A DNA stretch of 64,000 nucleotides from an uncultured Phycisphaerales bacterium (GTDB taxonomy: Bacteria > Planctomycetota > Phycisphaerae > Phycisphaerales > UBA1924), in the NCBI GenBank assembly GCA_903929885.1, contig CAIYWI010000097.1, positions 124,001 to 188,000 of the forward strand. The letters are read 5' to 3'. Both the position numbers and the translations under genes were made by a program. How positions within the stretch are numbered: position 1 is the first letter of the stretch; every line of letters starts with the position of its first letter. Positions 1 to 64,000 of this stretch are shown here, piece by piece. The notes under the pieces are model-generated. The model did no database searches. It was given only the letters and a program-made list of their open reading frames with translations, and was not told the DNA's origin.

Positions 1-748
1 TCGCCAGTTCGCTCTCGATTTTCGCGCAGACGGCGACGACCTCCGAACCCTCGGCCGCCGCGTGCGCACGCACCTTCATGCAGGCCTCGCCCTGCCCTTG
101 CAGATCGTCCTCGTCGACGTTCATGACGTACAGCACGCGTTTGCCGGTGATGAGCCCCAACTGCTTCAGTTGACGGAGTTGCTCAGGGTCGTCGAACTTC
201 GCGGAGCGGGCGGGCTTGCCCGCGCCGAGCACGGGCTGAAGGCGCTTGAGCACCTCGAAGCGTGCGACATCTTCCGGCTTGCCGCTCTTGGCCGCGCGCT
301 CGGCCTTCCCCAGCGCGCCATCGACGGTCTGGAGGTCGGCGAGAATGAGTTCGGTGGCGATGATGTCGATGTCTCGCATCGGGTCGACCGAACCCGCCAC
401 GTGGAGGATGTCCTCCCCGCCGGGCGCCTTGGTGAAGCAGCGGACCACCTGCAGGATGGCATCGACCTCGCGGATGTGGCTGAGGAACTTGTTGCCCAAC
501 CCCTCGCCCACGCTCGCACCCTTGACGATGCCGGCGATGTCCACGAGCTTGAGGGCCGCGGGAACCACCTTCTGGGGCGGAATGTACTTCGTGATCTGGT
601 CGAGCCGCTTGTCGGGAATGGGAACGATGCCCACGTTGGGCTCGATGGTGGCGAACGGGTAGTTCGCGGCGAGCGCGCCGGCCTTGGTGAGGGCGTTGAA
701 GAGGGTGCTCTTGCCTACGTTGGGCAGTCCGACGATGCCGGCTTCCAT
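1..748 (-). CDS. ychF: Redox/ribosome-associated ATPase YchF (Obg family), C-terminus beyond the window
   Basis: This is the first 249 codons of a YchF/OLA1-type P-loop NTPase; the usual length is about 365, and the end lies off the left edge. The G1 loop GLPNVGKST is at residues 7-15. The G4 position reads NVDE instead of the classical NKxD, which in this family goes with ATP rather than GTP preference. The start is ATG at 748 with an AAGGAAG Shine-Dalgarno about ten bases upstream. YchF binds ribosomes and modulates stress responses in other bacteria. The next gene to the right points away, so it has its own promoter region (749-896). The family call is secure; the physiological role here is inferred. 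Confidence 0.96.
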
Positions 749-896
749 GGACGAATCGCTTCCTTTCGCTGCCCCGAGGGCCGCTGGGGCCCCTCCGGGG
801 CCCCGGGCGTATCGCCGGGGGAGCGGAGTGTAGTCGGGCGGGGCCATCGCCCGTGCATCACGACGACCCGGGAGGCGTGCTTCCCTACCCTTCCTC

Positions 897-1310
897 GTGC
901 CGCCGAACGATTCGACCCAGCATTCCAGTCTTGACGAGCAGGACCCTCGCTTTCCGAGCGGTCCATGGTTCGGCTTCTATCGCCAGGGAGGCACGCAGAG
1001 TCGCCAGCGGTTCACGTTGCGATTCCGCGACGGAACGGTGCACGGCGAAGGGAAGGATCCCGTGGCCCCTTTCATCGTCACCGGCACCTATTGCACCGAC
1101 ACGGGCGTCGTGCACCTGACCAAGTCGTACGACAACTACCGCGTCTTCTATCGCGGCACCAGCCTGCCTGACGACGGGATTCCGGGCGTCTGGACCATTC
1201 CCTACTTCGGCGGCGTCATCACCGACTCGGGCGAGTTCCACATCTGGCCCGACGAACTCGCGATGGAGGAGGTCCGCCGTCTCGCTCGCGAGGAGCCGGT
1301 GCCCGCCTGA
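897..1310 (+). CDS. Conserved-looking small protein of unknown function, 137 aa
   Basis: I do not recognise the family. The protein is soluble, with no signal peptide or membrane segment. It is rich in aromatic residues and short beta-type stretches ([27 protein letters not shown]), so a compact beta fold is likely. The GTG start at 897 has no Shine-Dalgarno, but a TACCCT hexamer ends five bases upstream, as at several possibly leaderless genes here. Its stop overlaps the first possible hutU start (TGATG), so the two may be translated together. Codon use matches the neighbours, and I think it is real. Confidence 0.6.
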
Positions 1311-3181
1311 TGCGTCGCTCGCCCCGCAACAGCCGAGCATCCTCGGTTCACCCAAACACCTTCGCCATGCCCACCACCAGCACCACGCGTCGTCCGAAGT
1401 TCACTTCCGCACCCGCCCCGGCAAAGCCGGTGGCAGGAGCGGCGTTCATCCTCCCCGCCGCGTTGCCCGGCGCGCGTCCGGTGCGTGCGCCCCGCGGCGC
1501 GCGAAAGAGCTGCCGCACGTGGCAGGCGGAGGCGGCGATGCGGATGCTGATGAACAACCTCGATCCGCAGGTGGCCGAGCGACCCGATGCGCTCGTGGTG
1601 TACGGCGGCCGGGGCCAGGCGGCTCGCTCGTGGGACGCCTTCGACGCGATCGTCGCGACGCTCCGCACGCTGAAGGCCGACGAGACGCTCCTGGTCCAGA
1701 GCGGCAAGCCCGTGGGCGTCGTGACGACGCACGAGGACGCCCCCCGCGTGCTGATCGCCAACTCCAACCTCGTGCCGGCGTGGGCCACGCAGGCGAAGTT
1801 CGACGAACTCGCGGCCGCCGGGCTCATGATGTACGGTCAGATGACCGCCGGATCGTGGATCTACATCGGCACCCAGGGCATCCTGCAAGGCACGCACGAG
1901 ACCTTCGCCGAATGCGGGCGGACCCACTTCGGGGGCACCCTCGCGGGACGGCTGTGCGTCACCGGCGGTTGCGGCGGCATGGGCGGCGCCCAGCCGCTGG
2001 CCATCACGCTCGCGGGAGGCACTGCGCTGATCGCCGACACCGACCTCACTCGCCTGGAGCGTCGCCGCGACGACCGCTATCTCGACGAGATCGCCGCCAC
2101 GCTCGACGCGGGCATCGACCAGGCCCTCGCCTGGAAGGCCTCGTCGACGGCACGGTCGATCGGCGTGCACGCCAACGCGATTGCATTGCTCGAGCGACTG
2201 ATCGAACGCGGGATCGTCCCCGACGTGCTGACGGACCAGACCAGCGCGCACGATCCGCTGATGGGGTACGTGCCGCCGGAGTTCACGCACGAACAAGCCG
2301 CGAAGTTCCGCAAGGCGGATCCCGGCGAGTATCAGCGCCGATCGCTGGCCGGCATGGCTCGTCACGTTCGAGCGATGCTGGAACTGCAGCGACGCGGCGC
2401 CGTCACCTTCGATTACGGCAACAACATCCGCCAGCGTGCGCTCGACCAGGGCGTCGCCGACGCCTTCGCCTTCCCCGGCTTCGTGCCCGCGTACATCCGG
2501 CCGCAGTTCTGCCTCGGCCGCGGACCATTCCGCTGGGTGGCGCTCAGCGGCGACCCTCGCGACATCTTCGTGACCGACCACGCGATCCTCAAGGCCTTCC
2601 CGGCCAAGTCGGGGCCGTACGCCGCGAGGTTGCATCGCTGGATCCTGTCGTGCCACGCCAACCCGGACGCGCTGCTCGCGGGCGACTTCAAGGCCTGCCG
2701 CCCCCGCTTTGAGTTCCAAGGCCTGCCGGCCCGCATCTGCTGGCTGGGTCTTGGCGAGCGAGACCGGGCCGGGCTGCTCTTCAACGACCTGGTCCGCAAG
2801 CGCAGGGTGAAGGCGCCCATCGTCATCGGGCGTGACCACCTCGACTGTGGCAGCGTTGCGAGCCCGAACCGCGAGACCGAGGCAATGCTCGACGGCTCCG
2901 ATGCCGTCAGCGACTGGGCCATTCTCAACGCGATGGTGAACATCGCATCCGGCTCGTCGTGGGTGTCGTTCCATCACGGCGGCGGGGTGGGCATCGGCTA
3001 CAGCCAGCACTGCGGCCAGGTGATCGTCGCCGATGGCACGTCCAAGGCCGCCAAGCGGCTCAAGCGCGTGCTGACCAACGACCCGGCCATGGGCGTCTTC
3101 CGGCACGCCGACTCGGGCTACGCCGATGCTCGCGCCTGCGCCGATGCGAGGAAACTGCAGATTCCCATGCGGACATGGTGA
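1310..3181 (+). CDS. hutU: Urocanate hydratase
   Basis: Urocanase converts urocanate to imidazolonepropionate, the second step of histidine degradation, using tightly bound NAD+. The family core starts near residue 57 ([14 protein letters not shown]). Recognisable blocks follow: [35 protein letters not shown] (NAD site), [11 protein letters not shown] with the conserved Cys at residue 477, [20 protein letters not shown], and [18 protein letters not shown]. The given start at 1310 overlaps the previous stop. ATG at 1367 would remove 19 poorly conserved residues and give a length closer to the usual 550-560; neither start has a clear Shine-Dalgarno. No hutH, hutI or hutG is in the window, so the rest of the pathway must be elsewhere. 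Confidence 0.95.
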
Positions 3182-3200
3182 TCGTCCATATGCTCTGGCC

Positions 3201-4337
3201 GTGCCCCACCGACGCCTGATCGCCCTCGTCGTCGCGCCGCTCCTCCTGCTGCTTGGCGGGTGCGGCAGCAGTTTCCCGCACGACACATCGCCGGTGCGTT
3301 GGGCCGATCGAGGCGACGCGTCTGGCGGCGTGCCCATGATCCTGTCGCCGGGTACCGATTCGGCGGTGGCCACCACCGAGGTCATCGGAAGCAGCCTGGG
3401 GTGTCGTGAACTGATCGCCTCGTGGAACGCAGATGTTCCCGAGGGCTGCGGCTTGACAATCGAGGCCCGCGTTCGCGCCGATCAAGACGGCGAATGGACG
3501 CCGTGGCTGCGCTTGGGCGAAGCCGGCCAACCCGCGGGCGGCACGCCGACGAACGCATGCGGGGCGGCGAGCGTCGATGTGGACGTGCTCGAGAGCACGT
3601 CGTGGTTCAAGCAGGCGCAGGTGCGAGTCTCGGCGACGGCACCCCACGCGGCGGTGGCCGGATCCTCCGTCACGATTCACCGGCTCGACGTGACGCGAAC
3701 GCTCGCCTTTGGCCGTGGGCTCCAAGGCCTGCGACGCGAGTTGAACGCGTCCGATCCGGACTGGAAGGCCCTGGGCCTGCCGACGCATGTCGACCTCGAC
3801 GTGCCGTTCCTCAGCCAGAAGACGCCGCGAGCCGAGCTTTCCGGGAGGCTGTGCAGCCCGGCGAGCGTGGCCATGGCGGTGCGGTGGGCCGGCCGGTCCG
3901 ACGCGACCGTCGAGACGGTCGCGGCGATCGCCCATGATCCTCGTCACGATCTGTACGGCAACTGGCCCCGCAACGTGCAGGCGGCATGGCAGTTTGGCGT
4001 GCCGGGCAAGGTCGCTCGCCTCGGTTCGATGACCGACGCGTGGCGACTGCTGGCGTCGGGCGTCGTGATCGTCGCCAGCATCAAGGCGGAAAAGGGACAA
4101 CTCGCCGACGCACCCTATCAGGACACGGAGGGACACCTCATCGTGATCCGCGGCTATGACGCGAAGGGCAATCTGCTGGTCAGCGATCCGGCGTGCAGCT
4201 CGGCCGAGGCGGGGCGCCGAACCTACTCGCGTCGCGACATGGCGCAGGTGTGGCTCGTGAATCGCCGGGGCACCTGCTATCTGTTCACGCGTCCCGGCGA
4301 AGGATGGCGACTCGACGGCGCGGAGCGAGGGCAATGA
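3201..4337 (+). CDS. Lipoprotein with a C39-like cysteine peptidase domain
   Basis: From a GTG start at 3201 the protein has a short basic N-region, a Leu-rich stretch and a lipobox LLGGC with Cys21, so it should be a lipoprotein. An upstream in-frame ATG at 3126 lies inside hutU and would spoil the signal peptide. The middle (about residues 30-180) is beta-rich and unassigned. The C-terminal half resembles peptidase C39_2: VPFLSQKTP, then GRLCSPASVAMAV with candidate nucleophile Cys218, then GHLIVIRGYD with His312, then a SDPAC segment in the usual third-residue position. Total length is 378 aa. Its last codon overlaps the next gene (ATGA). The substrate is unknown, and the domain may be non-peptidolytic. 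Confidence 0.78.
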   Translation: MPHRRLIALVVAPLLLLLGGCGSSFPHDTSPVRWADRGDASGGVPMILSPGTDSAVATTEVIGSSLGCRELIASWNADVPEGCGLTIEARVRADQDGEWTPWLRLGEAGQPAGGTPTNACGAASVDVDVLESTSWFKQAQVRVSATAPHAAVAGSSVTIHRLDVTRTLAFGRGLQGLRRELNASDPDWKALGLPTHVDLDVPFLSQKTPRAELSGRLCSPASVAMAVRWAGRSDATVETVAAIAHDPRHDLYGNWPRNVQAAWQFGVPGKVARLGSMTDAWRLLASGVVIVASIKAEKGQLADAPYQDTEGHLIVIRGYDAKGNLLVSDPACSSAEAGRRTYSRRDMAQVWLVNRRGTCYLFTRPGEGWRLDGAERGQ

Positions 4338-5476
4338 ACGCTCTCGCCGCCCCGATCACGCGGCTCCAGTCGCTCGATGCCTTTCGGGGTCTCGTGATCG
4401 TCCTGATGCTGCTTGTCAACGCGGCAGGAAGTGATCCCGCATTCCCGGGGTGGTTTTCGCATCGCGGCTGGAATGGCGGCGAGATGGGCATCGGCCTTGC
4501 CGACATGGTCTATCCGTGGTTTCTCTTCATCGCCGGCGTGAGCATTCCCTTCTCGATGCACCGCGGACGTGGCGCGACCCTGTCGCCCCCGCGACGCATC
4601 CTCGCCTCGGCCGCGAGATCGCTGCGTCTCTACCTGCTTGGCGTCATGCTGGTGGCGGCCTCGATGGCGTACGACACGGGGATCGGTCCCTCCGTGCTGC
4701 TTCGCTGGGACATCCTGCAGATGATCGGCCTGGCGACGCTGCTCGCCACGTGCGCGGCACACCTGCCTCGATTCGGCCAGTGGCTTTCGGTCGTGGCCGT
4801 GCTGATCGGCAAGTGGGCGCTGCTCACGCGATGCCCGATGCCCGGAAGGGGTGAGGTGGTGTGGACGGCCACCGAGAGCGCCCAGGCGTGGATCAGGACC
4901 GAATGGGGTTGGTTCGGAACGGCTTTGACGCAAGGCCTCCCGGCGATGGCGGTGGCCATCATCGGATCAATCGCCGCCAGCGAGCTTCTGCGTCCCGAGC
5001 AGCGTTCCGCCACGGGGCGAGCATCCAACTCGCGGACGCGACTCGTCCGCATGGGAGTGATTCTGACCGTGGGCGGACTCGCCTGGCACGAACTGGGCGG
5101 CTTGCCCATGAGCAAGGACTTCTTCACGTCGTCCTACGTCATGTTCACCTCGGGGACCGCCTGCCTGATGCTCGCGGCGATGCACGAGTTGTTCGACCGC
5201 CGAGGATTCTCGGCGCCCGCGATGTTGCGCCATTTCGGCACCAACTCCATCGCCATCTACGTGCTGGCGGAACTGGTCTGGCGGATCTGCCTGACGCGGT
5301 GGCTGGTCTCGTCGCCCGACGGAAGTTTCTCCACCGCGTTCGCCGCCGGCAAGGCGTGGCTGTCGCATCTCACGACCCCGACGATCGGCGCGTGGCTCGC
5401 GGTCGCGGCATACATCGTCGCGATGTGGCTGGCGGCCAGAGCGCTCCACGTTCGCGGCTGGTTCATCCGCGCCTAG
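4334..5476 (+). CDS. Multipass membrane acyltransferase of the heparan-alpha-glucosaminide N-acetyltransferase/DUF5009 type
   Basis: The 380-aa protein opens with RLQSLDAFRGLVIVLMLLVN, the hallmark of this family, and then has about ten hydrophobic segments with YPWFLFIAGVSIPF in the second. Relatives move acetyl or other acyl groups across the membrane onto sugars. The start at 4334 overlaps the preceding stop by ATGA, so translation is probably coupled to the C39-like lipoprotein. That coupling suggests a shared envelope task, for example trimming or acylating a surface polymer, but this is inference. The window shows no acyl-CoA-specific partner. Confidence 0.85.
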   Translation: MNALAAPITRLQSLDAFRGLVIVLMLLVNAAGSDPAFPGWFSHRGWNGGEMGIGLADMVYPWFLFIAGVSIPFSMHRGRGATLSPPRRILASAARSLRLYLLGVMLVAASMAYDTGIGPSVLLRWDILQMIGLATLLATCAAHLPRFGQWLSVVAVLIGKWALLTRCPMPGRGEVVWTATESAQAWIRTEWGWFGTALTQGLPAMAVAIIGSIAASELLRPEQRSATGRASNSRTRLVRMGVILTVGGLAWHELGGLPMSKDFFTSSYVMFTSGTACLMLAAMHELFDRRGFSAPAMLRHFGTNSIAIYVLAELVWRICLTRWLVSSPDGSFSTAFAAGKAWLSHLTTPTIGAWLAVAAYIVAMWLAARALHVRGWFIRA

Positions 5477-5770
5477 GGGTCCACCTTCATCAAGCCCCGC
5501 AGCATCGGCCCATCCCGCCGTTCGCGTTCCGTTTGCCCCCGATGCTGCGGCGGTGGCGTAGCTCACTGACAGCAGTATGTCAGTCATCCGCGAAAGTCAG
5601 GCCTGCGCAGCTTGCTCGGCGTGCAACTTCGGACTTCGATTACTCCGATGTCTGTTCGGGGCCGGCCGGGGATGCAACTCGGTGACGGCGATTGGGTTCG
5701 GGCGACGATGCCGAAAGCCGCGTGGCCTTCGACGAGCTGCGGCGGCGGGCGTCGGGGAACGAACGTGCCT
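5477..5770. other. Intergenic region with a 20-bp dyad
   Basis: No convincing gene is present before the zinc-ribbon protein. The stretch contains the dyad at 5565-5584. Open frames through it (from a TTG at 5612 or an ATG at 5708) have weak coding character and no Shine-Dalgarno, though either could extend the next gene upstream. Confidence 0.5.
5565..5584. promoter_or_regulatory. Perfect inverted repeat ACTGACA-N6-TGTCAGT
   Basis: Seven-base arms flank GCAGTA. There is no T-tract after it, so an intrinsic terminator is unlikely. It lies 88 bp after the acyltransferase stop and upstream of the zinc-ribbon gene, a position that fits an operator for a dimeric regulator. Confidence 0.35.
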
Positions 5771-6562
5771 GCGATGGTCAACGCCACTTCGAACAACCCG
5801 TGCACGATCGAACGAGCGACGCTCGCCGATCGTGCACGCGGCCTGCTGCAAGACCCCGGGATCGTCACGTGGAGGTGCACGGGTTGCCGCTGGGAGTTGT
5901 GGTGCGACTTCGCATCGCGGCGGGAGGAGCAGACCTGCGAAGTTTGTCTCGAAAGGCAGCACGTGCCGCCGGCCAACTTCGCTTGGAACGAGCGGCTGAT
6001 CGGACATCAGCAGGAGTGTCGCGAGCGTCGACGCGTGCGGTTCGAGCATGACTCCGCGGCAAGGATGGAACGCGAGCAGGGCAGGCGTCGGGAGCAGGCC
6101 GCTCGCCACGCGTCGATGCGACTGGCGGCATCAACCATCGCCGTCGAGGCGGGACTCGCAAGTTCGGCGGTCGAGTTCGAGCGGGCGAGCGACGCCGAGG
6201 CGCACCGCATTCTCGAGTTGGCGGCGATGGCGAGAGCGCTGGCATCGGACCTTCGCAGCGCTCGAACTGAGGCTGCGTCGGCGGACGGCAGCGAACGTGC
6301 GGTGCGGGAGGGGGCCGGCTGGGGGAGTCTTGCGTGCCTGATGTTCGGTTCGTTGTGGCTCGCGGCGGGCGTTTCGGCGACATCGTGGGCAACGCGAGAG
6401 ATCACTCGCGACTGGAAGCGAGCGAGAGCCGCTCGATACCGCAGGCGATGGGAGGACGCGCTGTCCCGGTTGACCGCCGAGGAAGGAGCCGCCTTCGCCA
6501 GGATCTTCGCATGCCTGCAGCCTCGCGAGGCGGCTGCGGTCGCGGCGATGCTCGCGGCATGA
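5771..6562 (+). CDS. Zinc-ribbon-like protein with coiled coil and one membrane segment, function unknown
   Basis: I do not recognise this protein. Near the N-terminus it has two CxxC pairs (WRCTGC and TCEVC) about 20 residues apart, a likely zinc ribbon. A long charged helical region rich in Arg, Glu and Ala follows and could be a coiled coil. One hydrophobic segment, LACLMFGSLWLAAGV, comes next, then a basic helical tail. The start is uncertain: ATG at 5771 (263 aa), ATG at 5708 (284 aa) or TTG at 5612 (316 aa). None has a Shine-Dalgarno; 5771 is the nearest before the ribbon. It ends 17 bp from the convergent phosphatase gene. Confidence 0.6.
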   Translation, partial: AMVNATSNNPCTIERATLADRARGLLQDPGIVTWRCTGCRWELWCDFASRREEQTCEVCLERQHVPPANFAWNERLIGHQQECRERRRVRFEHDSAARMEREQGRRREQAARHASMRLAASTIAVEAGLASSAVEFERASDAEAHRILELAAMARALASDLRSARTEAASADGSERAVREGAGWGSLACLMFGSLWLAAGVSATSWATREITRDWKRARAARYRRRWEDALSRLTAEEGAAFARIFACLQPREAAAVAAMLAA

Positions 6563-6579
6563 GGTCGCCGCAGGAACGA

Positions 6580-7971
6580 TCACGTCCTTCGGATGACGAC
6601 CACCGTCGCATCGTCACCCTGGGGAGCATCCGCCGCGAAGGCTTTGGCTGCAGCATCGATCGCTTCAATGACCTTGGCGGCCGGCTGACCGACTGCGCCC
6701 CGGAGCGTCCGCTCGAGCCGTGCCGTGCCGAACTGCTCCCCGTCGGCCCGCTGCCACTCGAAGAAACCGTCCGTGACCATCAACAGGGCGTCGCCGGGTT
6801 CGAGATGACGCATGTTGAGGTTGGCGTAGCGCTCGGAGGCATCGATCCCAAGCGGTATTCCGTCGCCGCTGAACGACTCGATCTCACCGGTGGCGGCGCG
6901 GAGCAGGAGCGTGGGTCCGTGCCCGGCGGAGATGAGTTCGATGCTGCCGTCGGGAGAGACGACGGCGATGACCATCGTGATGAATCGGCCCGAGGAGGCG
7001 AGATCAGGGCAAATGAGGTCGTTCAATCGATTGAGCAGGGCGGCGGCGTCGGAAGCGGCGGGAGCGGTCGCCCTGGCGTACGCGCGGCAGACGGCCATCA
7101 CGATCGCCGGACCAATGCCATGCCCGGTGACATCGGCGAGCGCGACCACCAGTCGCCCGTCGGGCAGCCGCTGCCAGTCGTAGTAGTCGCCGCCGGCGTG
7201 CTGAGCGGGCCGTGCCATGCCGACGATCTCGAAACCGGCGAGATCGGGCGAACCTGTCGGCATGAGCCCTCGCTGAATGTCGCGGGCAATCGTGAGATCA
7301 TGTTCGATGGTGGCCAACGCTCGCTGCCGTCGCTCCGCTTCGAGGGTCTCCTGAACGGCTTCCCCGACGTAGGCCCTGGCCTCGGAGGCCACGAGGGCCG
7401 ACGCGAGCGCCGTGAGGACGAGGATGACTGGGTAGGTGAAGTAGAGCGGCCACCTGTGAGCGTCCATGTCCGTCTCGACGATCGTCCAGACGACCAGAGC
7501 CATGTGCCCGAGGGCGCCGAGGAAGCCCGTCACGAAGGATGCCACGGGTCGCAGCCTCAGGATGGAGATCATGGTCACCAGCGGCAGGCACAGCAGCACG
7601 GGGCCGGAGAGCGTGGCCTCGACGGCTCGAGGGGAGTACATGTGGGCGAAGGTCAAGTAGACAAGTGGAACGACGATGTCCACGACCACGCCGAGCGTCC
7701 AACTGCCACGGAACCGCTGGCAGCCGCGGCGAGCGCATCGGAGCGAATCGAGGTACACCCACGCCTGAAAGAAGAGGGCGGCGGTGAAGGTGCCGACCGC
7801 CGCAAAGAACATGGGGTTGGTCGTCATGACCTCGTCGCCGCGCCATCGCCGCCAGAAAATGCCCGCCAGCATGAGGAGCCAGAGGGCCGCCATGATGGAG
7901 GATCGGCGCACCTCGCTGCGGAGCAGGCGGGCTTGGAACGATTCGGACGACGTGATCGAGCTGGTGGGCAT
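6580..7971 (-). CDS. Membrane-bound SpoIIE/RsbU-type serine phosphatase (PPM family)
   Basis: The 463-aa protein has about six N-terminal membrane segments (residues 25-190), a short helical linker (EAERRQRALATIEHDLTIA), and a C-terminal PPM phosphatase domain. Metal-site motifs are visible: GGDYYDW, LADVTGHGIG, VTDGFFEW and QGDDATVVVI. The linker motif ARDIQRGLMP is typical of RsbU-type enzymes that dephosphorylate anti-sigma-factor antagonists. No STAS or anti-sigma partner is nearby, so the target is unknown. ATG at 7971 was chosen because membrane segments begin soon after it; the frame stays open further upstream, antisense to addB, which is not credible. Confidence 0.9.
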   Translation of the reverse strand: MPTSSITSSESFQARLLRSEVRRSSIMAALWLLMLAGIFWRRWRGDEVMTTNPMFFAAVGTFTAALFFQAWVYLDSLRCARRGCQRFRGSWTLGVVVDIVVPLVYLTFAHMYSPRAVEATLSGPVLLCLPLVTMISILRLRPVASFVTGFLGALGHMALVVWTIVETDMDAHRWPLYFTYPVILVLTALASALVASEARAYVGEAVQETLEAERRQRALATIEHDLTIARDIQRGLMPTGSPDLAGFEIVGMARPAQHAGGDYYDWQRLPDGRLVVALADVTGHGIGPAIVMAVCRAYARATAPAASDAAALLNRLNDLICPDLASSGRFITMVIAVVSPDGSIELISAGHGPTLLLRAATGEIESFSGDGIPLGIDASERYANLNMRHLEPGDALLMVTDGFFEWQRADGEQFGTARLERTLRGAVGQPAAKVIEAIDAAAKAFAADAPQGDDATVVVIRRT

Positions 7972-8131
7972 GAGCAGGGGCCGACGGCTGAATCGGAGTG
8001 TAGGAGCAGGGCTGATCGAGCCCGCAGGCCCCGGGGTTTGGGCCTGCGGATCGGATGCGGAGATCGCGCGGCCGCGTATGCTCCACCGGAACGAGCGGCG
8101 CGACGAGTCGCGGGCATGAAAGCGAGGGAGC
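7972..8131. other. Divergent promoter region between the phosphatase and addB
   Basis: This 160-bp spacer drives the two genes apart. A TATGCT hexamer on the plus strand near 8077 could be a -10 element for addB. No hairpin or repeat stands out. Confidence 0.3.
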
Positions 8132-10912
8132 ATGAGCGGGCGGCCTGATTCAATCGAGTTTTTGGGGTGGGACCGCCCGGCGTTGCATGTGGCCGCCGAG
8201 TGGCTGGCCGGGATCTCGTCTCGGCGTGCGGAACTGGACCTCTCGCGGGTGGCTGTCATCGTTCCCGGAAGCCGGGCAGGCCGGTCGCTGCTTTCCCTTC
8301 TGACGCAACACGCCGCGCGGGGTCCGGTGCCGTTTTGCCCCCCCACGATCGCCACGCCCGGGGAGATTCCCGAACTTGCGCTCGGACCCTTCCCCGGCGT
8401 CGCGGGCGACGTGGCTGTGCTCATGGCGTGGATGCACGCCCTCAAGGACCTCGACGTCGCAACCTTCGCATCGCTTGCGGGCGAGCGACCGCCCGCCGAC
8501 GCCGTGTCCCGCTGGCTCGGTCTTGCTGACATGCTGATGCGGTGCGAGAGTCATCTGGCGGCGGCGGGCCTCACGATGGCGGACGTGTCGGCGGGAGGCT
8601 CCTCGTTCGGGTCGGGCTTCCCTCAGCAGCGGTGGGATGCCGCCGCGAAGGCCCAAACCGCCCGGGATGAACTGCTGGCCTCCAAGGGACTGACCGAGCG
8701 ACATGCCGCCCGCCGGCGAACCCTGACCGAGCGACGCGTTGGATCGCCACGATTCGACCGCATCGTGCTTGTCGGGCTTGCCGAGATGGCGCCCGTCTCG
8801 AGACAGGCCATCGTCGTTTCCCGAATCCCGGTCACCGTTCTCGTGCATGGGCGCGAGCAAGACCGGGACCTGCTCGACGACTGGGGCATGCCCAGAGTCG
8901 ATTCTGCGCAACTGATCGACGTTCGGGTCGATCGAGGATCGATCGTGTTCGCGGACTCCCCGCGAGATCAGGCCCACGAGTCTCTCGCCGCGGCGCTCGA
9001 GGGCGGCCCCGCCTGCGACGAGACCGCCCTGTGCATCGCCGATGAATCGCTCACGTCCGTGACGGCGAGGGTCGCGGCGGAGGCGGGGATCGCGGTTCAC
9101 CTCGGCGCCGGCACGCCACTCCAGCACTCCCGCATCTGGCGTCTGGTCACGGCGATTCGCCGGCACATGGCGGAGAACACCATCGAGACGCTGCGTGCCA
9201 TCGCCCGTCAGCCGGACATGGAACGCCTGCTCGACATTCGGGGCGGCGTGCTCGCCCGACTCGACGAATACGCCGAGCAGACGCTCCACCAATCGCTCTC
9301 AGAGGCGTGGCGTGAAGAGTCGCGGTCGTACGCCGCCCCGATCGAAGCGATCGATCGACGGCTTCGCGAGTTGCTCGGTCCGCTCCGCGAGGCCACGGGC
9401 GATGAAGCGGCCGACGAACTCCTCGCGTTGCTCGCGAACATCCTGAGCGATGACGCGGATCATCCCGCCGACCTGCATGATCGCGACTTGAGGGCATTCA
9501 AGGCATTCCGCGATGTCGTCGATTCATGTCGCGGATCCGACGCGAGAGCCATGCTCAAGGGGGTCCCTTCGATCGACGTGCTGGGCCTGATGCTGCGTGC
9601 GGCCGCCCGCGTGAGCGTCCCCGACGAGGCATGTCATCCGTCGCTCGAACTGATCGGATGGCTCGAAGCGGCGCTCGATCCCAGCCCTCGAATGGCGGTC
9701 TCGGGATTCAACGAAGGCATCGTGCCCGGCGCGTCGTCGCCGGATCCGCTGCTGACCGAATCGATGCGAGCACAACTGGGCTTGCCGTGCACCGCGACCC
9801 GTCTGGCTCGGGACGCATGGCTGCTTCGCACGCTTGAGGGCTCGAAGCGGTCGCTCACGCTGATTTGCGGACGCCGCTCCGTCGACGGCGACCCGCTTCG
9901 ACCAAGTCGGTTCCTGCTGGCCGCGGACGCCGAGCAGCTCCCCGGCCGGATCCTCGAGGCGATGGGCAAGGTCTCCGGACCGCCACGGAGGCAGGTCCGA
10001 CTGCGGGCTCGTGAAAGTTCGGCCGACCGCTTTTGCGTGCCGGTCAAGGCGCCGGCGCCGGTCGCGCACGACGACCGGTTCAGCGTCACCTCGTTCCGCA
10101 CCTATCTCGCCTCGCCGTATCAGTTCTACCTGCTCCACGTGCTGAGGCTCTCGGAGGCGGTCGCTCCCGGGCGAGAAGCGAGCCCGGCGACCTTTGGCGA
10201 CCTCGTTCACCTGGCCATCAGGGCGTTCTCCGAAGATCGCCCGATGCGATCGGTGACCGATGCCGCCCGCATCGAGGAGGCCTTGCTGGCCTCGCTCGAC
10301 CGGGAGGCGGCCAAGGCGTTCGGGCCAACCCCATCTCCTGCGACCGCCCTCCAACTGGAGGTCGCGCGGCGGAGACTGCGGACGTTCTCCCGGTGGCAGG
10401 CCGAACGCACGGCCGCGGGCTGGATCATCCTCGAGGCGGAGTGGACTCCTCCGGAAACGTCCGTTGCGTTCGTCGTCGACGGGAAGGCCGCCAGTCTTCG
10501 CGGCAAGATCGACCGCATCGAGCGCCACGCCTCCGACGGCCGACTGGCCATCATCGACTTCAAGACCGGTGACGAACCTCGGACCCCCGCCGCGGCCTAC
10601 GCCAGGAAGTCCGGGACCTGGATGGATCTCCAACTGCCGCTCTACCGCCATCTCGCGGCCTCTCTTGGCGGCGGCGACGACTCGGTGCTGGGCTACATGA
10701 ACATCCCGGCCAAGGCCGAGCAGACGAAGCTCCTCGAAGCCGGGTGGGATGCGTCGATGCTGCTCGCCGCCGACGAGACGGCGCGGGACGTGATCCGTCG
10801 CGTGCGGACGGGCGCGTTCGACGAGGTGGGGACCATCGGCGCGTACAACCCCATCCACGCGGCGATGTCGGGCCACGGCCTCGAGAGCGAGATGCAAGAG
10901 GAGGGCGAATGA
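8132..10912 (+). CDS. addB: AddB-like helicase/nuclease subunit
   Basis: The 926-aa protein has a degenerate UvrD-like N-terminal half (VAVIVPGSRAGRSLL has no Walker lysine) and a C-terminal PD-(D/E)XK nuclease domain. The nuclease shows LAIIDFKTGDE and a LQLPLYRHL QxxxY-type motif. With AddA it should process double-strand breaks for RecA loading, the job RecBCD does elsewhere. It has a good GAGGGAG Shine-Dalgarno, and its stop overlaps the addA start. The position where many AddB proteins carry the first Fe-S cysteine reads YLASPYQFYLL, and I see no cysteine cluster after the nuclease motif, so the iron-sulfur staple seems absent. Assignment rests on the nuclease motifs and on linkage to addA. 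Confidence 0.85.
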   Translation: MSGRPDSIEFLGWDRPALHVAAEWLAGISSRRAELDLSRVAVIVPGSRAGRSLLSLLTQHAARGPVPFCPPTIATPGEIPELALGPFPGVAGDVAVLMAWMHALKDLDVATFASLAGERPPADAVSRWLGLADMLMRCESHLAAAGLTMADVSAGGSSFGSGFPQQRWDAAAKAQTARDELLASKGLTERHAARRRTLTERRVGSPRFDRIVLVGLAEMAPVSRQAIVVSRIPVTVLVHGREQDRDLLDDWGMPRVDSAQLIDVRVDRGSIVFADSPRDQAHESLAAALEGGPACDETALCIADESLTSVTARVAAEAGIAVHLGAGTPLQHSRIWRLVTAIRRHMAENTIETLRAIARQPDMERLLDIRGGVLARLDEYAEQTLHQSLSEAWREESRSYAAPIEAIDRRLRELLGPLREATGDEAADELLALLANILSDDADHPADLHDRDLRAFKAFRDVVDSCRGSDARAMLKGVPSIDVLGLMLRAAARVSVPDEACHPSLELIGWLEAALDPSPRMAVSGFNEGIVPGASSPDPLLTESMRAQLGLPCTATRLARDAWLLRTLEGSKRSLTLICGRRSVDGDPLRPSRFLLAADAEQLPGRILEAMGKVSGPPRRQVRLRARESSADRFCVPVKAPAPVAHDDRFSVTSFRTYLASPYQFYLLHVLRLSEAVAPGREASPATFGDLVHLAIRAFSEDRPMRSVTDAARIEEALLASLDREAAKAFGPTPSPATALQLEVARRRLRTFSRWQAERTAAGWIILEAEWTPPETSVAFVVDGKAASLRGKIDRIERHASDGRLAIIDFKTGDEPRTPAAAYARKSGTWMDLQLPLYRHLAASLGGGDDSVLGYMNIPAKAEQTKLLEAGWDASMLLAADETARDVIRRVRTGAFDEVGTIGAYNPIHAAMSGHGLESEMQEEGE

Positions 10913-13900
10913 TGCGTCTGCGAGCACCACGACACCGTCACATCATGGCGGCAGCGGGCACGGGCAAGACCTTCCAGCTCACGGGCGAATACATCCATCG
11001 CGCCTTGCTCGAACTCGATTCGGCCGGCGCTCACGAGGGGCCGGGACTCGCGGGCATCCTGGCCACCACGTTCACCCGGAAGGCCGCGGGCGAGATTCTC
11101 GATCGCATCCTCGAGCGATTGGCGCGAGCGTGCCTCGACGATGCTGAACTGAAGTCGCTCGGCAGTCAGGTGGCGCCGGACTTGGCTCGCGAGGACTGCC
11201 TGCGGCTCCTGGCCCGACTCCTGAGTGAACTTGATCGACTCTCGATCCAGACGCTCGACGCCTTCTTCCTTCGCGCCGCCACCGGCCTCGCGCTGGACGC
11301 GGGCCTCCCGCCCGGCTGGAGCATCGCGGACGAGGATGTCGACGCACAACTTCGCGAAGAGGCGATGTGGAGCGTCATCGCTTCGGAGATCGCGGGCGGC
11401 AAGGGCGGCGACCTGCTCGGCCTGATGTCGTTTCTGGGGAACGGCTCGCTGAAGTCCTCGATCCTTCGCCCCTTCGACAGGGCGTTGAAGGGGGCCTATG
11501 CCGCATACCTGGACGCCGACTGCCGGGCGGCTCCGTGGAACGCCGTGACCGCCGACACGATGGCGGCCCCGGACGACGCGGACCTGAGCGAGGCGGCGGC
11601 AACGCTCGCCTCGGCCGAACTGCCGACGGGCGCGAACGGCAAGCCCAACGGACACTGGGTGAAAGCGAGGACGAAGCTCGTCGAGCAGATCGAGTCTGCC
11701 GACATCGAAGGCCTGCTCGAGCACGGGTTGCTTCAGCGAGTGCTGGTCGCCCCCGACGCGCCGGACTCCTATTACACCAAGCCCTTTCCGGATGAGTTCC
11801 TGAGGGCGTGCCGTCCGATCGCCCAGTACGTGAAGTGGCACACCGTCAAGCTCCTCCAAGGGAGGAACTTCGCGACGCGAGCGCTGCTCGATCGATTCCA
11901 CGACGCCTATCAGGCCCTCAAGCGAGCCACCGGCCGCTACACCTTCGACGACCTGCCTCGCATGCTCGCTCGCGGCGGGCCGGGAATGAACCGCGACGCG
12001 ATGTACTTCATGATCGACACGCGGCTGCGGCACGTGCTGCTGGACGAGTTTCAGGACACGTCTCGCGTGCAGTACACGCTGCTGCGGCCGATTCTGGAGG
12101 AACTGTTCGACACGGGCCCGGAGGGCGGGGCGGCCCGTTCGGTCTTCTGCGTCGGCGACGTCAAGCAGTCGATCTACGCCTGGCGCAACGCCGAGCCCGC
12201 CCTCATGCCGGCAGTGGCCGAGGCCTTGCCGCGCTTCGAGCGGGAGACCATGCACGAGAGTCGCCGTTCAAGCCCGGCGGTGATCGACGTCGTCAACCGC
12301 GTCTTCGGCGGCCTGGCGACCAATGGAGCCTTCGCGGAGCATCCGGGGGCGGCCGAATCGTGGAGCAGGCATTTCGAGCAACACACGGCCCACCAGGTGA
12401 ATCTGGCCGGTCGCGTGCGGATGCGGGCCTGCGACGAGGAATCAGAGGGTGATGGAGATCCGTTCGCCACGGCGGCGAAGGTCGTTCAGGAGCTCAGCGA
12501 CGATCAGCCCCTGGCCACGGTGGGCATCCTGGTGCGGAGTCGCAAGCCGATCGGAGCGATTCTCTCGCATCTCCGGCGACTGAAGATCGACGCCAGCGAG
12601 GAATCCGGCACCTCGCTGTTGAGCACTCCCGCCAGCAGCGCGACGATCTCGGCACTGCACCTGGCCGCCTTTCCCGGCGACAAGGCCGCCGCGTTCCATG
12701 TCGCGGCCGGCCCGATCGGCCGCCTGCTCTCGGTCGACGTCGGAGCCGACGGGGTCGTGGACGCGGCCCGGTCGCATCGTGCGGCGGCGAGGCTCCGCGC
12801 CAGGTTCGCCTCCGGCGGCATCGCAGGCGTCGTGGCCTGGATTCGCGAGGGCTGCCTGGGTTCGCTGACGGCCCCCGATCTGCTCCGCATGGATCAGCTG
12901 CTGGACCTTGCCGAGAGCTTCGACGCACGGGGCGAGGGCGGCCTCGCCGACTTCGTGCGAGTCGCTCGGGCACGGCGGGTCGAGGACCCAAACAGCGCAC
13001 GCGTGCGCGTGATGACCATTCACGCGTCGAAGGGCCTTGAGTTCGACGCCGTGGTGCTGCCGGAGCTCGACAAACAGTGGGCGGACGGCGCGGGACTGAT
13101 CGTCACGCGACGACGGGATGTCTTCGCGCCACCGGACATGCTCAGTCTTGCCGGAAACCAATCGCAGCGGATGTGCCACGACGGCCTGGCCGACGCGCAT
13201 GCCAAGTGCCTCGATCGCGTGATCGAGGAGGAGATCTCCTGCCTGTACGTCGCGATGACGCGTGCCCGGCGAGCCCTCGAGATCGTCGTGCGAGCCGACG
13301 CGAAGGCCCCGGCCGGCCTGACCGCCGAGAGCGTGCTCCGCCACGCGTTGGCCGACGGTCCTGCGCTCCCGGGCCAGATGCTCTGGAACCACGGCCACGG
13401 CCATCAGTGGCACGCCGACTTCAAGGCGGGGCGAGAGGCGTCCCGCCCCGTCACGGTCGACGTGTCGCTCGTCGGAAGCAGGGGTGCGACCCCGCCTCGA
13501 ACGCGCACGGAGAGTCCTTCCTCGCTCAACGCCGCCGAACGGTCCGCGGCCGACATCTTCAGCACCCGGGGCGAGCGGTCCGCCGACGAAGGCACCCTGC
13601 TTCATGCGTGGGCGGAATCGATCCAATGGCGGACACTCGAGGCGATGAACGACGATGCCATGCTGGCGACGGCGGATGAACATGGCGTCGACAGGACGAC
13701 GGCCATCGACCTGCTCGGCGTGTTCCGACGATCGATGGCCTCCGAGGCGGGCGACGCGCTCGTCGCGAGCTTTCACGACGCCCGCGAGCGAGTCGACGAA
13801 CTCGACCTGCGCCGCGAATGGGCGTTCCGGACCGCCATCGTGCGTCCCGCGGGCGGCGACGCGATCGAGTTGGCCGGACGCATCGATCGACTCGTGATCG

Positions 13901-14121
13901 GACGCCGAGGCGGCAAGGCCGTCTGGGCCGATGTCATCGACTTCAAGAGCGACGCCGTGTCGGGCGACGCGTGCCTGCAGCGGGCGGGGGAACACGCCCC
14001 GCAGATGAAGGCCTATGCCGCCGCGGTCGCGACGATGTTCTCGCTCCCGACCAATGCCGTGGGATGCCACGTGGTGTTCATCCGCCCCGGCCGGGTGGTG
14101 ACGCTTCCCATCGAGTCTTGA
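10909..14121 (+). CDS. addA: AddA-like UvrD-family helicase-nuclease
   Basis: This 1070-aa protein carries Walker A AAAGTGKT (about residues 14-21), motif Ia TTFTRKAAGEI, motif II LLDEFQDTSRVQY, motif IV-type GDVKQSIYAWRNAEP, motif V VMTIHASKGLEFDAV and motif VI YVAMTRARRALEI. A C-terminal RecB-type nuclease follows with VIDFKSD and QMKAYAAAV. It is the motor and second nuclease of an AddAB complex. The ATG at 10909 overlaps the addB stop (ATGA); a second ATG follows at once. GAGGAGGG lies just upstream. The motifs appear complete, so both helicase and nuclease should be active. Confidence 0.93.
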   Translation: MMRLRAPRHRHIMAAAGTGKTFQLTGEYIHRALLELDSAGAHEGPGLAGILATTFTRKAAGEILDRILERLARACLDDAELKSLGSQVAPDLAREDCLRLLARLLSELDRLSIQTLDAFFLRAATGLALDAGLPPGWSIADEDVDAQLREEAMWSVIASEIAGGKGGDLLGLMSFLGNGSLKSSILRPFDRALKGAYAAYLDADCRAAPWNAVTADTMAAPDDADLSEAAATLASAELPTGANGKPNGHWVKARTKLVEQIESADIEGLLEHGLLQRVLVAPDAPDSYYTKPFPDEFLRACRPIAQYVKWHTVKLLQGRNFATRALLDRFHDAYQALKRATGRYTFDDLPRMLARGGPGMNRDAMYFMIDTRLRHVLLDEFQDTSRVQYTLLRPILEELFDTGPEGGAARSVFCVGDVKQSIYAWRNAEPALMPAVAEALPRFERETMHESRRSSPAVIDVVNRVFGGLATNGAFAEHPGAAESWSRHFEQHTAHQVNLAGRVRMRACDEESEGDGDPFATAAKVVQELSDDQPLATVGILVRSRKPIGAILSHLRRLKIDASEESGTSLLSTPASSATISALHLAAFPGDKAAAFHVAAGPIGRLLSVDVGADGVVDAARSHRAAARLRARFASGGIAGVVAWIREGCLGSLTAPDLLRMDQLLDLAESFDARGEGGLADFVRVARARRVEDPNSARVRVMTIHASKGLEFDAVVLPELDKQWADGAGLIVTRRRDVFAPPDMLSLAGNQSQRMCHDGLADAHAKCLDRVIEEEISCLYVAMTRARRALEIVVRADAKAPAGLTAESVLRHALADGPALPGQMLWNHGHGHQWHADFKAGREASRPVTVDVSLVGSRGATPPRTRTESPSSLNAAERSAADIFSTRGERSADEGTLLHAWAESIQWRTLEAMNDDAMLATADEHGVDRTTAIDLLGVFRRSMASEAGDALVASFHDARERVDELDLRREWAFRTAIVRPAGGDAIELAGRIDRLVIGRRGGKAVWADVIDFKSDAVSGDACLQRAGEHAPQMKAYAAAVATMFSLPTNAVGCHVVFIRPGRVVTLPIES

Positions 14122-14179
14122 CACCCCCCTCGACGGGCGACAGGGGCGACCATGCGGGGAGGAGAGCACCAATCTCCCC

Positions 14180-14185
14180 TATGAT
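14180..14185 (+). promoter_or_regulatory. Candidate -10 hexamer TATGAT upstream of hglS
   Basis: The hexamer lies 54 bp before the hglS start. TATGAT also occurs 52 bp before ileS and eight bases before the 39510 kinase. No good -35 is visible at normal spacing, so support is limited. Confidence 0.3.
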
Positions 14186-14239
14186 TTGGCCGATGCGAGG
14201 GACGTTCTCGCCTCGACGCCTCGCCTTCAGGAGCCACCC

Positions 14240-15907
14240 ATGCCCTCCACCTTCGCCGACAAGATCGAGATGCAGCATCGTCTCTTCTCCGAACTCTCGC
14301 GGATGTTCGGGACCGAGGTGCCTCTCTACGACAAGTCGCTCCTGGTGAACTCGGCGTGCAACCGCGCGGTCTGCACCCTGCTGGGCAAGCTCTTCGTCGG
14401 CTTCTCGATCGCCGACGAGCAACTGGAGAAGACCAGCGGCGAGCGTCACGGCGCGATTCGCATCGGCCGGCCCGACGAGTATCGGTGGATCGCGCGATTG
14501 TTCGCGGCTTTCGCCATGGAACCCCACGCCTTCTACGACATGACCAGCGTCGGGAGCAAGAGCCAGCCCATCATCGCGACGGCCTTCCGCTCTCGCGAGA
14601 ACCCGGAGCACCGCGTCTTCACCTCGCTGCTGCAGACCAACTACTTCGACCCCGCCACCCGCGAACGCATCGAGGCGATCCTCGCCGGGCGTCACGTGTT
14701 CAGCGATCTCGCCAAGGAGCTCATCGAGAGGGGCGAACGTCAAGGCGGCCTCGACTGGGCCGACGCCAACGCGCTCATTCGCGAGTGCGTTGAACGGATT
14801 TTCAAGTGGACGGCTTCAGCGCGAGATCACGGCCTCTACAGGGACCTGAGCGCGGCCGGGTTCAAGATCGCGGCCGACATCGCCTGCTTCGAGCGTCACC
14901 ACCTCAATCACCTGACGCCCAACACGTTCCTCATCGACCTGTACACGGCCGCCATGAAGCACTGCATGGGCCAGCTCGACGACGCGACGTTTCGCGCCCG
15001 GGCCCGAACCTCGCTGGGCCGGATGGCCGCCACCGCCGACGGTCATCTGATGCGACTGCTGTTCCGCCACCTCACGGCCGAACAGATCGCCGCGTTCGGC
15101 AAGGGCTCGGTCACCGCCGCCGAGATCGACGCGATCGTCGGCGGTCTGGCCGATCGCCTGCACCGTCCCGACCTCCGGCTGACGGACTTGAAGCACTCGG
15201 GGTTCAAGGACACCACCGAGGGCCCGGCGCAGGACACGCCGGTGCTGCTGCGCCAAGACTCGTACAAGGCGTTGACGGAGGCGGTCCGCTTCACCCAACC
15301 GGACGGATCGACGATCGACACCACGCACACGGCCCGGTTCGGCGAGATCGAACAGCGGTTCTACGCCACGACGCCCAAGGGCCGCGCGCTGTACGACTCG
15401 TGCCTCGCCGAGGCCGACGCCGTGCGGGACCGTGATCCCGACCTGGTGAACCGCGACTTCGCGGCGTACGAGTCCGCGTACGCCGCGCCGTTCAAGCCGT
15501 TCCCCAAGACCGTCGGCGAACTGCTCGCTGCGGGCCTCATCTACGGCCGTTACGCCCCCACCGCCGCCGGCGTCGCCGCCAGGGGCACGATCGCCACGAC
15601 CGACCCGCTGGAACTGGTCAGGCTGGGATACGCCACCGTGGAGGGCCTGCGCTACGAGGACTTCCTTCCCGTGAGCGCGGCCGGCATCTTCGCCTCCAAC
15701 CTCGACCAGTACGGAACCAAGGCGACCGCCGCGGCCAAGCCGGTCTACACCCAGGCGATGCTCGAGGAGATCATGGGGTACGCCATCATCGATCCGGACA
15801 AGGCCTATGCCGCCGTGCAGGCCCGGTCGTTGAACGATACCTTCGACGCGCTTGGACTGTCCGGCAGCGTCGCGAAGGACTCGACCGGGCGCCTGCAAAC
15901 GGCCTGA
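14240..15907 (+). CDS. hglS: 2-oxoadipate dioxygenase/decarboxylase (HglS, YdcJ/DUF1338 family)
   Basis: HglS is an Fe(II) enzyme that turns 2-oxoadipate into D-2-hydroxyglutarate in D-lysine/L-pipecolate catabolism. The protein has 555 aa. Its GERHGAIRIG block places His70 and Arg74 at the same positions as the metal and substrate residues of the Pseudomonas enzyme. A second metal-region motif, ERHHLNHLTPNTFLID, follows, and FGEIEQRFY contains the likely Glu ligand. The ATG at 14240 has AGGAG at good spacing; the longer frame from 14186 is not needed. No other lysine-degradation gene is next to it. The convergent neighbour is a secreted glycosidase. Confidence 0.92.
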   Translation: MPSTFADKIEMQHRLFSELSRMFGTEVPLYDKSLLVNSACNRAVCTLLGKLFVGFSIADEQLEKTSGERHGAIRIGRPDEYRWIARLFAAFAMEPHAFYDMTSVGSKSQPIIATAFRSRENPEHRVFTSLLQTNYFDPATRERIEAILAGRHVFSDLAKELIERGERQGGLDWADANALIRECVERIFKWTASARDHGLYRDLSAAGFKIAADIACFERHHLNHLTPNTFLIDLYTAAMKHCMGQLDDATFRARARTSLGRMAATADGHLMRLLFRHLTAEQIAAFGKGSVTAAEIDAIVGGLADRLHRPDLRLTDLKHSGFKDTTEGPAQDTPVLLRQDSYKALTEAVRFTQPDGSTIDTTHTARFGEIEQRFYATTPKGRALYDSCLAEADAVRDRDPDLVNRDFAAYESAYAAPFKPFPKTVGELLAAGLIYGRYAPTAAGVAARGTIATTDPLELVRLGYATVEGLRYEDFLPVSAAGIFASNLDQYGTKATAAAKPVYTQAMLEEIMGYAIIDPDKAYAAVQARSLNDTFDALGLSGSVAKDSTGRLQTA

Positions 15908-15926
15908 GGTTCCTGACCGGCCCTGC

Positions 15927-18005
15927 TCAGCACCCGCCAGCCTGCCAGCGGACGAAGAACGCCTCAAGATCGCCGCCGTCGACGCCCCCGTCGGCGTTGA
16001 CATCGGCTCGCTCGTCGCCCTCCTGCCAGGCGAGGAAGAACACCTGCACATCGCCGCCATCGACGCCGCCGTCGTCGTTGAAGTCGGCAGGGCAGGTGAG
16101 GTACAGGGCTCGAATGTCGGTTCGCCAATCGGCGAGGTGTCGCAGTCGGAGCACGCTCTGGCCCGCGGGCAGGATGACGGGCAGATCGTGCGACCAAACG
16201 AAGTTGCCGTTTCCCCACGGGCCCGTCGGCGGGAGCGAGAGCGTTCCCTGGGGCTGTCCGTTCACCTCGACGGCCAGGCCAGCGCCTGCGTCATAGGCGG
16301 CGGCCCGAACGCGCAGTTCATGGCGTCCGGGCCGATCGACCCGCAGGAGGTACTCGAACCAGTCGCCCGTCGCCGCGAGCCCCGGCCCCGGTCGCGATGC
16401 CCAATCATCAGGGCGTTCGACATGCAGCCGGGCGTCGATCTCGGCCATGGTCGATGCGCCGAGCGTCACGTCGGGGAAGGGCTGCCTCGCGGCATCGTCC
16501 ATCGCGAGGATCTTGGGCGAGGCGACATCCTGGATGCGCTCGGCGAGCGACCACGCGCCGAAAGGGGTCTCCCAGTCATCGGCGCCCGAGGCGTAGTGGT
16601 TGTAGAGGCCGCCGCCCGAGGAGAACCACCGGCGGATGGCACGCGACACGAGCGGCCGGATGCGAGCATCGCGATGGGCCTGCGCCTTGGCGAGCATGTT
16701 GTTGCCTCCGAACGTGTCGGGGCCGCCCTCGTAGGCCATGAAGGGGGCCAAGCCGTGCCAGGCGGTCAAGGCCGCGAGGGTTTCGTACTGGGTGGTCTGG
16801 GCGATGGCTTCTTCGCTGGCCGCGAGTCCGTCGAGGACCTGAACGGCGGTGAGGTCGGTTCTGGCGTCGAGATCACCGAGGTTGTAGTACGGAGCTCCGG
16901 CGAGCGCGAAGAGCAGATCGCGAGGTCGCCCGTGCACGGCCTCGACGTACCGCATGCTCTCGATGAACTGCCGACTCCACGCGATCTGTCCGGCGAGCAC
17001 GGGTCGGACGCGCGTGCCCATGCTTCCCGCGCCGAACTCCTGCACGAACAGACGTCCGACGCGAACGGCCTCTCGAGCGATGCGGCGCCAGCGGAGCACG
17101 TTGGCATCCGTCGCGCCGTCATAAGCGATCGCATCGCCCGCGGCGGCTTCCCGGAGCGCCAGATCGTGATTCCACGAGGCCTGCTCGAACTGCCAGTTCC
17201 AGACCTCATTGCTGTACTCGACATGCACCCGCAGGGACGGATCGAGGCGATCTCGGATCAGACGGGCCAACTGCCGCACGAAGTCGTCGTCGGCCCTGGC
17301 GGGGATGCAGACCCACATGTCGGTCCCGAGTGCGTTGCACAGGTCGATGCAGACCTCGTAGGGAACCCCGGTGCCATCGCGCCACGACGCGTGGTCGAGC
17401 GTCGTCCGCTGCGACCACGAGGTCACGGTGCTGTTGTTGACGAGGTTCCAGTCCATGAATCGCAGCGTCGCGAAACGGTCGTTGTGCGAGAGAAAGGCGG
17501 AGGTGAATCGCTGGCCCGCCACGGCGCCGGGGCGGATCACGCTGAGCCCGCGAATGCCGCCCTGCGTGTTCCGGAAGGCAAGCATGATCTGCTCGCCCGA
17601 ATCGGGCACCACGAGATCGGCGGAGACGCGGCCCGTCGCGGCGTCGCGGCGGACGTTCGAGATGGTTCCCGAGGAGGCCACGAGCGAGATGGTCGGCGTG
17701 GTCGCACACTCGAAGGTGATGCGATAGGTGCCGCCCAGACCGGAGGCTGGCTCCTGGCAGCACACGAGCACGACGCCGGCATCGCCCACGGGCCAACCCC
17801 GGGCATCGACCACGGCGTTCTCGTCCCACGGGGCCGAGGGGCTTCCGAAGCGACGGGCGTGTCGGGCGACGTCGGCGAACTCGTGCGTGCGGCTCCAGTC
17901 CGAGACTCCGCCGAGGTTGGCCCCCAGCGACGGCTGTCCCGTGGCGGCGACGCTCGCCATGGCTTGAAGGAGCACTCCGGCGATGCAACGCGATGGGAGC
18001 TTCAT
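15927..18005 (-). CDS. Secreted clan GH-A-type glycosidase with CBM-like and terminal GC-type dockerin module
   Basis: The 692-aa protein begins with a signal peptide (MKLPSRCIAGVLLQAMASVAATG). A TIM-barrel-like region has VEYSNEVWN, a candidate Asn-Glu acid/base, and AYEGGPDTFGG, a candidate nucleophile region. A beta-sandwich follows at about residues 535-635 (WFEYLLRVDRPGRHELRVR), resembling CBM6/35. The tail has two dockerin-like calcium loops (DFNDDGGVDGGD and DVNADGGVDGGD) and ends in Gly-Gly-Cys. Such tails are typical of exported planctomycete proteins and may be sorting or anchoring tags. An AAAGGAAT ribosome site precedes ATG 18005. Substrate unknown. It follows another secreted glycosidase gene on the same strand. 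Confidence 0.8.
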   Translation of the reverse strand: MKLPSRCIAGVLLQAMASVAATGQPSLGANLGGVSDWSRTHEFADVARHARRFGSPSAPWDENAVVDARGWPVGDAGVVLVCCQEPASGLGGTYRITFECATTPTISLVASSGTISNVRRDAATGRVSADLVVPDSGEQIMLAFRNTQGGIRGLSVIRPGAVAGQRFTSAFLSHNDRFATLRFMDWNLVNNSTVTSWSQRTTLDHASWRDGTGVPYEVCIDLCNALGTDMWVCIPARADDDFVRQLARLIRDRLDPSLRVHVEYSNEVWNWQFEQASWNHDLALREAAAGDAIAYDGATDANVLRWRRIAREAVRVGRLFVQEFGAGSMGTRVRPVLAGQIAWSRQFIESMRYVEAVHGRPRDLLFALAGAPYYNLGDLDARTDLTAVQVLDGLAASEEAIAQTTQYETLAALTAWHGLAPFMAYEGGPDTFGGNNMLAKAQAHRDARIRPLVSRAIRRWFSSGGGLYNHYASGADDWETPFGAWSLAERIQDVASPKILAMDDAARQPFPDVTLGASTMAEIDARLHVERPDDWASRPGPGLAATGDWFEYLLRVDRPGRHELRVRAAAYDAGAGLAVEVNGQPQGTLSLPPTGPWGNGNFVWSHDLPVILPAGQSVLRLRHLADWRTDIRALYLTCPADFNDDGGVDGGDVQVFFLAWQEGDERADVNADGGVDGGDLEAFFVRWQAGGC

Positions 18006-18024
18006 GGCCGATTCCTTTCGAATG

Positions 18025-18079
18025 GTCCCTCCTCCCGACTGATGATCGCTCCGCGAGGGTGCGCGTTGCGGGGAGGGAC
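18025..18079 (-). promoter_or_regulatory. Intercistronic inverted repeat between the two glycosidase genes
   Basis: GTCCCTCC at 18025-18032 pairs with GGAGGGAC at 18072-18079, with a 39-base loop. In the minus-strand transcript this stem would sit just upstream of the ribosome site of the 15927-18005 gene. It could be a processing or translational element, or chance in GC-rich DNA. Confidence 0.25.
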
Positions 18080-18101
18080 GATGCGAATGGTCTCCGTACC
18101 T

Positions 18102-20009
18102 TCAGCGAACGAGGCGGAAGGAGTGGACCACGATGCGGCCGGTTCGCGGACCGCCGGAGGCCTGCAGTCCGAGATTCTTCGAGGCATTCATCGTGATGCC
18201 GAAGTCGCCGGCCTGATTGCCGTGGAACTGCTGCCTGCGGAGAGACGCGATGGGCACGCGGTAGGTGGTCCGCTCCCCGGTGCCGAACCAGGCGTCGGCG
18301 ATGAACGCCTCGCCATCGTCGCCCGCGCCGAGGTCGAACTTCGACGAGGTGGGGCCCGAGCCGGCCTCGGCGAAGACGACATTGATTTGCAGCCCCTTGG
18401 GAGCGGTGGCCTCCATCTCGATGACGAAGTACCCGTCGAGATCGGTCGATCCCGCCGGACCACGCGGGATGGCGCACGAGGCGGGCCCGAAGATGTTGAT
18501 GCCGGCGCCGTACTGCGAACCCGCGTCGTACTCGAGAACGAGCGCATCACCCTCGCGACTCCATCGCATCGATGCATCCGGCGCGCCCCACGTCTCGGGA
18601 TCTCTCACCCACGGCTGGAGCAGATCCAGCGCGGGTGGCCGCCCGGGGTGCTGCCCCGGCTCGTAGGTGACGGCGCGACGCTTCGGCAGCGTGGCGGGCA
18701 TTTGTCGCGTGGTCTTGGCGTGCACGTCGTGAAGCGTGGCGTTGGCCCGAGACATGCCCGCGAGCAGCTCGCCGTAGGGCTTGTCATGAATGTCGACGAT
18801 GCCGTAGTTGGAGTTCTCGCCGTCGAATCTGCCCTCGGGCGACTGGTCGGAGAACTCGAACCAGTGCGATCCGATGACCACCGGCAACGACAGCGTGTCG
18901 GGAACCAGCCCCTCGTACGCGGCGGCCCGCTCGGCCTGCGTTTCCACGATCGCTCCCGCCCCGCGGGTGTTGGGATTGCCGCTGGCGTTGGACCGCGACC
19001 GCCACGAGAACTCGGTATGCATCAGCGGGCGACCGCCCAGCAGCCAGAACCTCGCCAGCGTTCGTTCGTCGGCGCGAGGTTCGAACACGTACTGATTCAC
19101 GGAGACGACGTCGCAGTGTCTCCCGCACGCGCGGATCACGGATTCGGGGGCGTTGCCCGGGAAGCGCACGCCCAGCAGCAGCGTCCCGGGCATCTCCTCT
19201 CGCGTGATCCTCGCGGCGACCTCGAAGAAGCGGTCGGCCAACATCGCCGTGAAGGCCTCGCGGTCGGCCATGGCGGCGTCGCCCGAACAACTCTGCATGG
19301 TGACGGCATCGACGGCGTCCCACGTGTCGAACGAACGCCCCCACGCCTGCGCGAAGCCCTTGAGCGACCCGTGGCGTTCCTCGAGAAACTTGACGGCGCC
19401 TTGGCGCCGCACGTTGTCGGAGGCCAGTTCGAAGGCCTTTTCGAGGAGCGTGTAGGTGGGAATGTCGTCCCAACCCGACTTGCCGAACCATGGCATCTCG
19501 TTGTCGAGAAAGACGCCGAGAACGTCAGCGTCTTTCGGAATTCTCGCGATGCCCGCCTTGGTGTTGGAGCGCACGTACGCCTCGAAGTCGGGGCGAAGCG
19601 CGTCGAGACATCGGACATGATCCCCCTCGACCACGTACAGCACCGGCGTGCAGGGCATCGCACCGCCCTCGACCACGGCGGCCGCGCTCCAAGCACCCAG
19701 CGTGTTGAAGCCGTGATCGGTCAGCAGGCGGCGAGCGGCGGCGCCCCAGGCCCCCTTGTCGCCCCCGTACTTGGAAGCCACCGGCGCATAAAACGTCGTG
19801 TTCGGTCGCGGGGCGTAGGGTTCGTCGCTGACGTTGTTGACGCCGATGGAGACGAAGCGCTCACCCGTCGCTCGCTCGAACCACCAGACGCCGCGGTCGT
19901 CCTTCACGACCTTGTAGCCCCCGCGAGGTCCGGTCGCCTCGGCGAGGCGGCAGACCAGCAGCGACATGGCACACGCCAGCAGAAGGGCGAACGAGCGAAC
20001 GTGGATCAT
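18102..20009 (-). CDS. Secreted glycoside hydrolase, agarase/GH42-like TIM barrel
   Basis: The 635-aa protein has a signal peptide (MIHVRSFALLLACAMSLLVC). A barrel domain opens with FVSIGVNNVSDEPYAP. Candidate catalytic residues are the Glu in GVFLDNEMPW (acid/base) and the Glu in LMHTEFSWRS (nucleophile); their spacing fits clan GH-A enzymes related to agarases. The C-terminal 150 residues (GYFVIEMEATAPKGLQI onward) look like a beta-sandwich carbohydrate-binding domain. The start at 20009 is supported by the signal peptide and a GAGGAG site. Lying upstream of another secreted glycosidase, it probably takes part in breaking down a complex polysaccharide; I cannot name the substrate. Confidence 0.8.
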   Translation of the reverse strand: MIHVRSFALLLACAMSLLVCRLAEATGPRGGYKVVKDDRGVWWFERATGERFVSIGVNNVSDEPYAPRPNTTFYAPVASKYGGDKGAWGAAARRLLTDHGFNTLGAWSAAAVVEGGAMPCTPVLYVVEGDHVRCLDALRPDFEAYVRSNTKAGIARIPKDADVLGVFLDNEMPWFGKSGWDDIPTYTLLEKAFELASDNVRRQGAVKFLEERHGSLKGFAQAWGRSFDTWDAVDAVTMQSCSGDAAMADREAFTAMLADRFFEVAARITREEMPGTLLLGVRFPGNAPESVIRACGRHCDVVSVNQYVFEPRADERTLARFWLLGGRPLMHTEFSWRSRSNASGNPNTRGAGAIVETQAERAAAYEGLVPDTLSLPVVIGSHWFEFSDQSPEGRFDGENSNYGIVDIHDKPYGELLAGMSRANATLHDVHAKTTRQMPATLPKRRAVTYEPGQHPGRPPALDLLQPWVRDPETWGAPDASMRWSREGDALVLEYDAGSQYGAGINIFGPASCAIPRGPAGSTDLDGYFVIEMEATAPKGLQINVVFAEAGSGPTSSKFDLGAGDDGEAFIADAWFGTGERTTYRVPIASLRRQQFHGNQAGDFGITMNASKNLGLQASGGPRTGRIVVHSFRLVR

Positions 20010-20079
20010 CCGAATGCTCCTCGAGGACGATCTGCAGGATCGTCCGGAGGGAAGATATCCACCCCGGCCCGTGCGAGCG

Positions 20080-21486
20080 TCAGGGCGAGGCGACCCATGC
20101 GGCGCCGGGGCGCCTGCGAAGCGGACGAGGGGATCCATTGTCAAGGTGGATGGTCCGGCCGGCCTTGATCGTCTCGACGACCCGGAGGTCGGCCAAGCCG
20201 GCCGCCCCGACCGACAGCGGATCGCCGGAGAGGATGACCAGATCTGCCGCCTTGCCGGCTTCGATGGAGCCCTTGAACTGCTCTTCACCGATCGCGAAGG
20301 CCGCGCCCCGCGTGACCCCGGCGATCGCAGCCTCGATGTCGATTCGCTCTCGCGGACCGAGGATGTCCCCGCTCGCTGTTCGACGACCGACTGCCGCCTG
20401 CACCACCCGCAGCGGATCGGCGCATCCAACCGAGGAGTGGAACGCCACTGGCACTCCGTGGGCAAGCGCGGTCGCGGCGGGCGAAAGCCGTTCGGCGGCA
20501 TCGATCGACCCCATGCCCTCCCGGAGACGGTCGCCGTCGAGCACGAGTCGACCGGGACCGAATGCAACCGACACCTTCGGTTCGGCCAGGGAAGCGAGGT
20601 GCTCGGCTCCCAGTTGATCCGCGCCGACCAGCACGGTGCGACGATCGGCCGGCCCCTTCGATGCCGCCACTTCGACCACCCCGTCGACGAATCGCCCGAT
20701 GGCCTCGGCACCGTGGGCTCGCGCCATCACCTGCCAACCGTTCTCGAACGCGAGGGACAGAGCATCCCTGATGAGCGGCGGCGAGTCCACCGCCGTCTCG
20801 CCGTCCGAGCCGTCGGTCGGGTCGAGCGACGCGACAAGGTCACGATCCATCACCACCGTGATGCCGGCGACGCGATATCCGTTGGTGTATCCGGCCGATC
20901 GCCACGGCGTGGCGAGCGGACCCGGCGTGATCGTCACTCCATCCAGCGTCGCGTACCCCGCCACGTCGATGACCATGCCTCTGGCGGCGGCAAGGCGAAC
21001 CAGGGCGTCATGCGAGGCTTGGTCGACACCGGCTTCCGCGACGGTCGTGTAGCCGCGGGCGGCCAGGGCCTGCTGCCCGGCCTTCGCAGCCGCCACGCGA
21101 GCGTCGGTCGACAGAGCGGCGACGGCGGTCGCGATCTCGGTGTCGGAGAGGGGCGAGCCCTCCGGCGAACCTGCGAGCAGACCCGCCGCGATGCACGACC
21201 CGTGCGGATCGATGAAGCCGGGAAGCACCACCCGGCCGTCGAGATCACGCACGCGGGTGGCATCGCCCTTGAAGGCCAGGATGCGTTCGACGCTGCCGAC
21301 GGCCAACACGCGACCATCTCGGACGGCGATGGCCTGCGCACGGGGGACGGCGGGATCCATCGTCACGACGGAGGCGTCGACGATGATCGTGTCGGCGACG
21401 TCCTCGGCCTTTGCGGCAGCGGCGGCAATCAGCGGCAGGACGGCGGCCAGAGACGCGCCAAGGCGAGGAGCGAATCGAGTGGTCAT
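20080..21486 (-). CDS. Exported amidohydrolase-family protein with degraded metal site
   Basis: The overall plan matches YtcJ-like amidohydrolases: an N-terminal beta-sandwich (AIAVRDGRVLAVG), PGFIDPHG, a TIM barrel, and a C-terminal IEAGKAADLVILSGDPL block. The N-terminus (residues 1-27) looks like a signal peptide. Several catalytic positions are altered. The HxH pair reads H95-G-S97. The usual later His position reads LVGADQL. The usual Gly-Ser-Asp motif reads VAFHSSVGCADP. It may therefore be a non-catalytic relative or use a different site. ATG 21486 has an AAGGAG site; the longer frame to 21519 adds no useful sequence. Length is 468 aa. Confidence 0.75.
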   Translation of the reverse strand: MTTRFAPRLGASLAAVLPLIAAAAAKAEDVADTIIVDASVVTMDPAVPRAQAIAVRDGRVLAVGSVERILAFKGDATRVRDLDGRVVLPGFIDPHGSCIAAGLLAGSPEGSPLSDTEIATAVAALSTDARVAAAKAGQQALAARGYTTVAEAGVDQASHDALVRLAAARGMVIDVAGYATLDGVTITPGPLATPWRSAGYTNGYRVAGITVVMDRDLVASLDPTDGSDGETAVDSPPLIRDALSLAFENGWQVMARAHGAEAIGRFVDGVVEVAASKGPADRRTVLVGADQLGAEHLASLAEPKVSVAFGPGRLVLDGDRLREGMGSIDAAERLSPAATALAHGVPVAFHSSVGCADPLRVVQAAVGRRTASGDILGPRERIDIEAAIAGVTRGAAFAIGEEQFKGSIEAGKAADLVILSGDPLSVGAAGLADLRVVETIKAGRTIHLDNGSPRPLRRRPGAAWVASP

Positions 21487-21550
21487 GCAGACTCCTTGAT
21501 TGGAGCCATGGTATTCCACGAGTGCCGAGCGCCCGCGGCGTGCACGACGG

Positions 21551-23191
21551 TCAGCGTGCGTACTCGATGGCGCGGGTCTCGCGGAGCACCGTGACGCGAA
21601 TCTCGCCCGGGAAGGTCATCTCCTCGCTGATCTTCTTCGAGATCTGGTGGGCGATGAGGAACGCCTCGTCGTCGTCGACCTTGGCGGCGTCGATCATCAC
21701 GCGGACCTCGCGGCCGGCCTGGATGGCGTACGCCTCGGTCACGCCCCGGAAGCCCATGGCGATGTCCTGGAGTTCGTTGAGGCGTTGGACATACTTCTCC
21801 ATGCTCTCGCGACGAGCCCCGGGACGGGCCGAGGAGACCGCGTCGGCGGCCATGACGATCGGGGTGTAGAAACTGGTGGAGGGGATGTCGGCGTGGTGGC
21901 CGCCGATGGCGTTGAGGACCGGCTCCTTCTCGCCGAACTGCTTGGCGAAGTCCATGCCGATCTTGGGGTGGCCGCCCTCCATTTCGTGGTCCATCGCCTT
22001 GCCGATGTCATGGAGGAAGCCGCAGCGGCGAGCGACCGCGCCGTCGAGACCCAGCTGCTCGGCGATGATCTGGCACAGGAACCCCACCTCGATCGAGTGT
22101 CGCAAGACGTTCTGGCCGTAGCTCGTGCGGTAATGGAGCTTGCCCATGGCCTCGAGGATCTTGGGGTGCAGCCCTCGCAGGTTGACCTCGACGGCGGCAT
22201 CCTTGCCGTACTTCATGATGCGCTCGTTGGTCTCGCTGCGGACCTTCTCGACGATCTCCTCGATTCGGGAGGGATGCATGCGACCGTCGGCGATGAGTCG
22301 CTCGAGCGACTCGACGGCGATGGCCTGACGGACCTTGTCGAAGCACGAAACGATGATGACGCCGGGCGTGTCGTCGACGATGATGTCGACCCCGGTGGCC
22401 TTCTCGATGGCGCGAATGTTGCGCCCCTCGCGACCGATGATGCGTCCCTTCATGTCGTCGGAGGGAATCGCCACGCTGCGGACGGTGCTCTCGGAGACAT
22501 GCTCGCCGGCGAATCGCTGCACGGCCATCAGCGTGATCTCGCGGGCCTTTTCCTTGGCCTCGGCCTCGGCCTCCTCGACGATCTTGCGGGCGACCTTGCC
22601 CATCTCGTGGCGGGTGTCGTCGGCGATGCGTTCGAGCAGCAGCTCGCGGGCCTGGGCGGGCGTCATGTTCGCCGTCCGCTGGAGGGCCTCGACCTGCTCG
22701 ACCAGCGTCTTCTCGAGTTGCTCCCGAACACGCTGCGTCTCGGCCTCCTTGGACCGCAGCGAGTCGAGTTGTCGCGACACCGCCTGCTCCTTCTGGCCCA
22801 GCGACTCCTCCTTGCGGTCGAGCGCGTCCTCTCGCTTGGAAAGCCGTCGCTCCGTCTCCCGCAGTTCGTGCCGCGCGGCCTCGAGCTCCTTCTCGGCGGC
22901 GGCCTTGCGGTCGAGCGCGGAGCGTTCGCCGTCCAGGCGGATCCGTTCGGCTTCGGCGCGGGCCTCCTGCTCGGCCCGTTCGAGCGTGCGACGAGCCTCC
23001 TCCCGCTCGGCCGCCACGGCCCCCTTTCCCATCGTCTTCGCGATGACGAACGCCGCAACGCCCGCGACGACGGCCGCGATGGCCACGCTTGCGGCGAAGG
23101 TCGCCGTCGAGATCTCGGCGACGACGAGCGGGGCGACGGGAGACGTGGAGGCGATCGAAGAGAGTCGGGTCGTGACGTCCATGGTCCGCAT
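21551..23191 (-). CDS. rny: Ribonuclease Y
   Basis: RNase Y is a membrane-anchored endoribonuclease that starts mRNA decay. The 546-aa protein has one N-terminal membrane segment (ATFAASVAIAAVVAGVAAFVI) and a long charged coiled coil to about residue 240. A KH domain follows (MKGRIIGREGRNIRAIE), then an HD domain with RRCGFLHDIGKA and GGHHAD. It starts at ATG 23191, or at ATG 23182 three codons later. The frame is open to 23446, but that extension is Arg/Pro-rich with no conserved character. The GAGGAGG nearest the start is 17 bases upstream, farther than usual. A 519-bp divergent region with two dyads lies upstream. Confidence 0.95.
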   Translation of the reverse strand: MRTMDVTTRLSSIASTSPVAPLVVAEISTATFAASVAIAAVVAGVAAFVIAKTMGKGAVAAEREEARRTLERAEQEARAEAERIRLDGERSALDRKAAAEKELEAARHELRETERRLSKREDALDRKEESLGQKEQAVSRQLDSLRSKEAETQRVREQLEKTLVEQVEALQRTANMTPAQARELLLERIADDTRHEMGKVARKIVEEAEAEAKEKAREITLMAVQRFAGEHVSESTVRSVAIPSDDMKGRIIGREGRNIRAIEKATGVDIIVDDTPGVIIVSCFDKVRQAIAVESLERLIADGRMHPSRIEEIVEKVRSETNERIMKYGKDAAVEVNLRGLHPKILEAMGKLHYRTSYGQNVLRHSIEVGFLCQIIAEQLGLDGAVARRCGFLHDIGKAMDHEMEGGHPKIGMDFAKQFGEKEPVLNAIGGHHADIPSTSFYTPIVMAADAVSSARPGARRESMEKYVQRLNELQDIAMGFRGVTEAYAIQAGREVRVMIDAAKVDDDEAFLIAHQISKKISEEMTFPGEIRVTVLRETRAIEYAR

Positions 23192-23340
23192 GCCGCGGCG
23201 TGGCGCGGCCTCCTCGGTGCAAGTGAACAGGCGGCACCCCCGAAGGAACGCGCGACGACACGACACGCCTAATCCGTGCAAGGATCCCGGAGGGAACCGC
23301 TCGCGTTCATCGGAACCGATCCCGCCTATGGCGGCCGCAC

Positions 23341-23360
23341 CCGGTCGCGCACGCGACCGG
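23341..23360. promoter_or_regulatory. Perfect dyad CCGGTCGCG-CA-CGCGACCGG
   Basis: Nine-base arms are separated by two bases, 150 bp upstream of the rny start. There is no adjacent T-run. It may be an operator or a leader hairpin. Confidence 0.4.
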
Positions 23361-23576
23361 TCACGATCAAGAAGGGAGGTTCGGAACGAGACTAAACGCG
23401 AGGAGGGGCGAAGCTCGGGCAGCGGTTCGTGTTCCCCCCGCGACACTGCCCGTGGCGCGGAGGATTCCGGGGATCTTTGCTCGTGCCACGCTTGCGCGAC
23501 GCTGACGGATGAAGCATGAATGAAGTGCGTCGCGGCGGGGCGTTGGGGTTCGGCAGGTTGTCGCCGCCGGTTCCAT

Positions 23577-23600
23577 GCGACCGAACGGACGTTCGGTCGC
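23577..23600. promoter_or_regulatory. Perfect dyad GCGACCGAAC-GGAC-GTTCGGTCGC
   Basis: Ten-base arms with a four-base centre lie 111 bp before the 23711 start. The shape resembles operators of dimeric repressors such as the TetR type. Only TTT follows the right arm, and neither flanking gene ends here, so a terminator is unlikely. Confidence 0.45.
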
Positions 23601-23710
23601 TTTCATGGGTTCCGGAAGCGTCCCTATGCTAGGACGGGCCGCGGGCGGCCGGGTCGAAGCGACCCTCCCGCGACACCCTGACACGTCACGAACGCCGCAG
23701 GAAGCCACCC

Positions 23711-24478
23711 ATGCCCGTGCGATCCAACCGCGTGCTTGCCCTCGTTCCCGCCCCCCGAGCCTGGCTGGCGGCCCTCTCGTTGGCCTCGATCCTGCCTTGG
23801 GCGACCGGATGCGGCGCGGCGCCCTCGCGTCACCATGTAGCGGTGACGGGCGACGCGGCCGTCACGCGGCCGCTGGCGATCGACGTCGACAATCAGCACG
23901 GCAGCGTCGAGATCCTCGTCGACCCGGGCATCGAGCGGCCGCTCGTCAAGGCCAGCAGCCCGGGGTCGACTGCGACCGATCGTCAGCCGGACTTCGTCAG
24001 CGCTGAGTTGCTGACCGAAGGCGGGCGAGGCGTGTTGCGAGTGGTCGCCTCGAGCCCCGACCGCCCGGAACCCAAGTACGTCACCCTTCGCGTCACGGTG
24101 CCATCCTGCGACGGCCTCCGCATCCGCAACGCGGGCGGCCCCGTCCGGGCATGGGGCGTCGGCGGCGCGGTCGATGTGTTGAACGACATGCCCGGCCTGA
24201 CCGGCGGCACCTCCGTTCGCTTCGCCTCGCCGATGACCCAACCCGTCACCATTCGCGCCAACCACGGCGGCATCGAACTCCGGGTGCCCGAGGGCTCGAC
24301 CGGATTGCTCCGCTTCAAGACTGACCGAGGATTGATCCGCAGCGACACGGCGAGGGCCGCCATCCGCGGAGCGACCACGAACGCATTCGAGCAGGCGGCG
24401 TCCCTCAACGGTGGCCAGAACGCCGTCACGCTCACCGCAGAAACCGGCGAGATCGACTTCATCTACGGCCGTCGGTGA
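23711..24478 (+). CDS. Lipoprotein with DUF4097-like beta-helical domain
   Basis: This 255-aa protein has a signal sequence ending in a lipobox-like ATGC with Cys34. The mature part is repetitive beta structure with short strands such as IDVDNQHGSVEILVD, LRIRNAGGPVRAWG, VTIRANHGGIELRV and LTAETGEIDFIYG. That is the pattern of DUF4097/DUF2807 adhesin-like proteins. The function of such proteins is not established; many are surface lipoproteins linked to envelope stress. AGGAAG precedes the ATG at good spacing. It converges with the PilZ gene, 16 bp away. Confidence 0.72.
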   Translation: MPVRSNRVLALVPAPRAWLAALSLASILPWATGCGAAPSRHHVAVTGDAAVTRPLAIDVDNQHGSVEILVDPGIERPLVKASSPGSTATDRQPDFVSAELLTEGGRGVLRVVASSPDRPEPKYVTLRVTVPSCDGLRIRNAGGPVRAWGVGGAVDVLNDMPGLTGGTSVRFASPMTQPVTIRANHGGIELRVPEGSTGLLRFKTDRGLIRSDTARAAIRGATTNAFEQAASLNGGQNAVTLTAETGEIDFIYGRR

Positions 24479-24481
24479 GGC

Positions 24482-24496
24482 GAACGGCCGCCGTTC
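24482..24496. terminator. Possible bidirectional hairpin between convergent genes
   Basis: GAACGGC-C-GCCGTTC is perfectly self-complementary and overlaps the stop of the PilZ gene. No T-tract follows on either side, so it is at best a weak or Rho-assisted end. Confidence 0.25.
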
Positions 24497-25373
24497 AAGC
24501 GGCCTTGGCGTGCGCCAGGGGCGCCACGGTGTCGACGTACCGGAGAATCTGCTCCACCACGAAGTCGCGGTGCGACTGGTTGAAGCTGAAGTCGAAGGCC
24601 GCGCCTGCGATGACGTTCTGCTCGCTGTCGAGGTGCTTGTGCACGAGGCGGGCGGTGACGGCCAGCGGCGCGGGGATGATCGGCCGCAGGTCGATTCGCA
24701 TCCACACGAGGCGGCAGCGGTCTGCCGCCGAGGCGTCCTCCTTCGAGAAGATCAGCCCGAGGCCGCCGCCGCCGATGTTCATCAACTGCCCGTGAAATCT
24801 CGGCCCGACCTCGGGCAGGGTCGACTGCCCGATGCCCGAGCCGTCGGAAGTGCCGGCCTCCAGCCCGTGGATCACGACGCGATTGGCGGCCTCCGCGAGC
24901 GAGACCGACATCGGGTTGAGCAGCGGCCAGCACTCGACCTTGGGCAGGTGAAGTTCCGCCGTCGAGACGCGAAGGAAGTCGCGACGCGGGCATCGTTCCA
25001 CCTTGTGCGGCATGGCGAGCCGCAGGCCCCGACTGGCCCCGCCCCACGGAGACGCTCCGTCGGCCGGCCCGAGCAACCGCGACTGGAACATCCAGCGATT
25101 CTGCCCCACCGCCAGCACCCCGATGATGTCGGAGCCGGGCGAAAGGGGAACGGACACGCCGGCGGCGCCCGCGTGCTCGACGAGGATCTCGCTCTCCGAA
25201 AGGCCGATCACCCGCACGCGCCACATCAGATCGGGGACGTCGGCATGGTGCGCGGCGTTCCCCGGCGCAGCTGCCCGGTGGCTGTCGAGCGTGAACTCGA
25301 TGCCGCCACCACGTTGATAGATCTGCTGAAGACTCTCTCGCCAACGTTCGGTTCGAGATCGCTGCGCCGGCAT
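24495..25373 (-). CDS. PilZ-domain (YcgR-like) protein, probable c-di-GMP effector
   Basis: The 292-aa protein has an N-terminal beta-rich YcgR-like half (about 1-125) and a C-terminal PilZ-like half. The first PilZ motif is RRDFLRVS. The second, usually D/NxSxxG, reads NIGGGGLGL, so the Ser is replaced by Gly and c-di-GMP affinity could be changed. RLVHKHLDSEQNVIAGAAFDF matches the later strands. YcgR-like proteins slow flagella or control secretion when c-di-GMP rises. CAGGAG supports ATG 25373. It lies 168 bp after tgpA on the same strand and may have its own promoter. Confidence 0.75.
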   Translation of the reverse strand: MPAQRSRTERWRESLQQIYQRGGGIEFTLDSHRAAAPGNAAHHADVPDLMWRVRVIGLSESEILVEHAGAAGVSVPLSPGSDIIGVLAVGQNRWMFQSRLLGPADGASPWGGASRGLRLAMPHKVERCPRRDFLRVSTAELHLPKVECWPLLNPMSVSLAEAANRVVIHGLEAGTSDGSGIGQSTLPEVGPRFHGQLMNIGGGGLGLIFSKEDASAADRCRLVWMRIDLRPIIPAPLAVTARLVHKHLDSEQNVIAGAAFDFSFNQSHRDFVVEQILRYVDTVAPLAHAKAA

Positions 25374-25541
25374 GAGAGTGCTCCTGACCTGGGCGTTCGG
25401 ATGGGTCGATCCCCCGCTCGGGGAATCCGGCCGCGACGGTCATCGACGTCTCGGACGTGCGGATTCACTCACCGCCGCCGCACGAGTCGGACGCGACCAG
25501 CCTCGCGCGGCAGGACCGGCACGAACGGTTCGTCCGGACGG

Positions 25542-27761
25542 TTATCCGGCAGTGACGCCCGAACCGCTCGCGGTCATTCGTCGCAGCGAGGCGATCGCGG
25601 CCCGCATCGAATCGCTCCGGGCCGTCCCCGGCGACGCGAAGGTCGCCGCATACAGCAGGTGGGCGGCGTCCTCCAACAGGGCTCGCTGGGCGGGCGACGC
25701 GTCCGCGAGTTCGGCGGCGTGACGCAACGGCGGCTTCCACGCGGGCCGGGGGAAGCCGACGCGACGAAACGCGCGATCCAGTTCGCGTCGCAGTTTCGAG
25801 GCGTCTGGCTGCGCAACCGCCCATCCACCCTCCGAGGCGGCCCCTCGCGAGCGACGGCGGGCGTGAACGATGGTCAGGATGATCACGACCGCCACGGCCG
25901 CGACCCCCGCGCCGGCGACCCACGCGAACTCGCGCAGGCGTCGCACGACCTGCCCCGCTCGCACGCGATCGGGCTCCTCGCCCCGACCGAGCGACTCGGC
26001 GAACCTCGCGAACCACGGTTGATCCCGCTCGGAGGAGCCCAGCAACCGCTGCTGGCTGCCGGCGTCGAAGGTGACGACATTGAGGTTCCACCGATCGCGA
26101 AGGTCGGCGAACAACTGCGTGAGGCGACCGAGCACCGTATTGCGCCGGTCCCTCAGTTCGTCGATGCCGGCGGGCGGCGTGGCGTCGAAGGTGCGCCACT
26201 GCCCCGGGGCCACCTCCGCCTCGCACCACGCGTGCGCGTGCGACTGCCGCACCAGATAGGTGGCGGTCTCGGGATCGAACTCCGTGGCCATGTAGCCGGC
26301 GATGACTCTGGCATCGATGCCGGAGGCGCGGCAGAGCGCGGCGAGCGACGCGGCGAAGAGTTCGCAGTGGCCGGTTCGCGTCACGAGCATGAAGTGCTCG
26401 ACAGGATCCTCGCGGAGCGGCGGCGGCGGCACGTCGAGCGTGTACGAGCACGTTCGACGCAGGTGATCGACGAAGGCCTGCACCGCCGCCGCGTCGTCAA
26501 CCACGAGACGGCGCGAGGCGACACTCTCGATCCCGGCGGCACGGAGCACCGAGGCGGCGATCTCGGTCATCCTCGCCGATTGGGCGGGGATGTCGCCGCG
26601 TCGGGAGGGCGCGATCCTGGCGTCGGCAGGCAACCGCGGGACGGAGACGACCTCGTACTCGAGGCGCCCTCCCTCGCCCTTGTTGGCCATGCGAGCGGTG
26701 ACGATGTCGAACTCGATGTCGGTGCCGCCCGGCACCCGGACGCGTCGCGGCCGCCACAGGGTGAACATGGTGGCGTCGCCGCGGGGAGTCTGTCGGATGC
26801 TGACTCGCTGCACCACGGCATCGGCATCCGGATCGAGCCGCAATCTGGATCGCTGGGGCAGGTCCGACTCGGGCGCGCCGGGCGTGAGACGGCGGACGAC
26901 GACGCGCGCCTCGTCGTCGGCTCGCGACCGCTTCCACTCGCGTCCGGTGTACGAGTCGAGCACCGCTCCGCGAAGGTAGAGGGGCGAACGATCCTCCGTG
27001 ATGATGGTGCCCGCGAGATCGGCGAGGCGGACGTCCATCACCCGCGTCTGCGATTCGCTGATCAGTCCGCCACGGGAAAGATCGACCTCCTCCACGAAGC
27101 CGGTGGCGCGTCCGACGGCCGCCTGACCGAAGTCGCCGAATCGGCGAAGCCCGATGCCCCGCGGGATGAAGAGGAAGGCCGCGACGGCGCCGGTCAGGCC
27201 GAATGCCACCGCCACGACGCTCAGTCGGCGGAGGGTCGCGGCCTCCCTGGCTCCGAGGGGAACGGCCTGCGCGTCGCGTCCCGCGGCCGACGCGGCCACG
27301 TGCAGTTGGCACAGCATGGCGGCATGCACGGCCGTGGGCGTCAGGGCCGCCAGCACGATGCCCAGCAACAGCGAGTTGTCGGAGAGCGTGGCCCCGATGC
27401 CCATGAAGACCGACACGGTCACCATCTGCCCGTAGTCGCCCGGCCGGCGGTCCTGCCACGCCTTCAGGGCGAGGATGCCGGCCAACAGCCACAGGAACGA
27501 CGAGATCGCATCCTGCTCGACGTAGCCGCGAACGCCCGCCGCCGCCAACGCGAGCGCGAGCAGGGTCGTCGACGCCCATCGGGGCATCGACACGCTGCGT
27601 CGACCCGCCTGACTCGCCCGTTCATTGAACCACCACCCGCCCACCAGCATCGCGGCCAGCGCGAGGCACAAGACCGACGAAGCCTCCGCCACGCCGACGG
27701 CGCACGCGGCCAGCAGCATGCAGGCAAGCGTGGAGCGAGAGAGTCGCGCCGGAAGGTTCAC
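25542..27761 (-). CDS. TgpA-like transglutaminase membrane protein (DUF3488-transglutaminase-DUF4129)
   Basis: This 739-aa protein has about six N-terminal membrane segments (DUF3488). A periplasmic transglutaminase-like core carries Cys in TGHCELFAASLAAL, His in SHAHAWCEA and Asp in RTFDATPP. One more membrane segment follows (VAGAGVAAVAVVIILTIV), then a cytoplasmic DUF4129-like tail. The catalytic triad is complete. Its start overlaps the DUF58 stop by four bases, so they form a translationally coupled pair. TgpA proteins are needed for growth in Pseudomonas, but their substrate is not settled. The MoxR ATPase that usually completes this module is 30 kb away (57586-58623). Confidence 0.9.
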   Translation of the reverse strand: MNLPARLSRSTLACMLLAACAVGVAEASSVLCLALAAMLVGGWWFNERASQAGRRSVSMPRWASTTLLALALAAAGVRGYVEQDAISSFLWLLAGILALKAWQDRRPGDYGQMVTVSVFMGIGATLSDNSLLLGIVLAALTPTAVHAAMLCQLHVAASAAGRDAQAVPLGAREAATLRRLSVVAVAFGLTGAVAAFLFIPRGIGLRRFGDFGQAAVGRATGFVEEVDLSRGGLISESQTRVMDVRLADLAGTIITEDRSPLYLRGAVLDSYTGREWKRSRADDEARVVVRRLTPGAPESDLPQRSRLRLDPDADAVVQRVSIRQTPRGDATMFTLWRPRRVRVPGGTDIEFDIVTARMANKGEGGRLEYEVVSVPRLPADARIAPSRRGDIPAQSARMTEIAASVLRAAGIESVASRRLVVDDAAAVQAFVDHLRRTCSYTLDVPPPPLREDPVEHFMLVTRTGHCELFAASLAALCRASGIDARVIAGYMATEFDPETATYLVRQSHAHAWCEAEVAPGQWRTFDATPPAGIDELRDRRNTVLGRLTQLFADLRDRWNLNVVTFDAGSQQRLLGSSERDQPWFARFAESLGRGEEPDRVRAGQVVRRLREFAWVAGAGVAAVAVVIILTIVHARRRSRGAASEGGWAVAQPDASKLRRELDRAFRRVGFPRPAWKPPLRHAAELADASPAQRALLEDAAHLLYAATFASPGTARSDSMRAAIASLRRMTASGSGVTAG

Positions 27762-28891
27762 GTGGCAGCCTCCGGCGGCGAGTCCGGCGCTTCATGGGAG
27801 AAGGTCGCGGCGGCGTCGACCCCGACGACGATGCCTCCCTCGCCGCCCCCCAGGGGGCGATCCCCCTCGACGATGGAGATCCGCAACGCGTGGCGGTCGC
27901 GAGCAGCGGCTCCGGACGAGGATGGGGTTCCTTGCGTCCAGGTCGCCAGAGCCCGCAGCGACGCCCGGACGTGCGACGGCCCGGACCCGAACCCGACGAG
28001 CACCGCCGATCCAGGACCGGCGAGCGCGAAGTCCCGCCCGGTCCGCTGGGCGTGCAGGCACAGGCCGGCAGCCGCGGAGATGATCCGCTCCTGAGTCGCG
28101 CGGTCGTCGGAGGCGTCGAACGCGATCAGGACGCGGCCGGCCCGGCGGGTGGCATCGACGCGCACGAGCAGGGGTTCCGCTCGCGCCGATGCCCGCCACG
28201 CGACGCTTCGCAACGGATCGCCGGTCGCGTACTCGCGAAGGGCGTGAAACTCGTCCCCCTCGCGCGACACCTTCGCCACCGACGGGGCCCATCGCTCGCC
28301 GCGGGAGACTTGCAACGGATCGCCCACGACGACGGCGGCCCGCGGCAGGACGAGCAGTTCCTGGGCGTCGTCGAGTTCGACGCTCTTGCGAGTCACGCCG
28401 AACGGGAACGTGCTCGTCACGCGGAAGCGGCCAAGGCGAACGGGTCCTCTCGCGAGGCACGCGTGCCGGGCCTCGACGATGCACGACCCGCCCGCCCGAA
28501 CGACGGCGACAAACCCGCACGCGGCCGCGAGCCGTTGGCCCGAGCGTCGCGGCAGATCCGGTTCCTCGACCAGCAGGGACAGCGCCGGCATCCAGCGGTT
28601 GGCGTTGTGGACTCGATAGCGAAGGCCCGCCGTCCCCCCCACCGCCCCGTCTCGCGGCGGCAGTCGCTCCACGCGAACGCCCATGAGGTTCGCCCCGCTC
28701 AAGATGCCTGAGATGATCAACCCGCCGGCCGCGAGGCCGAAGATCGCGAAGAGCAGGTTGTTTTGACCGTTGATGGCGCCGAGAATGAGCACCACGGTGG
28801 TGATGCAATAGGTGAAGCCGGGTCCGTGCAGCAAGTAGCGTCGACCGACGATTCGGGCGGTGCGGCCGGGGTGGACTGATGATCCTGGCAC
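27758..28891 (-). CDS. DUF58 membrane protein of the MoxR-associated module
   Basis: The 377-aa protein has two membrane helices at about residues 27-68 (FTYCITTVVLILGAI and FAIFGLAAGGLIISGIL), a beta domain, and a VWA-like DUF58 region marked by GDEFHALREYATGDPLRSVAWRASAR. That is the family signature. DUF58 proteins work with a MoxR ATPase and a TgpA-like transglutaminase, probably in assembly of envelope proteins. The start is GTG at 28891, 30 bp after scpB. Its end overlaps tgpA. Order on this transcript: scpB, this gene, tgpA. Confidence 0.88.
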   Translation of the reverse strand: MPGSSVHPGRTARIVGRRYLLHGPGFTYCITTVVLILGAINGQNNLLFAIFGLAAGGLIISGILSGANLMGVRVERLPPRDGAVGGTAGLRYRVHNANRWMPALSLLVEEPDLPRRSGQRLAAACGFVAVVRAGGSCIVEARHACLARGPVRLGRFRVTSTFPFGVTRKSVELDDAQELLVLPRAAVVVGDPLQVSRGERWAPSVAKVSREGDEFHALREYATGDPLRSVAWRASARAEPLLVRVDATRRAGRVLIAFDASDDRATQERIISAAAGLCLHAQRTGRDFALAGPGSAVLVGFGSGPSHVRASLRALATWTQGTPSSSGAAARDRHALRISIVEGDRPLGGGEGGIVVGVDAAATFSHEAPDSPPEAAT

Positions 28892-28921
28892 TCCGGTGCG
28901 CTCCGGTCCCTCGCGAGGTCG

Positions 28922-29590
28922 TCAGGGCGTGGGCTTGAGTTCCTGCACCGTGGGCAGGTCCTTGATCGAGGCGAGGCCGAAGTGATCGAGGAACTGCCGG
29001 GTGGTGCCGTAGAGCATCGGGCGACCGAGTTCCTCGGCGCGGCCCTTGATGGTGATGATCCGGCGGTCCATCAGCGACTTGATCACCTCGCCGCACGACA
29101 CGCCTCGAATGGCCTCGAGCTGGGCGCGGGTGATGGGCTGCTTGTAGGCGATGATGGCGAGCGTCTCGACGGCGGCGCGGGTGAGTTTGGCCCCCAGCCG
29201 AGAACGGTGAAACTCCGCGATCGTCTCGGCGAAGGCGGGGAGCGTCATCACGCGGTAGCCGCCGGCCACCTGCTCGATGCGGAACGACCTTCCCGACCGC
29301 TCGTAGTCGGCGTTGAGCCACGAGACGGCGGTGGCCACCTGATCGCACGCGGCCTGCACCGCTGCGGGGCTCGAGGGCCTGCCCGAGGGCTTGTGCCCCG
29401 GCTCGGCCTCGTGCCCCTCGTCGTCGGCGAGGCGGATCAGCTTGAGGGCCGCGGCGAGGCGTTCGGGGGGGAGGGGGCGATCGGTGCTCAGCAGGATCGC
29501 CTCGACCTTGCCGCACAGCGCCGGGTCGGCGGGCGTGGCGGCCGGGGGGGCTGAGGCGTCTCGCGGCTCGATGACGGCGTCGGACTTCAC
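28922..29590 (-). CDS. scpB: Segregation and condensation protein B
   Basis: ScpB is the winged-helix regulator of the SMC-ScpA condensin. The 222-aa protein has ALCGKVEAILLSTDRPLPPERLA and LTRAAVETLAIIAYKQPITRAQ, the latter a strong family signature, then GVSCGEVIKSLMDRRII and a GRPMLYGTTRQFLDHFG end. An internal Pro/Ala-rich loop (about 65-85) is typical of planctomycete versions. The GTG at 29590 has no Shine-Dalgarno, but a TACCGT hexamer ends six bases upstream, consistent with a leaderless start. No scpA is adjacent, which is unusual. Confidence 0.92.
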   Translation of the reverse strand: MKSDAVIEPRDASAPPAATPADPALCGKVEAILLSTDRPLPPERLAAALKLIRLADDEGHEAEPGHKPSGRPSSPAAVQAACDQVATAVSWLNADYERSGRSFRIEQVAGGYRVMTLPAFAETIAEFHRSRLGAKLTRAAVETLAIIAYKQPITRAQLEAIRGVSCGEVIKSLMDRRIITIKGRAEELGRPMLYGTTRQFLDHFGLASIKDLPTVQELKPTP

Positions 29591-29691
29591 GGGCCAACGG
29601 TAGGGCGGCGCGAGGGCCCCGGGGGGCCTGCGAAGGGGCCGTGGCGATCGGCCCGGATCATCAGTCGGCCACGCCATTCGCTATGATGGGC

Positions 29692-29697
29692 CTCGGT
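29692..29697 (+). promoter_or_regulatory. Candidate -10 hexamer TATGAT upstream of ileS
   Basis: It lies 52 bp before the ileS ATG in the divergent scpB-ileS spacer and matches the hexamer upstream of hglS in sequence and distance. No strong -35 is seen. No T-box-like leader is apparent. Confidence 0.3.
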
Positions 29698-29749
29698 CGG
29701 GAAGGGCGCCTTCTCCGCCGATCCTCGTCCCGTCCTCGAGCCCTCACCC

Positions 29750-32700
29750 ATGTCGTCCAGCCAGTCCAACGCCGACGCCTCGACCGCCAAGCCATCCAGC
29801 CCCGACGACGGGGGCAAGAGCCGCTACCGGGCGACCTTGAACCTGCCCCAGACCTCCTTCCCCATGAAGGCGAACCTGGTGCAGAACGAGCCGGCCACGA
29901 TCAAGCGATGGGGGCAGTCCAAGGTCTATTCGCGGCTTCGGGACGCTCGTCGCCAGTCGCCCAAGTTCGTCTTCCACGACGGACCTCCGTACGCGAACGG
30001 TTCGATCCACCTCGGGCACCTGATGAACAAGTGCCTGAAGGACTTCGTCGTCCGCTCGCGGAGCATGATGGGCTTCGACGTGCCCTACACGCCGGGATGG
30101 GATTGCCACGGGCTGCCCATCGAGCACAAGGTGATGACCGAACTGGTGGAGGGCGGAAAGGTCGAGAAGCTCAAGACGCTCGACGAGTGGACCCGGCGCG
30201 CCGCGATCCGGCGCGAGTGCCAGAAGCACGCCGAGAAGTACATCAAGCTGCAGTCGGGCCAGATGCAGCGGTTGCTGACCCTGGCCGACTACGACGATCC
30301 GTACATGACCATGGCGCCCGCCTTCGAGGGCGCGACGCTCGAGGTGCTCGCGACGCTGCTGGAGCGAGATCTCGTCTTTCGCGCGCTCAAGCCCGTGCAC
30401 TGGTCGATCGCCAACGAGACGGCGCTCGCCGAGGCGGAACTCGAGTACTACGACCGCGAGGACCTGAGCGTGTATGTCGACTTCGAGGCCGCCGACGCGG
30501 ACGCGGTCTACGACGCCTTCGAACTGCCGCGACATGACGACGGCGAGGCCGAGGATGAATCGGCGGGGAGCGAGGACGACGCCAAGACGCCGCGGCCGGG
30601 CGTTCGCCCGCACCAACGCCCCTGCTTCATGATCTGGACCACGACGCCCTGGACCCTGCCGGCGAACATGGCCATCGCGGTCAACCCGAAGTTCGAGTAC
30701 GCCCTCGCGTGGATCGACGGCAACGTCACGATCCTCGCCGCCGAGGCGGTCGAGCGCGTCGCCAAGGCCGCCCGGAGCGAGCAGGTGATCGAGTTGGCCC
30801 GCGCCCGCGGCGATGCGCTGCTCGGTCTGGCGTACAGACATCCGTTCGTGGATCCGTCGCGGGGCGAGGGGGTCGGCGCGCTCAACGCAGGCCAAGGCAT
30901 CGAGATTCCCGCTCACGCCAAGGTCTTCCGAGTCGTGGGCGCCGACTACGTGACCCTCGAGGACGGCACCGGCCTGGTCCACACGGCTCCCGGCCACGGT
31001 CAAGAGGACTACATGACGGGCCTACGCGAGAACGTGCCCGTCTACTGCCCCGTCAAGGGCGACGGCACCTACGACGCCACCGTGCCCTCGTGGCTCCGCG
31101 GCACGAACGTATGGGAGGCCAACAAGCTCGTCACCGAGCACCTTCGTCAGTCAGGCCACCTCTTCCACGACTTCACCTTCACCCACAGCTATCCCCACGA
31201 TTGGCGCAGCAAGACCCCCACCATCTTCCGCTGCACCGAGCAGTGGTTCGTCGGCGTCGATCGTCCCTTCGCCATCGCGGGCGAGCAGGCCCAGCATCTC
31301 CGCCAGCGAGGCCTCGACACCACCCGCGAGGGCGTCGCCTTCGTTCCCGAGTGGGGCCGCAACCGACTCCGAGGCATGCTCGAATCCCGGCCTGACTGGT
31401 GCATCTCGCGCCAGCGCGCGTGGGGCCTGCCCATCCCGGCCTTCGAAACCCCCGACGGCCAGACCTTCATGACCCCCGCCAGCGTGCGGGCCGTCGTCGA
31501 GGTCGTGCGGCGCAAGGGCTCTGACGCGTGGTTCACGCTCTCGCCCGCCGAACTCCTCGCCTCCTACGACCCCACGACCGACCCTCACCTCCCGCAACCC
31601 CTCAAGGATCGCTTCCACGGCAACGCGCCTTTCGCGCACCTCAAGAAGGGTGGCGACATCCTCGACGTCTGGTTCGAGTCGGGCTCGTCCTGGAACGCCG
31701 TGATGCGCGAGCGCGGGCAGGGCTATCCGTGCGACCTCTATCTCGAGGGCTCCGACCAGCACCGCGGCTGGTTCCAGCTCTCGTTGCTGCCGGCCTTGGG
31801 CGTCACCGGCCAGCCACCCTTCCGCACCCTGCTCACCCACGGCTTCATGGTCGACCGCGACGGACGCAAGCTCAGCAAGAGCCGCCCCGACGCCCACCGC
31901 TATGAAGTCGACAGTCTGTGCACCGAGTTCGGCATGGACGTCATGCGTTGGTGGGTCTCGTCGCTCGCCTACGAGAATGACGTGAAGGTGGATGTCGAGC
32001 TCTTCGGCTTGGCCGGCGAGAGCTACCGAAAGGTCCGCAACACGCTCCGCTTCATGCTCAGCAACCTCGCCGACTTCGCGGCAAGCGATCTCGTCGACGT
32101 CCGATCGCTCCCGGCCACCTCGCTGGAGGCGTGGATCCTCGGCGAGTTCGATCGAGTCGCGGCGGAGACCATCCGGGGCTACGAGCAATACGACTTCAAG
32201 GCGGTCCACAAGGCCATTTTCGACTTCTGCAACACCACGCTCTCGTCGGAATATCTCGCGGCGGTGAAGGATCGCCTCTACTGCGACGCCCCCGCCTCCC
32301 CCCGTCGCCGCGCCACGCAATCGGCGTTGTGGTCGATCACCGACGGCCTTTGCCGCCTGCTCGCGCCCATCATGGCCCACACGGCCGACGAGGCGCATCG
32401 CGCGCTGTGGAAGGCGAGCGACCCCGACCGCTGCGTGCATCTCGAGCCCTTCATTCGCTCGTTGAGCGCCACCTCGAGCGACCAATGGCCGAAGGTGCTG
32501 GCCGCACGCGATGCGGCCCGCCTCTCGCTCGAGCGGGCCAAGGTCGATCTCGGCGTCGACAACCCGCTCGACGCCGGCATCTCGCTCCCCGACCCCGACG
32601 GCGTGCTCAAGGCGTTCGATCCGGTCGACCTCGCGGACCTGCTCGGCGTGAGCGAAGTGACGCTCGACCCGACTGCACGCGAGGTGCGCGTGGTGGATCT

Positions 32701-32812
32701 CCGCGGCCGACCGCGATGCGAACGTTCGTGGAAGCGCGACGGCACCGTCCGACCGCGCGCCGACGGCGGCGTGCTCAGCGACCGAGATGCCGCGGCCGTT
32801 GGCACCGCCTGA
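29750..32812 (+). CDS. ileS: Isoleucyl-tRNA synthetase
   Basis: This 1020-aa class I synthetase has FPMKANLVQNEP, the HIGH motif as HLGH (YANGSIHLGHLM), MIWTTTPWTLPANMA of the editing domain, ISRQRAWGLPIP and the KMSKS loop as KLSKS. It is a type 1 bacterial IleRS. Two oddities stand out. An acidic, low-complexity insertion lies at about residues 263-288 within the editing domain. The C-terminal zinc-ribbon region keeps only CERSW (Cys990); the following Cys-x-x-Cys pair is missing. No Shine-Dalgarno is evident at the ATG. It converges with the small yqjK-like gene. Confidence 0.97.
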   Translation: MSSSQSNADASTAKPSSPDDGGKSRYRATLNLPQTSFPMKANLVQNEPATIKRWGQSKVYSRLRDARRQSPKFVFHDGPPYANGSIHLGHLMNKCLKDFVVRSRSMMGFDVPYTPGWDCHGLPIEHKVMTELVEGGKVEKLKTLDEWTRRAAIRRECQKHAEKYIKLQSGQMQRLLTLADYDDPYMTMAPAFEGATLEVLATLLERDLVFRALKPVHWSIANETALAEAELEYYDREDLSVYVDFEAADADAVYDAFELPRHDDGEAEDESAGSEDDAKTPRPGVRPHQRPCFMIWTTTPWTLPANMAIAVNPKFEYALAWIDGNVTILAAEAVERVAKAARSEQVIELARARGDALLGLAYRHPFVDPSRGEGVGALNAGQGIEIPAHAKVFRVVGADYVTLEDGTGLVHTAPGHGQEDYMTGLRENVPVYCPVKGDGTYDATVPSWLRGTNVWEANKLVTEHLRQSGHLFHDFTFTHSYPHDWRSKTPTIFRCTEQWFVGVDRPFAIAGEQAQHLRQRGLDTTREGVAFVPEWGRNRLRGMLESRPDWCISRQRAWGLPIPAFETPDGQTFMTPASVRAVVEVVRRKGSDAWFTLSPAELLASYDPTTDPHLPQPLKDRFHGNAPFAHLKKGGDILDVWFESGSSWNAVMRERGQGYPCDLYLEGSDQHRGWFQLSLLPALGVTGQPPFRTLLTHGFMVDRDGRKLSKSRPDAHRYEVDSLCTEFGMDVMRWWVSSLAYENDVKVDVELFGLAGESYRKVRNTLRFMLSNLADFAASDLVDVRSLPATSLEAWILGEFDRVAAETIRGYEQYDFKAVHKAIFDFCNTTLSSEYLAAVKDRLYCDAPASPRRRATQSALWSITDGLCRLLAPIMAHTADEAHRALWKASDPDRCVHLEPFIRSLSATSSDQWPKVLAARDAARLSLERAKVDLGVDNPLDAGISLPDPDGVLKAFDPVDLADLLGVSEVTLDPTAREVRVVDLRGRPRCERSWKRDGTVRPRADGGVLSDRDAAAVGTA

Positions 32813-32831
32813 GCGAACCCACGCAGTCCGC

Positions 32832-33110
32832 TCAGCGCCTGAGCAACAACGACACGAGCCACGGCGCGCCGGCGGCCGCAAGACGCGCCGCGACTCCGCC
32901 GCCTCGCGTGGGCCCGCCTCCGCGACGCCTGCTCGACAGCAGCACGCCCGCCAGCAGGCCCACGCCCGCCACGGCGCCGACTCGCCAGAGTCGATGGACC
33001 GTCGCCGGCCGCGATGCGTCGTGACGAACGCCCGCGTCGAGAAGTCTCGCCTTGGCCGCGTCGACGGCCGCCGCGGCATCGCCCTTGCGCCATGCGTCAG
33101 TCGCCGACAC
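32832..33110 (-). CDS. Small membrane protein in the YqjK position, 92 aa
   Basis: A GTG start at 33110 with GGAAGGGG just upstream gives 92 aa; the gene overlaps the end of the preceding holin-like gene by 14 bp. It has an Ala/Asp-rich helical N-terminus (DAWRKGDAAAAVDAAKARLL), one hydrophobic segment (WRVGAVAGVGLLAGVLLSS), then basic residues and a final hydrophobic stretch. I recognise no domain. Order and size mirror the third gene of yqjD-yqjE-yqjK sets in proteobacteria. Confidence 0.6.
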   Translation of the reverse strand: MSATDAWRKGDAAAAVDAAKARLLDAGVRHDASRPATVHRLWRVGAVAGVGLLAGVLLSSRRRGGGPTRGGGVAARLAAAGAPWLVSLLLRR

Positions 33111-33372
33111 GACGCCCCTTCCATATGACAGCCGCCCCCAGAACGATCGCAACGCCCCCGGCGACCGCGGCACCCGCGGCGGGCGAACTCCGCTCGGCGA
33201 CGGCGAGGTAGATCGCCGCCAAGAGCAAGACGAGCCCCGCCGCAGATGACGCGACGCCGAGCAGGATCAACCCTACCGCGACGGCGACTCGAAGGGTCAA
33301 GAGTCGAAGGACGCGTCCCTCGGCCTCGACGAGTTCGGCCGCTCGCACGATGAGTTCCGTGACGGCCTGCAT
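33097..33372 (-). CDS. Holin-like YqjE-type membrane protein (DUF1469/Phage_holin_3_6)
   Basis: The 91-aa protein has an amphipathic N-terminal helix (TELIVRAAELVEAEGRVLRL) followed by two long hydrophobic helices. This is the build of the YqjE/DUF1469 family, often labelled holin superfamily III although it is not part of a phage lysis system. It starts three bases after the DUF883 gene stops, so the pair is an operon. A role in inner-membrane stress is inferred from linkage in other bacteria. Confidence 0.7.
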   Translation of the reverse strand: MQAVTELIVRAAELVEAEGRVLRLLTLRVAVAVGLILLGVASSAAGLVLLLAAIYLAVAERSSPAAGAAVAGGVAIVLGAAVIWKGRRVGD

Positions 33373-33375
33373 CGA

Positions 33376-33681
33376 TCAACTCCGCCTCGACAGCGCCATC
33401 CCGGCCACGAGACCGACGGCAAGGGCCGCGGCCAGCGAAATCACCGGGTGGTCGCCGACCTGCCGGCCAACGGCCTGAGCGGCGTCCTTGGCCTTCGTTC
33501 CCGCCTCTCGCAGCCGCTCGGCGACGCGTTCCTTGGCCTCCGCGGCTCCCGCGCGAGCCGTTCGGACGGCGTCCTCCCGGACGTGCGAGATGTCGTTGCG
33601 AAGCATGCTCAGGTCGGCTCGCAGTCGCTCGATCTCGCGCTGAAGCACGCGGTTCTCCTCCGACATGACGGCTTCTTCCAT
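33376..33681 (-). CDS. DUF883/ElaB-YqjD-like membrane-anchored protein
   Basis: The 101-aa protein is a long charged helix (VLQREIERLRADLSMLRNDI and on to KERVAERLREAGTKAKDAAQ) ending in a C-terminal tail anchor (HPVISLAAALAVGLVAGMAL) and SRRS. YqjD, ElaB and YgaM of E. coli have this design and tether ribosomes to the membrane in stationary phase. ATG 33681 is chosen for its GTGGAG site; GTG 33693 and ATG 33666 are alternatives. It heads a three-gene minus-strand operon and diverges from the BON gene. Confidence 0.82.
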   Translation of the reverse strand: MEEAVMSEENRVLQREIERLRADLSMLRNDISHVREDAVRTARAGAAEAKERVAERLREAGTKAKDAAQAVGRQVGDHPVISLAAALAVGLVAGMALSRRS

Positions 33682-33945
33682 GGCTGGCTCCACGTGACGG
33701 TTTCGATGGGTGCGACGGCGAACGTCGCCATCACGGGGACATGGTCGGGCGACGCGAGACGCCGGGCCATGAGCAAGACTCCCTGATCGCTCGTCGACGG
33801 ATCGGGGACCTTTCCCGCTGGCGGGAAGGGAGCCGCCGTGCGAAGCTCATGATGTTCGGACCGTCGATTGCGTTCCGCGCGCCGCGGCGTTCGCGGGGGC
33901 GAGGAGCATTGTCGCGAATCGAGGGACGAACCCGGGAGCGCACCC

Positions 33946-34617
33946 ATGGCGACGATTGCCGCGAAGTCCGATGCACAGATCAAGACGGACGTCCTCAACG
34001 AGCTCAAGTGGGATCCGACCGTCGACGAGACGGAGGTGGGCGTGCAGGTCAGGGAGGGTGTGGTGACCATGACCGGCCACGTCAGCAGCTATCCGAAGAA
34101 GCTCGCGGGTATCGACGCGGCCCACCGCGTGGCCGGCGTGCGCGACGTGGTCGACAATCTCGCGGTGCGCATCCCGTCGGTCTGGGTGCGAACCGACGAG
34201 GATGTCGCGAAGGCGGTGCGTCACGGACTGACGTGGGATGTCCTGGTCCCTGACGATCGGATCACCACCACCGTCGCCGGCGGGTGCGTCACCCTCGAGG
34301 GCAACGTCGAGAGTTGGGCCCAGCGATACGACGCCGAGCGGGCGGTGCAGCGGGTCACCGGCGTGAAGTCCGTGGTCAACCACATCACGGTGAACGCCAC
34401 GTCGGTCTCCCCCGAGACGATCCGCCGGCAGATCGAGGAGGCGCTCGACCGGCAGACCGCCCGAGAGGTGCGCCGGATCAACGTTTCGGTGCAGGACGGC
34501 GTCGTGACGCTCTCGGGTTCGGTGCGCTCGTGGACGGAGAAGAACGCGCTCGAGCGAGCCGCGTACTACTCGCCGGGCGTGAAGCGCGTCGTCGACAACA
34601 CCACGGTCGATCCCTAG
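33946..34617 (+). CDS. Protein with three BON domains
   Basis: The 223-aa protein has three tandem BON repeats of about 70 residues. Each carries the VxxGVVTLxGxVxSWxxK-type strand pair: EGVVTMTGHVSSYPKKL, GGCVTLEGNVESWAQRY and DGVVTLSGSVRSWTEKN. Each ends in a VKxVVDN-like strand. There is no signal peptide, unlike OsmY, so it is cytoplasmic or membrane-associated from the inside. BON domains bind phospholipid, and such proteins respond to osmotic and other stress. GGGAG supports ATG 33946; the longer frame from 33868 is not needed. It starts a run of same-strand stress-type genes. Confidence 0.9.
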   Translation: MATIAAKSDAQIKTDVLNELKWDPTVDETEVGVQVREGVVTMTGHVSSYPKKLAGIDAAHRVAGVRDVVDNLAVRIPSVWVRTDEDVAKAVRHGLTWDVLVPDDRITTTVAGGCVTLEGNVESWAQRYDAERAVQRVTGVKSVVNHITVNATSVSPETIRRQIEEALDRQTAREVRRINVSVQDGVVTLSGSVRSWTEKNALERAAYYSPGVKRVVDNTTVDP

Positions 34618-34640
34618 CTCTGAACGCAAGGACGCGCCCC

Positions 34641-35018
34641 ATGGCCGACCACCCGCCCATCACCGTCGCCTTCGAGGGGCTCGACGAGTCCGACGCCGTG
34701 CAGACGGCCGCGATGCGACACGCGCGATCGCTCGAGCGCTTCTGCGGTCGCATCCTCGCCTGCACCGTCGTGATCGCGCGGCCTCACCATCACGGCCGTC
34801 GCGGAAGCCTCTTCACGGTCCGCGTGCGGGTGTCGGTGCCTGGACGAGACATCGTCACCAGTCACGAACACCGCTGGAATCACGCCCACGAGGACATCTT
34901 CGTCGCCCTTCGCGACGCCTTCCTGGCGACGCGACGACAACTCGAGGACCATGTCCGCGTGATGCGAGGCGACGTGAAGCATCACGCGTCCGAACCCGTG
35001 CGGGAGGCGACGACATGA
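34641..35018 (+). CDS. HPF/RaiA-like ribosome hibernation factor, short form
   Basis: The 125-aa protein matches the S30AE fold: an N-terminal strand (ITVAFEGLDESDAVQTAAMR), a helix with HARSLERF, paired strands (CTVVIARP and FTVRVRVSVPGRDIVTSHE) and a final helix (DIFVALRDAFLATRRQLEDHV). It lacks the C-terminal dimerisation domain of long HPF. The His-rich insert HHHGRR is unusual. Such proteins occupy the ribosomal decoding site and store idle 70S or 100S particles. It overlaps the next gene by ATGA, so hibernation is tied to the stress operon. Confidence 0.8.
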   Translation: MADHPPITVAFEGLDESDAVQTAAMRHARSLERFCGRILACTVVIARPHHHGRRGSLFTVRVRVSVPGRDIVTSHEHRWNHAHEDIFVALRDAFLATRRQLEDHVRVMRGDVKHHASEPVREATT

Positions 35019-35677
35019 GAGCGAGCATGCACGACATCGCCGACGAAGTGGCGATACGAGCCGGCGAAACATCGCTGGCCGGCGTGCTGCACGTGCCGCC
35101 CGACGCGCTCGGGGTGGTGGCATTCGCCCACGGGAGCGGCAGCAGCCGCCACAGCCCCAGGAACCATCGCGTGGCCGCACGCCTCCGCGAGGCCGGATTC
35201 GGCACGCTGCTCTTCGACCTGCTGACCGAGGACGAGGAGTCGGACCGGCACAACGTCTTCGACGTGGAACTGCTCGCATCACGACTGGACGCCGCCAGGG
35301 AGATGCTCGCGACCGATCCCCGCGCCCGCACGCTTCCGGTGGGCTACCTCGGCGCGAGCACCGGCGCCGCAGCCGCCATCATCGCCGCCGCCGGTCGTCC
35401 ACGCGTGAGAGCCGTCGTCTCGCGGGGCGGCCGCCCGGACCTCGCCGGCGCCGCCCTCGATGGCGATTTGCCCCCGACGCTGCTCATCGTGGGCGAACGA
35501 GACGAAGATGTGCTGTCGCTCAACCGCCATGCCGCGCAGCGGATGCGAGGAACCGTGCGTCTGGAGGTCGTGACCGGAGCCACCCATCTCTTCGAGGAGC
35601 CGGGAACGCTCGAGCAGGCGGCCGACCTCGCCGCGGCGTGGTTTCGCCGCCACGTGCCGCCCGAGGGCGTGTCATGA
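35015..35677 (+). CDS. Alpha/beta hydrolase, dienelactone-hydrolase-like
   Basis: The 220-aa enzyme has the HGSGSSRHSPRN oxyanion region, a Ser nucleophile in GYLGASTGAAAA, Asp in LIVGERDEDV and His in TGATHLFEEPG, so the triad is complete. It overlaps both neighbours by ATGA. In many bacteria this hydrolase is adjacent to, or fused with, a phosphoribosyltransferase exactly as here, in loci with stress genes. The substrate is not known; dienelactone is only the family label. Confidence 0.85.
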   Translation: MRASMHDIADEVAIRAGETSLAGVLHVPPDALGVVAFAHGSGSSRHSPRNHRVAARLREAGFGTLLFDLLTEDEESDRHNVFDVELLASRLDAAREMLATDPRARTLPVGYLGASTGAAAAIIAAAGRPRVRAVVSRGGRPDLAGAALDGDLPPTLLIVGERDEDVLSLNRHAAQRMRGTVRLEVVTGATHLFEEPGTLEQAADLAAAWFRRHVPPEGVS

Positions 35678-36339
35678 ATGGACGACGATTCGCCGATCGG
35701 GAGGATGGCGGTCGGGCGCTGGCCGCCGAGGTGGCCGCCCTCCACCTGACGGACCCGCTGGTGCTGGCGATCCCGCGCGGGGGCATCGAGACGGCCGCAC
35801 CGATCGCCGAGCGGCTCGGCGCCGAACTCGACGTGGTCCTTTCACGCAAGTTGCGTTCGCCGGATCAGCCCGAACTGGCGATCGGCTCGGTTTCCGAAGG
35901 CGGTCAGGTGCACCTCGACCCCGCGCTGGTGGCTCTCACCGGAGCCACCAAGGTGTACGTCGAGGAGGAACGGGCGAGGCAGCAGGCCGAGATCGAGCGT
36001 CGCCGGGAGTTGTTCCGCCGTGCCAGACCGCCGGCGACGATCGCGGGACGCACCGTCATCCTGACCGACGACGGCATCGCCACCGGGTCGACCATGATCG
36101 CGGCGGCCCGGTCCGTGCGCGCGGCGGGCCCCCTGGAACTCATCATCGCCGTTCCCGTCGCCGCGGCGGAACGCGTGCCGGCGTTGCGACCGCTGTGCGA
36201 CCGCCTCATCTGTCTCGCCGCGCCGTCGGACTTTGTCGCCGTCGGGCAGTTCTATGACCGCTTCGACGAGGTCGTCGACGATCGGGTGGTGCAACTCCTG
36301 CGTCTCCACGCCTCGAAGCGGCTCGCAGGGCGCCGATGA
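35674..36339 (+). CDS. Phosphoribosyltransferase-family protein
   Basis: The 221-aa protein has the PRPP-binding loop TVILTDDGIATGSTM and the upstream VLAIPRGGIETAAPIAERLG strand, both characteristic of PRTase type I folds. KLRSPDQPELAIGSVSEGG is typical of the subfamily found next to alpha/beta hydrolases. The nucleobase, if any, is unknown. The ATG at 35674 overlaps the hydrolase stop. The gene lies 15 bp before the PRPP-synthetase-like gene, so this operon could both make and use PRPP. Confidence 0.88.
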   Translation: MNGRRFADREDGGRALAAEVAALHLTDPLVLAIPRGGIETAAPIAERLGAELDVVLSRKLRSPDQPELAIGSVSEGGQVHLDPALVALTGATKVYVEEERARQQAEIERRRELFRRARPPATIAGRTVILTDDGIATGSTMIAAARSVRAAGPLELIIAVPVAAAERVPALRPLCDRLICLAAPSDFVAVGQFYDRFDEVVDDRVVQLLRLHASKRLAGRR

Positions 36340-36354
36340 AGGGCCGATCGAGCC

Positions 36355-37302
36355 ATGCTCCCCCTGCTGTTCTCCACGCCCGAACACTCGACGCTCGCGG
36401 CGGCCGTCCGCGCCGCGACCTCGATGACCGTCGGGATCGCGACGCGAGCGTTCTTTCCCGACGGCGAGTGCCACCAGCGCGTGGAAACGCCGGTGCGAGG
36501 GAGGGATGTCGTTCTGATCGCGGCCGCGACCGATGACGCGTCGACGGCCCGACTCTTCGACCTCTGCTGCGGATTCACCTCGTGCGGCGCGACGTCGCTC
36601 ACGCTGGTACTGCCCTACTTCGCCTATTCGACCATGGATCGCGAAGCATCCACGGGGGACGTGGTGACCGCCCGAACCCGCGCCCTCATGCTGTCGAGCG
36701 TGACGCGACCTCCGGGGGGCCTGCGTCTGCTGCTGATCGAGCCGCACACCCATGCCCTGCCCTTCTACTTCGCGCCCTGGGTCCGGACCGAGGAGATCGA
36801 CGTCTCGTCGACGATCGAGCGTCTCTGCCGTCGGGTCGGCGGCACGGACTTCACGATCGCGAGCGCCGACGCCGGCCGTGTGAAGAGGGTGCAGCAACTC
36901 GCGGGCCGGCTCGGCATGCCGGCGGCCATCGCCCACAAGCAGCGGCTCGGCCCCGACCGCAGCCGAGTCGTCGCGATCTCGGGCGAGGTCCGAGGGCGGT
37001 CCGTGGTGATCTACGACGACATGGTCCGCAGCGGCTCGTCGCTGACGGGGGCTGCTCGGGCGTACCTCGATGCCGGGGCGTCGCGCGTCGCGGCCGTGGT
37101 GACACACGCGATACTGCCCGGGGACGCGCTGCATCGCCTGCGCGTCTCGGGGCTGATCGAGCGACTCGCCGCCACCGACACGCACCCGGCCGCGACATCG
37201 CTGGCCGGGGACTACCTGCTGGTCGATTCGGTCTCGCCGCACGTCGCCGCATCGCTCTCGGCGCCCCCGTCCCCCGGCGGAACCGTTCCTCTCGCCGAGT
37301 GA
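36355..37302 (+). CDS. Ribose-phosphate pyrophosphokinase-like protein
   Basis: The 315-aa protein has the two-lobe PRPP synthetase layout. FFPDGECHQRVE matches the N-terminal DGE motif, LPYFAYSTMDRE the ATP region, IEPHTHALPFYF the metal-binding DLHxxQ region (altered), ASADAGRVKRV the pyrophosphate loop, and VVIYDDMVRSGSSLTGAA the ribose-phosphate loop. The last replaces the usual TGGT by SGSS. It could be an active paralogue or a specialised form; housekeeping prs is not in this window. Its 3' end overlaps the convergent glycosyltransferase gene by 91 bp. Confidence 0.85.
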   Translation: MLPLLFSTPEHSTLAAAVRAATSMTVGIATRAFFPDGECHQRVETPVRGRDVVLIAAATDDASTARLFDLCCGFTSCGATSLTLVLPYFAYSTMDREASTGDVVTARTRALMLSSVTRPPGGLRLLLIEPHTHALPFYFAPWVRTEEIDVSSTIERLCRRVGGTDFTIASADAGRVKRVQQLAGRLGMPAAIAHKQRLGPDRSRVVAISGEVRGRSVVIYDDMVRSGSSLTGAARAYLDAGASRVAAVVTHAILPGDALHRLRVSGLIERLAATDTHPAATSLAGDYLLVDSVSPHVAASLSAPPSPGGTVPLAE

Positions 37303-38453
37303 TACACCGCACGGGCCTGGTTCGCCACGGCATGCCACGAGAATCGCGTCTCGGCCTCGGCGCGTCCATTGGCGGCGATTCTCCCCGCGTTGACGTCATC
37401 GAGCAATGCAGCCCCGAGAGCCCAGCCCAAAGAGGCCCTGCCCGGATCGACCACCCATCCCGTCTCCTGGTCCCGAACGAACTCGCGAGGCCCGCCATGG
37501 GTCGTGACCACGACGGGCTGTCGTGCGCTCCAGGCCTCGAGCACCACGATGCCGAACGGCTCGTTGCGACTCGGAACGCACACCACGTCCGCGCTCCGGA
37601 AGAGCCCCACGAGTTCACGACCCGCGCGTGCGCCCAGAAACCGCACCGACCTGAACAGCCCCGCCTCGCCCGCCCGGCCTTCGAGCGTCGATCGCATGTC
37701 GCCATCCCCGACGAACAGGAATCTCGCGCCCGGAACGTGGCGCAACACCTCCGGGGCGGCGTCGAGCAGCAGATCCGGCCCCTTCTGCCACGTCAGGCGG
37801 CCGACGAACAGGACCACCGGATCCTCCCGCTCGATCCCATAGGTCTTGCGGACCGAGTTGACGTCCACCTCCTCGTCGAATCGCGACGGGTCGACGCCGT
37901 TGTACACCACGTCGACCTTCGCTTCGGGCACGCCGTAAAGCCCGCGCACCTCGTCGGCGAGCGCGCGGGAGACGCAGACGACCCTTGCCGCGAGATACGC
38001 GCCGAGCCACTCGAGATCCCGAACGGACCGAGAAGGGCCCTCCACGAGACGATTGCCGCAACGCCCGTACTCGGTCGAATGGAGCGTCAACACGAGGGTC
38101 GCCCGAATGTCGCCGCGGAGCCGATCCATGGCAGGCACCGCCAGCCAGTCGTGCCCGTGCACGACATCGAAGGGTTGTCCGTAGAACGACTCGGCCTCGA
38201 TCACCCTGGTCGCGGTGGCGGCGCCCATGCGAGCGACGTACGTGAGGAAGTCGGTGTTGGGGTCGAACGGGCATCGGTGATAATGCACGCCCGCGATGAA
38301 CGCGTAGCGGGCCTGTCCCGCGCCCATGCGGGTGAAGACGTGAACGTCGTCCCCGCCGTGCGCGAGCGCCTCGGCCAGCGACGTGACGTGGGCCGCCAGA
38401 CCGCCCACCGGAATCGAGTGCATCGACTCCCACGAAATCATCGCGATGCGCAT
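37212..38453 (-). CDS. GT4-family glycosyltransferase
   Basis: This 413-aa GT-B enzyme has SIPVGGLAAHVTSLAEAL, DVVHGHDWLA, YNGVDPSRF, the central FVGRLTWQKGPDLLLDA and the donor motif PSRNEPFGIVVLEAWSARQ. The E-x7-E pair is intact. The layout is close to glycogen-synthase-like and sucrose-phosphate-type GT4 enzymes that use NDP-glucose. A compatible-solute or glycogen role would suit the stress context, but the product is not determined. The C-terminal 30 residues are low-complexity and lie in the overlap with the PRPP-synthetase-like gene. Confidence 0.88.
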   Translation of the reverse strand: MRIAMISWESMHSIPVGGLAAHVTSLAEALAHGGDDVHVFTRMGAGQARYAFIAGVHYHRCPFDPNTDFLTYVARMGAATATRVIEAESFYGQPFDVVHGHDWLAVPAMDRLRGDIRATLVLTLHSTEYGRCGNRLVEGPSRSVRDLEWLGAYLAARVVCVSRALADEVRGLYGVPEAKVDVVYNGVDPSRFDEEVDVNSVRKTYGIEREDPVVLFVGRLTWQKGPDLLLDAAPEVLRHVPGARFLFVGDGDMRSTLEGRAGEAGLFRSVRFLGARAGRELVGLFRSADVVCVPSRNEPFGIVVLEAWSARQPVVVTTHGGPREFVRDQETGWVVDPGRASLGWALGAALLDDVNAGRIAANGRAEAETRFSWHAVANQARAVYHSARGTVPPGDGGAESDAATCGETESTSR

Positions 38454-38474
38454 GGCGGTTCCCCAATCCCTGCG

Positions 38475-38753
38475 TCAGTCGTTCTCGCCCGCGAGCAGGG
38501 CCTCGCCCCGCTCGGCGGCCCGTGAGTCCTCCCGCCCCGCGCGATGCTCCATGCCTCGCACCTGGCGTTCGGCCTCGAGCCAATCGGACAGCGCATCCCC
38601 CGGCCCTCCCGATCTCGAGAGGAAGAGTTCGAATGCGCGACGCCGAATCCGCTCGTGCGCCGAGTCGCATCCCGGGTGGCGACGGGCGGTGACGCTTCGC
38701 CCGGCCTCGTCGGCCCGACCCGCGACGAGGGCGGTCTGATCGTTCGGCGACAT
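38475..38753 (-). CDS. DUF2934 protein
   Basis: The 92-aa protein has the DUF2934 signature ERIRRRAFELFLSRSGGPGD followed by SDWLEAERQ. The role of the domain is unknown; it is common in genes near stress and CBS proteins. GAGGAG precedes ATG 38753. It sits 21 bp upstream of the glycosyltransferase on the same strand and 43 bp after the CBS gene, so CBS-DUF2934-GT may be one transcript. Confidence 0.75.
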   Translation of the reverse strand: MSPNDQTALVAGRADEAGRSVTARRHPGCDSAHERIRRRAFELFLSRSGGPGDALSDWLEAERQVRGMEHRAGREDSRAAERGEALLAGEND

Positions 38754-38796
38754 GTCGTGCTCCTCGGTCGGGCAGACCCGACCCCTGGTTCAACCT

Positions 38797-39267
38797 TCAG
38801 CGAGAGAAGTGCCCGAGCAGATCCAGACTGGTGACGACGCCCACCGGATGACGTTCAGCGTCGACGACGATCGCACGGTGGATTCGACGCTCATGCAACT
38901 CCCTCGCGATCGAGGCGGCCGACATCCCGGGCGACACCATCAGCGGATCCTCGGTCATGAAGTCCTCCACGCAGAAGATCGCCTCGGGGGGGAACTCGGC
39001 CATGGCGTCCGCCGATTCCTGTTCGCACATCGCCTCGAAGAGGTAGGCCGGCGGAAGGTCCGGCGATCCCTCGGCGCATCGACGGATCAGGTCGGTCTTG
39101 GTCACGACACCGATCACGCGACCGTCGACGTCGACCACCGGCGCTCCGGAGATCTCATGCTCCTCGAACACCCGTGCCAGCGTGCGAATGCTCGTCGACG
39201 GCTCCACGCACACCGGTTCGCGCGTCATCACGTCGCTTGCCTGCAAATCAGCCTTCAACACCGCCAT
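38797..39267 (-). CDS. Tandem CBS-domain protein
   Basis: The 156-aa protein is two CBS domains. The first holds ASDVMTREPVCVEPSTSI and GAPVVDVDGRVIGVVTKTDL; the second holds VEDFMTEDPLMVSPGMSA and HRAIVVDAERHPVGVVTSLD. Such stand-alone pairs bind adenosine nucleotides and sense energy state. An ideal AAGGAGGTG site precedes ATG 39267, the best Shine-Dalgarno I saw in the window, and rules out the 354-aa upstream frame. Its partner is unknown. Confidence 0.93.
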   Translation of the reverse strand: MAVLKADLQASDVMTREPVCVEPSTSIRTLARVFEEHEISGAPVVDVDGRVIGVVTKTDLIRRCAEGSPDLPPAYLFEAMCEQESADAMAEFPPEAIFCVEDFMTEDPLMVSPGMSAASIARELHERRIHRAIVVDAERHPVGVVTSLDLLGHFSR

Positions 39268-39271
39268 GATG

Positions 39272-39280
39272 CACCTCCTT
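39272..39280 (-). promoter_or_regulatory. Consensus Shine-Dalgarno AAGGAGGTG of the CBS gene
   Basis: It lies four bases before the ATG at 39267. It decides the start of this gene and shows that canonical anti-SD initiation operates here beside genes with no SD. Confidence 0.8.
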
Positions 39281-39473
39281 GACTCGCCTCTTGCCCCGCT
39301 CCATTCATCCGATGATACATCCGGACGAAGGCGATTCGAGTCGCGATCTCGTGCGGCACGCCACAGATCCGCCGTCGCGCGAGGGCGAGTTCCGCGCGGG
39401 AGCGAGCTCGACCGCGGCCGCTTTCGGCGCCAGCGGTGCACCGACGATTCGCGGCGATCTCGGTCGCTGCGGG

Positions 39474-39501
39474 CTGACGAATCGCCCGTCGCCGGTATGA
39501 T
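39474..39501 (+). promoter_or_regulatory. Predicted sigma-70-type promoter of the histidine kinase gene, leaderless
   Basis: CTGACG at 39474-39479 and TATGAT at 39496-39501 are 16 bp apart. The -10 ends eight bases before the ATG at 39510, so transcription should start at or next to the start codon. The gene has no Shine-Dalgarno. Confidence 0.5.
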
Positions 39502-39509
39502 CGGTCTCG

Positions 39510-40235
39510 ATGCGTATCTCGTCATCGACAATCTCGCCGAGTGCGAAGCGCGACGGCCGATCCCTTGCAGCCGCGCTCTGCCACGATCTCGACAACGTGC
39601 TTCTTTCGATCGACGCGCATGCCATCGCCCTTCGTGCAGCGGGTGTCGCATCGGCCTCCGCCGACGCGAGGATCCACATCGATGCCATCGAGTCGGCGAT
39701 CGCGTTCCTCCGTCAGCGATCTCGTCGGGTGCGGGACGCCTCCCGCCGTCCGTGCCGACAGCCTGCCTCCCTTCGTCTCGATCGATGGTGGCTCGAGGTC
39801 GAACCGCTCGCGAAAGCATCCTTGCCGGCGCGAGTTCGCCTTGAGGCTCACTTCCCGTCAACGCTTCCGCCCGTCAGGATCGAGTCCGACGAACTCACTG
39901 CGTGCGTGCTTCACCTGCTCGTGAACGCCGGTCAGGCGATCCCCCCGGAGCGAACGAACGGCACGGTGCGAATCAGGGGGCTCGCCTCGGACGAAGGGGC
40001 GGTTCGGGTGCAGGTCGCCGATGACGGCATCGGCATGTCGCTCGCGACGATGCGGCGCGCCGGCACGCCGGGGTTCACCACGCGAAGCGACGGCACCGGC
40101 ATGGGCTTGCGCGACGTCCGCGAGATCGTCGCACGATCGGGAGGCCGCCTTCGCTTCGACGCTCGCCCGGGCGAGGGGGCCACCTTCGAGATGCACATTC
40201 CCGAAGCGAGCTGCATTGAGGGCGTGCTCGAATGA
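39510..40235 (+). CDS. Soluble sensor histidine kinase
   Basis: The 241-aa kinase has an H-box in AAALCHDLDNVLLSI, an N-box VLHLLVNAGQAI, a G1 box VADDGIGM and a G2 box GTGMGLRDV. All key residues for autophosphorylation are present. There is no sensor domain or membrane segment, so it must sense a cytoplasmic cue directly or take input from a partner. The next gene, a NarL-type regulator, overlaps its end by ATGA and is the probable phosphate acceptor. It looks leaderless, with a TATGAT -10 just upstream. Confidence 0.88.
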   Translation: MRISSSTISPSAKRDGRSLAAALCHDLDNVLLSIDAHAIALRAAGVASASADARIHIDAIESAIAFLRQRSRRVRDASRRPCRQPASLRLDRWWLEVEPLAKASLPARVRLEAHFPSTLPPVRIESDELTACVLHLLVNAGQAIPPERTNGTVRIRGLASDEGAVRVQVADDGIGMSLATMRRAGTPGFTTRSDGTGMGLRDVREIVARSGGRLRFDARPGEGATFEMHIPEASCIEGVLE

Positions 40236-41014
40236 ATCGCGGCTCGACATCCTCCGGCCCGGCCGCCGACACCGTCGCCGATGGCCGCCCGCGTCGAGCC
40301 AGCCCCATCGACCGAAGCGACGCCTCGCCACGAAGATTCACGGGCGAGCCGGTGTCGGTCCTCTGCGTGGACGACCATTCCATGGTGATCGACGGCCTGG
40401 GGGCGTGCTTCGCCTCCGACGGTCGGCTCCGCCTCGTCGGAGGCCTGTCGAGCGCCGAGCGTCTGCCGGCCGCGGTCGCCGCGCTCAAACCCGACATCGT
40501 GCTGCTGGACGTGGAACTTCCGGGCATCGACTCGTTCGAGGCCGCCGACCGCCTGAGACACGCCGACCCCGGCAGACGATTCGCCTTCCTGAGCGGACAC
40601 CTGCGATCGGGATGCGTCGACGCCGCGTCGAGATCCGGAGCGTGGGGATACTTCGCCAAGGTCGATCCGCCCTCGTCCCTGGTCGCCGGGCTGCTGGAGA
40701 TCGCCCGCGGACGACCGGGCACGTTTGTCGCCGGCCCGAGCGTTCAGGGCCTGTTCACGCACGCCTCGAACGGATGCCCCGCGGACGACCCGAGCGAGCG
40801 GATGCAGACCCGATTGGGGCAGCTGACGGTCCGGGAACTCGAGGTGCTGCGACTGATCGGCAAGGGGCGGTCCCGGTGCGAGATCGCGTCGGAACTGGCC
40901 AGAAGCCCCAAGACCGTCGACGGCCACCAGGAGCGGATGATGAAGAAGCTCGGCATCGCCACTCGCAACGAACTCATGAGATTCTCCATCCGAGAGGGAC
41001 TCGCGGAGGCCTGA
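40232..41014 (+). CDS. NarL/FixJ-type response regulator
   Basis: The 260-aa protein has a disordered N-terminus (about 1-38), a receiver domain, and a LuxR-type helix-turn-helix. In the receiver, VLCVDDHSMV holds the acidic pair, DIVLLDVELPG the phospho-Asp, FLSGH stands at the switch Thr/Ser position and GYFAK holds the conserved Lys. The helix-turn-helix is LTVRELEVLRLIGKGRSRCEIASELARSPKTVDGH in segments. It overlaps the preceding kinase gene. The long N-terminal extension is unusual for the family. Targets unknown. Confidence 0.92.
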   Translation: MNRGSTSSGPAADTVADGRPRRASPIDRSDASPRRFTGEPVSVLCVDDHSMVIDGLGACFASDGRLRLVGGLSSAERLPAAVAALKPDIVLLDVELPGIDSFEAADRLRHADPGRRFAFLSGHLRSGCVDAASRSGAWGYFAKVDPPSSLVAGLLEIARGRPGTFVAGPSVQGLFTHASNGCPADDPSERMQTRLGQLTVRELEVLRLIGKGRSRCEIASELARSPKTVDGHQERMMKKLGIATRNELMRFSIREGLAEA

Positions 41015-41082
41015 TGTCGTTCGCTGTTGCTTTTGGGCAACATCCGGGAAAGTGATCCGTCGCTCGGACCGATGACCGGGAC

Positions 41083-41976
41083 ATGAGCACGTCTGGAGAC
41101 GATTCGCGGCAGGAACACACTCCGCCGGCGTCGCGCAGGATTCCCCGGACCAAGGTACCCTCGGGATTCTTCCCCTCGCCGGAGGGAACCTACATCACCG
41201 TCGACAAGCTCGCGCGGCTGCTCGACCAGATCGCCGACGTCCTGAGCGACTCGATGACAAGCCTGACCAAGGCGACAGCCGCCCTGGAGCAGCACTCCAA
41301 GGCGCTCGGCGAGGACGCTTCGCACCGAATTCAGGGAGAACTCGCCCGCACCGCCGCCAGCATCGAGCGGGTCTGCGAACTGGCCCACGGCGCGATGCAG
41401 AATCGCTCGCTGGCCCTCGGCTCCCCGCTCCTGAGCAGGGCGCGACCCATCACGATCCGCGAAGCCATCGAGCACGCGGCGGAGTTGCTTCGTCCGGTGC
41501 TCGACCGTCAGGAGATCGATCTCAAGATCCAGATCCCCGACGACGTGGCCACCACCCCCGCCGGCCCGCTCTACACCGTGATCCTCAACGGTTTGCAGAA
41601 CGCCATCGAATCGATCGAGCGGCGGCGAGGCCCGGGCGCCGTCACCGTTTCGGTTCGCAAGGACGCACCTCCCAGTTCGGGGGGCTACGGACGCGACACC
41701 CGCGAGTGGCAGACGCTCGAGGTGCTCGACGACGGCGAAGGCCCGCCGCAGGTGCACGAACCCGCTCGAGTCTTCGACCTCGGGTTCAGCACCAAGCCGC
41801 GAGGCACCGGGGTCGGGCTGGCCGTTGCGCGAAGCGTGGTCCAGAGCATGGGCGGCACCATCGAGTTGGTGACCAACAACACCCGCGCCCCGGCCGGGAA
41901 GCGCGGAGCCGTGCTCCGCGCCTGTTATCCCGCACCCGACGCGTTCCTGAACATCCGACTGGGCGGCGTCGCCTGA
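41083..41976 (+). CDS. Histidine-kinase-like ATPase without a recognisable H-box
   Basis: The 297-aa protein has a helical pair at about 45-110 in the DHp position and a full HATPase_c domain: N-box TVILNGLQNAIESI, G1 VLDDGEGPP, G2 GTGVGLAVARSVV. The first helix (LLDQIADVLSDSMTSL) has no His where the H-box should be; the later His residues (EQHSK, LAHGAM) do not fit the usual motif. It may phosphorylate through a non-standard His, or act as an ATP-binding regulator of the adjacent NtrC-type protein, whose gene starts 22 bp later. No membrane segment. Confidence 0.75.
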   Translation: MSTSGDDSRQEHTPPASRRIPRTKVPSGFFPSPEGTYITVDKLARLLDQIADVLSDSMTSLTKATAALEQHSKALGEDASHRIQGELARTAASIERVCELAHGAMQNRSLALGSPLLSRARPITIREAIEHAAELLRPVLDRQEIDLKIQIPDDVATTPAGPLYTVILNGLQNAIESIERRRGPGAVTVSVRKDAPPSSGGYGRDTREWQTLEVLDDGEGPPQVHEPARVFDLGFSTKPRGTGVGLAVARSVVQSMGGTIELVTNNTRAPAGKRGAVLRACYPAPDAFLNIRLGGVA

Positions 41977-41998
41977 GCGGAGGCCAAGGAGCCCGCAC

Positions 41999-43468
41999 AT
42001 GGGGCAGTCTCTCCCCACAACCAGGAACGCCCCACCGCCTCGTGACGAGGACTTCGAGTCGCCGCACCTGCTGATCGTGGACGACGATCCGTCCGTCAGC
42101 CGCACGCTCGCCGATTTTTGCGTCTCGAGAAACTGGAAGGCGACGACGGCCCGAACCGCGGACGACGCGATCATGGCCATCGACGCGGCCGACGCGGGCG
42201 ATCATCCGATCGACGTCGTGCTGAGCGACGTCTCGCTGCCGGGCATGGACGGGTTCGAACTGCTGAGCCGCCTCGCCCGCGAGCGCAAGGGCGTCGCCGT
42301 GATCTTGATGACGGGCTACGGATCGATCGACTCGGCCGTGGCCGCCCTTCGCAGCGGCGCCGCCGACTACCTCACCCGTCCGATCGTCGAGGATGAACTC
42401 CTGCAGGCGGTCGCCCGCGCGATGCGTCAACGATCGCTCCTCCGCGAGAACCGCTCGCTCCGCATGCGAGCCGCCGCGGGGGACCTGGGCCACATCGTCG
42501 GCAGCGACCCGCGGATGATCCGCGTGTTCGAGATCATCCGCGCCGTCTCGCCGGGTCGCACCACCGTGCTGATGTCGGGCGAGAGCGGCACCGGCAAGAG
42601 CATGATCGCGCACGCGATCCACTCGCTGAGCACTCGACGCGACAAGCCCTACGTCGAACTCTCGTGCGGCAGCATCCCCGAGACGCTCCTCGAATCCGAG
42701 CTGTTCGGGCACGTCAAGGGCGCCTTCACCGGCGCACACGCCGACAAGGCGGGAAGGTTTCTCGCCGCCAACGGGGGCACGATCTTCCTCGACGAAATCA
42801 ACTCGGCCTCGCCGGGCATGCAGCTCAAGCTGCTGCGCGTGCTGCAGGAGCGAAAGTTCGAGCCGGTGGGCTCCACCCAGACGATCGAGGTCGACGTTCG
42901 CGTGGTGCTCGCGAGCAACCAGCCTCTCGAGACGCTCGTGGCGACGGGGCAGTTCCGTCAGGACTTGTACTACCGGATCAACGTCGTCAAGATCGAGTTG
43001 CCCCCGCTCCGCGAGCGAGCCGCGGACATCCCGGGCCTGGCCATGCACTTCCTCGACAAGCACGCGGCGGAACTCCGCCGGCAGATCATCGGATTCTCGC
43101 CGGAAGCGATGCGATTGCTCGAGCGATACGCCTTCCCGGGCAACATCCGCGAACTCTCCAACATCGTCGAACGAGCCGCCGTGCTGTGTCGCGGCCAGAC
43201 GATCGTGGCAGACGACCTCCCGCCCCACGTGCTCGAGACGCCCCCGGCCCCGCCTGCCGCGTCGACTTCCGCTCCGGGCGACGTCGCGGCGACCTGGTCC
43301 CCCTGCACGCTCGACGAGGCCCTGCGAGAACCCGAGCGAAGAATCCTGACCGCGGCCCTCGAGGCCAATCAGTGGAACCGCCAGAAGACCGCCGAGGTCT
43401 TGGGCATCAATCGGACGACGCTCTACAAGAAGATGAAGGCCCTTGGCATCGCCGGCGAGACGGACTGA
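41999..43468 (+). CDS. NtrC-family sigma-54-dependent response regulator
   Basis: The 489-aa protein has a receiver (LLIVDDDPSV, phospho-Asp77 in LSDVSLPGMDG), a AAA+ domain, and a Fis-type HTH (KTAEVLGINRTTLYKKMK). The AAA+ part carries Walker A GESGTGKS, the sigma-54 loop GAFTGA, Walker B GGTIFLDEI and FRQDLYYRINV. The receiver Lys expected in YLTKP is Arg127 (YLTRPI), a rare change that can alter switching. GAFTGA shows that it should contact sigma-54. An AAGGAG site is present. It is probably paired with the atypical kinase just upstream. Confidence 0.93.
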   Translation: MGQSLPTTRNAPPPRDEDFESPHLLIVDDDPSVSRTLADFCVSRNWKATTARTADDAIMAIDAADAGDHPIDVVLSDVSLPGMDGFELLSRLARERKGVAVILMTGYGSIDSAVAALRSGAADYLTRPIVEDELLQAVARAMRQRSLLRENRSLRMRAAAGDLGHIVGSDPRMIRVFEIIRAVSPGRTTVLMSGESGTGKSMIAHAIHSLSTRRDKPYVELSCGSIPETLLESELFGHVKGAFTGAHADKAGRFLAANGGTIFLDEINSASPGMQLKLLRVLQERKFEPVGSTQTIEVDVRVVLASNQPLETLVATGQFRQDLYYRINVVKIELPPLRERAADIPGLAMHFLDKHAAELRRQIIGFSPEAMRLLERYAFPGNIRELSNIVERAAVLCRGQTIVADDLPPHVLETPPAPPAASTSAPGDVAATWSPCTLDEALREPERRILTAALEANQWNRQKTAEVLGINRTTLYKKMKALGIAGETD

Positions 43469-43543
43469 TCGACGCGGCGCTCCGGTGCGGCGGCACGCGT
43501 TCGGCTCGGACATCCCCCGAGCGGGACGCCGCGACGAGGGCAA

Positions 43544-43617
43544 AGGTCGGGGTGGGATTCGAACCCACGGATAACGGATTTGCAATCCGTCCCATTAGAC
43601 CACTCTGGCACCCGACC
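43544..43617 (-). tRNA. tRNA-Cys (GCA)
   Basis: The minus strand folds as a cloverleaf. The acceptor pairs GGTCGGG with CCCGACC. The anticodon arm is ACGGA-TTGCAAA-TCCGT with anticodon GCA, and the T-arm is GTGGG-TTCGAAT-CCCAC. The discriminator base is U73, the expected identity element for cysteine tRNA. CCA is not encoded, so it must be added after transcription. The gene stands alone, antisense to the 76-bp end region after the NtrC-type gene. Confidence 0.95.
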
Positions 43618-43695
43618 GGAAATCTGTTCTTCAACGGAGTTTATGCCCGACATGAGGAACGATCCACTCCACGATTCGCCCGCTCCCCATCGCGT

Positions 43696-44802
43696 ATGGT
43701 TCCTCTGACCATGAGCAAGAACGACTTGAGCCGTCGTGTGGCCCCCGCCGCGATCCTGTTGGCCGCGTTGGCGGCGTCGTCGCACGCTCAGACCCCGGCA
43801 CCCGCCTCGCAGCCCGGACCCAAGGACGATCCGGCGCTCAACAACCCCAATCTTGCACCGGGCTCGCAACCGCTCCCTGGCCCGAAAGATGAACCGCCGC
43901 CGGTGCCCCCCGTTCCCGGCGGACAACCTCAGGGCACCCTGCCTTCGCTGCCTTCGCCCCGCGTCGGCGGCGACAACGCCCCCATCTCCGCGGGGCGTTT
44001 CCTCGCCGAGGGCACCTTTGTCGCCAATCGCACCGGCACGCTGCTGGTGTCCGACGCGAGCGACGTCATCTTCGTCCCCAAGGGCGAGTCACTGGAGAAG
44101 GGGCACCCGCCGGTGATGCTGCTTCCGTGCCAGAAACTCGAGCAGATGCTCGGCGCCCGGTCGGTCAACGGCGACCAGTCGCTCTTTGTCATCTCCGGAC
44201 AGATGTTCACCTACAGGGACCGGCAGTTCCTGCTGCCGACCATGTTCGCCACCAGGCAGGCGGGCACAACCGAGCAGTCGCCCGCCTCCACCACCCCCGC
44301 CCAGGCGTCGACCGAGTCCTCAGGGTCGACCATCGAGCAGGACCCGCGAGTCACCGACCTCATCCGCGACCTTGAGCAGGCCCGACTTGGCCCCCGGAAG
44401 GTCTCGCCATCGGGCGCGCCGCGAACGACCGCGGATGTTCCGACCCCGCCACCGAGCATCGCCCCCCAGACCCTTCCCGCCGAGGCCTCGGCGTCGCCGC
44501 GCGACGGACTCGCCAACGAGGGAACGATGATCACGAACAGGCGAGGTCGACTGATACGAGTCGCGACCGAAGGCGGTCGACTGTGTCTGGTGACGGACAA
44601 TGACGGCAACAGCCCCGCAGGGTCGGTGTTGATCTTGCAGCCCTGCCGCGTGATGCAGCAGATGGAGGGCATGTCGTCGCTGCGTGGCGACGCCATGACC
44701 TTCCGCGTGAGCGGGCAGATCATGGTGTTTGGCGGCAAGAACTTCCTGATGCCGACGTTCTTCCAGATTCCGCCCCGAAGCGACCTGTCGCCGCGACAGT
44801 GA
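43696..44802 (+). CDS. Secreted protein with two copies of an unknown module
   Basis: From ATG 43696 (or 43711) the protein has a signal peptide (APAAILLAALAASSHAQT) and a Pro-rich linker. It then has two related modules of roughly 95 and 80 residues. Module 1 includes GTFVANRTGTLLV, VMLLPCQKLEQM and ISGQMFTYRDRQFLLPTMF. Module 2 includes GTMITNRRGRLIRV, LILQPCRVMQQM and VSGQIMVFGGKNFLMPTFF. Both keep one Cys in the LPC/QPC motif and a SGQ motif. A Ser/Thr/Pro linker with DLIRDLEQARLG separates them. I do not recognise the module; the beta-rich pattern fits an envelope or periplasmic role. The longer open frame upstream crosses the tRNA and is false. Confidence 0.75.
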   Translation: MVPLTMSKNDLSRRVAPAAILLAALAASSHAQTPAPASQPGPKDDPALNNPNLAPGSQPLPGPKDEPPPVPPVPGGQPQGTLPSLPSPRVGGDNAPISAGRFLAEGTFVANRTGTLLVSDASDVIFVPKGESLEKGHPPVMLLPCQKLEQMLGARSVNGDQSLFVISGQMFTYRDRQFLLPTMFATRQAGTTEQSPASTTPAQASTESSGSTIEQDPRVTDLIRDLEQARLGPRKVSPSGAPRTTADVPTPPPSIAPQTLPAEASASPRDGLANEGTMITNRRGRLIRVATEGGRLCLVTDNDGNSPAGSVLILQPCRVMQQMEGMSSLRGDAMTFRVSGQIMVFGGKNFLMPTFFQIPPRSDLSPRQ

Positions 44803-44918
44803 GCGGCACGAGCGCCCGTGCGAAACCCCTGCAGCGGCTGAGGCAGCACCGAGCGAGAGGTCCGGACCGATACTCGCGATCGCTCACGATCCGACGCGGA
44901 TGTTGCGAACGAGGACGC

Positions 44919-46217
44919 TCAACCGTCGGCCCGTGCCATCGGGTGTGTCGGAGACGTCTGCACCGCCTCGCCGGGCATCGGGCTGAACCGCGATCCGTAG
45001 AGGGGAATGCGGCGATTGACGGTGCTCTGCTTGAGCAGCGGAGCGAACGCCAGCGTGACGACACCCAACGCGACGTTGCCCAAGAGCAGGGGCAGGAAGG
45101 TGGCCATGTCGAGGTACACCAGCACGCTATTGACGAGCACGAGGCCCAGCGACAGCGGAATGAGGCCCTGCCACGCGACCATCATCACCTGGTCATAGCG
45201 GAGTCGCGGAATCGACCAGCGGACCACCATGCCAAGGAAGACGATGAAGACGACCTTGCCCATGAACGAGAGCAGCTTCACGAGCACGGCGAGCAGCGAG
45301 GTGCTGGAGGGATCGGTGAGGCCGACACCGGGAATCGAGTAACCGCCCAGGAAGATCAGCGAGAAGAAGGCCGCACTGGTGAAGAGGTGCGAGTACTCGG
45401 CCAGGAAGAAGAGGGCGAATCGCATCGAGGAATACTCGGTGTGATAGCCGCCCACGAGTTCCTGCTCGGCTTCGGCGTTGTCGAAGGGGGCGCGGTTGGC
45501 CTCGGCCAATCCTGTGATGAAGAAGATGACCGCCACCAGCGGCTGGCTGAAGATGAGCCAACCCGCGTCGACCTGCTGCTGGATGATCGAGTCGGTGCGG
45601 AAGGTGCCGTACACCAGCAGGGCGGCCAGCAGGGCGAGCCCCATGGGGATCTCGTACGAGATCATCTGGGCGGTGGCGCGAAGGCCTCCCAGGAACGAGA
45701 ACTTGTTGTTGCCGGCCCAGCCGCCGAGCGTCACGCCATAGACGCCCAGCGCCGCCACGGCGAGCAGGTAGACGATGCCCGCGTTGAACACCGCGCCGGC
45801 GACGTTGACGGGGGCACCGGGGATCACCAACTCCGTGAAGGGGATGTGGATGTCGGGGCACTGCCAGACGCCACCCCACGGAATGATGAGGAACCCGATC
45901 ATGGCCGGGACCACGACGATGATCGGGGCCAGCGTGAAGAGGATCTTGTCGACCCGGTTGGGGGTGTAGTCCTCCTTAAGGATGAACTTCACGCCGTCGG
46001 CCAGGGGTTGGCCCAGGCCCAAGCACCCCTTCAGGAACTTGAGCGGAGGGAGACCGAAGTCGAAACCGACGCGGTTGGGCCCGATCCGGTCTTGGATGTA
46101 GGCCGAGACCTTGCGTTCCATCATCACGAAGTACGCCACGCAGATCAGCATGACGTGAATCATGACCGCGATGGTGACGACCGAGACGACGAGCTGTGCC
46201 GTGATCCAACTTGGCAT
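44919..46217 (-). CDS. nuoH: NADH-quinone oxidoreductase subunit H
   Basis: NuoH is the membrane subunit that forms much of the quinone chamber of complex I. The 432-aa protein has about eight membrane helices and the family blocks ERKVSAYIQDRIGPNRVG, GLGQPLADGVKFILKED, EIPMGLALLAALLVYG and ANRAPFDNAEAEQELVGGY. It is longer than usual by about 100 residues, mostly in loops and an extended C-terminus. It stands alone, with a convergent neighbour downstream and lptD divergent upstream. Other nuo subunits must be encoded elsewhere. No Shine-Dalgarno precedes the ATG. Confidence 0.95.
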   Translation of the reverse strand: MPSWITAQLVVSVVTIAVMIHVMLICVAYFVMMERKVSAYIQDRIGPNRVGFDFGLPPLKFLKGCLGLGQPLADGVKFILKEDYTPNRVDKILFTLAPIIVVVPAMIGFLIIPWGGVWQCPDIHIPFTELVIPGAPVNVAGAVFNAGIVYLLAVAALGVYGVTLGGWAGNNKFSFLGGLRATAQMISYEIPMGLALLAALLVYGTFRTDSIIQQQVDAGWLIFSQPLVAVIFFITGLAEANRAPFDNAEAEQELVGGYHTEYSSMRFALFFLAEYSHLFTSAAFFSLIFLGGYSIPGVGLTDPSSTSLLAVLVKLLSFMGKVVFIVFLGMVVRWSIPRLRYDQVMMVAWQGLIPLSLGLVLVNSVLVYLDMATFLPLLLGNVALGVVTLAFAPLLKQSTVNRRIPLYGSRFSPMPGEAVQTSPTHPMARADG

Positions 46218-46224
46218 GGGACCA

Positions 46225-46252
46225 ATAGTAGCGGCCCGGAAGCGAGAGTCAG
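46225..46252 (-). promoter_or_regulatory. Predicted leaderless promoter of nuoH
   Basis: On the minus strand CTGACT (46247-46252) and TACTAT (46225-46230) are 16 bp apart. The -10 ends seven bases before the ATG. The arrangement is very close to that of the 39510 kinase gene. Confidence 0.45.
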
Positions 46253-46292
46253 GCAGGCACGGCGGTCTCGCTCACCTCGGTCGGGGCGGGCG

Positions 46293-46298
46293 TAGCAT
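46293..46298 (+). promoter_or_regulatory. Candidate -10 TAGCAT of lptD
   Basis: It ends six bases before ATG 46305, which has no Shine-Dalgarno. The -35 is poor. The divergent nuoH promoter lies 40 bp away. Confidence 0.3.
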
Positions 46299-46304
46299 GT
46301 GGCC

Positions 46305-49300
46305 ATGACGACGCCCGGCCGCCTCGCGCCGTTGCCCTCGATCCTCGTGCATGCCGCCGCCGCGGGTCTCGCCATCGGCGGGGTGACCGTCGTCGCGGCC
46401 GCGCAAGCCTCCGCGGCGTCGGCTGCGGCGACGAAGGGACCGTCGTTCGACGGCCGCGACTTTGCCGGCCGCCGATTCCCGCTCGCGCCCTTGGCCGGCC
46501 CTGTCGCCTTCAGCGGAGCGAGGGCTTGGGTCTGGCGCGACGGTCCGTGCCGCCGCCTCTTGCTCAGCGGGGACGTGCAGGTCACGCTGGCGACCCACCG
46601 GTTCCAAGCCCGCCACGCGGCGATTTGGATGGAGGAGATCTCGCCCGGAGTCGAGCAGATCTTCGTCGCCTTCGATCGCGTGGGCAACCCGCAGGACGCC
46701 AGCGCGTTCGGCATTGCCGCCGAACGCCTCCCCGTCCGGGCGGTCATCATGCCTCAGGGCGCCATCCAACTCACCTGCGATGCCGTCGCCGAGGGCGAGC
46801 CGGGCGGCGAGCTGCCAGAGCCCCTCGCCGCCTTCCTCCCTGAAGCACAGACGATGCTGGCCACCTCGCTGGCCCGACTGGATGACCCCAAGGCGGGCCG
46901 GATCGCGGTGGCTCCGCCTCCCTTCGTTCGAACGATGCGATACGCCGAACCTCGGCCACAGCCCGTGGCCGGGACGGTTGCCCCACCCGCAGCCCAACCC
47001 GCGAACGGTCGCGCGTCCGCCTCGCGGCCAATCGAGGACGAGTCGTCTCGCGCCAGACTCCTTCGCGACCTTGCCGCCAAGGATGGCACGGGCTCGCAGA
47101 CGCCTCGTGATTCGACGCCCGCGGGAGTCGCCGTGGCGCCGCTAGCGGGCACGTCCTCGCCCGCCGGCGGCAACTCGCCTGCCTCGCCGCGCGAGCAGGC
47201 CCCGGTTGGCGCGGCAGTCGCATCGACGCCAGGGGCGCCCGCCGCGGCACAGCCCCCGCGGCCGACACTCGCGGAGGCCCGTCGCGCGGCACAAGAGGAG
47301 ATCTTCGCACAAGACGGGATCATCTCGCTGGGCGCCAACGACGTTCAAGTGGTCACGAAGGAGGACGAGACGGCGATCATGGCCACCGGGGGCGTGACGG
47401 CGACCTATGCCGACACTCGCTCCGGGCGAGTGCTGCAACTCACCGCGCAGCGTCTGGTCGTCTTCATGGACCCGGTTCGCCTGGAGGACGCCGGTCGCCT
47501 GTCCGTGGCGAACATCCGCGGGATGTATCTCGAGGGTGACGTGACGGCCACGGACGGCAAGTTCACCCTCCGCGGCCCGCAGATCTACTACGACATCCGC
47601 CGCAACTCGGCGCTGATGCTCGAGGCGGTCTTCTGGACCTACGACGAGCGTCGTCAGCTGCCCCTGTACGTGCGTGCCGCGTCGATCCAGCAGACGGCCG
47701 CCGACCAGTTCACGGCCACCCAGGCGACGCTGACGAACACGGCGATGCTGGACCCCGAACTGAGCATCGGCGCGTCGAGCGTGACCATCACCCGCCAGGC
47801 GGCGCCGGCCGCACAGGGCCCGCTCGACGCGGCCAATCCCGCCCCGGCGGTGAGCACGACGACGGTCGAGGCCAAGGGTGTCACGCTGCGGGCCGGCGGC
47901 GTCCCGATCTTCTACTGGCCCCGCTACAGCGGCGACCCGGCGCTGATGCCGGTGAAGGACCTTCGCGTCGAGAACCGCGAGGGCTCGGGCGTGGCCGTCA
48001 AGGCGACTCTCAACGCCTATGCGTTGCTGGGCATGAAGAAGCCCGGCGACGGGCGTTTCGACCTCTTCACCGACTATTACTTCGAGCGGGGGCCCGCGCT
48101 GGGAGCGCGGCTGGGGTGGAACAACCCCGACAGCAAGGGCGGGATCATGGGCTACATGGTGCCCTTCGACGCCGGCAGCGACCTGCTCAAGCCCGGCACC
48201 AAGCTCAGCCAGAACGACGACTTCCGCGGAATCCTGGTGGGCGATCAGCGGTGGCGGCTCGACGAGCGCTGGTCGCTCTTCGCCGAAGGGTCCTACATCA
48301 GCGATCCGACGCTGATCGACGCCTTCTTCGAGGATCAGGGCGAGACCCGTCGCGAGTTCACCAACCGACTCCGGGCCGACCGCACCGACGAGAACACCCA
48401 GTTCTCGCTCGAGGCCAAGGGGACGTTCAACGACTTCATCTCCAACGAGTGGCTGCTCCAGAGCCAGGGGTACAGCGTCAGCAAGATCCCCGAGGCGACC
48501 TACGTGCGGCAGGCTGACGACCTTCTGGCCGCGTGGCGACCCGGACTCGTCAGCTACTGGTCCGAGTACCGCGTCGGTGCGATGCAGGTGGCCTTCGACG
48601 AGATCGCGCCCAACCAGCGCGGCTTCACGACCGTTCCGCTCAGCCAACGCGCCTTCGCGCTCGACCCCACGCAGAGCGCGGGCGACCGCCTTCGCGCCCT
48701 GGGCATGTCCGAGGAGACCATCACCCGCGCCGACACCCGCCACGAGGTCACCTTCAACGGCAACGTCGGTCCGGTGCGGGTGCAACCGTTCGTGCAGGGC
48801 CGCGTGACGGCGTACGACACGAGTTTCACGGCCTTTTCGCCGCAGGAGGAGGACGAGACTCGCCTCCAGGGAGCGGTGGGCGTGCGGGCCTCCACGAGCT
48901 TTGAGCGCATTCACGACGGCATCGACTCGCGGCTGCTCGACATCCACCGGCTCCGCCACATCATCGAGCCCAACGTGACGGTGTGGACGTCGGGCACCAG
49001 CGTCAACGCCTCCGACCTGCCCATCTACGACCAGACGGTCGAGTCGCTCGCGGACGGCACGATGGTGCGGATCGGCGCGACTCAAACCCTCCAGACGCAA
49101 CGCGGCGCGGCGGGCCGCTGGCACACCACCGATCTGCTCATCGTCAACACCGACCTGGTCTCCTCCTCGGGAAACGCCGACTCCCGAGGCCCCATCGGCC
49201 GCATCTACGACTATCGCCCCGAATATGCCAATCCCGGCGACTACTTCGTCGGCGACCTGGTCTACCGCCTGACCGACGCCACCTCGCTCACCGCCGGCAC

Positions 49301-49679
49301 CGTCTTCGACTTCGACTCCAATCAGCAGGCAATGAGCACCGCGGGCATGGTCATCCGCCACGCGCCCGAGTTCTCGACCTACGGCGACCTGCGTTACATC
49401 AATGTCCTCGACTCGACCTACCTCAACCTCGGCGCCGCCTACGAGTTCACGGTCAAGTACTCGGCTTCTGTCGCCACGGCGTACGACATCGAGGAGGGCA
49501 GCTTCCAGACCGCCGGATTCGAGGTCAGGCGACGATTCGCCTCCATGCTCCTGGGCGTCAACCTCGGCTACAACGACATCACCGGCGAGACGAGCTTTGG
49601 CTTCGTGCTCCGGCCGTACGGCGCCGGCGGCGAAGCCCGCGTCTCCTCGAGCGCGTCCAGTTCGCTCATGGGCGACTGA
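46305..49679 (+). CDS. lptD: LptD-like outer-membrane LPS-assembly protein
   Basis: The 1124-aa protein has a signal sequence, an N-terminal beta domain, a long Ala/Pro/Thr-rich linker (about 225-325), and an OstA-like domain with GGVTATYADTRSGRVLQLTA and YLEGDVTATDGKFTLRG. A C-terminal beta-barrel domain follows (from about 530: LDLFTDYYFERGPALGARL-type strands, HRLRHIIEPNVTVW, GVNLGYNDITGETSFGF). HIIEPNV is a strong LptD mark. I see only two Cys, both in the N-terminal domain, so the inter-domain disulfides of enterobacterial LptD cannot form. It implies a true outer membrane with LPS. No lptE or surA is adjacent. Confidence 0.85.
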   Translation: MTTPGRLAPLPSILVHAAAAGLAIGGVTVVAAAQASAASAAATKGPSFDGRDFAGRRFPLAPLAGPVAFSGARAWVWRDGPCRRLLLSGDVQVTLATHRFQARHAAIWMEEISPGVEQIFVAFDRVGNPQDASAFGIAAERLPVRAVIMPQGAIQLTCDAVAEGEPGGELPEPLAAFLPEAQTMLATSLARLDDPKAGRIAVAPPPFVRTMRYAEPRPQPVAGTVAPPAAQPANGRASASRPIEDESSRARLLRDLAAKDGTGSQTPRDSTPAGVAVAPLAGTSSPAGGNSPASPREQAPVGAAVASTPGAPAAAQPPRPTLAEARRAAQEEIFAQDGIISLGANDVQVVTKEDETAIMATGGVTATYADTRSGRVLQLTAQRLVVFMDPVRLEDAGRLSVANIRGMYLEGDVTATDGKFTLRGPQIYYDIRRNSALMLEAVFWTYDERRQLPLYVRAASIQQTAADQFTATQATLTNTAMLDPELSIGASSVTITRQAAPAAQGPLDAANPAPAVSTTTVEAKGVTLRAGGVPIFYWPRYSGDPALMPVKDLRVENREGSGVAVKATLNAYALLGMKKPGDGRFDLFTDYYFERGPALGARLGWNNPDSKGGIMGYMVPFDAGSDLLKPGTKLSQNDDFRGILVGDQRWRLDERWSLFAEGSYISDPTLIDAFFEDQGETRREFTNRLRADRTDENTQFSLEAKGTFNDFISNEWLLQSQGYSVSKIPEATYVRQADDLLAAWRPGLVSYWSEYRVGAMQVAFDEIAPNQRGFTTVPLSQRAFALDPTQSAGDRLRALGMSEETITRADTRHEVTFNGNVGPVRVQPFVQGRVTAYDTSFTAFSPQEEDETRLQGAVGVRASTSFERIHDGIDSRLLDIHRLRHIIEPNVTVWTSGTSVNASDLPIYDQTVESLADGTMVRIGATQTLQTQRGAAGRWHTTDLLIVNTDLVSSSGNADSRGPIGRIYDYRPEYANPGDYFVGDLVYRLTDATSLTAGTVFDFDSNQQAMSTAGMVIRHAPEFSTYGDLRYINVLDSTYLNLGAAYEFTVKYSASVATAYDIEEGSFQTAGFEVRRRFASMLLGVNLGYNDITGETSFGFVLRPYGAGGEARVSSSASSSLMGD

Positions 49680-49745
49680 CCGCGTTGCTCACGAGGTTGT
49701 CCCCGTCGCACCCCGCGGTTCCCCGGGGCGTCCTACATTCCCGTC

Positions 49746-50297
49746 ATGACCCTCCTCGACCTGTGGCTCGCGATCGTGATCTCGGGCCTCGCCGGCTTTT
49801 TCTGCAGTTTCGTGCTCTGGGCCGCCACTCCCTTTCACCGGGGCGACTGGACGCCGCTCGCGGACGACCGCGAGGTGACCGCGTCCGTCAAGGGCCTCGG
49901 GCTTGCGCCGGGCTCGTACCTCTTCCCGTGGGCCGCCACCGATGCCGCCTCCCGTTCGCCCGAGTTCCGCCGGCGGTTCGATGAGGGGCCCGCCGGCATC
50001 CTCGTCGTCTTCCGAAGAGCCAACATGGGCCTGAACCTCCTGCTCACCCTGCTGTCCTTCACCGTGGCGGCAGCCCTCATCGCGTACCTCGGGGTCATGA
50101 CGCTCCCCAGGGGCGAGTCGTTCGCGAAGGTCTTCCGCGTGCTGGGCACGGCGGGCATCCTCGCGCACACCTTCGCCTTTTTGCCCAACGCGATCTGGTT
50201 CCAGGCCACGCCTCGCAGCGTCCTCACCCGGCTGATCGACGGGGCGGTGTACGGACTGGTCACCGGAGCGGTCTTCGCGTGGCTCTGGCCCCGCTGA
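49746..50297 (+). CDS. Small integral membrane protein, unknown
   Basis: The 183-aa protein has four hydrophobic segments: LWLAIVISGLAGFFCSFVLW, LNLLLTLLSFTVAAALIAYL, VLGTAGILAHTFAFLPNAIW and LIDGAVYGLVTGAVFAWLW. A soluble loop (about 32-88) carries TPFHRGDWTPL. I do not recognise a family. TACATT ends six bases before the ATG and there is no Shine-Dalgarno, so it may be leaderless. It lies between lptD and an MBL-fold gene on the same strand; a shared function is not evident. Confidence 0.7.
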   Translation: MTLLDLWLAIVISGLAGFFCSFVLWAATPFHRGDWTPLADDREVTASVKGLGLAPGSYLFPWAATDAASRSPEFRRRFDEGPAGILVVFRRANMGLNLLLTLLSFTVAAALIAYLGVMTLPRGESFAKVFRVLGTAGILAHTFAFLPNAIWFQATPRSVLTRLIDGAVYGLVTGAVFAWLWPR

Positions 50298-50331
50298 CGC
50301 GGCGGATCGCCGGAAAACCTATCCTCATCGC

Positions 50332-51363
50332 ATGTCCATGACGCGCCGCGATGCCATGACCGTCCTCGCCGCCGGCTGCTCCGCGGCGCTCATCGCCGGA
50401 TCCGCCCGCGCCGACGACCCGAGCCCCGGCGACGACTTCCTGATCTGGAAGCCCGCGGGCGACCGCGCCTGGTGCGCCATCGGCTCGGGCGGCAACTCCA
50501 CGCTGCTCAAGGGCGACGGCGCGGCCGTGCTCATCGACTGCAAGAACGCTCCCTACGGGCCCTGCCTGCGCCGCGAGTCCCTCCGCCGCGCCCCGTCGCT
50601 GGCCATGGTGATCAACACCCACCACCACGGCGACCACACCGGCGGCAATCACGCCTTCTCGAGCGATGTCGAGATCGTCGCGCATGACAAGTGCACCGAT
50701 CGCGTGCTCGGGCAGATGCACCGCTACATCTCGCAGATGAAGGAAGCTGCGAGCCAACTCTCCGAGGGGGATGGACCGGTCGTCCGCCGGGTGCGAGAGG
50801 AGGCCCTCTCGCTCTACAAGCGGGTCGAGAAACTCAAGGAGACTGAGTTCGTCCCCCGCACCACCTTCTCCGCCACCCGCGAGATCGACCTGCCGGGCAT
50901 CAAGGCGACGATGCACCACCTTGGCGACGGTCACACCGACAACGACCTCGTCATCCACGTGCACGACCGCAACCTGCTCGTCGTCGGCGACCTGCTCTTC
51001 CACAAGATGCACCCTTTCGTCGACGCGGCGTCCGGAGCCGACATCGCGGGGTGGCAGTCGTGCCTGCGCAAGTGCCTCGACCTGTGCGACGCCCGCACCG
51101 TCGTGGTCGGCGGCCACGGCGACGTCGCCGACGCGTCGGCGATCAAGACGCAGATCGCCTACTTCGACAAGCTCCGCGAGTTCGTCGACAAGGCTCTCAG
51201 GGAGGGCAAGACGCGGGGCGAGATCGGTGCCATGCGGATGCCCGGGTACGGCACCTACGGCCTCGACCGACTCGCCTCCTCGGGTCTTCTGGCGATGCAC
51301 GATCATCTGGCGGGCGAGCCCGCGGCCGACGACCGCGATGCCGCGAAGCCCGCGGGCCGCTGA
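50332..51363 (+). CDS. Exported metallo-beta-lactamase-fold hydrolase
   Basis: The 343-aa protein has a Tat-like N-terminus (MTRRDAMTVLAAGCSAAL). An MBL core follows with NTHHHGDHTGGN (HxHxDH), LGDGHTDNDLVIHV with the next His ligand region, VVGDLLFHKMHP with the bridging Asp, and VGGHGD with the last His. The metal site therefore looks complete. The order resembles subclass B3-like and quinoprotein relay hydrolases, but substrate cannot be read. CTATCCT lies just before the start. It ends four bases from the convergent FAH-family gene. Confidence 0.88.
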   Translation: MSMTRRDAMTVLAAGCSAALIAGSARADDPSPGDDFLIWKPAGDRAWCAIGSGGNSTLLKGDGAAVLIDCKNAPYGPCLRRESLRRAPSLAMVINTHHHGDHTGGNHAFSSDVEIVAHDKCTDRVLGQMHRYISQMKEAASQLSEGDGPVVRRVREEALSLYKRVEKLKETEFVPRTTFSATREIDLPGIKATMHHLGDGHTDNDLVIHVHDRNLLVVGDLLFHKMHPFVDAASGADIAGWQSCLRKCLDLCDARTVVVGGHGDVADASAIKTQIAYFDKLREFVDKALREGKTRGEIGAMRMPGYGTYGLDRLASSGLLAMHDHLAGEPAADDRDAAKPAGR

Positions 51364-51367
51364 ACGG

Positions 51368-52099
51368 TCAGCGGCCCTCCTCGACGACCTGGTTCACGAG
51401 CGTGCCGATCCGCTCGATCTCGACCTCGACGCGATCGCCGTGCTTGAGGAAGACCTGGGGCGATCGCGCGAACCCGACCCCGCTGGGCGTGCCCGTCACG
51501 ATCAGCGTGCCGGGCAGAAGGGTGGTCCCGCGGCTGATCTCGCTGATGAGGGTGGCCACGGGGAAGATCATGTCGGCGGTCGTCGAATCCTGCATCACGT
51601 GTCCATTCACCAGACACCTGATGCGAAGCGACTGCGGATCGCCCACCTGCGAGGGCGCGACCGCCGCGGGGCCGATGGGGCAGAACGTGTCGAACGACTT
51701 GCCCCGGTTGAACTGGCCGCCGGAACCATCCTTCTGCCACCACCGGGCGGAGACGTCGTTAACGCAGACGTACGCGGCCACGCAGGCCAACGCACGATCG
51801 ACAGGCACGTCGCGGACCATCGTCCCGTCGGGCTGGGTGCCGATGACGACGCCCAGTTCGGCCTCGAAGTCGACCTGCGGGCGATCCTGACAGATGCGAG
51901 GGATCACGATGGGGTCGCCGTGCAGGCAGGCCGAAAAGGGGTTTTTCGAGAAGAGCACCGGCCGTTCCGGGACCCCCTTGCCCGTCTCCTTGGCGTGTGC
52001 CGCGTAGTTGAGCCCGATGCCGATGATGTGGCGGATGGGAAGCGCAACGCCCGCCGCCGTCTCGATCTGCACGCCCATCGCCGTCTTGGTGATCCTCAT
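51368..52099 (-). CDS. Fumarylacetoacetate hydrolase-family protein
   Basis: The 243-aa protein has GIGLNYAAHAKETG, the metal motif VDFEAELGVVIG, VNDVSARWWQ with the Asp ligand, RGKSFDTFCPIGP and LPGTLIVTGTPSGVG. That is the compact FAH-like fold of fumarylpyruvate, 2-hydroxyhepta-dienedioate or oxaloacetate-tautomerase type enzymes. True fumarylacetoacetase is larger, so a role with the hpd at the right edge is possible but unproven. TACGCT lies seven bases before ATG 52099, with a 17-bp dyad just upstream. Confidence 0.88.
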   Translation of the reverse strand: MRITKTAMGVQIETAAGVALPIRHIIGIGLNYAAHAKETGKGVPERPVLFSKNPFSACLHGDPIVIPRICQDRPQVDFEAELGVVIGTQPDGTMVRDVPVDRALACVAAYVCVNDVSARWWQKDGSGGQFNRGKSFDTFCPIGPAAVAPSQVGDPQSLRIRCLVNGHVMQDSTTADMIFPVATLISEISRGTTLLPGTLIVTGTPSGVGFARSPQVFLKHGDRVEVEIERIGTLVNQVVEEGR

Positions 52100-52106
52100 G
52101 ACCGCC

Positions 52107-52130
52107 AGCGTAGACCCCTCCCGGAGGGGT
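52107..52130 (-). promoter_or_regulatory. Candidate promoter and operator of the FAH-family gene
   Basis: A TACGCT -10 (52107-52112, minus) is flanked upstream by ACCCCTCC-C-GGAGGGGT (52114-52130), self-complementary except for the central base. A repressor there would block polymerase. The divergent gene at 52190 encodes a DNA-binding protein and is one possible binder. Confidence 0.35.
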
Positions 52131-52172
52131 GAACCGGGGGCCGGTTGCCACGCCCGGCCAGCCCTTCTACCA

Positions 52173-52194
52173 TTCATCCGCATACAAGCATGAA
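52173..52194 (+). promoter_or_regulatory. Possible autoregulatory site TTCAT-N12-ATGAA over the start of the ArsR-fusion gene
   Basis: Five-base arms enclose the ATG at 52190. ArsR-family regulators often bind AT-containing dyads at their own start. The arms are short, so chance is possible. Confidence 0.3.
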
Positions 52195-53149
52195 AGCCGT
52201 GGCCGCTCCCATCCCGCTGCAGCAGACCCTCGCGACGCTCGGGGACGCGATGCGTCTGCGGATGCTGAGGCTGCTGGAGCGGCACGAGTTGACCGTGGGC
52301 GAGCTGTCGCAGGTGCTGCAGACGGCCCAGTCGAGCGCGAGTCGCCAGGCCAAGGCGTTGGCCGAGGCGGGATGGCTGGCGAAGCGTCACGAGGGGACGG
52401 CGTGCTTCTACCGGCTGGTGCCGGCCGACCTGCCGCCGCAGCTCAAGCCGCTCTGGGACGCGATCCGCCCGCAGCTGGCGGGTCTCCCCGGCCACGACGA
52501 GGACGATCGTCGCGTGGCGGGCGTGCTGGAGGAGCGGAAGACCGACAGCGTGAACTTTTTCGGTCGCGTGCGGGGCGAGTGGGATCAACTGCGATCGGGG
52601 CTGTTCGGCTCTCGTTTCACGTCGGCCGCCTTGCTCTCGCTGATTCGGCCGGACTGGACGGTGGCGGACGTGGGCTGCGGAACGGGCAACGCCGCGGAAC
52701 TCCTGGCCCCCTTCGTGGAACGGATGGTGGCGATCGACCAATCGGAGCCGATGCTCGCGGCCGCGAGGCGTCGGCTGTCGTCGCGTCGCAACGTGGACTT
52801 CGTGCGGGGCTCCCTGGGGTCGCTCTCGTTGGCCCCCAGATCGATCGACGCAGCGGTGTGCATTCTGGTGCTGCACCACGTGCCGGACGTGGCGGCGGCG
52901 CTCGCGGACTTGGCCCGCAGCCTTCGCACCACTCGGGGCGGGGGCGTCGTGACGATCGTCGACATGGTGCCCCACGACCGCGCCGAGTACCGCCACTCGA
53001 TGGGCCATGTTCATCAGGGGTTCTCCCGCAAGCAGGTGATGTCGCTGCTGGCGGGGGCGGGTTTCGGTCGTTGCATGCATCACGAACTGCCCGCCGAGCC
53101 GGAATCTCGCGGGCCGGGGCTCTTTGTCGCGTCGGGAAGGATCACCTAG
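52190..53149 (+). CDS. ArsR-type regulator fused to a SAM-methyltransferase domain (SahR-like)
   Basis: The 319-aa protein has a winged helix at about residues 10-90 ([20 protein letters not shown], then [16 protein letters not shown]). From about 130 it has a Rossmann methyltransferase domain with [23 protein letters not shown] and [12 protein letters not shown]-like blocks. No metal-binding CxC of classical ArsR sensors is visible. Such fusions, called SahR in proteobacteria, use the methyltransferase-like domain to sense S-adenosylhomocysteine and control methyl-cycle genes. Here ahcY follows by 133 bp and metF after that, which strongly fits. The SahR identity is inferred from architecture and context. 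Confidence 0.85.
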
Positions 53150-53282
53150 TCGCATGACGTTGGCCGATATTCGGGAGTGCCCCTTGGTGAACGGGCATCC
53201 TCGAAGAGGTCGGCCGACGAATCCACAGTCGCACTCGTACGAGTTCACCGGTCGTTTCACCCCCACCATCAAGGGAGCATCC

Positions 53283-54809
53283 ATGAGTCTCGCAGCGTCG
53301 CCCGCCGTCACCCCCTCCATCAGCAACTCCGGCCTCGACTTCAAGGTCCGCGATCTGGCCCTCGCCGAGCTCGGCCGCCACGAGATCCGCCTCGCCGAGC
53401 ACGAGATGCCCGGCCTCATGGCCCTTCGCGAGAAGTACGGCGCGTCCAAGCCCCTCGCCGGCGCCCGCATCGCCGGCAGCCTCCACATGACCGTGCAGAC
53501 GGCCGTGCTCATCGAGACGCTCGTCGAACTCGGCGCGCAGGTCCGCTGGGCCTCGTGCAACATCTTCAGCACGCAGGACACCGCCGCCGCCGCGGTGGTC
53601 GTGGGCAAGCACGGCACCGTGGTCGACCCCAAGGGCACGCCGGTCTTCGCGTGGAAGGGCGAGACGCTCGAGGAGTACTGGTGGTGCACCAACCAGCTGC
53701 TCAACTTCCCCGGCGGCCAGGGCCCCAACATGGTGCTCGACGACGGCGGCGACCTCACCCTGCTGCTCCACAAGGGCGCGCAGTTCGAGAAGGCCGGCAA
53801 GGTCCCGGCGTTCAACGCCGCCACCGACAGCGAGGAATGGGGCGTCATCCTCAACCTGATCGCCACCGAGCTCAAGACCAACCCCGGCCGCCTCACCAAG
53901 GCCCTCGCCGGCGTGAAGGGCGTGAGCGAGGAGACCACCACCGGCGTGCACCGGCTCTACGAGATGCAGGCCCGCGGCGAGCTGGCCGTGCCGGCCATCA
54001 ACGTCAACGACTCGGCCACCAAGAGCAAGTTCGACAACCTCTACGGCTGCCGCCACTCGCTGGTCGACGGCCTCAACCGCGCCACCGACGTGATGCTCAG
54101 CGGCAAGGTGGCCGTGGTGCTCGGCTACGGCGACGTGGGCAAGGGCTGCTGCCAGGCCCTCAAGGGCCAGGGCGCCCGCGTGGTGGTCACCGAGATCGAC
54201 CCCATCTGCGCCCTCCAGGCCGCGATGGAAGGCTACCAGGTCGCGACCCTCGACGACATGCTCGACTCCGCCGACATCTTCATCACCGCCACCGGCAACA
54301 AGGACATCATCACCGTCGAGCACATGCGGAAGATGAAGGACAAGGCCATCGTCGCCAACATCGGCCACTTCGACAACGAGATCGACATGGCCAGCCTCGC
54401 GAAGGACGCCTCCGTCACCCGCACCACGATCAAGCCCCAGTTCGACGAGTTCACCTTCAGCGGCACCCGCAACGGTCGCGGCCACAGCGTGCTCATCCTC
54501 GCCGAGGGTCGCCTCATGAACCTCGGCTGCGCCACCGGCCACCCGTCGTTCGTGATGTCCGCCTCCTTCACCAACCAGGTCGTCGCGCAGATCGACCTGT
54601 GGGCCTCGGCCAGCGGCAAGCCCACGCTCGCGGGCATCCGCTACGAGACGGGCAAGGTCTACACCCTCCCCAAGAAGCTCGACGAGATGGTGGCCCGCCT
54701 CCACCTCGAGAAGCTCGGCGTGAAGCTCACCCGCCTCACCGACGCGCAGGCCAAGTACCTGGGCGTCAACGCCGACGGCCCCTACAAGCCCGACCACTAC
54801 CGCTACTGA
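53283..54809 (+). CDS. ahcY: Adenosylhomocysteinase
   Basis: AhcY hydrolyses S-adenosylhomocysteine to homocysteine and adenosine, clearing the product inhibitor of methyltransferases. The 508-aa protein shows [13 protein letters not shown] (substrate Lys/Asp), the NAD loop [23 protein letters not shown] and the C-terminal KPDHYRY. It has the roughly 40-residue insert ([16 protein letters not shown] onward) common in bacteria. Codons end almost always in C or G, stronger than the neighbours, as expected for high expression. AAGGGAG supports ATG 53283. Confidence 0.98.
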
Positions 54810-54922
54810 TCGCCCCGCCGCACCCGCGGCGTCACAAGACCGACGCCGGGACGTTCGCCACCGCGTTCGTCCCGGCATTCTCCAGCCAGCGTCCCTCCGC
54901 GTCCCCTCGAACACGCGCCGCC

Positions 54923-55840
54923 ATGCACATCCGCGACATCATCGCCCAGCACGGCACCACCTTCTCCTTCGAGTTCTTCCCTGCGCGGATCGAATCGGCC
55001 TCCGCCGAGCTCTTCGCCAACATCCGCCAGCTCGAGCCCCTCAAGCCCTCCTTCGTCTCCGTGACGTACGGCGCGGGCGGTTCCACGCGCGAGTTGACGC
55101 ACGATCTTGTCGTCCGCCTCAAGACCGAGACGACCCTCGACCCGATGCCCCACCTCACGTGCGTCTGTCACGACGAGGCGCAGATCACGGCCATCCTCGA
55201 GCGATACGCGCACGCGGGCATCAGCAACATCATGACGCTTCGGGGAGACGTCCCCCGCGACCTGGCCTCGCCGGGCGACGCGTGGAAGGACTTCCGACAC
55301 GCCGCCCAACTCGTGAGGTTCATCCGCCGCTTCGCCGACCGCAAGGTTCACGCCGACAGCCGCGGGTTCGGCATCGCGGTCGCGGGCTACCCCGAAGGCC
55401 ACCCCGAGACGCCCAACCGGATGGTCGAGCTCGACATGCTCAAGGCCAAGGTCGACGAGGGCGCGGACTGCATCGTCACGCAGCTCTTTTTCGACAACCG
55501 CGACTTCTACGACTTCCGCGCCCGCTGCGAGCTGGCGGGCATCCGCGTGCCCATCATCGCCGGCATCATGCCCATCACCTCGCGCGCGGGCATGAAGCGG
55601 ATGGCCGAACTCGCGCTGGGCGCCCGCTACCCGGCCCCGCTGATCCGCGCCCTCAACCGCGCGGCCGACGACGAGGAGGGCGTCAAGCGCGTGGGCATCC
55701 ACTGGGCCACCGAGCAGTGTCGCGACCTGCTCGACCACAACGTGGCGGGCCTGCACTTCTACACGCTCAACCGCTCCACCGCCACCCGCGAGATCTACGC
55801 CACCCTGGGCGTCAAGGACTCGCACGGACTGAAGCGCTGA
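54923..55840 (+). CDS. metF: 5,10-methylenetetrahydrofolate reductase
   Basis: MetF makes 5-methyl-THF, the methyl donor for homocysteine remethylation. The 305-aa protein has SFEFFPARIESA, VSVTYGAGGSTRELT, IMTLRGDVPRD, VAGYPEGHPE, DCIVTQLFFDN and PIIAGIMPITS, all family blocks of the FAD-dependent TIM barrel. It follows ahcY by 113 bp on the same strand and probably shares its control by the SahR-like protein. No Shine-Dalgarno stands out. It converges with a lipoprotein gene six bases away. Confidence 0.97.
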   Translation: MHIRDIIAQHGTTFSFEFFPARIESASAELFANIRQLEPLKPSFVSVTYGAGGSTRELTHDLVVRLKTETTLDPMPHLTCVCHDEAQITAILERYAHAGISNIMTLRGDVPRDLASPGDAWKDFRHAAQLVRFIRRFADRKVHADSRGFGIAVAGYPEGHPETPNRMVELDMLKAKVDEGADCIVTQLFFDNRDFYDFRARCELAGIRVPIIAGIMPITSRAGMKRMAELALGARYPAPLIRALNRAADDEEGVKRVGIHWATEQCRDLLDHNVAGLHFYTLNRSTATREIYATLGVKDSHGLKR

Positions 55841-55846
55841 CCCGAC

Positions 55847-57585
55847 TCACTCCACCCTCGACCACGCCCGAAGGTCGAAGGCCCGCGCTGACGGCCACTG
55901 CCGCCACGGCAGCATGGGCCGAGGCCACGCGCTGCGACGGCCCGTCGCATCCATCCTCGCCAGCCCCAGATGCAACGTCGCTCCGGCGCGTTCCGTCGCC
56001 TCGACCGGAACGGGCATCGTGAAGGCCCACGCACCGTCTCGCTTCACCGTCGCGACTCGCTGCTCCCACGACGTCTCCGCGCCGTCGAGTCCCACTCGCA
56101 TCGCCTCGCCGTCGGGCCTCACCCTCAACACGAGTCGCGGCGATCCTTGCGGCCCCATCACGACGCTCACGGCCTCCTTCCGCACCGTGCCGGTGCCGGG
56201 CACGAGCGAGCACTGCACATACACGTCCCACGGCGACAACCCCGCGGCGGCCCGCTCGGGTGTCATCGGCGTGCGATGCAGTCTCGCCGTCGTGCCCCAT
56301 GGGTCCGGAACCCTCGCCGGAAGCGCGTAGTACCACGACCGCAGCGTCAGGTCGGGCACGAAGTCCGTCGCCGAGGCGCCGGGAGGCAACACACGCTCGG
56401 CTTCGCCCGCCACCGGCACCGCGGCATCGAAGGGTCCCAAGTGCACGCGGACCTCCCGAACCGAGACGGTTCCCGCCTCGGCCGGCGACGTTTCGGGAGG
56501 CACCAATGTCATGGAACTCCACGGCGCAACGACGTGGAGGTCCGGAGCCGGCGGATCCTGGCCTCCCATCGAGGCCCACGCCGGCACCGGACGGGCCGAG
56601 AGGTTCGCCACGCCGATGCACGGCACGGGACGCCCTTCCAGATTCAGCAACCCACCGTCATCGTGCACCCATACCGCACCCTGCGGCTGGTCCTCCAGCC
56701 ACGCGCGAACTCGATCGATCACCGTCGCCTCGTCTCGCCTCGCATCGAGGGCGTCCGCGAGCAACCGCTCGAGCGAGGCTTCGTCGCACGCCCACGCGGG
56801 CGCCACCACGCCTTCGCCAAAGTCCATGACGGCGCACAACCGGTACTTGAGTTCGCCCGCCAAGCGGCGATCCTGAGCACCGATCCGCGCAAACGCCAAT
56901 CTCCACCGACGCTCCACCTGCTGGGCCAACGCCTCGATCACCGGATCCTCGAACGGAATCGGCCCCTCCGCGCCCTTCAACCCGTCGAGCAGCAGCCGAA
57001 CACGCCAGCGCTCGAGGGGCGAGGTGGCCGCCTCTCGCAGCGCCGCCCGGAGATACTGGTTCTCGCGGCCGTGATCGGGCATCAGCGGCGGCCAGAACTC
57101 GGGCCGGGGCTCGAGCACCTGATCCGGATCCGCCAGCCAGTTGACCGGGGTGGCGCGGCCATCGATCCAGAGCGTCGCGCCCGCCGCATCCGACGGGATG
57201 TCGATGATCGCCACGCGGAACGAGCCGGGTTCCGCCGCCGGCGACGTCGGCTCCTCGCGTCGGGCCTCCCACCGCCCCGTCGATCCGATCCATCCTGGTG
57301 CCTCGCCCTGGGCCTCGACCCCCGTCGGCACGATTCGCCACAGTCCCACCGGCAGCGGACGCCCGTCCGCCAACGCGACGCGGCGAATCGACGAACGCCC
57401 CGACTCGGTCCCCAGCGGCATGATGAGCGAGCGCCCCGGGGTCGCGTCGACGCGTCCTGCATTCGCGTTCGCGACATCCTTCGCGGCGGTCCAATCCGCG
57501 CCCGCCCCCCTCGACGCCCCGCACCCGCCCAGCCCTCCCGTCAGGCCCGTCGCCAACAGGACGACGGCCACGCTGCACACGCGGG

Positions 57586-57589
<4 letters not shown>
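55847..57589 (-). CDS. Large lipoprotein of unknown function coupled to moxR
   Basis: The 580-aa protein starts at GTG 57589 (overlapping the moxR stop as GTGA) and has a lipobox LGGC with Cys23. I recognise no domain. It shows beta-rich segments with repeated PVPxGxAE-like strands, a helical middle ([20 protein letters not shown], then [18 protein letters not shown]) and a C-terminal part with [16 protein letters not shown] and [12 protein letters not shown]. Tight coupling suggests it is a periplasmic client or partner of the MoxR system. The longer frame upstream runs inside moxR and is not used. Confidence 0.72.
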
Positions 57590-58623
<1,034 letters not shown>

Positions 58624-58711
58624 GGCAGCGTGAATGTAGACCCGCTCGGGGGCATCTTCCCGACAAGCCCCTGACGGGCCCCAAGGCCCACGCCTTATCG
58701 GTCGATATCCG

Positions 58712-58717
58712 TATACT
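58712..58717 (+). promoter_or_regulatory. Candidate -10 TATACT for gnd-zwf-pgl
   Basis: It lies 55 bp before the gnd start in the divergent moxR-gnd spacer. It is close to TATAAT, but the -35 region is weak. Confidence 0.35.
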
Positions 58718-58772
58718 GGTCGGGAACGCCGCCACGAGGGCGACGCACCGCCGCCGAAGGGAACGTGCACGC

Positions 58773-59678
58773 ATGGAACTCGCGATCATCGGCCTGGGCA
58801 AGATGGGCGGCAACATGGCCGAGCGGCTCCTCCGCGCCGGCCACCGCGTCCTTGGCCTCGACCCCAACCAGGAAAGTCTCTCGCGACTCGCCGCCGCCGG
58901 CGGCAAGGCCTGCACCTCGGTCGCCGAGGTCGTCAAGTCCATGTCCGGCCCACGTCACGTCTGGCTGATGATCCCCGCCGGCGACCCCGTCGACGCCATG
59001 ATCGCCCAGCTCCTCCCCATGCTCTCCCCGGGCGACTGCATCATCGACGGCGGCAACAGCAACTACAAGGACTCGCAGCGACGGGCCGCCTCGCTGGCCG
59101 CCAAGGGCTTCCACTACGTCGACTGCGGCACCAGCGGCGGCGTTTGGGGCCTGGCCAACGGCTACTCGCTCATGATCGGCGGCGCCAAGGAGCCCGTCGA
59201 GCGTCTGCGGCCCATTTTCGAGTCGCTCGCTCCCGGCAAGAACGAGGGCTGGGGACACGTGGGCCCCAGCGGCGCAGGCCACTTCACCAAGATGATCCAC
59301 AACGGCATCGAATACGGCATGATGCAGGCCTTCGCCGAAGGCTTCGCCATCATGCACAAGAAGAAGGAACTCAACCTCGACCTGGCGCAGGTGGCCCAGG
59401 TCTGGCAGGTGGGCTCGGTGGTCCGCAGCTGGTTGCTCGACCTCACCGCCGACGCGCTCAAGCAGGACCAGAAACTCGAGTCGATCGCCCCCTACGTCAG
59501 CGACAGCGGCGAAGGCCGCTGGACCGTCGCCGAGGCCATCGATCTCGACGTCGCCGCCCCCGTCATCACGCTCAGTCTCCAGGCCCGCCTTCGTTCTCGC
59601 GACGGCGAGTCGTATTCCGATCGCATGCTCGCCGTGATGCGCAACGCCTTCGGCGGCCACGGCATGCAGAAGCACTGA
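58773..59678 (+). CDS. gnd: 6-phosphogluconate dehydrogenase, decarboxylating, short type
   Basis: The enzyme oxidises 6-phosphogluconate to ribulose 5-phosphate and CO2. The 301-aa protein has GLGKMGGNM (cofactor loop), IIDGGNSNYKDSQRR, GTSGGVWGLANGYSLMIGG and KMIHNGIEYGMMQAFAEGF with the catalytic Lys/His/Asn. It is the short bacterial form, often NAD-preferring, lacking the C-terminal third of the E. coli enzyme. AAGGGA precedes ATG 58773. It leads the gnd-zwf-pgl operon. Confidence 0.96.
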   Translation: MELAIIGLGKMGGNMAERLLRAGHRVLGLDPNQESLSRLAAAGGKACTSVAEVVKSMSGPRHVWLMIPAGDPVDAMIAQLLPMLSPGDCIIDGGNSNYKDSQRRAASLAAKGFHYVDCGTSGGVWGLANGYSLMIGGAKEPVERLRPIFESLAPGKNEGWGHVGPSGAGHFTKMIHNGIEYGMMQAFAEGFAIMHKKKELNLDLAQVAQVWQVGSVVRSWLLDLTADALKQDQKLESIAPYVSDSGEGRWTVAEAIDLDVAAPVITLSLQARLRSRDGESYSDRMLAVMRNAFGGHGMQKH

Positions 59679-59716
59679 TCTCGCAGCGACGTTCGCCCCC
59701 TTCGGACCTCACGGCC

Positions 59717-61171
<1,455 letters not shown>

Positions 61172-61182
61172 CGCCCACCACC

Positions 61183-61875
61183 ATGCTCGACGGCATCCTC
61201 GTACGACTCGACTCGCCCGACGCCGTCGCCGCCCACGCGGCCGACCTCGTGACGCAAGCGTGCGAGCAGGCCATCAGGGATCGCGGCCGCTTCACCCTCG
61301 CCCTCGCCGGCGGCAGCACCCCCAAACTGCTGTATCGCCTCCTCGCGACACGCAAGCCCGCCCTCGACTGGTCTCGCTGCGTGTTGCTCTTCGGCGACGA
61401 ACGGTGCGTGCCCCACGACCACCCCGACAGCAACATGAAGATGGCGGAAACGACCCTGACGGGGCCCGCGGGCGTGCCTCATTCGTCAATCCTGCCGGTC
61501 CCCACGCACCTGCCCCCCGCGCAAGCCGCGGCGGCCTATGAAGCCACGCTCCGACGCCTGCTGCCCGAGCAGGGACCGGGCATCGACGTGGTGCTGCTGG
61601 GCATGGGCGCTGACGGCCACACGCTCAGTCTCTTCCCCGGCGACGACGCGGCGGTAGCCGAGTCGCAGCGGTGGTGCATTCATACCAAGGCCCCCGCGCC
61701 CTTCGCCGTGCCTGATCGCGTGACGATGACGCTGCCTCTGGTGAACGCCGCACGCCTGCGGCTGTTCATGGTGACGGGCGCGGACAAGTCGCCTCGCCTC
61801 GACGCGATCGTCGCGGGCACGCAAACGCCCCCGGCCGCGATGGTGAGGCAGGCGACGTGGCTCGTGGCGACGTGA
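61183..61875 (+). CDS. pgl: 6-phosphogluconolactonase (DevB type)
   Basis: Pgl hydrolyses the lactone made by Zwf. The 230-aa protein has LALAGGSTPKLLYRLLA, LFGDERCVPHDHPDSN and LLGMGADGHTLSLFPG, the three signature blocks. It is the last gene of the operon, 11 bp after zwf. Downstream is 621 bp without a gene, holding the tandem palindromic repeat. Confidence 0.96.
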   Translation: MLDGILVRLDSPDAVAAHAADLVTQACEQAIRDRGRFTLALAGGSTPKLLYRLLATRKPALDWSRCVLLFGDERCVPHDHPDSNMKMAETTLTGPAGVPHSSILPVPTHLPPAQAAAAYEATLRRLLPEQGPGIDVVLLGMGADGHTLSLFPGDDAAVAESQRWCIHTKAPAPFAVPDRVTMTLPLVNAARLRLFMVTGADKSPRLDAIVAGTQTPPAAMVRQATWLVAT

Positions 61876-61910
61876 CAAGGGTGCCAAGCGAAAGCGAAGG
61901 AGCGAACGGA

Positions 61911-61999
61911 GCCCGGGTGCGCCGCGAGCGAGCCGCAAGCTGCGGACCACAGATCACGCATACTCCCGTCTCTGCGAGTCGAGGCCCCGCGCCAGAGCG
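61911..61999. repeat. Truncated leading copy of the 217-bp repeat
   Basis: It begins with the same left-arm sequence (GCCCGGGTGCGCCGCGAGCG at 61913-61932) as the two longer copies, then departs after about 25 bp and lacks the central palindrome and right arm. Some similarity returns in the spacer part, before copy 1. Confidence 0.6.
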
Positions 62000-62216
62000 T
62001 TGGGCATGTCTTGGATGAACCGACACACATGGGCCAACGCGCACGCTATCGAACTTAGCCCAGGTGCGCCGCGAGCGCAGCGAGCAAGCCCCGGGCCACG
62101 GGACACCATCCGCGCGACCTTGGGCCCCGCGCCCGGGGTTCGCTCGCAGAGCCTCGCAGCACCCCGGGCTACGGTCGCGGCGGATCGCTGATCGCACAAC
62201 CCACACCCGAGAGCCG
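62000..62216. repeat. Tandem repeat copy 1 (217 bp) with a 114-bp imperfect palindrome
   Basis: The core at 62051-62180 recurs at 62268-62397 with one mismatch over 130 bp. Homology continues leftward, more divergent, to about 62000. Within it, a 39-nt left arm (62057-62095) is largely complementary to a right arm (62132-62170), both bounded by AGCCC and CCCCGGG, so RNA or single-stranded DNA should form a long hairpin. Confidence 0.85.
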
Positions 62217-62400
62217 GGCGCATCTTCTTGGAAGAACCGAGACGCGTAGGCCAACACGCACGCCATCGAACTTAGCCCGGGTGCGCCGCGAGCGCAGCGA
62301 GCAAGCCCCGGGCCACGGGACACCATCCGCGCGACCTTGGGCCCCGCGCCCGGGGTTCGCTCGCAGAGCCTCGCAGCACCCCGGGCTACGGTCGCGGCTC
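62217..62400. repeat. Tandem repeat copy 2 of the 217-bp unit
   Basis: It starts exactly 217 bp after copy 1 and carries palindrome arms at 62274-62312 and 62349-62387. It breaks off 97 bp before the metK stop. The near-identity of the cores, against the more diverged flanks, points to recent duplication or gene conversion. Confidence 0.85.
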
Positions 62401-62496
62401 CGGATCGAACGCTCGCTCCACCGGCAAATGACAACCGGGGGCCGTCGCAATCGCGACGACCCCCGGCTTCATTCGGGCACGCCTCTGGCGCCAAAC

Positions 62497-63696
62497 TCAC
62501 TTCGCCGCGGCACGCAGCGCGTCGGCCTTGTCGGTCTTCTCCCAGCTGAAGAACTCGATCTTGGGGCCGCGGTGCTGGCGCTTCACGCGGTCGTAGAACT
62601 GGCCCTCGTAGGGCTTGCGGCCGAAGTGGCCGTGGCGGGCGGTGGGCGAGTAGATGGGGTTGCGAAGGCCCAGCGACTCGATGATCTTGCGGGGCGTCAG
62701 GCCGAAGTGCTCGCGGACGGCCTTCGAGATCTTCGCCTCGTCGACGGTGTTGGTGCCGAAGCAGTCGACCAGCACGCTGGTGGGCTCGGCGACGCCGATG
62801 GCGTAGGAGACCTGGATCTCGCAGCGGTCGGCCAGGCCGGCGGCCACGACGTTCTTGGCGATGTAGCGGGCCATGTACGCCGCGGAGCGATCGACCTTGG
62901 TCGGGTCCTTGCCCGAGAACGCGCCGCCGCCGTGACGGCCCATGCCGCCGTAGGTGTCGACGATGATCTTGCGGCCGGTGAGGCCGGTGTCGCCGTGCGG
63001 GCCGCCGATCTCGAAGCGACCGGTGGGGTTGACGTGCACCTTGATGCCCGCGTTCCACCACTCCTTGAGCACGGGCTTGAGGATGTGCTCGACGACCTCG
63101 CGCTGGAGTTGGTCCTGCTTCTCGTTCCAATGCGGGTCGTGCTGCGTGGAGAGGACGACGGTGTCGACGCGAACGGGCTTGCCGTTGTCGTACTCGACCG
63201 TCACCTGGCTCTTGGCGTCGGGACGAAGGCCGGCGATGCGCCCCTCTCGACGGACGTGGGCCTGCTGCTCGACCAGGCGGTGCGAGAGGTCGATGGGCAG
63301 GGGCATCAGTTCCGGAGTTTCGCGGCAGGCGTAGCCGAACATCATGCCCTGGTCGCCGGCGCCTTCCTTGTCGACGCCCATGGCGATGTCGCCGGACTGC
63401 TTGTTGAGGGCCACGAGCACGCCGCAGGAGTCGGCGTCGAACCGCATGTCGCCGGAGGTGTAGCCGATCTCGCGGACGACCTCGCGGACGATCTCGGGGA
63501 TGTTCGCGTAGGTCGTGGTGGTCACCTCGCCGGCGACGACGACCAGGCCGGTGCAGCAGAGCGTCTCGCAAGCCACGCGGCTGCGGGGGTCATCCGCCAA
63601 CAGGGCGTCGAGCACGGCGTCCGAGATCTGGTCGGAAACCTTGTCGGGGTGGCCCATCGAGACGGACTCGGACGTGAAGAGGCGTGATTCAGGCAT
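62497..63696 (-). CDS. metK: S-adenosylmethionine synthetase
   Basis: MetK makes SAM from methionine and ATP. The 399-aa protein has [45 protein letters not shown] and [16 protein letters not shown], complete for catalysis. The start at 63696 gives the standard [12 protein letters not shown] beginning; the longer frame to 63780 is not conserved. A TATCAT hexamer on the minus strand at 63754-63759 could be its -10. With ahcY and metF nearby, the window covers most of the methyl cycle. Confidence 0.98.
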
Positions 63697-63753
63697 GGCT
63701 GGTGTTTCGCTGCGAGGAAGAGTGACCCTTCGCGTCGTTGCGAAAGGGAACGA

Positions 63754-63759
63754 ATGATA
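63754..63759 (-). promoter_or_regulatory. Candidate -10 TATCAT for metK
   Basis: It is 57 bp before the metK ATG, in the 105-bp spacer after the hpd stop. No good -35 and no SAM-riboswitch-like fold can be recognised in so short a leader. Confidence 0.3.
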
Positions 63760-63801
63760 TCGCGTCAGCCCCGGGGGCACCGCGAACGGCGTGAACGTCG
63801 A

Positions 63802-64000
<199 letters not shown>

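Follow-up and report, generated by a model that had tools for sequence, protein, structure and literature searches.

What is the tandem repeat that lies between pgl and metK in an uncultured Phycisphaerales bacterium, and what could have placed it there? The window, the whole 64,000-nucleotide stretch of DNA analysed, carries pgl (6-phosphogluconolactonase, 61171..61875, + strand; end at ~61875, start codon provisional; PF01182, E 4e-67) and metK (S-adenosylmethionine synthetase, 62497..63780, - strand; PF00438/PF02772/PF02773) in convergent orientation. The 3′ ends of both genes meet at the repeat array, as a sequence-only reading of the DNA had noted, and this gene adjacency was not found in the relatives searched.

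The two full units, 62050..62181 and 62267..62398, are 132 bp each, are offset by 217 bp and differ by one mismatch in 132, in agreement with the spacing and near-identical core first described. The same reading took the arms of each copy, given as 39 nt, to fold as one palindrome. A stable fold was indeed predicted for the RNA of one unit (-82.4 kcal/mol, versus -63.9 ± 4.1 for shuffled sequences, z -4.6), but the single palindrome resolved into two separate inverted hairpins of 41 nt, with 36 bp between them and the tags outside, TTAG on the left and GTAG on the right. This is the arrangement of a REPIN, or BIME, made of two inverted REPs (an HH dimer). In unit 1, the left REP (62055..62095, + strand, 55.5 bits) has its tag mutated to TTAG, a stem CCCAGG/CCCCGGG and a loop of the type GCGCCGCGAGCGCAGCGAGC; the right REP (62132..62172, - strand, 73.1 bits) has GTAG, an 8-bp stem CCCGGGGT/ACCCCGGG and the loop GCTGCGAGGCTCTGCGAGCGA. 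Unit 2 repeats the pattern, with a TTAG-tagged left REP (62272..62312, + strand, 60.9 bits) and a GTAG-tagged right REP (62349..62389, - strand, 73.1 bits).

The last 41 bp (62226-62266) of the inter-unit spacer (62182..62266) are homologous to the 41 bp upstream of unit 1 (62009-62049), with 7 mismatches (83% identity). As had been proposed, the flank is more diverged than the core (7/41 versus 1/132 mismatches; Fisher p = 1.8e-4 for the 41-bp upstream stretches against the 132-bp cores). The truncated third copy that had been seen upstream was also recovered, as a degenerate left REP at ~61902..61944 (+ strand; by alignment, 20.0 bits, E 0.019). Together, the third-unit remnant and the homologous, diverged flanks indicate an old tandem array built of unit plus spacer, in which the cores resemble one another more closely than the spacers do. 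Homogenisation among the copies of a tandem BIME array would account for a near-identical core beside a more diverged flank, though selection on the core may be the cause instead. A separate hairpin, CCGGGGGCCGTCGC-AATC-GCGACGACCCCCGG (62435-62466), lies just beyond the metK stop; it is probably either the terminator of metK or related to the C52 palindromes described below.

Whether the array is a local peculiarity was judged from the rest of the genome (G000). A covariance model (R1) was built from 15 copies, which match it by construction, while the remaining matches do not. The 3.56-Mb draft held 104 matches at E ≤ 1, and 91 copies at E < 0.01 (R1, fetched stretches) were spread over dozens of contigs. 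The stem covariation score was 0.140, compared with 0.046 for shuffled and at most 0.018 for slid alignments, and the third and fourth stem pairs change jointly on both sides (GC to CG; UA to GC or AU). The model count and the check for compensatory changes that the sequence-only reading had suggested thus returned both further copies and covariation. Most copies carry GTAG, within a GT[AG]G tetranucleotide at the hairpin foot. Among 37 neighbouring REP pairs, inverted pairs with the tags outside (HH) were commonest (20), followed by tandem pairs (9) and inverted pairs with the tags inside (8); REPs also occur singly and in HT and TT orders, with spacers of 26 to 175 bp. Several copies sit at contig ends, for example C20:21-73, C19:54-106, C118:13-65 and C25:87-136. 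The family therefore apparently breaks the assembly, and the copy number is a lower bound.

By crude gene calls based on codon usage, 42 of the 91 copies lie between convergent genes, 14 between co-directional and 2 between divergent genes, 11 inside open reading frames, and 22 at edges where they could not be classified. Convergent gaps thus hold 42/58 (72%) of the classifiable intergenic copies, compared with 8/36 of the gaps in the window. Dispersed copies, a GTAG tag, doublets and gene-end placement are the features by which GTAG REPs and REPINs are defined in two earlier studies (PMC3733652, PMC3116915). The array, as an object, is an ordinary member of a REP/REPIN family, and the REP/BIME-like identity that had been listed among several options is the one borne out by the 91 copies, their compensatory changes, inverted doublets, tag and placement.

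Within the family, the window copies belong to a smaller sub-family with the stem CCCGGGG, whose members are those of the window, C75, C53 and probably C97:237233. Most main-family copies have a conserved mini-hairpin, CGCCCGNNAGGGCG, about 8 nt 5′ of GTAG (e.g. L034 2056-2100). The window copies do not have it, and their left tags are TTAG, such that two of four tags are mutated. A counterpart mini-hairpin, CAGCCCGAAGGGCTG, is found about 8 nt 5′ of GTAG in REPINs of the related genome G009 (L276-L281). In both the G000 main family and the G009 REPINs the mini-hairpin marks the edge of sequence conservation, and no description of such an element for classical REPs was found in the literature compared.

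Evidence bearing on movement came from relatives. In G009, a doublet of ~260 bp is repeated at several scattered sites as well as at the transposase locus, with the outer mini-hairpins conserved and the DNA beyond them unrelated. At one site, L279, apparently between convergent genes, the flanking genes are contiguous in the sister genome G081 with 25 bp between them, versus 365 bp including a REPIN in G009; alignment of this empty site with G009 gave no obvious target duplication. From the alignment, the difference fits insertion of a REPIN unit in G009, but it may instead reflect a loss in G081. The two genes flanking another REPIN, L278, are on different contigs of sister genomes. The REPINs at L278 and between pgl and metK (61875-62497) both sit between genes that are not adjacent in sister genomes, which suggests that REPINs may mark rearrangement breakpoints.

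The sequence-only reading had found no transposase or RAYT nearby. This is correct for the contig of the window but does not extend to the genome, in which there are two Y1_Tnp genes on other contigs, 29% identical to each other, one of them flanked by family members. The latter, on C118, encodes a TnpA of 144 aa (P0001) with three + strand REPs upstream and two inverted (- strand) REPs downstream, all GTAG-tagged. Their loop, GCTGCGAGGCTTTGCGAGC, is that of a C53 copy, and the window right arm differs from it by one base; their stem, CCGTGGGC/GCCCACGG, is unlike the window stem yet still complementary. The second gene (P0002, on C52; Y---Q--HH) was rejected as the mover, since the palindromes around it are of another family and show no clear GTAG. 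It lies within inverted units of ~290 bp with perfect palindromes CCGGGGGTTGCGGCGTTTCGCCGCAACCCCCGG (C52:35178-36566, L039 1679-3067), a separate transposase-linked repeat family.

P0001 passes the NCBIfam IS200/IS605 model NF033573 (71.4 bits, cut-off 55) and fails the RAYT model NF047646 (REP_Tyr_transpos; 19.6 bits, cut-off 80). Its motifs are DHMH, with M at the hydrophobic place, WQ and Y---Q--HH, and the residues D54, H55, H57, W95, Q96, Y115, Q119 and H123 are invariant in the TnpA alignment. The defining feature of RAYTs is an NP(L/V)(R/K)xG motif beside the catalytic Tyr (PMC2817692); NP is absent from P0001 and from 77/77 surveyed relatives (Y---NP, 0/77), all 77 of which have Y---Q--[HR]H. 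The motifs follow the signature of subclass 1.2, DH[IV]H/WQ/YIKNQKEHH, for which the REP column reads ‘no’ (Quentin et al. 2018, PMC6006769). Judged by its sequence, the C118 enzyme is an IS200-like TnpA of subclass 1.2 and not a RAYT. Class 3 TnpA, known from Planctomycetes, was rejected as the enzyme class (motifs W[TA] and YV[VI]xEQ, 178 aa). Many near-identical tnpA copies, as expected of an IS200/IS605 insertion sequence, were not found in G000, which has two divergent ones. In the E. coli enzyme, W94-Q95 belongs to the GTAG-binding region (PMC6006769), and the match of TnpA W95-Q96 to this pair is suggestive only.

The association of this enzyme with tagged hairpins is not confined to C118. 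Perfect GT[AG]G hairpins (stem of at least 8) occur at 16/24 TnpA loci of this genome and its relatives, with 36 hairpins in total versus ~2 per set of shuffled flanks. In a survey of named organisms, 24/80 loci had tagged hairpins within 600 bp, versus 0.85 expected: 13/28 in Planctomycetota, 4/16 in Verrucomicrobiota and 5/14 in Acidobacteriota. In Bacteroidota, loci of this enzyme clade had no GTAG hairpins within 600 bp (0/14), which makes the association less than universal. The REP-type TnpA genes of some relatives contain in-frame stops (L044, L047, L063; G012:C19, G009:C26) and are decaying copies.

Across 101 genomes of the order, a genome was called REP-rich when the pattern GTAGCCNNGGGN{4,34}CCCNNGG exceeded its reversed control by at least 5. 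By this definition 12/23 genomes with this TnpA were REP-rich, versus 0/78 without it (Fisher p 1e-9, kinship ignored), and all 12 REP-rich genomes of the order carry a subclass 1.2 TnpA. Class-2 RAYTs, present in 61/101 genomes, did not predict this REP type (p 0.35, kinship ignored), and G000, G009 and G096, all rich in it, gave no NF047646 match. Flanking REP stems also followed TnpA relatedness (Mantel r 0.60, n 51; 0.80 within the order, n 27; p 2e-4, kinship ignored); for example, CCACGGG stems occur in one TnpA clade and CCGGGGGT in another. As a positive control, class-2 RAYT loci of the order had another stem type, GTAGGGTGGG/CCCACC, at 6/10 loci. The loops of these class-2 REPs (GTAGGGTGGGT...ACCCACC, L246-L255) resemble those of subclass 1.2 REPs, a sequence likeness hinting at a shared origin or at loop exchange between the systems.

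We conclude, with a probability of about 0.8, that the feature is a short tandem REPIN (BIME) array of inverted GTAG-tagged REP pairs, a non-autonomous mobile DNA whose likely mover is a single-strand transposase of the HUH/Y1 type, from the IS200-like subclass 1.2. The nearest candidate is the C118 TnpA, whose gene lies inside an array of REPs that share the loop and have a covarying stem. By analogy with TnpA-REP and IS608, we infer that a C118-type enzyme would cleave and move REPs. The single-stranded REP strand would fold, the enzyme would read the hairpin with its GTAG guide, and cleavage through Tyr115 would be followed by rejoining. Doublets would in this way be transferred between single-stranded sites, often at gene 3′ ends, and the array would grow as REPIN and flank were duplicated in tandem, followed by homogenisation of the core. 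The window stem is unlike that of C118, the left tags are TTAG and the 5′ mini-hairpin is missing, so the enzyme that moved the window copies may no longer be present. These copies may be old and may owe their movement to the C118 enzyme or to a sister enzyme since lost.

Other explanations were weighed against the same data. One is a local tandem duplication retained for an RNA function, as a bidirectional terminator or 3′ stabiliser of the convergent pgl and metK. The convergent site, the very stable fold, the conservation of core over flank and the 72% of classifiable intergenic copies lying between convergent genes would all suit it. Yet about 90 dispersed copies, the GTAG tag, inverted doublets and a transposase gene within an array are traits of mobile REPs, metK has the hairpin of its own at 62435-62466, and the best Rfam scores (28.1 versus 83 bits, to miRNA hairpin models only) were nowhere near the gathering score. 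The last result also fails to bear out the structured RNA that had been offered as an option. We regard the RNA function as an unlikely explanation of the array. An RNA-level role can nevertheless coexist with mobility, and a putative stabilising effect on mRNA 3′ ends would be a side effect.

Alternatively, the copies could be ordinary REPINs whose mover, a classical class-2 RAYT, is absent from the draft, with the subclass 1.2 TnpA merely lying among them. The draft comprises 170 contigs and is 94.6% complete, and such enzymes are common in the order, where they have GTAG REPs of their own with similar loops. This explanation seems quite unlikely, given that three REP-rich genomes gave no match to the RAYT model, that the REP type is predicted by the TnpA and not by class-2 RAYTs, that the REPs flanking class-2 genes have a different stem, and that REP stems follow the subclass 1.2 proteins. 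The MITE that had also been put forward, here the derivative of a DDE transposon with terminal inverted repeats, would explain inverted arms around a short spacer. It would not explain why each arm is itself a hairpin, why REPs occur singly and in HT and TT orders at such variable spacing, or why the associated enzyme is a Y1 transposase; together with an empty-site alignment lacking an obvious target duplication, this makes a MITE highly improbable.

Few bacterial repeats are as common as REPINs, for which class-2 RAYTs have been regarded as the dedicated enzyme. The wider point of this analysis is that a second class of transposase is associated with GTAG REPs, a link not made in the literature compared and one that, as regards mobilisation, we infer. 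A literature search, mostly of papers outside subscription, found no earlier report tying subclass 1.2 to REPs. It seems probable that REP and REPIN mobilisation is not confined to class-2 RAYTs, and that an IS200-like (class 1, subclass 1.2) Y1 lineage of Planctomycetota, Verrucomicrobiota and Acidobacteriota constitutes a second REP transposase system. This lineage would possess distinct types of GTAG REP and would co-evolve with its hairpins, and in one order would exist alongside class-2 RAYTs whose REPs share similar loops but not the stem. The REP association would then have arisen twice or be ancestral to both classes. If so, the two classes form a natural experiment for identifying the enzyme features that recognise the GTAG tag; subclass 1.2 has the WQ pair common to several REP-associated subclasses and no NP motif. 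A function would also be provided for a transposase subclass described without known ends.

Much of the system resembles REPs, BIMEs and REPINs with class-2 RAYTs in E. coli, Pseudomonas and Stenotrophomonas (PMC2817692, PMC3116915, PMC3733652): GTAG at the hairpin foot, inverted doublets and heterodimers, tandem arrays with flanking DNA, gene-end placement, a Y1 gene between inverted REPs, and co-variation of REP and enzyme. Unlike those systems, the enzyme here is of subclass 1.2 (Y---Q--HH, no NP(L/V)(R/K)xG), and the main family has the extra small hairpin 8 nt 5′ of GTAG. PMC3733652 reports GTAG REPs in the PVC superphylum, including Rhodopirellula baltica, with multiple Y1 genes and flanking repeats; its main text does not name Phycisphaera or give an enzyme class or REP-enzyme co-variation for this clade. 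The TnpA agrees with subclass 1.2 (PMC6006769) in length (144-150 aa, ~148), in DHxH, WQ and Y---Q--HH, in low copy number and in that IS200-type ends are not described. That study gave a range of Cyanobacteria and Bacteroidetes and no REPs, whereas here GTAG REPs flank members from Planctomycetota, Verrucomicrobiota and Acidobacteriota, and none from Bacteroidota. The Y---Q motif is shared with IS200/IS605 elements (IS608, ISDra2), and the closest solved structures by sequence are 2a6m and 2xm3. In contrast to those elements, tnpA copies are few, and many dispersed REPs occur in doublets without tnpA.
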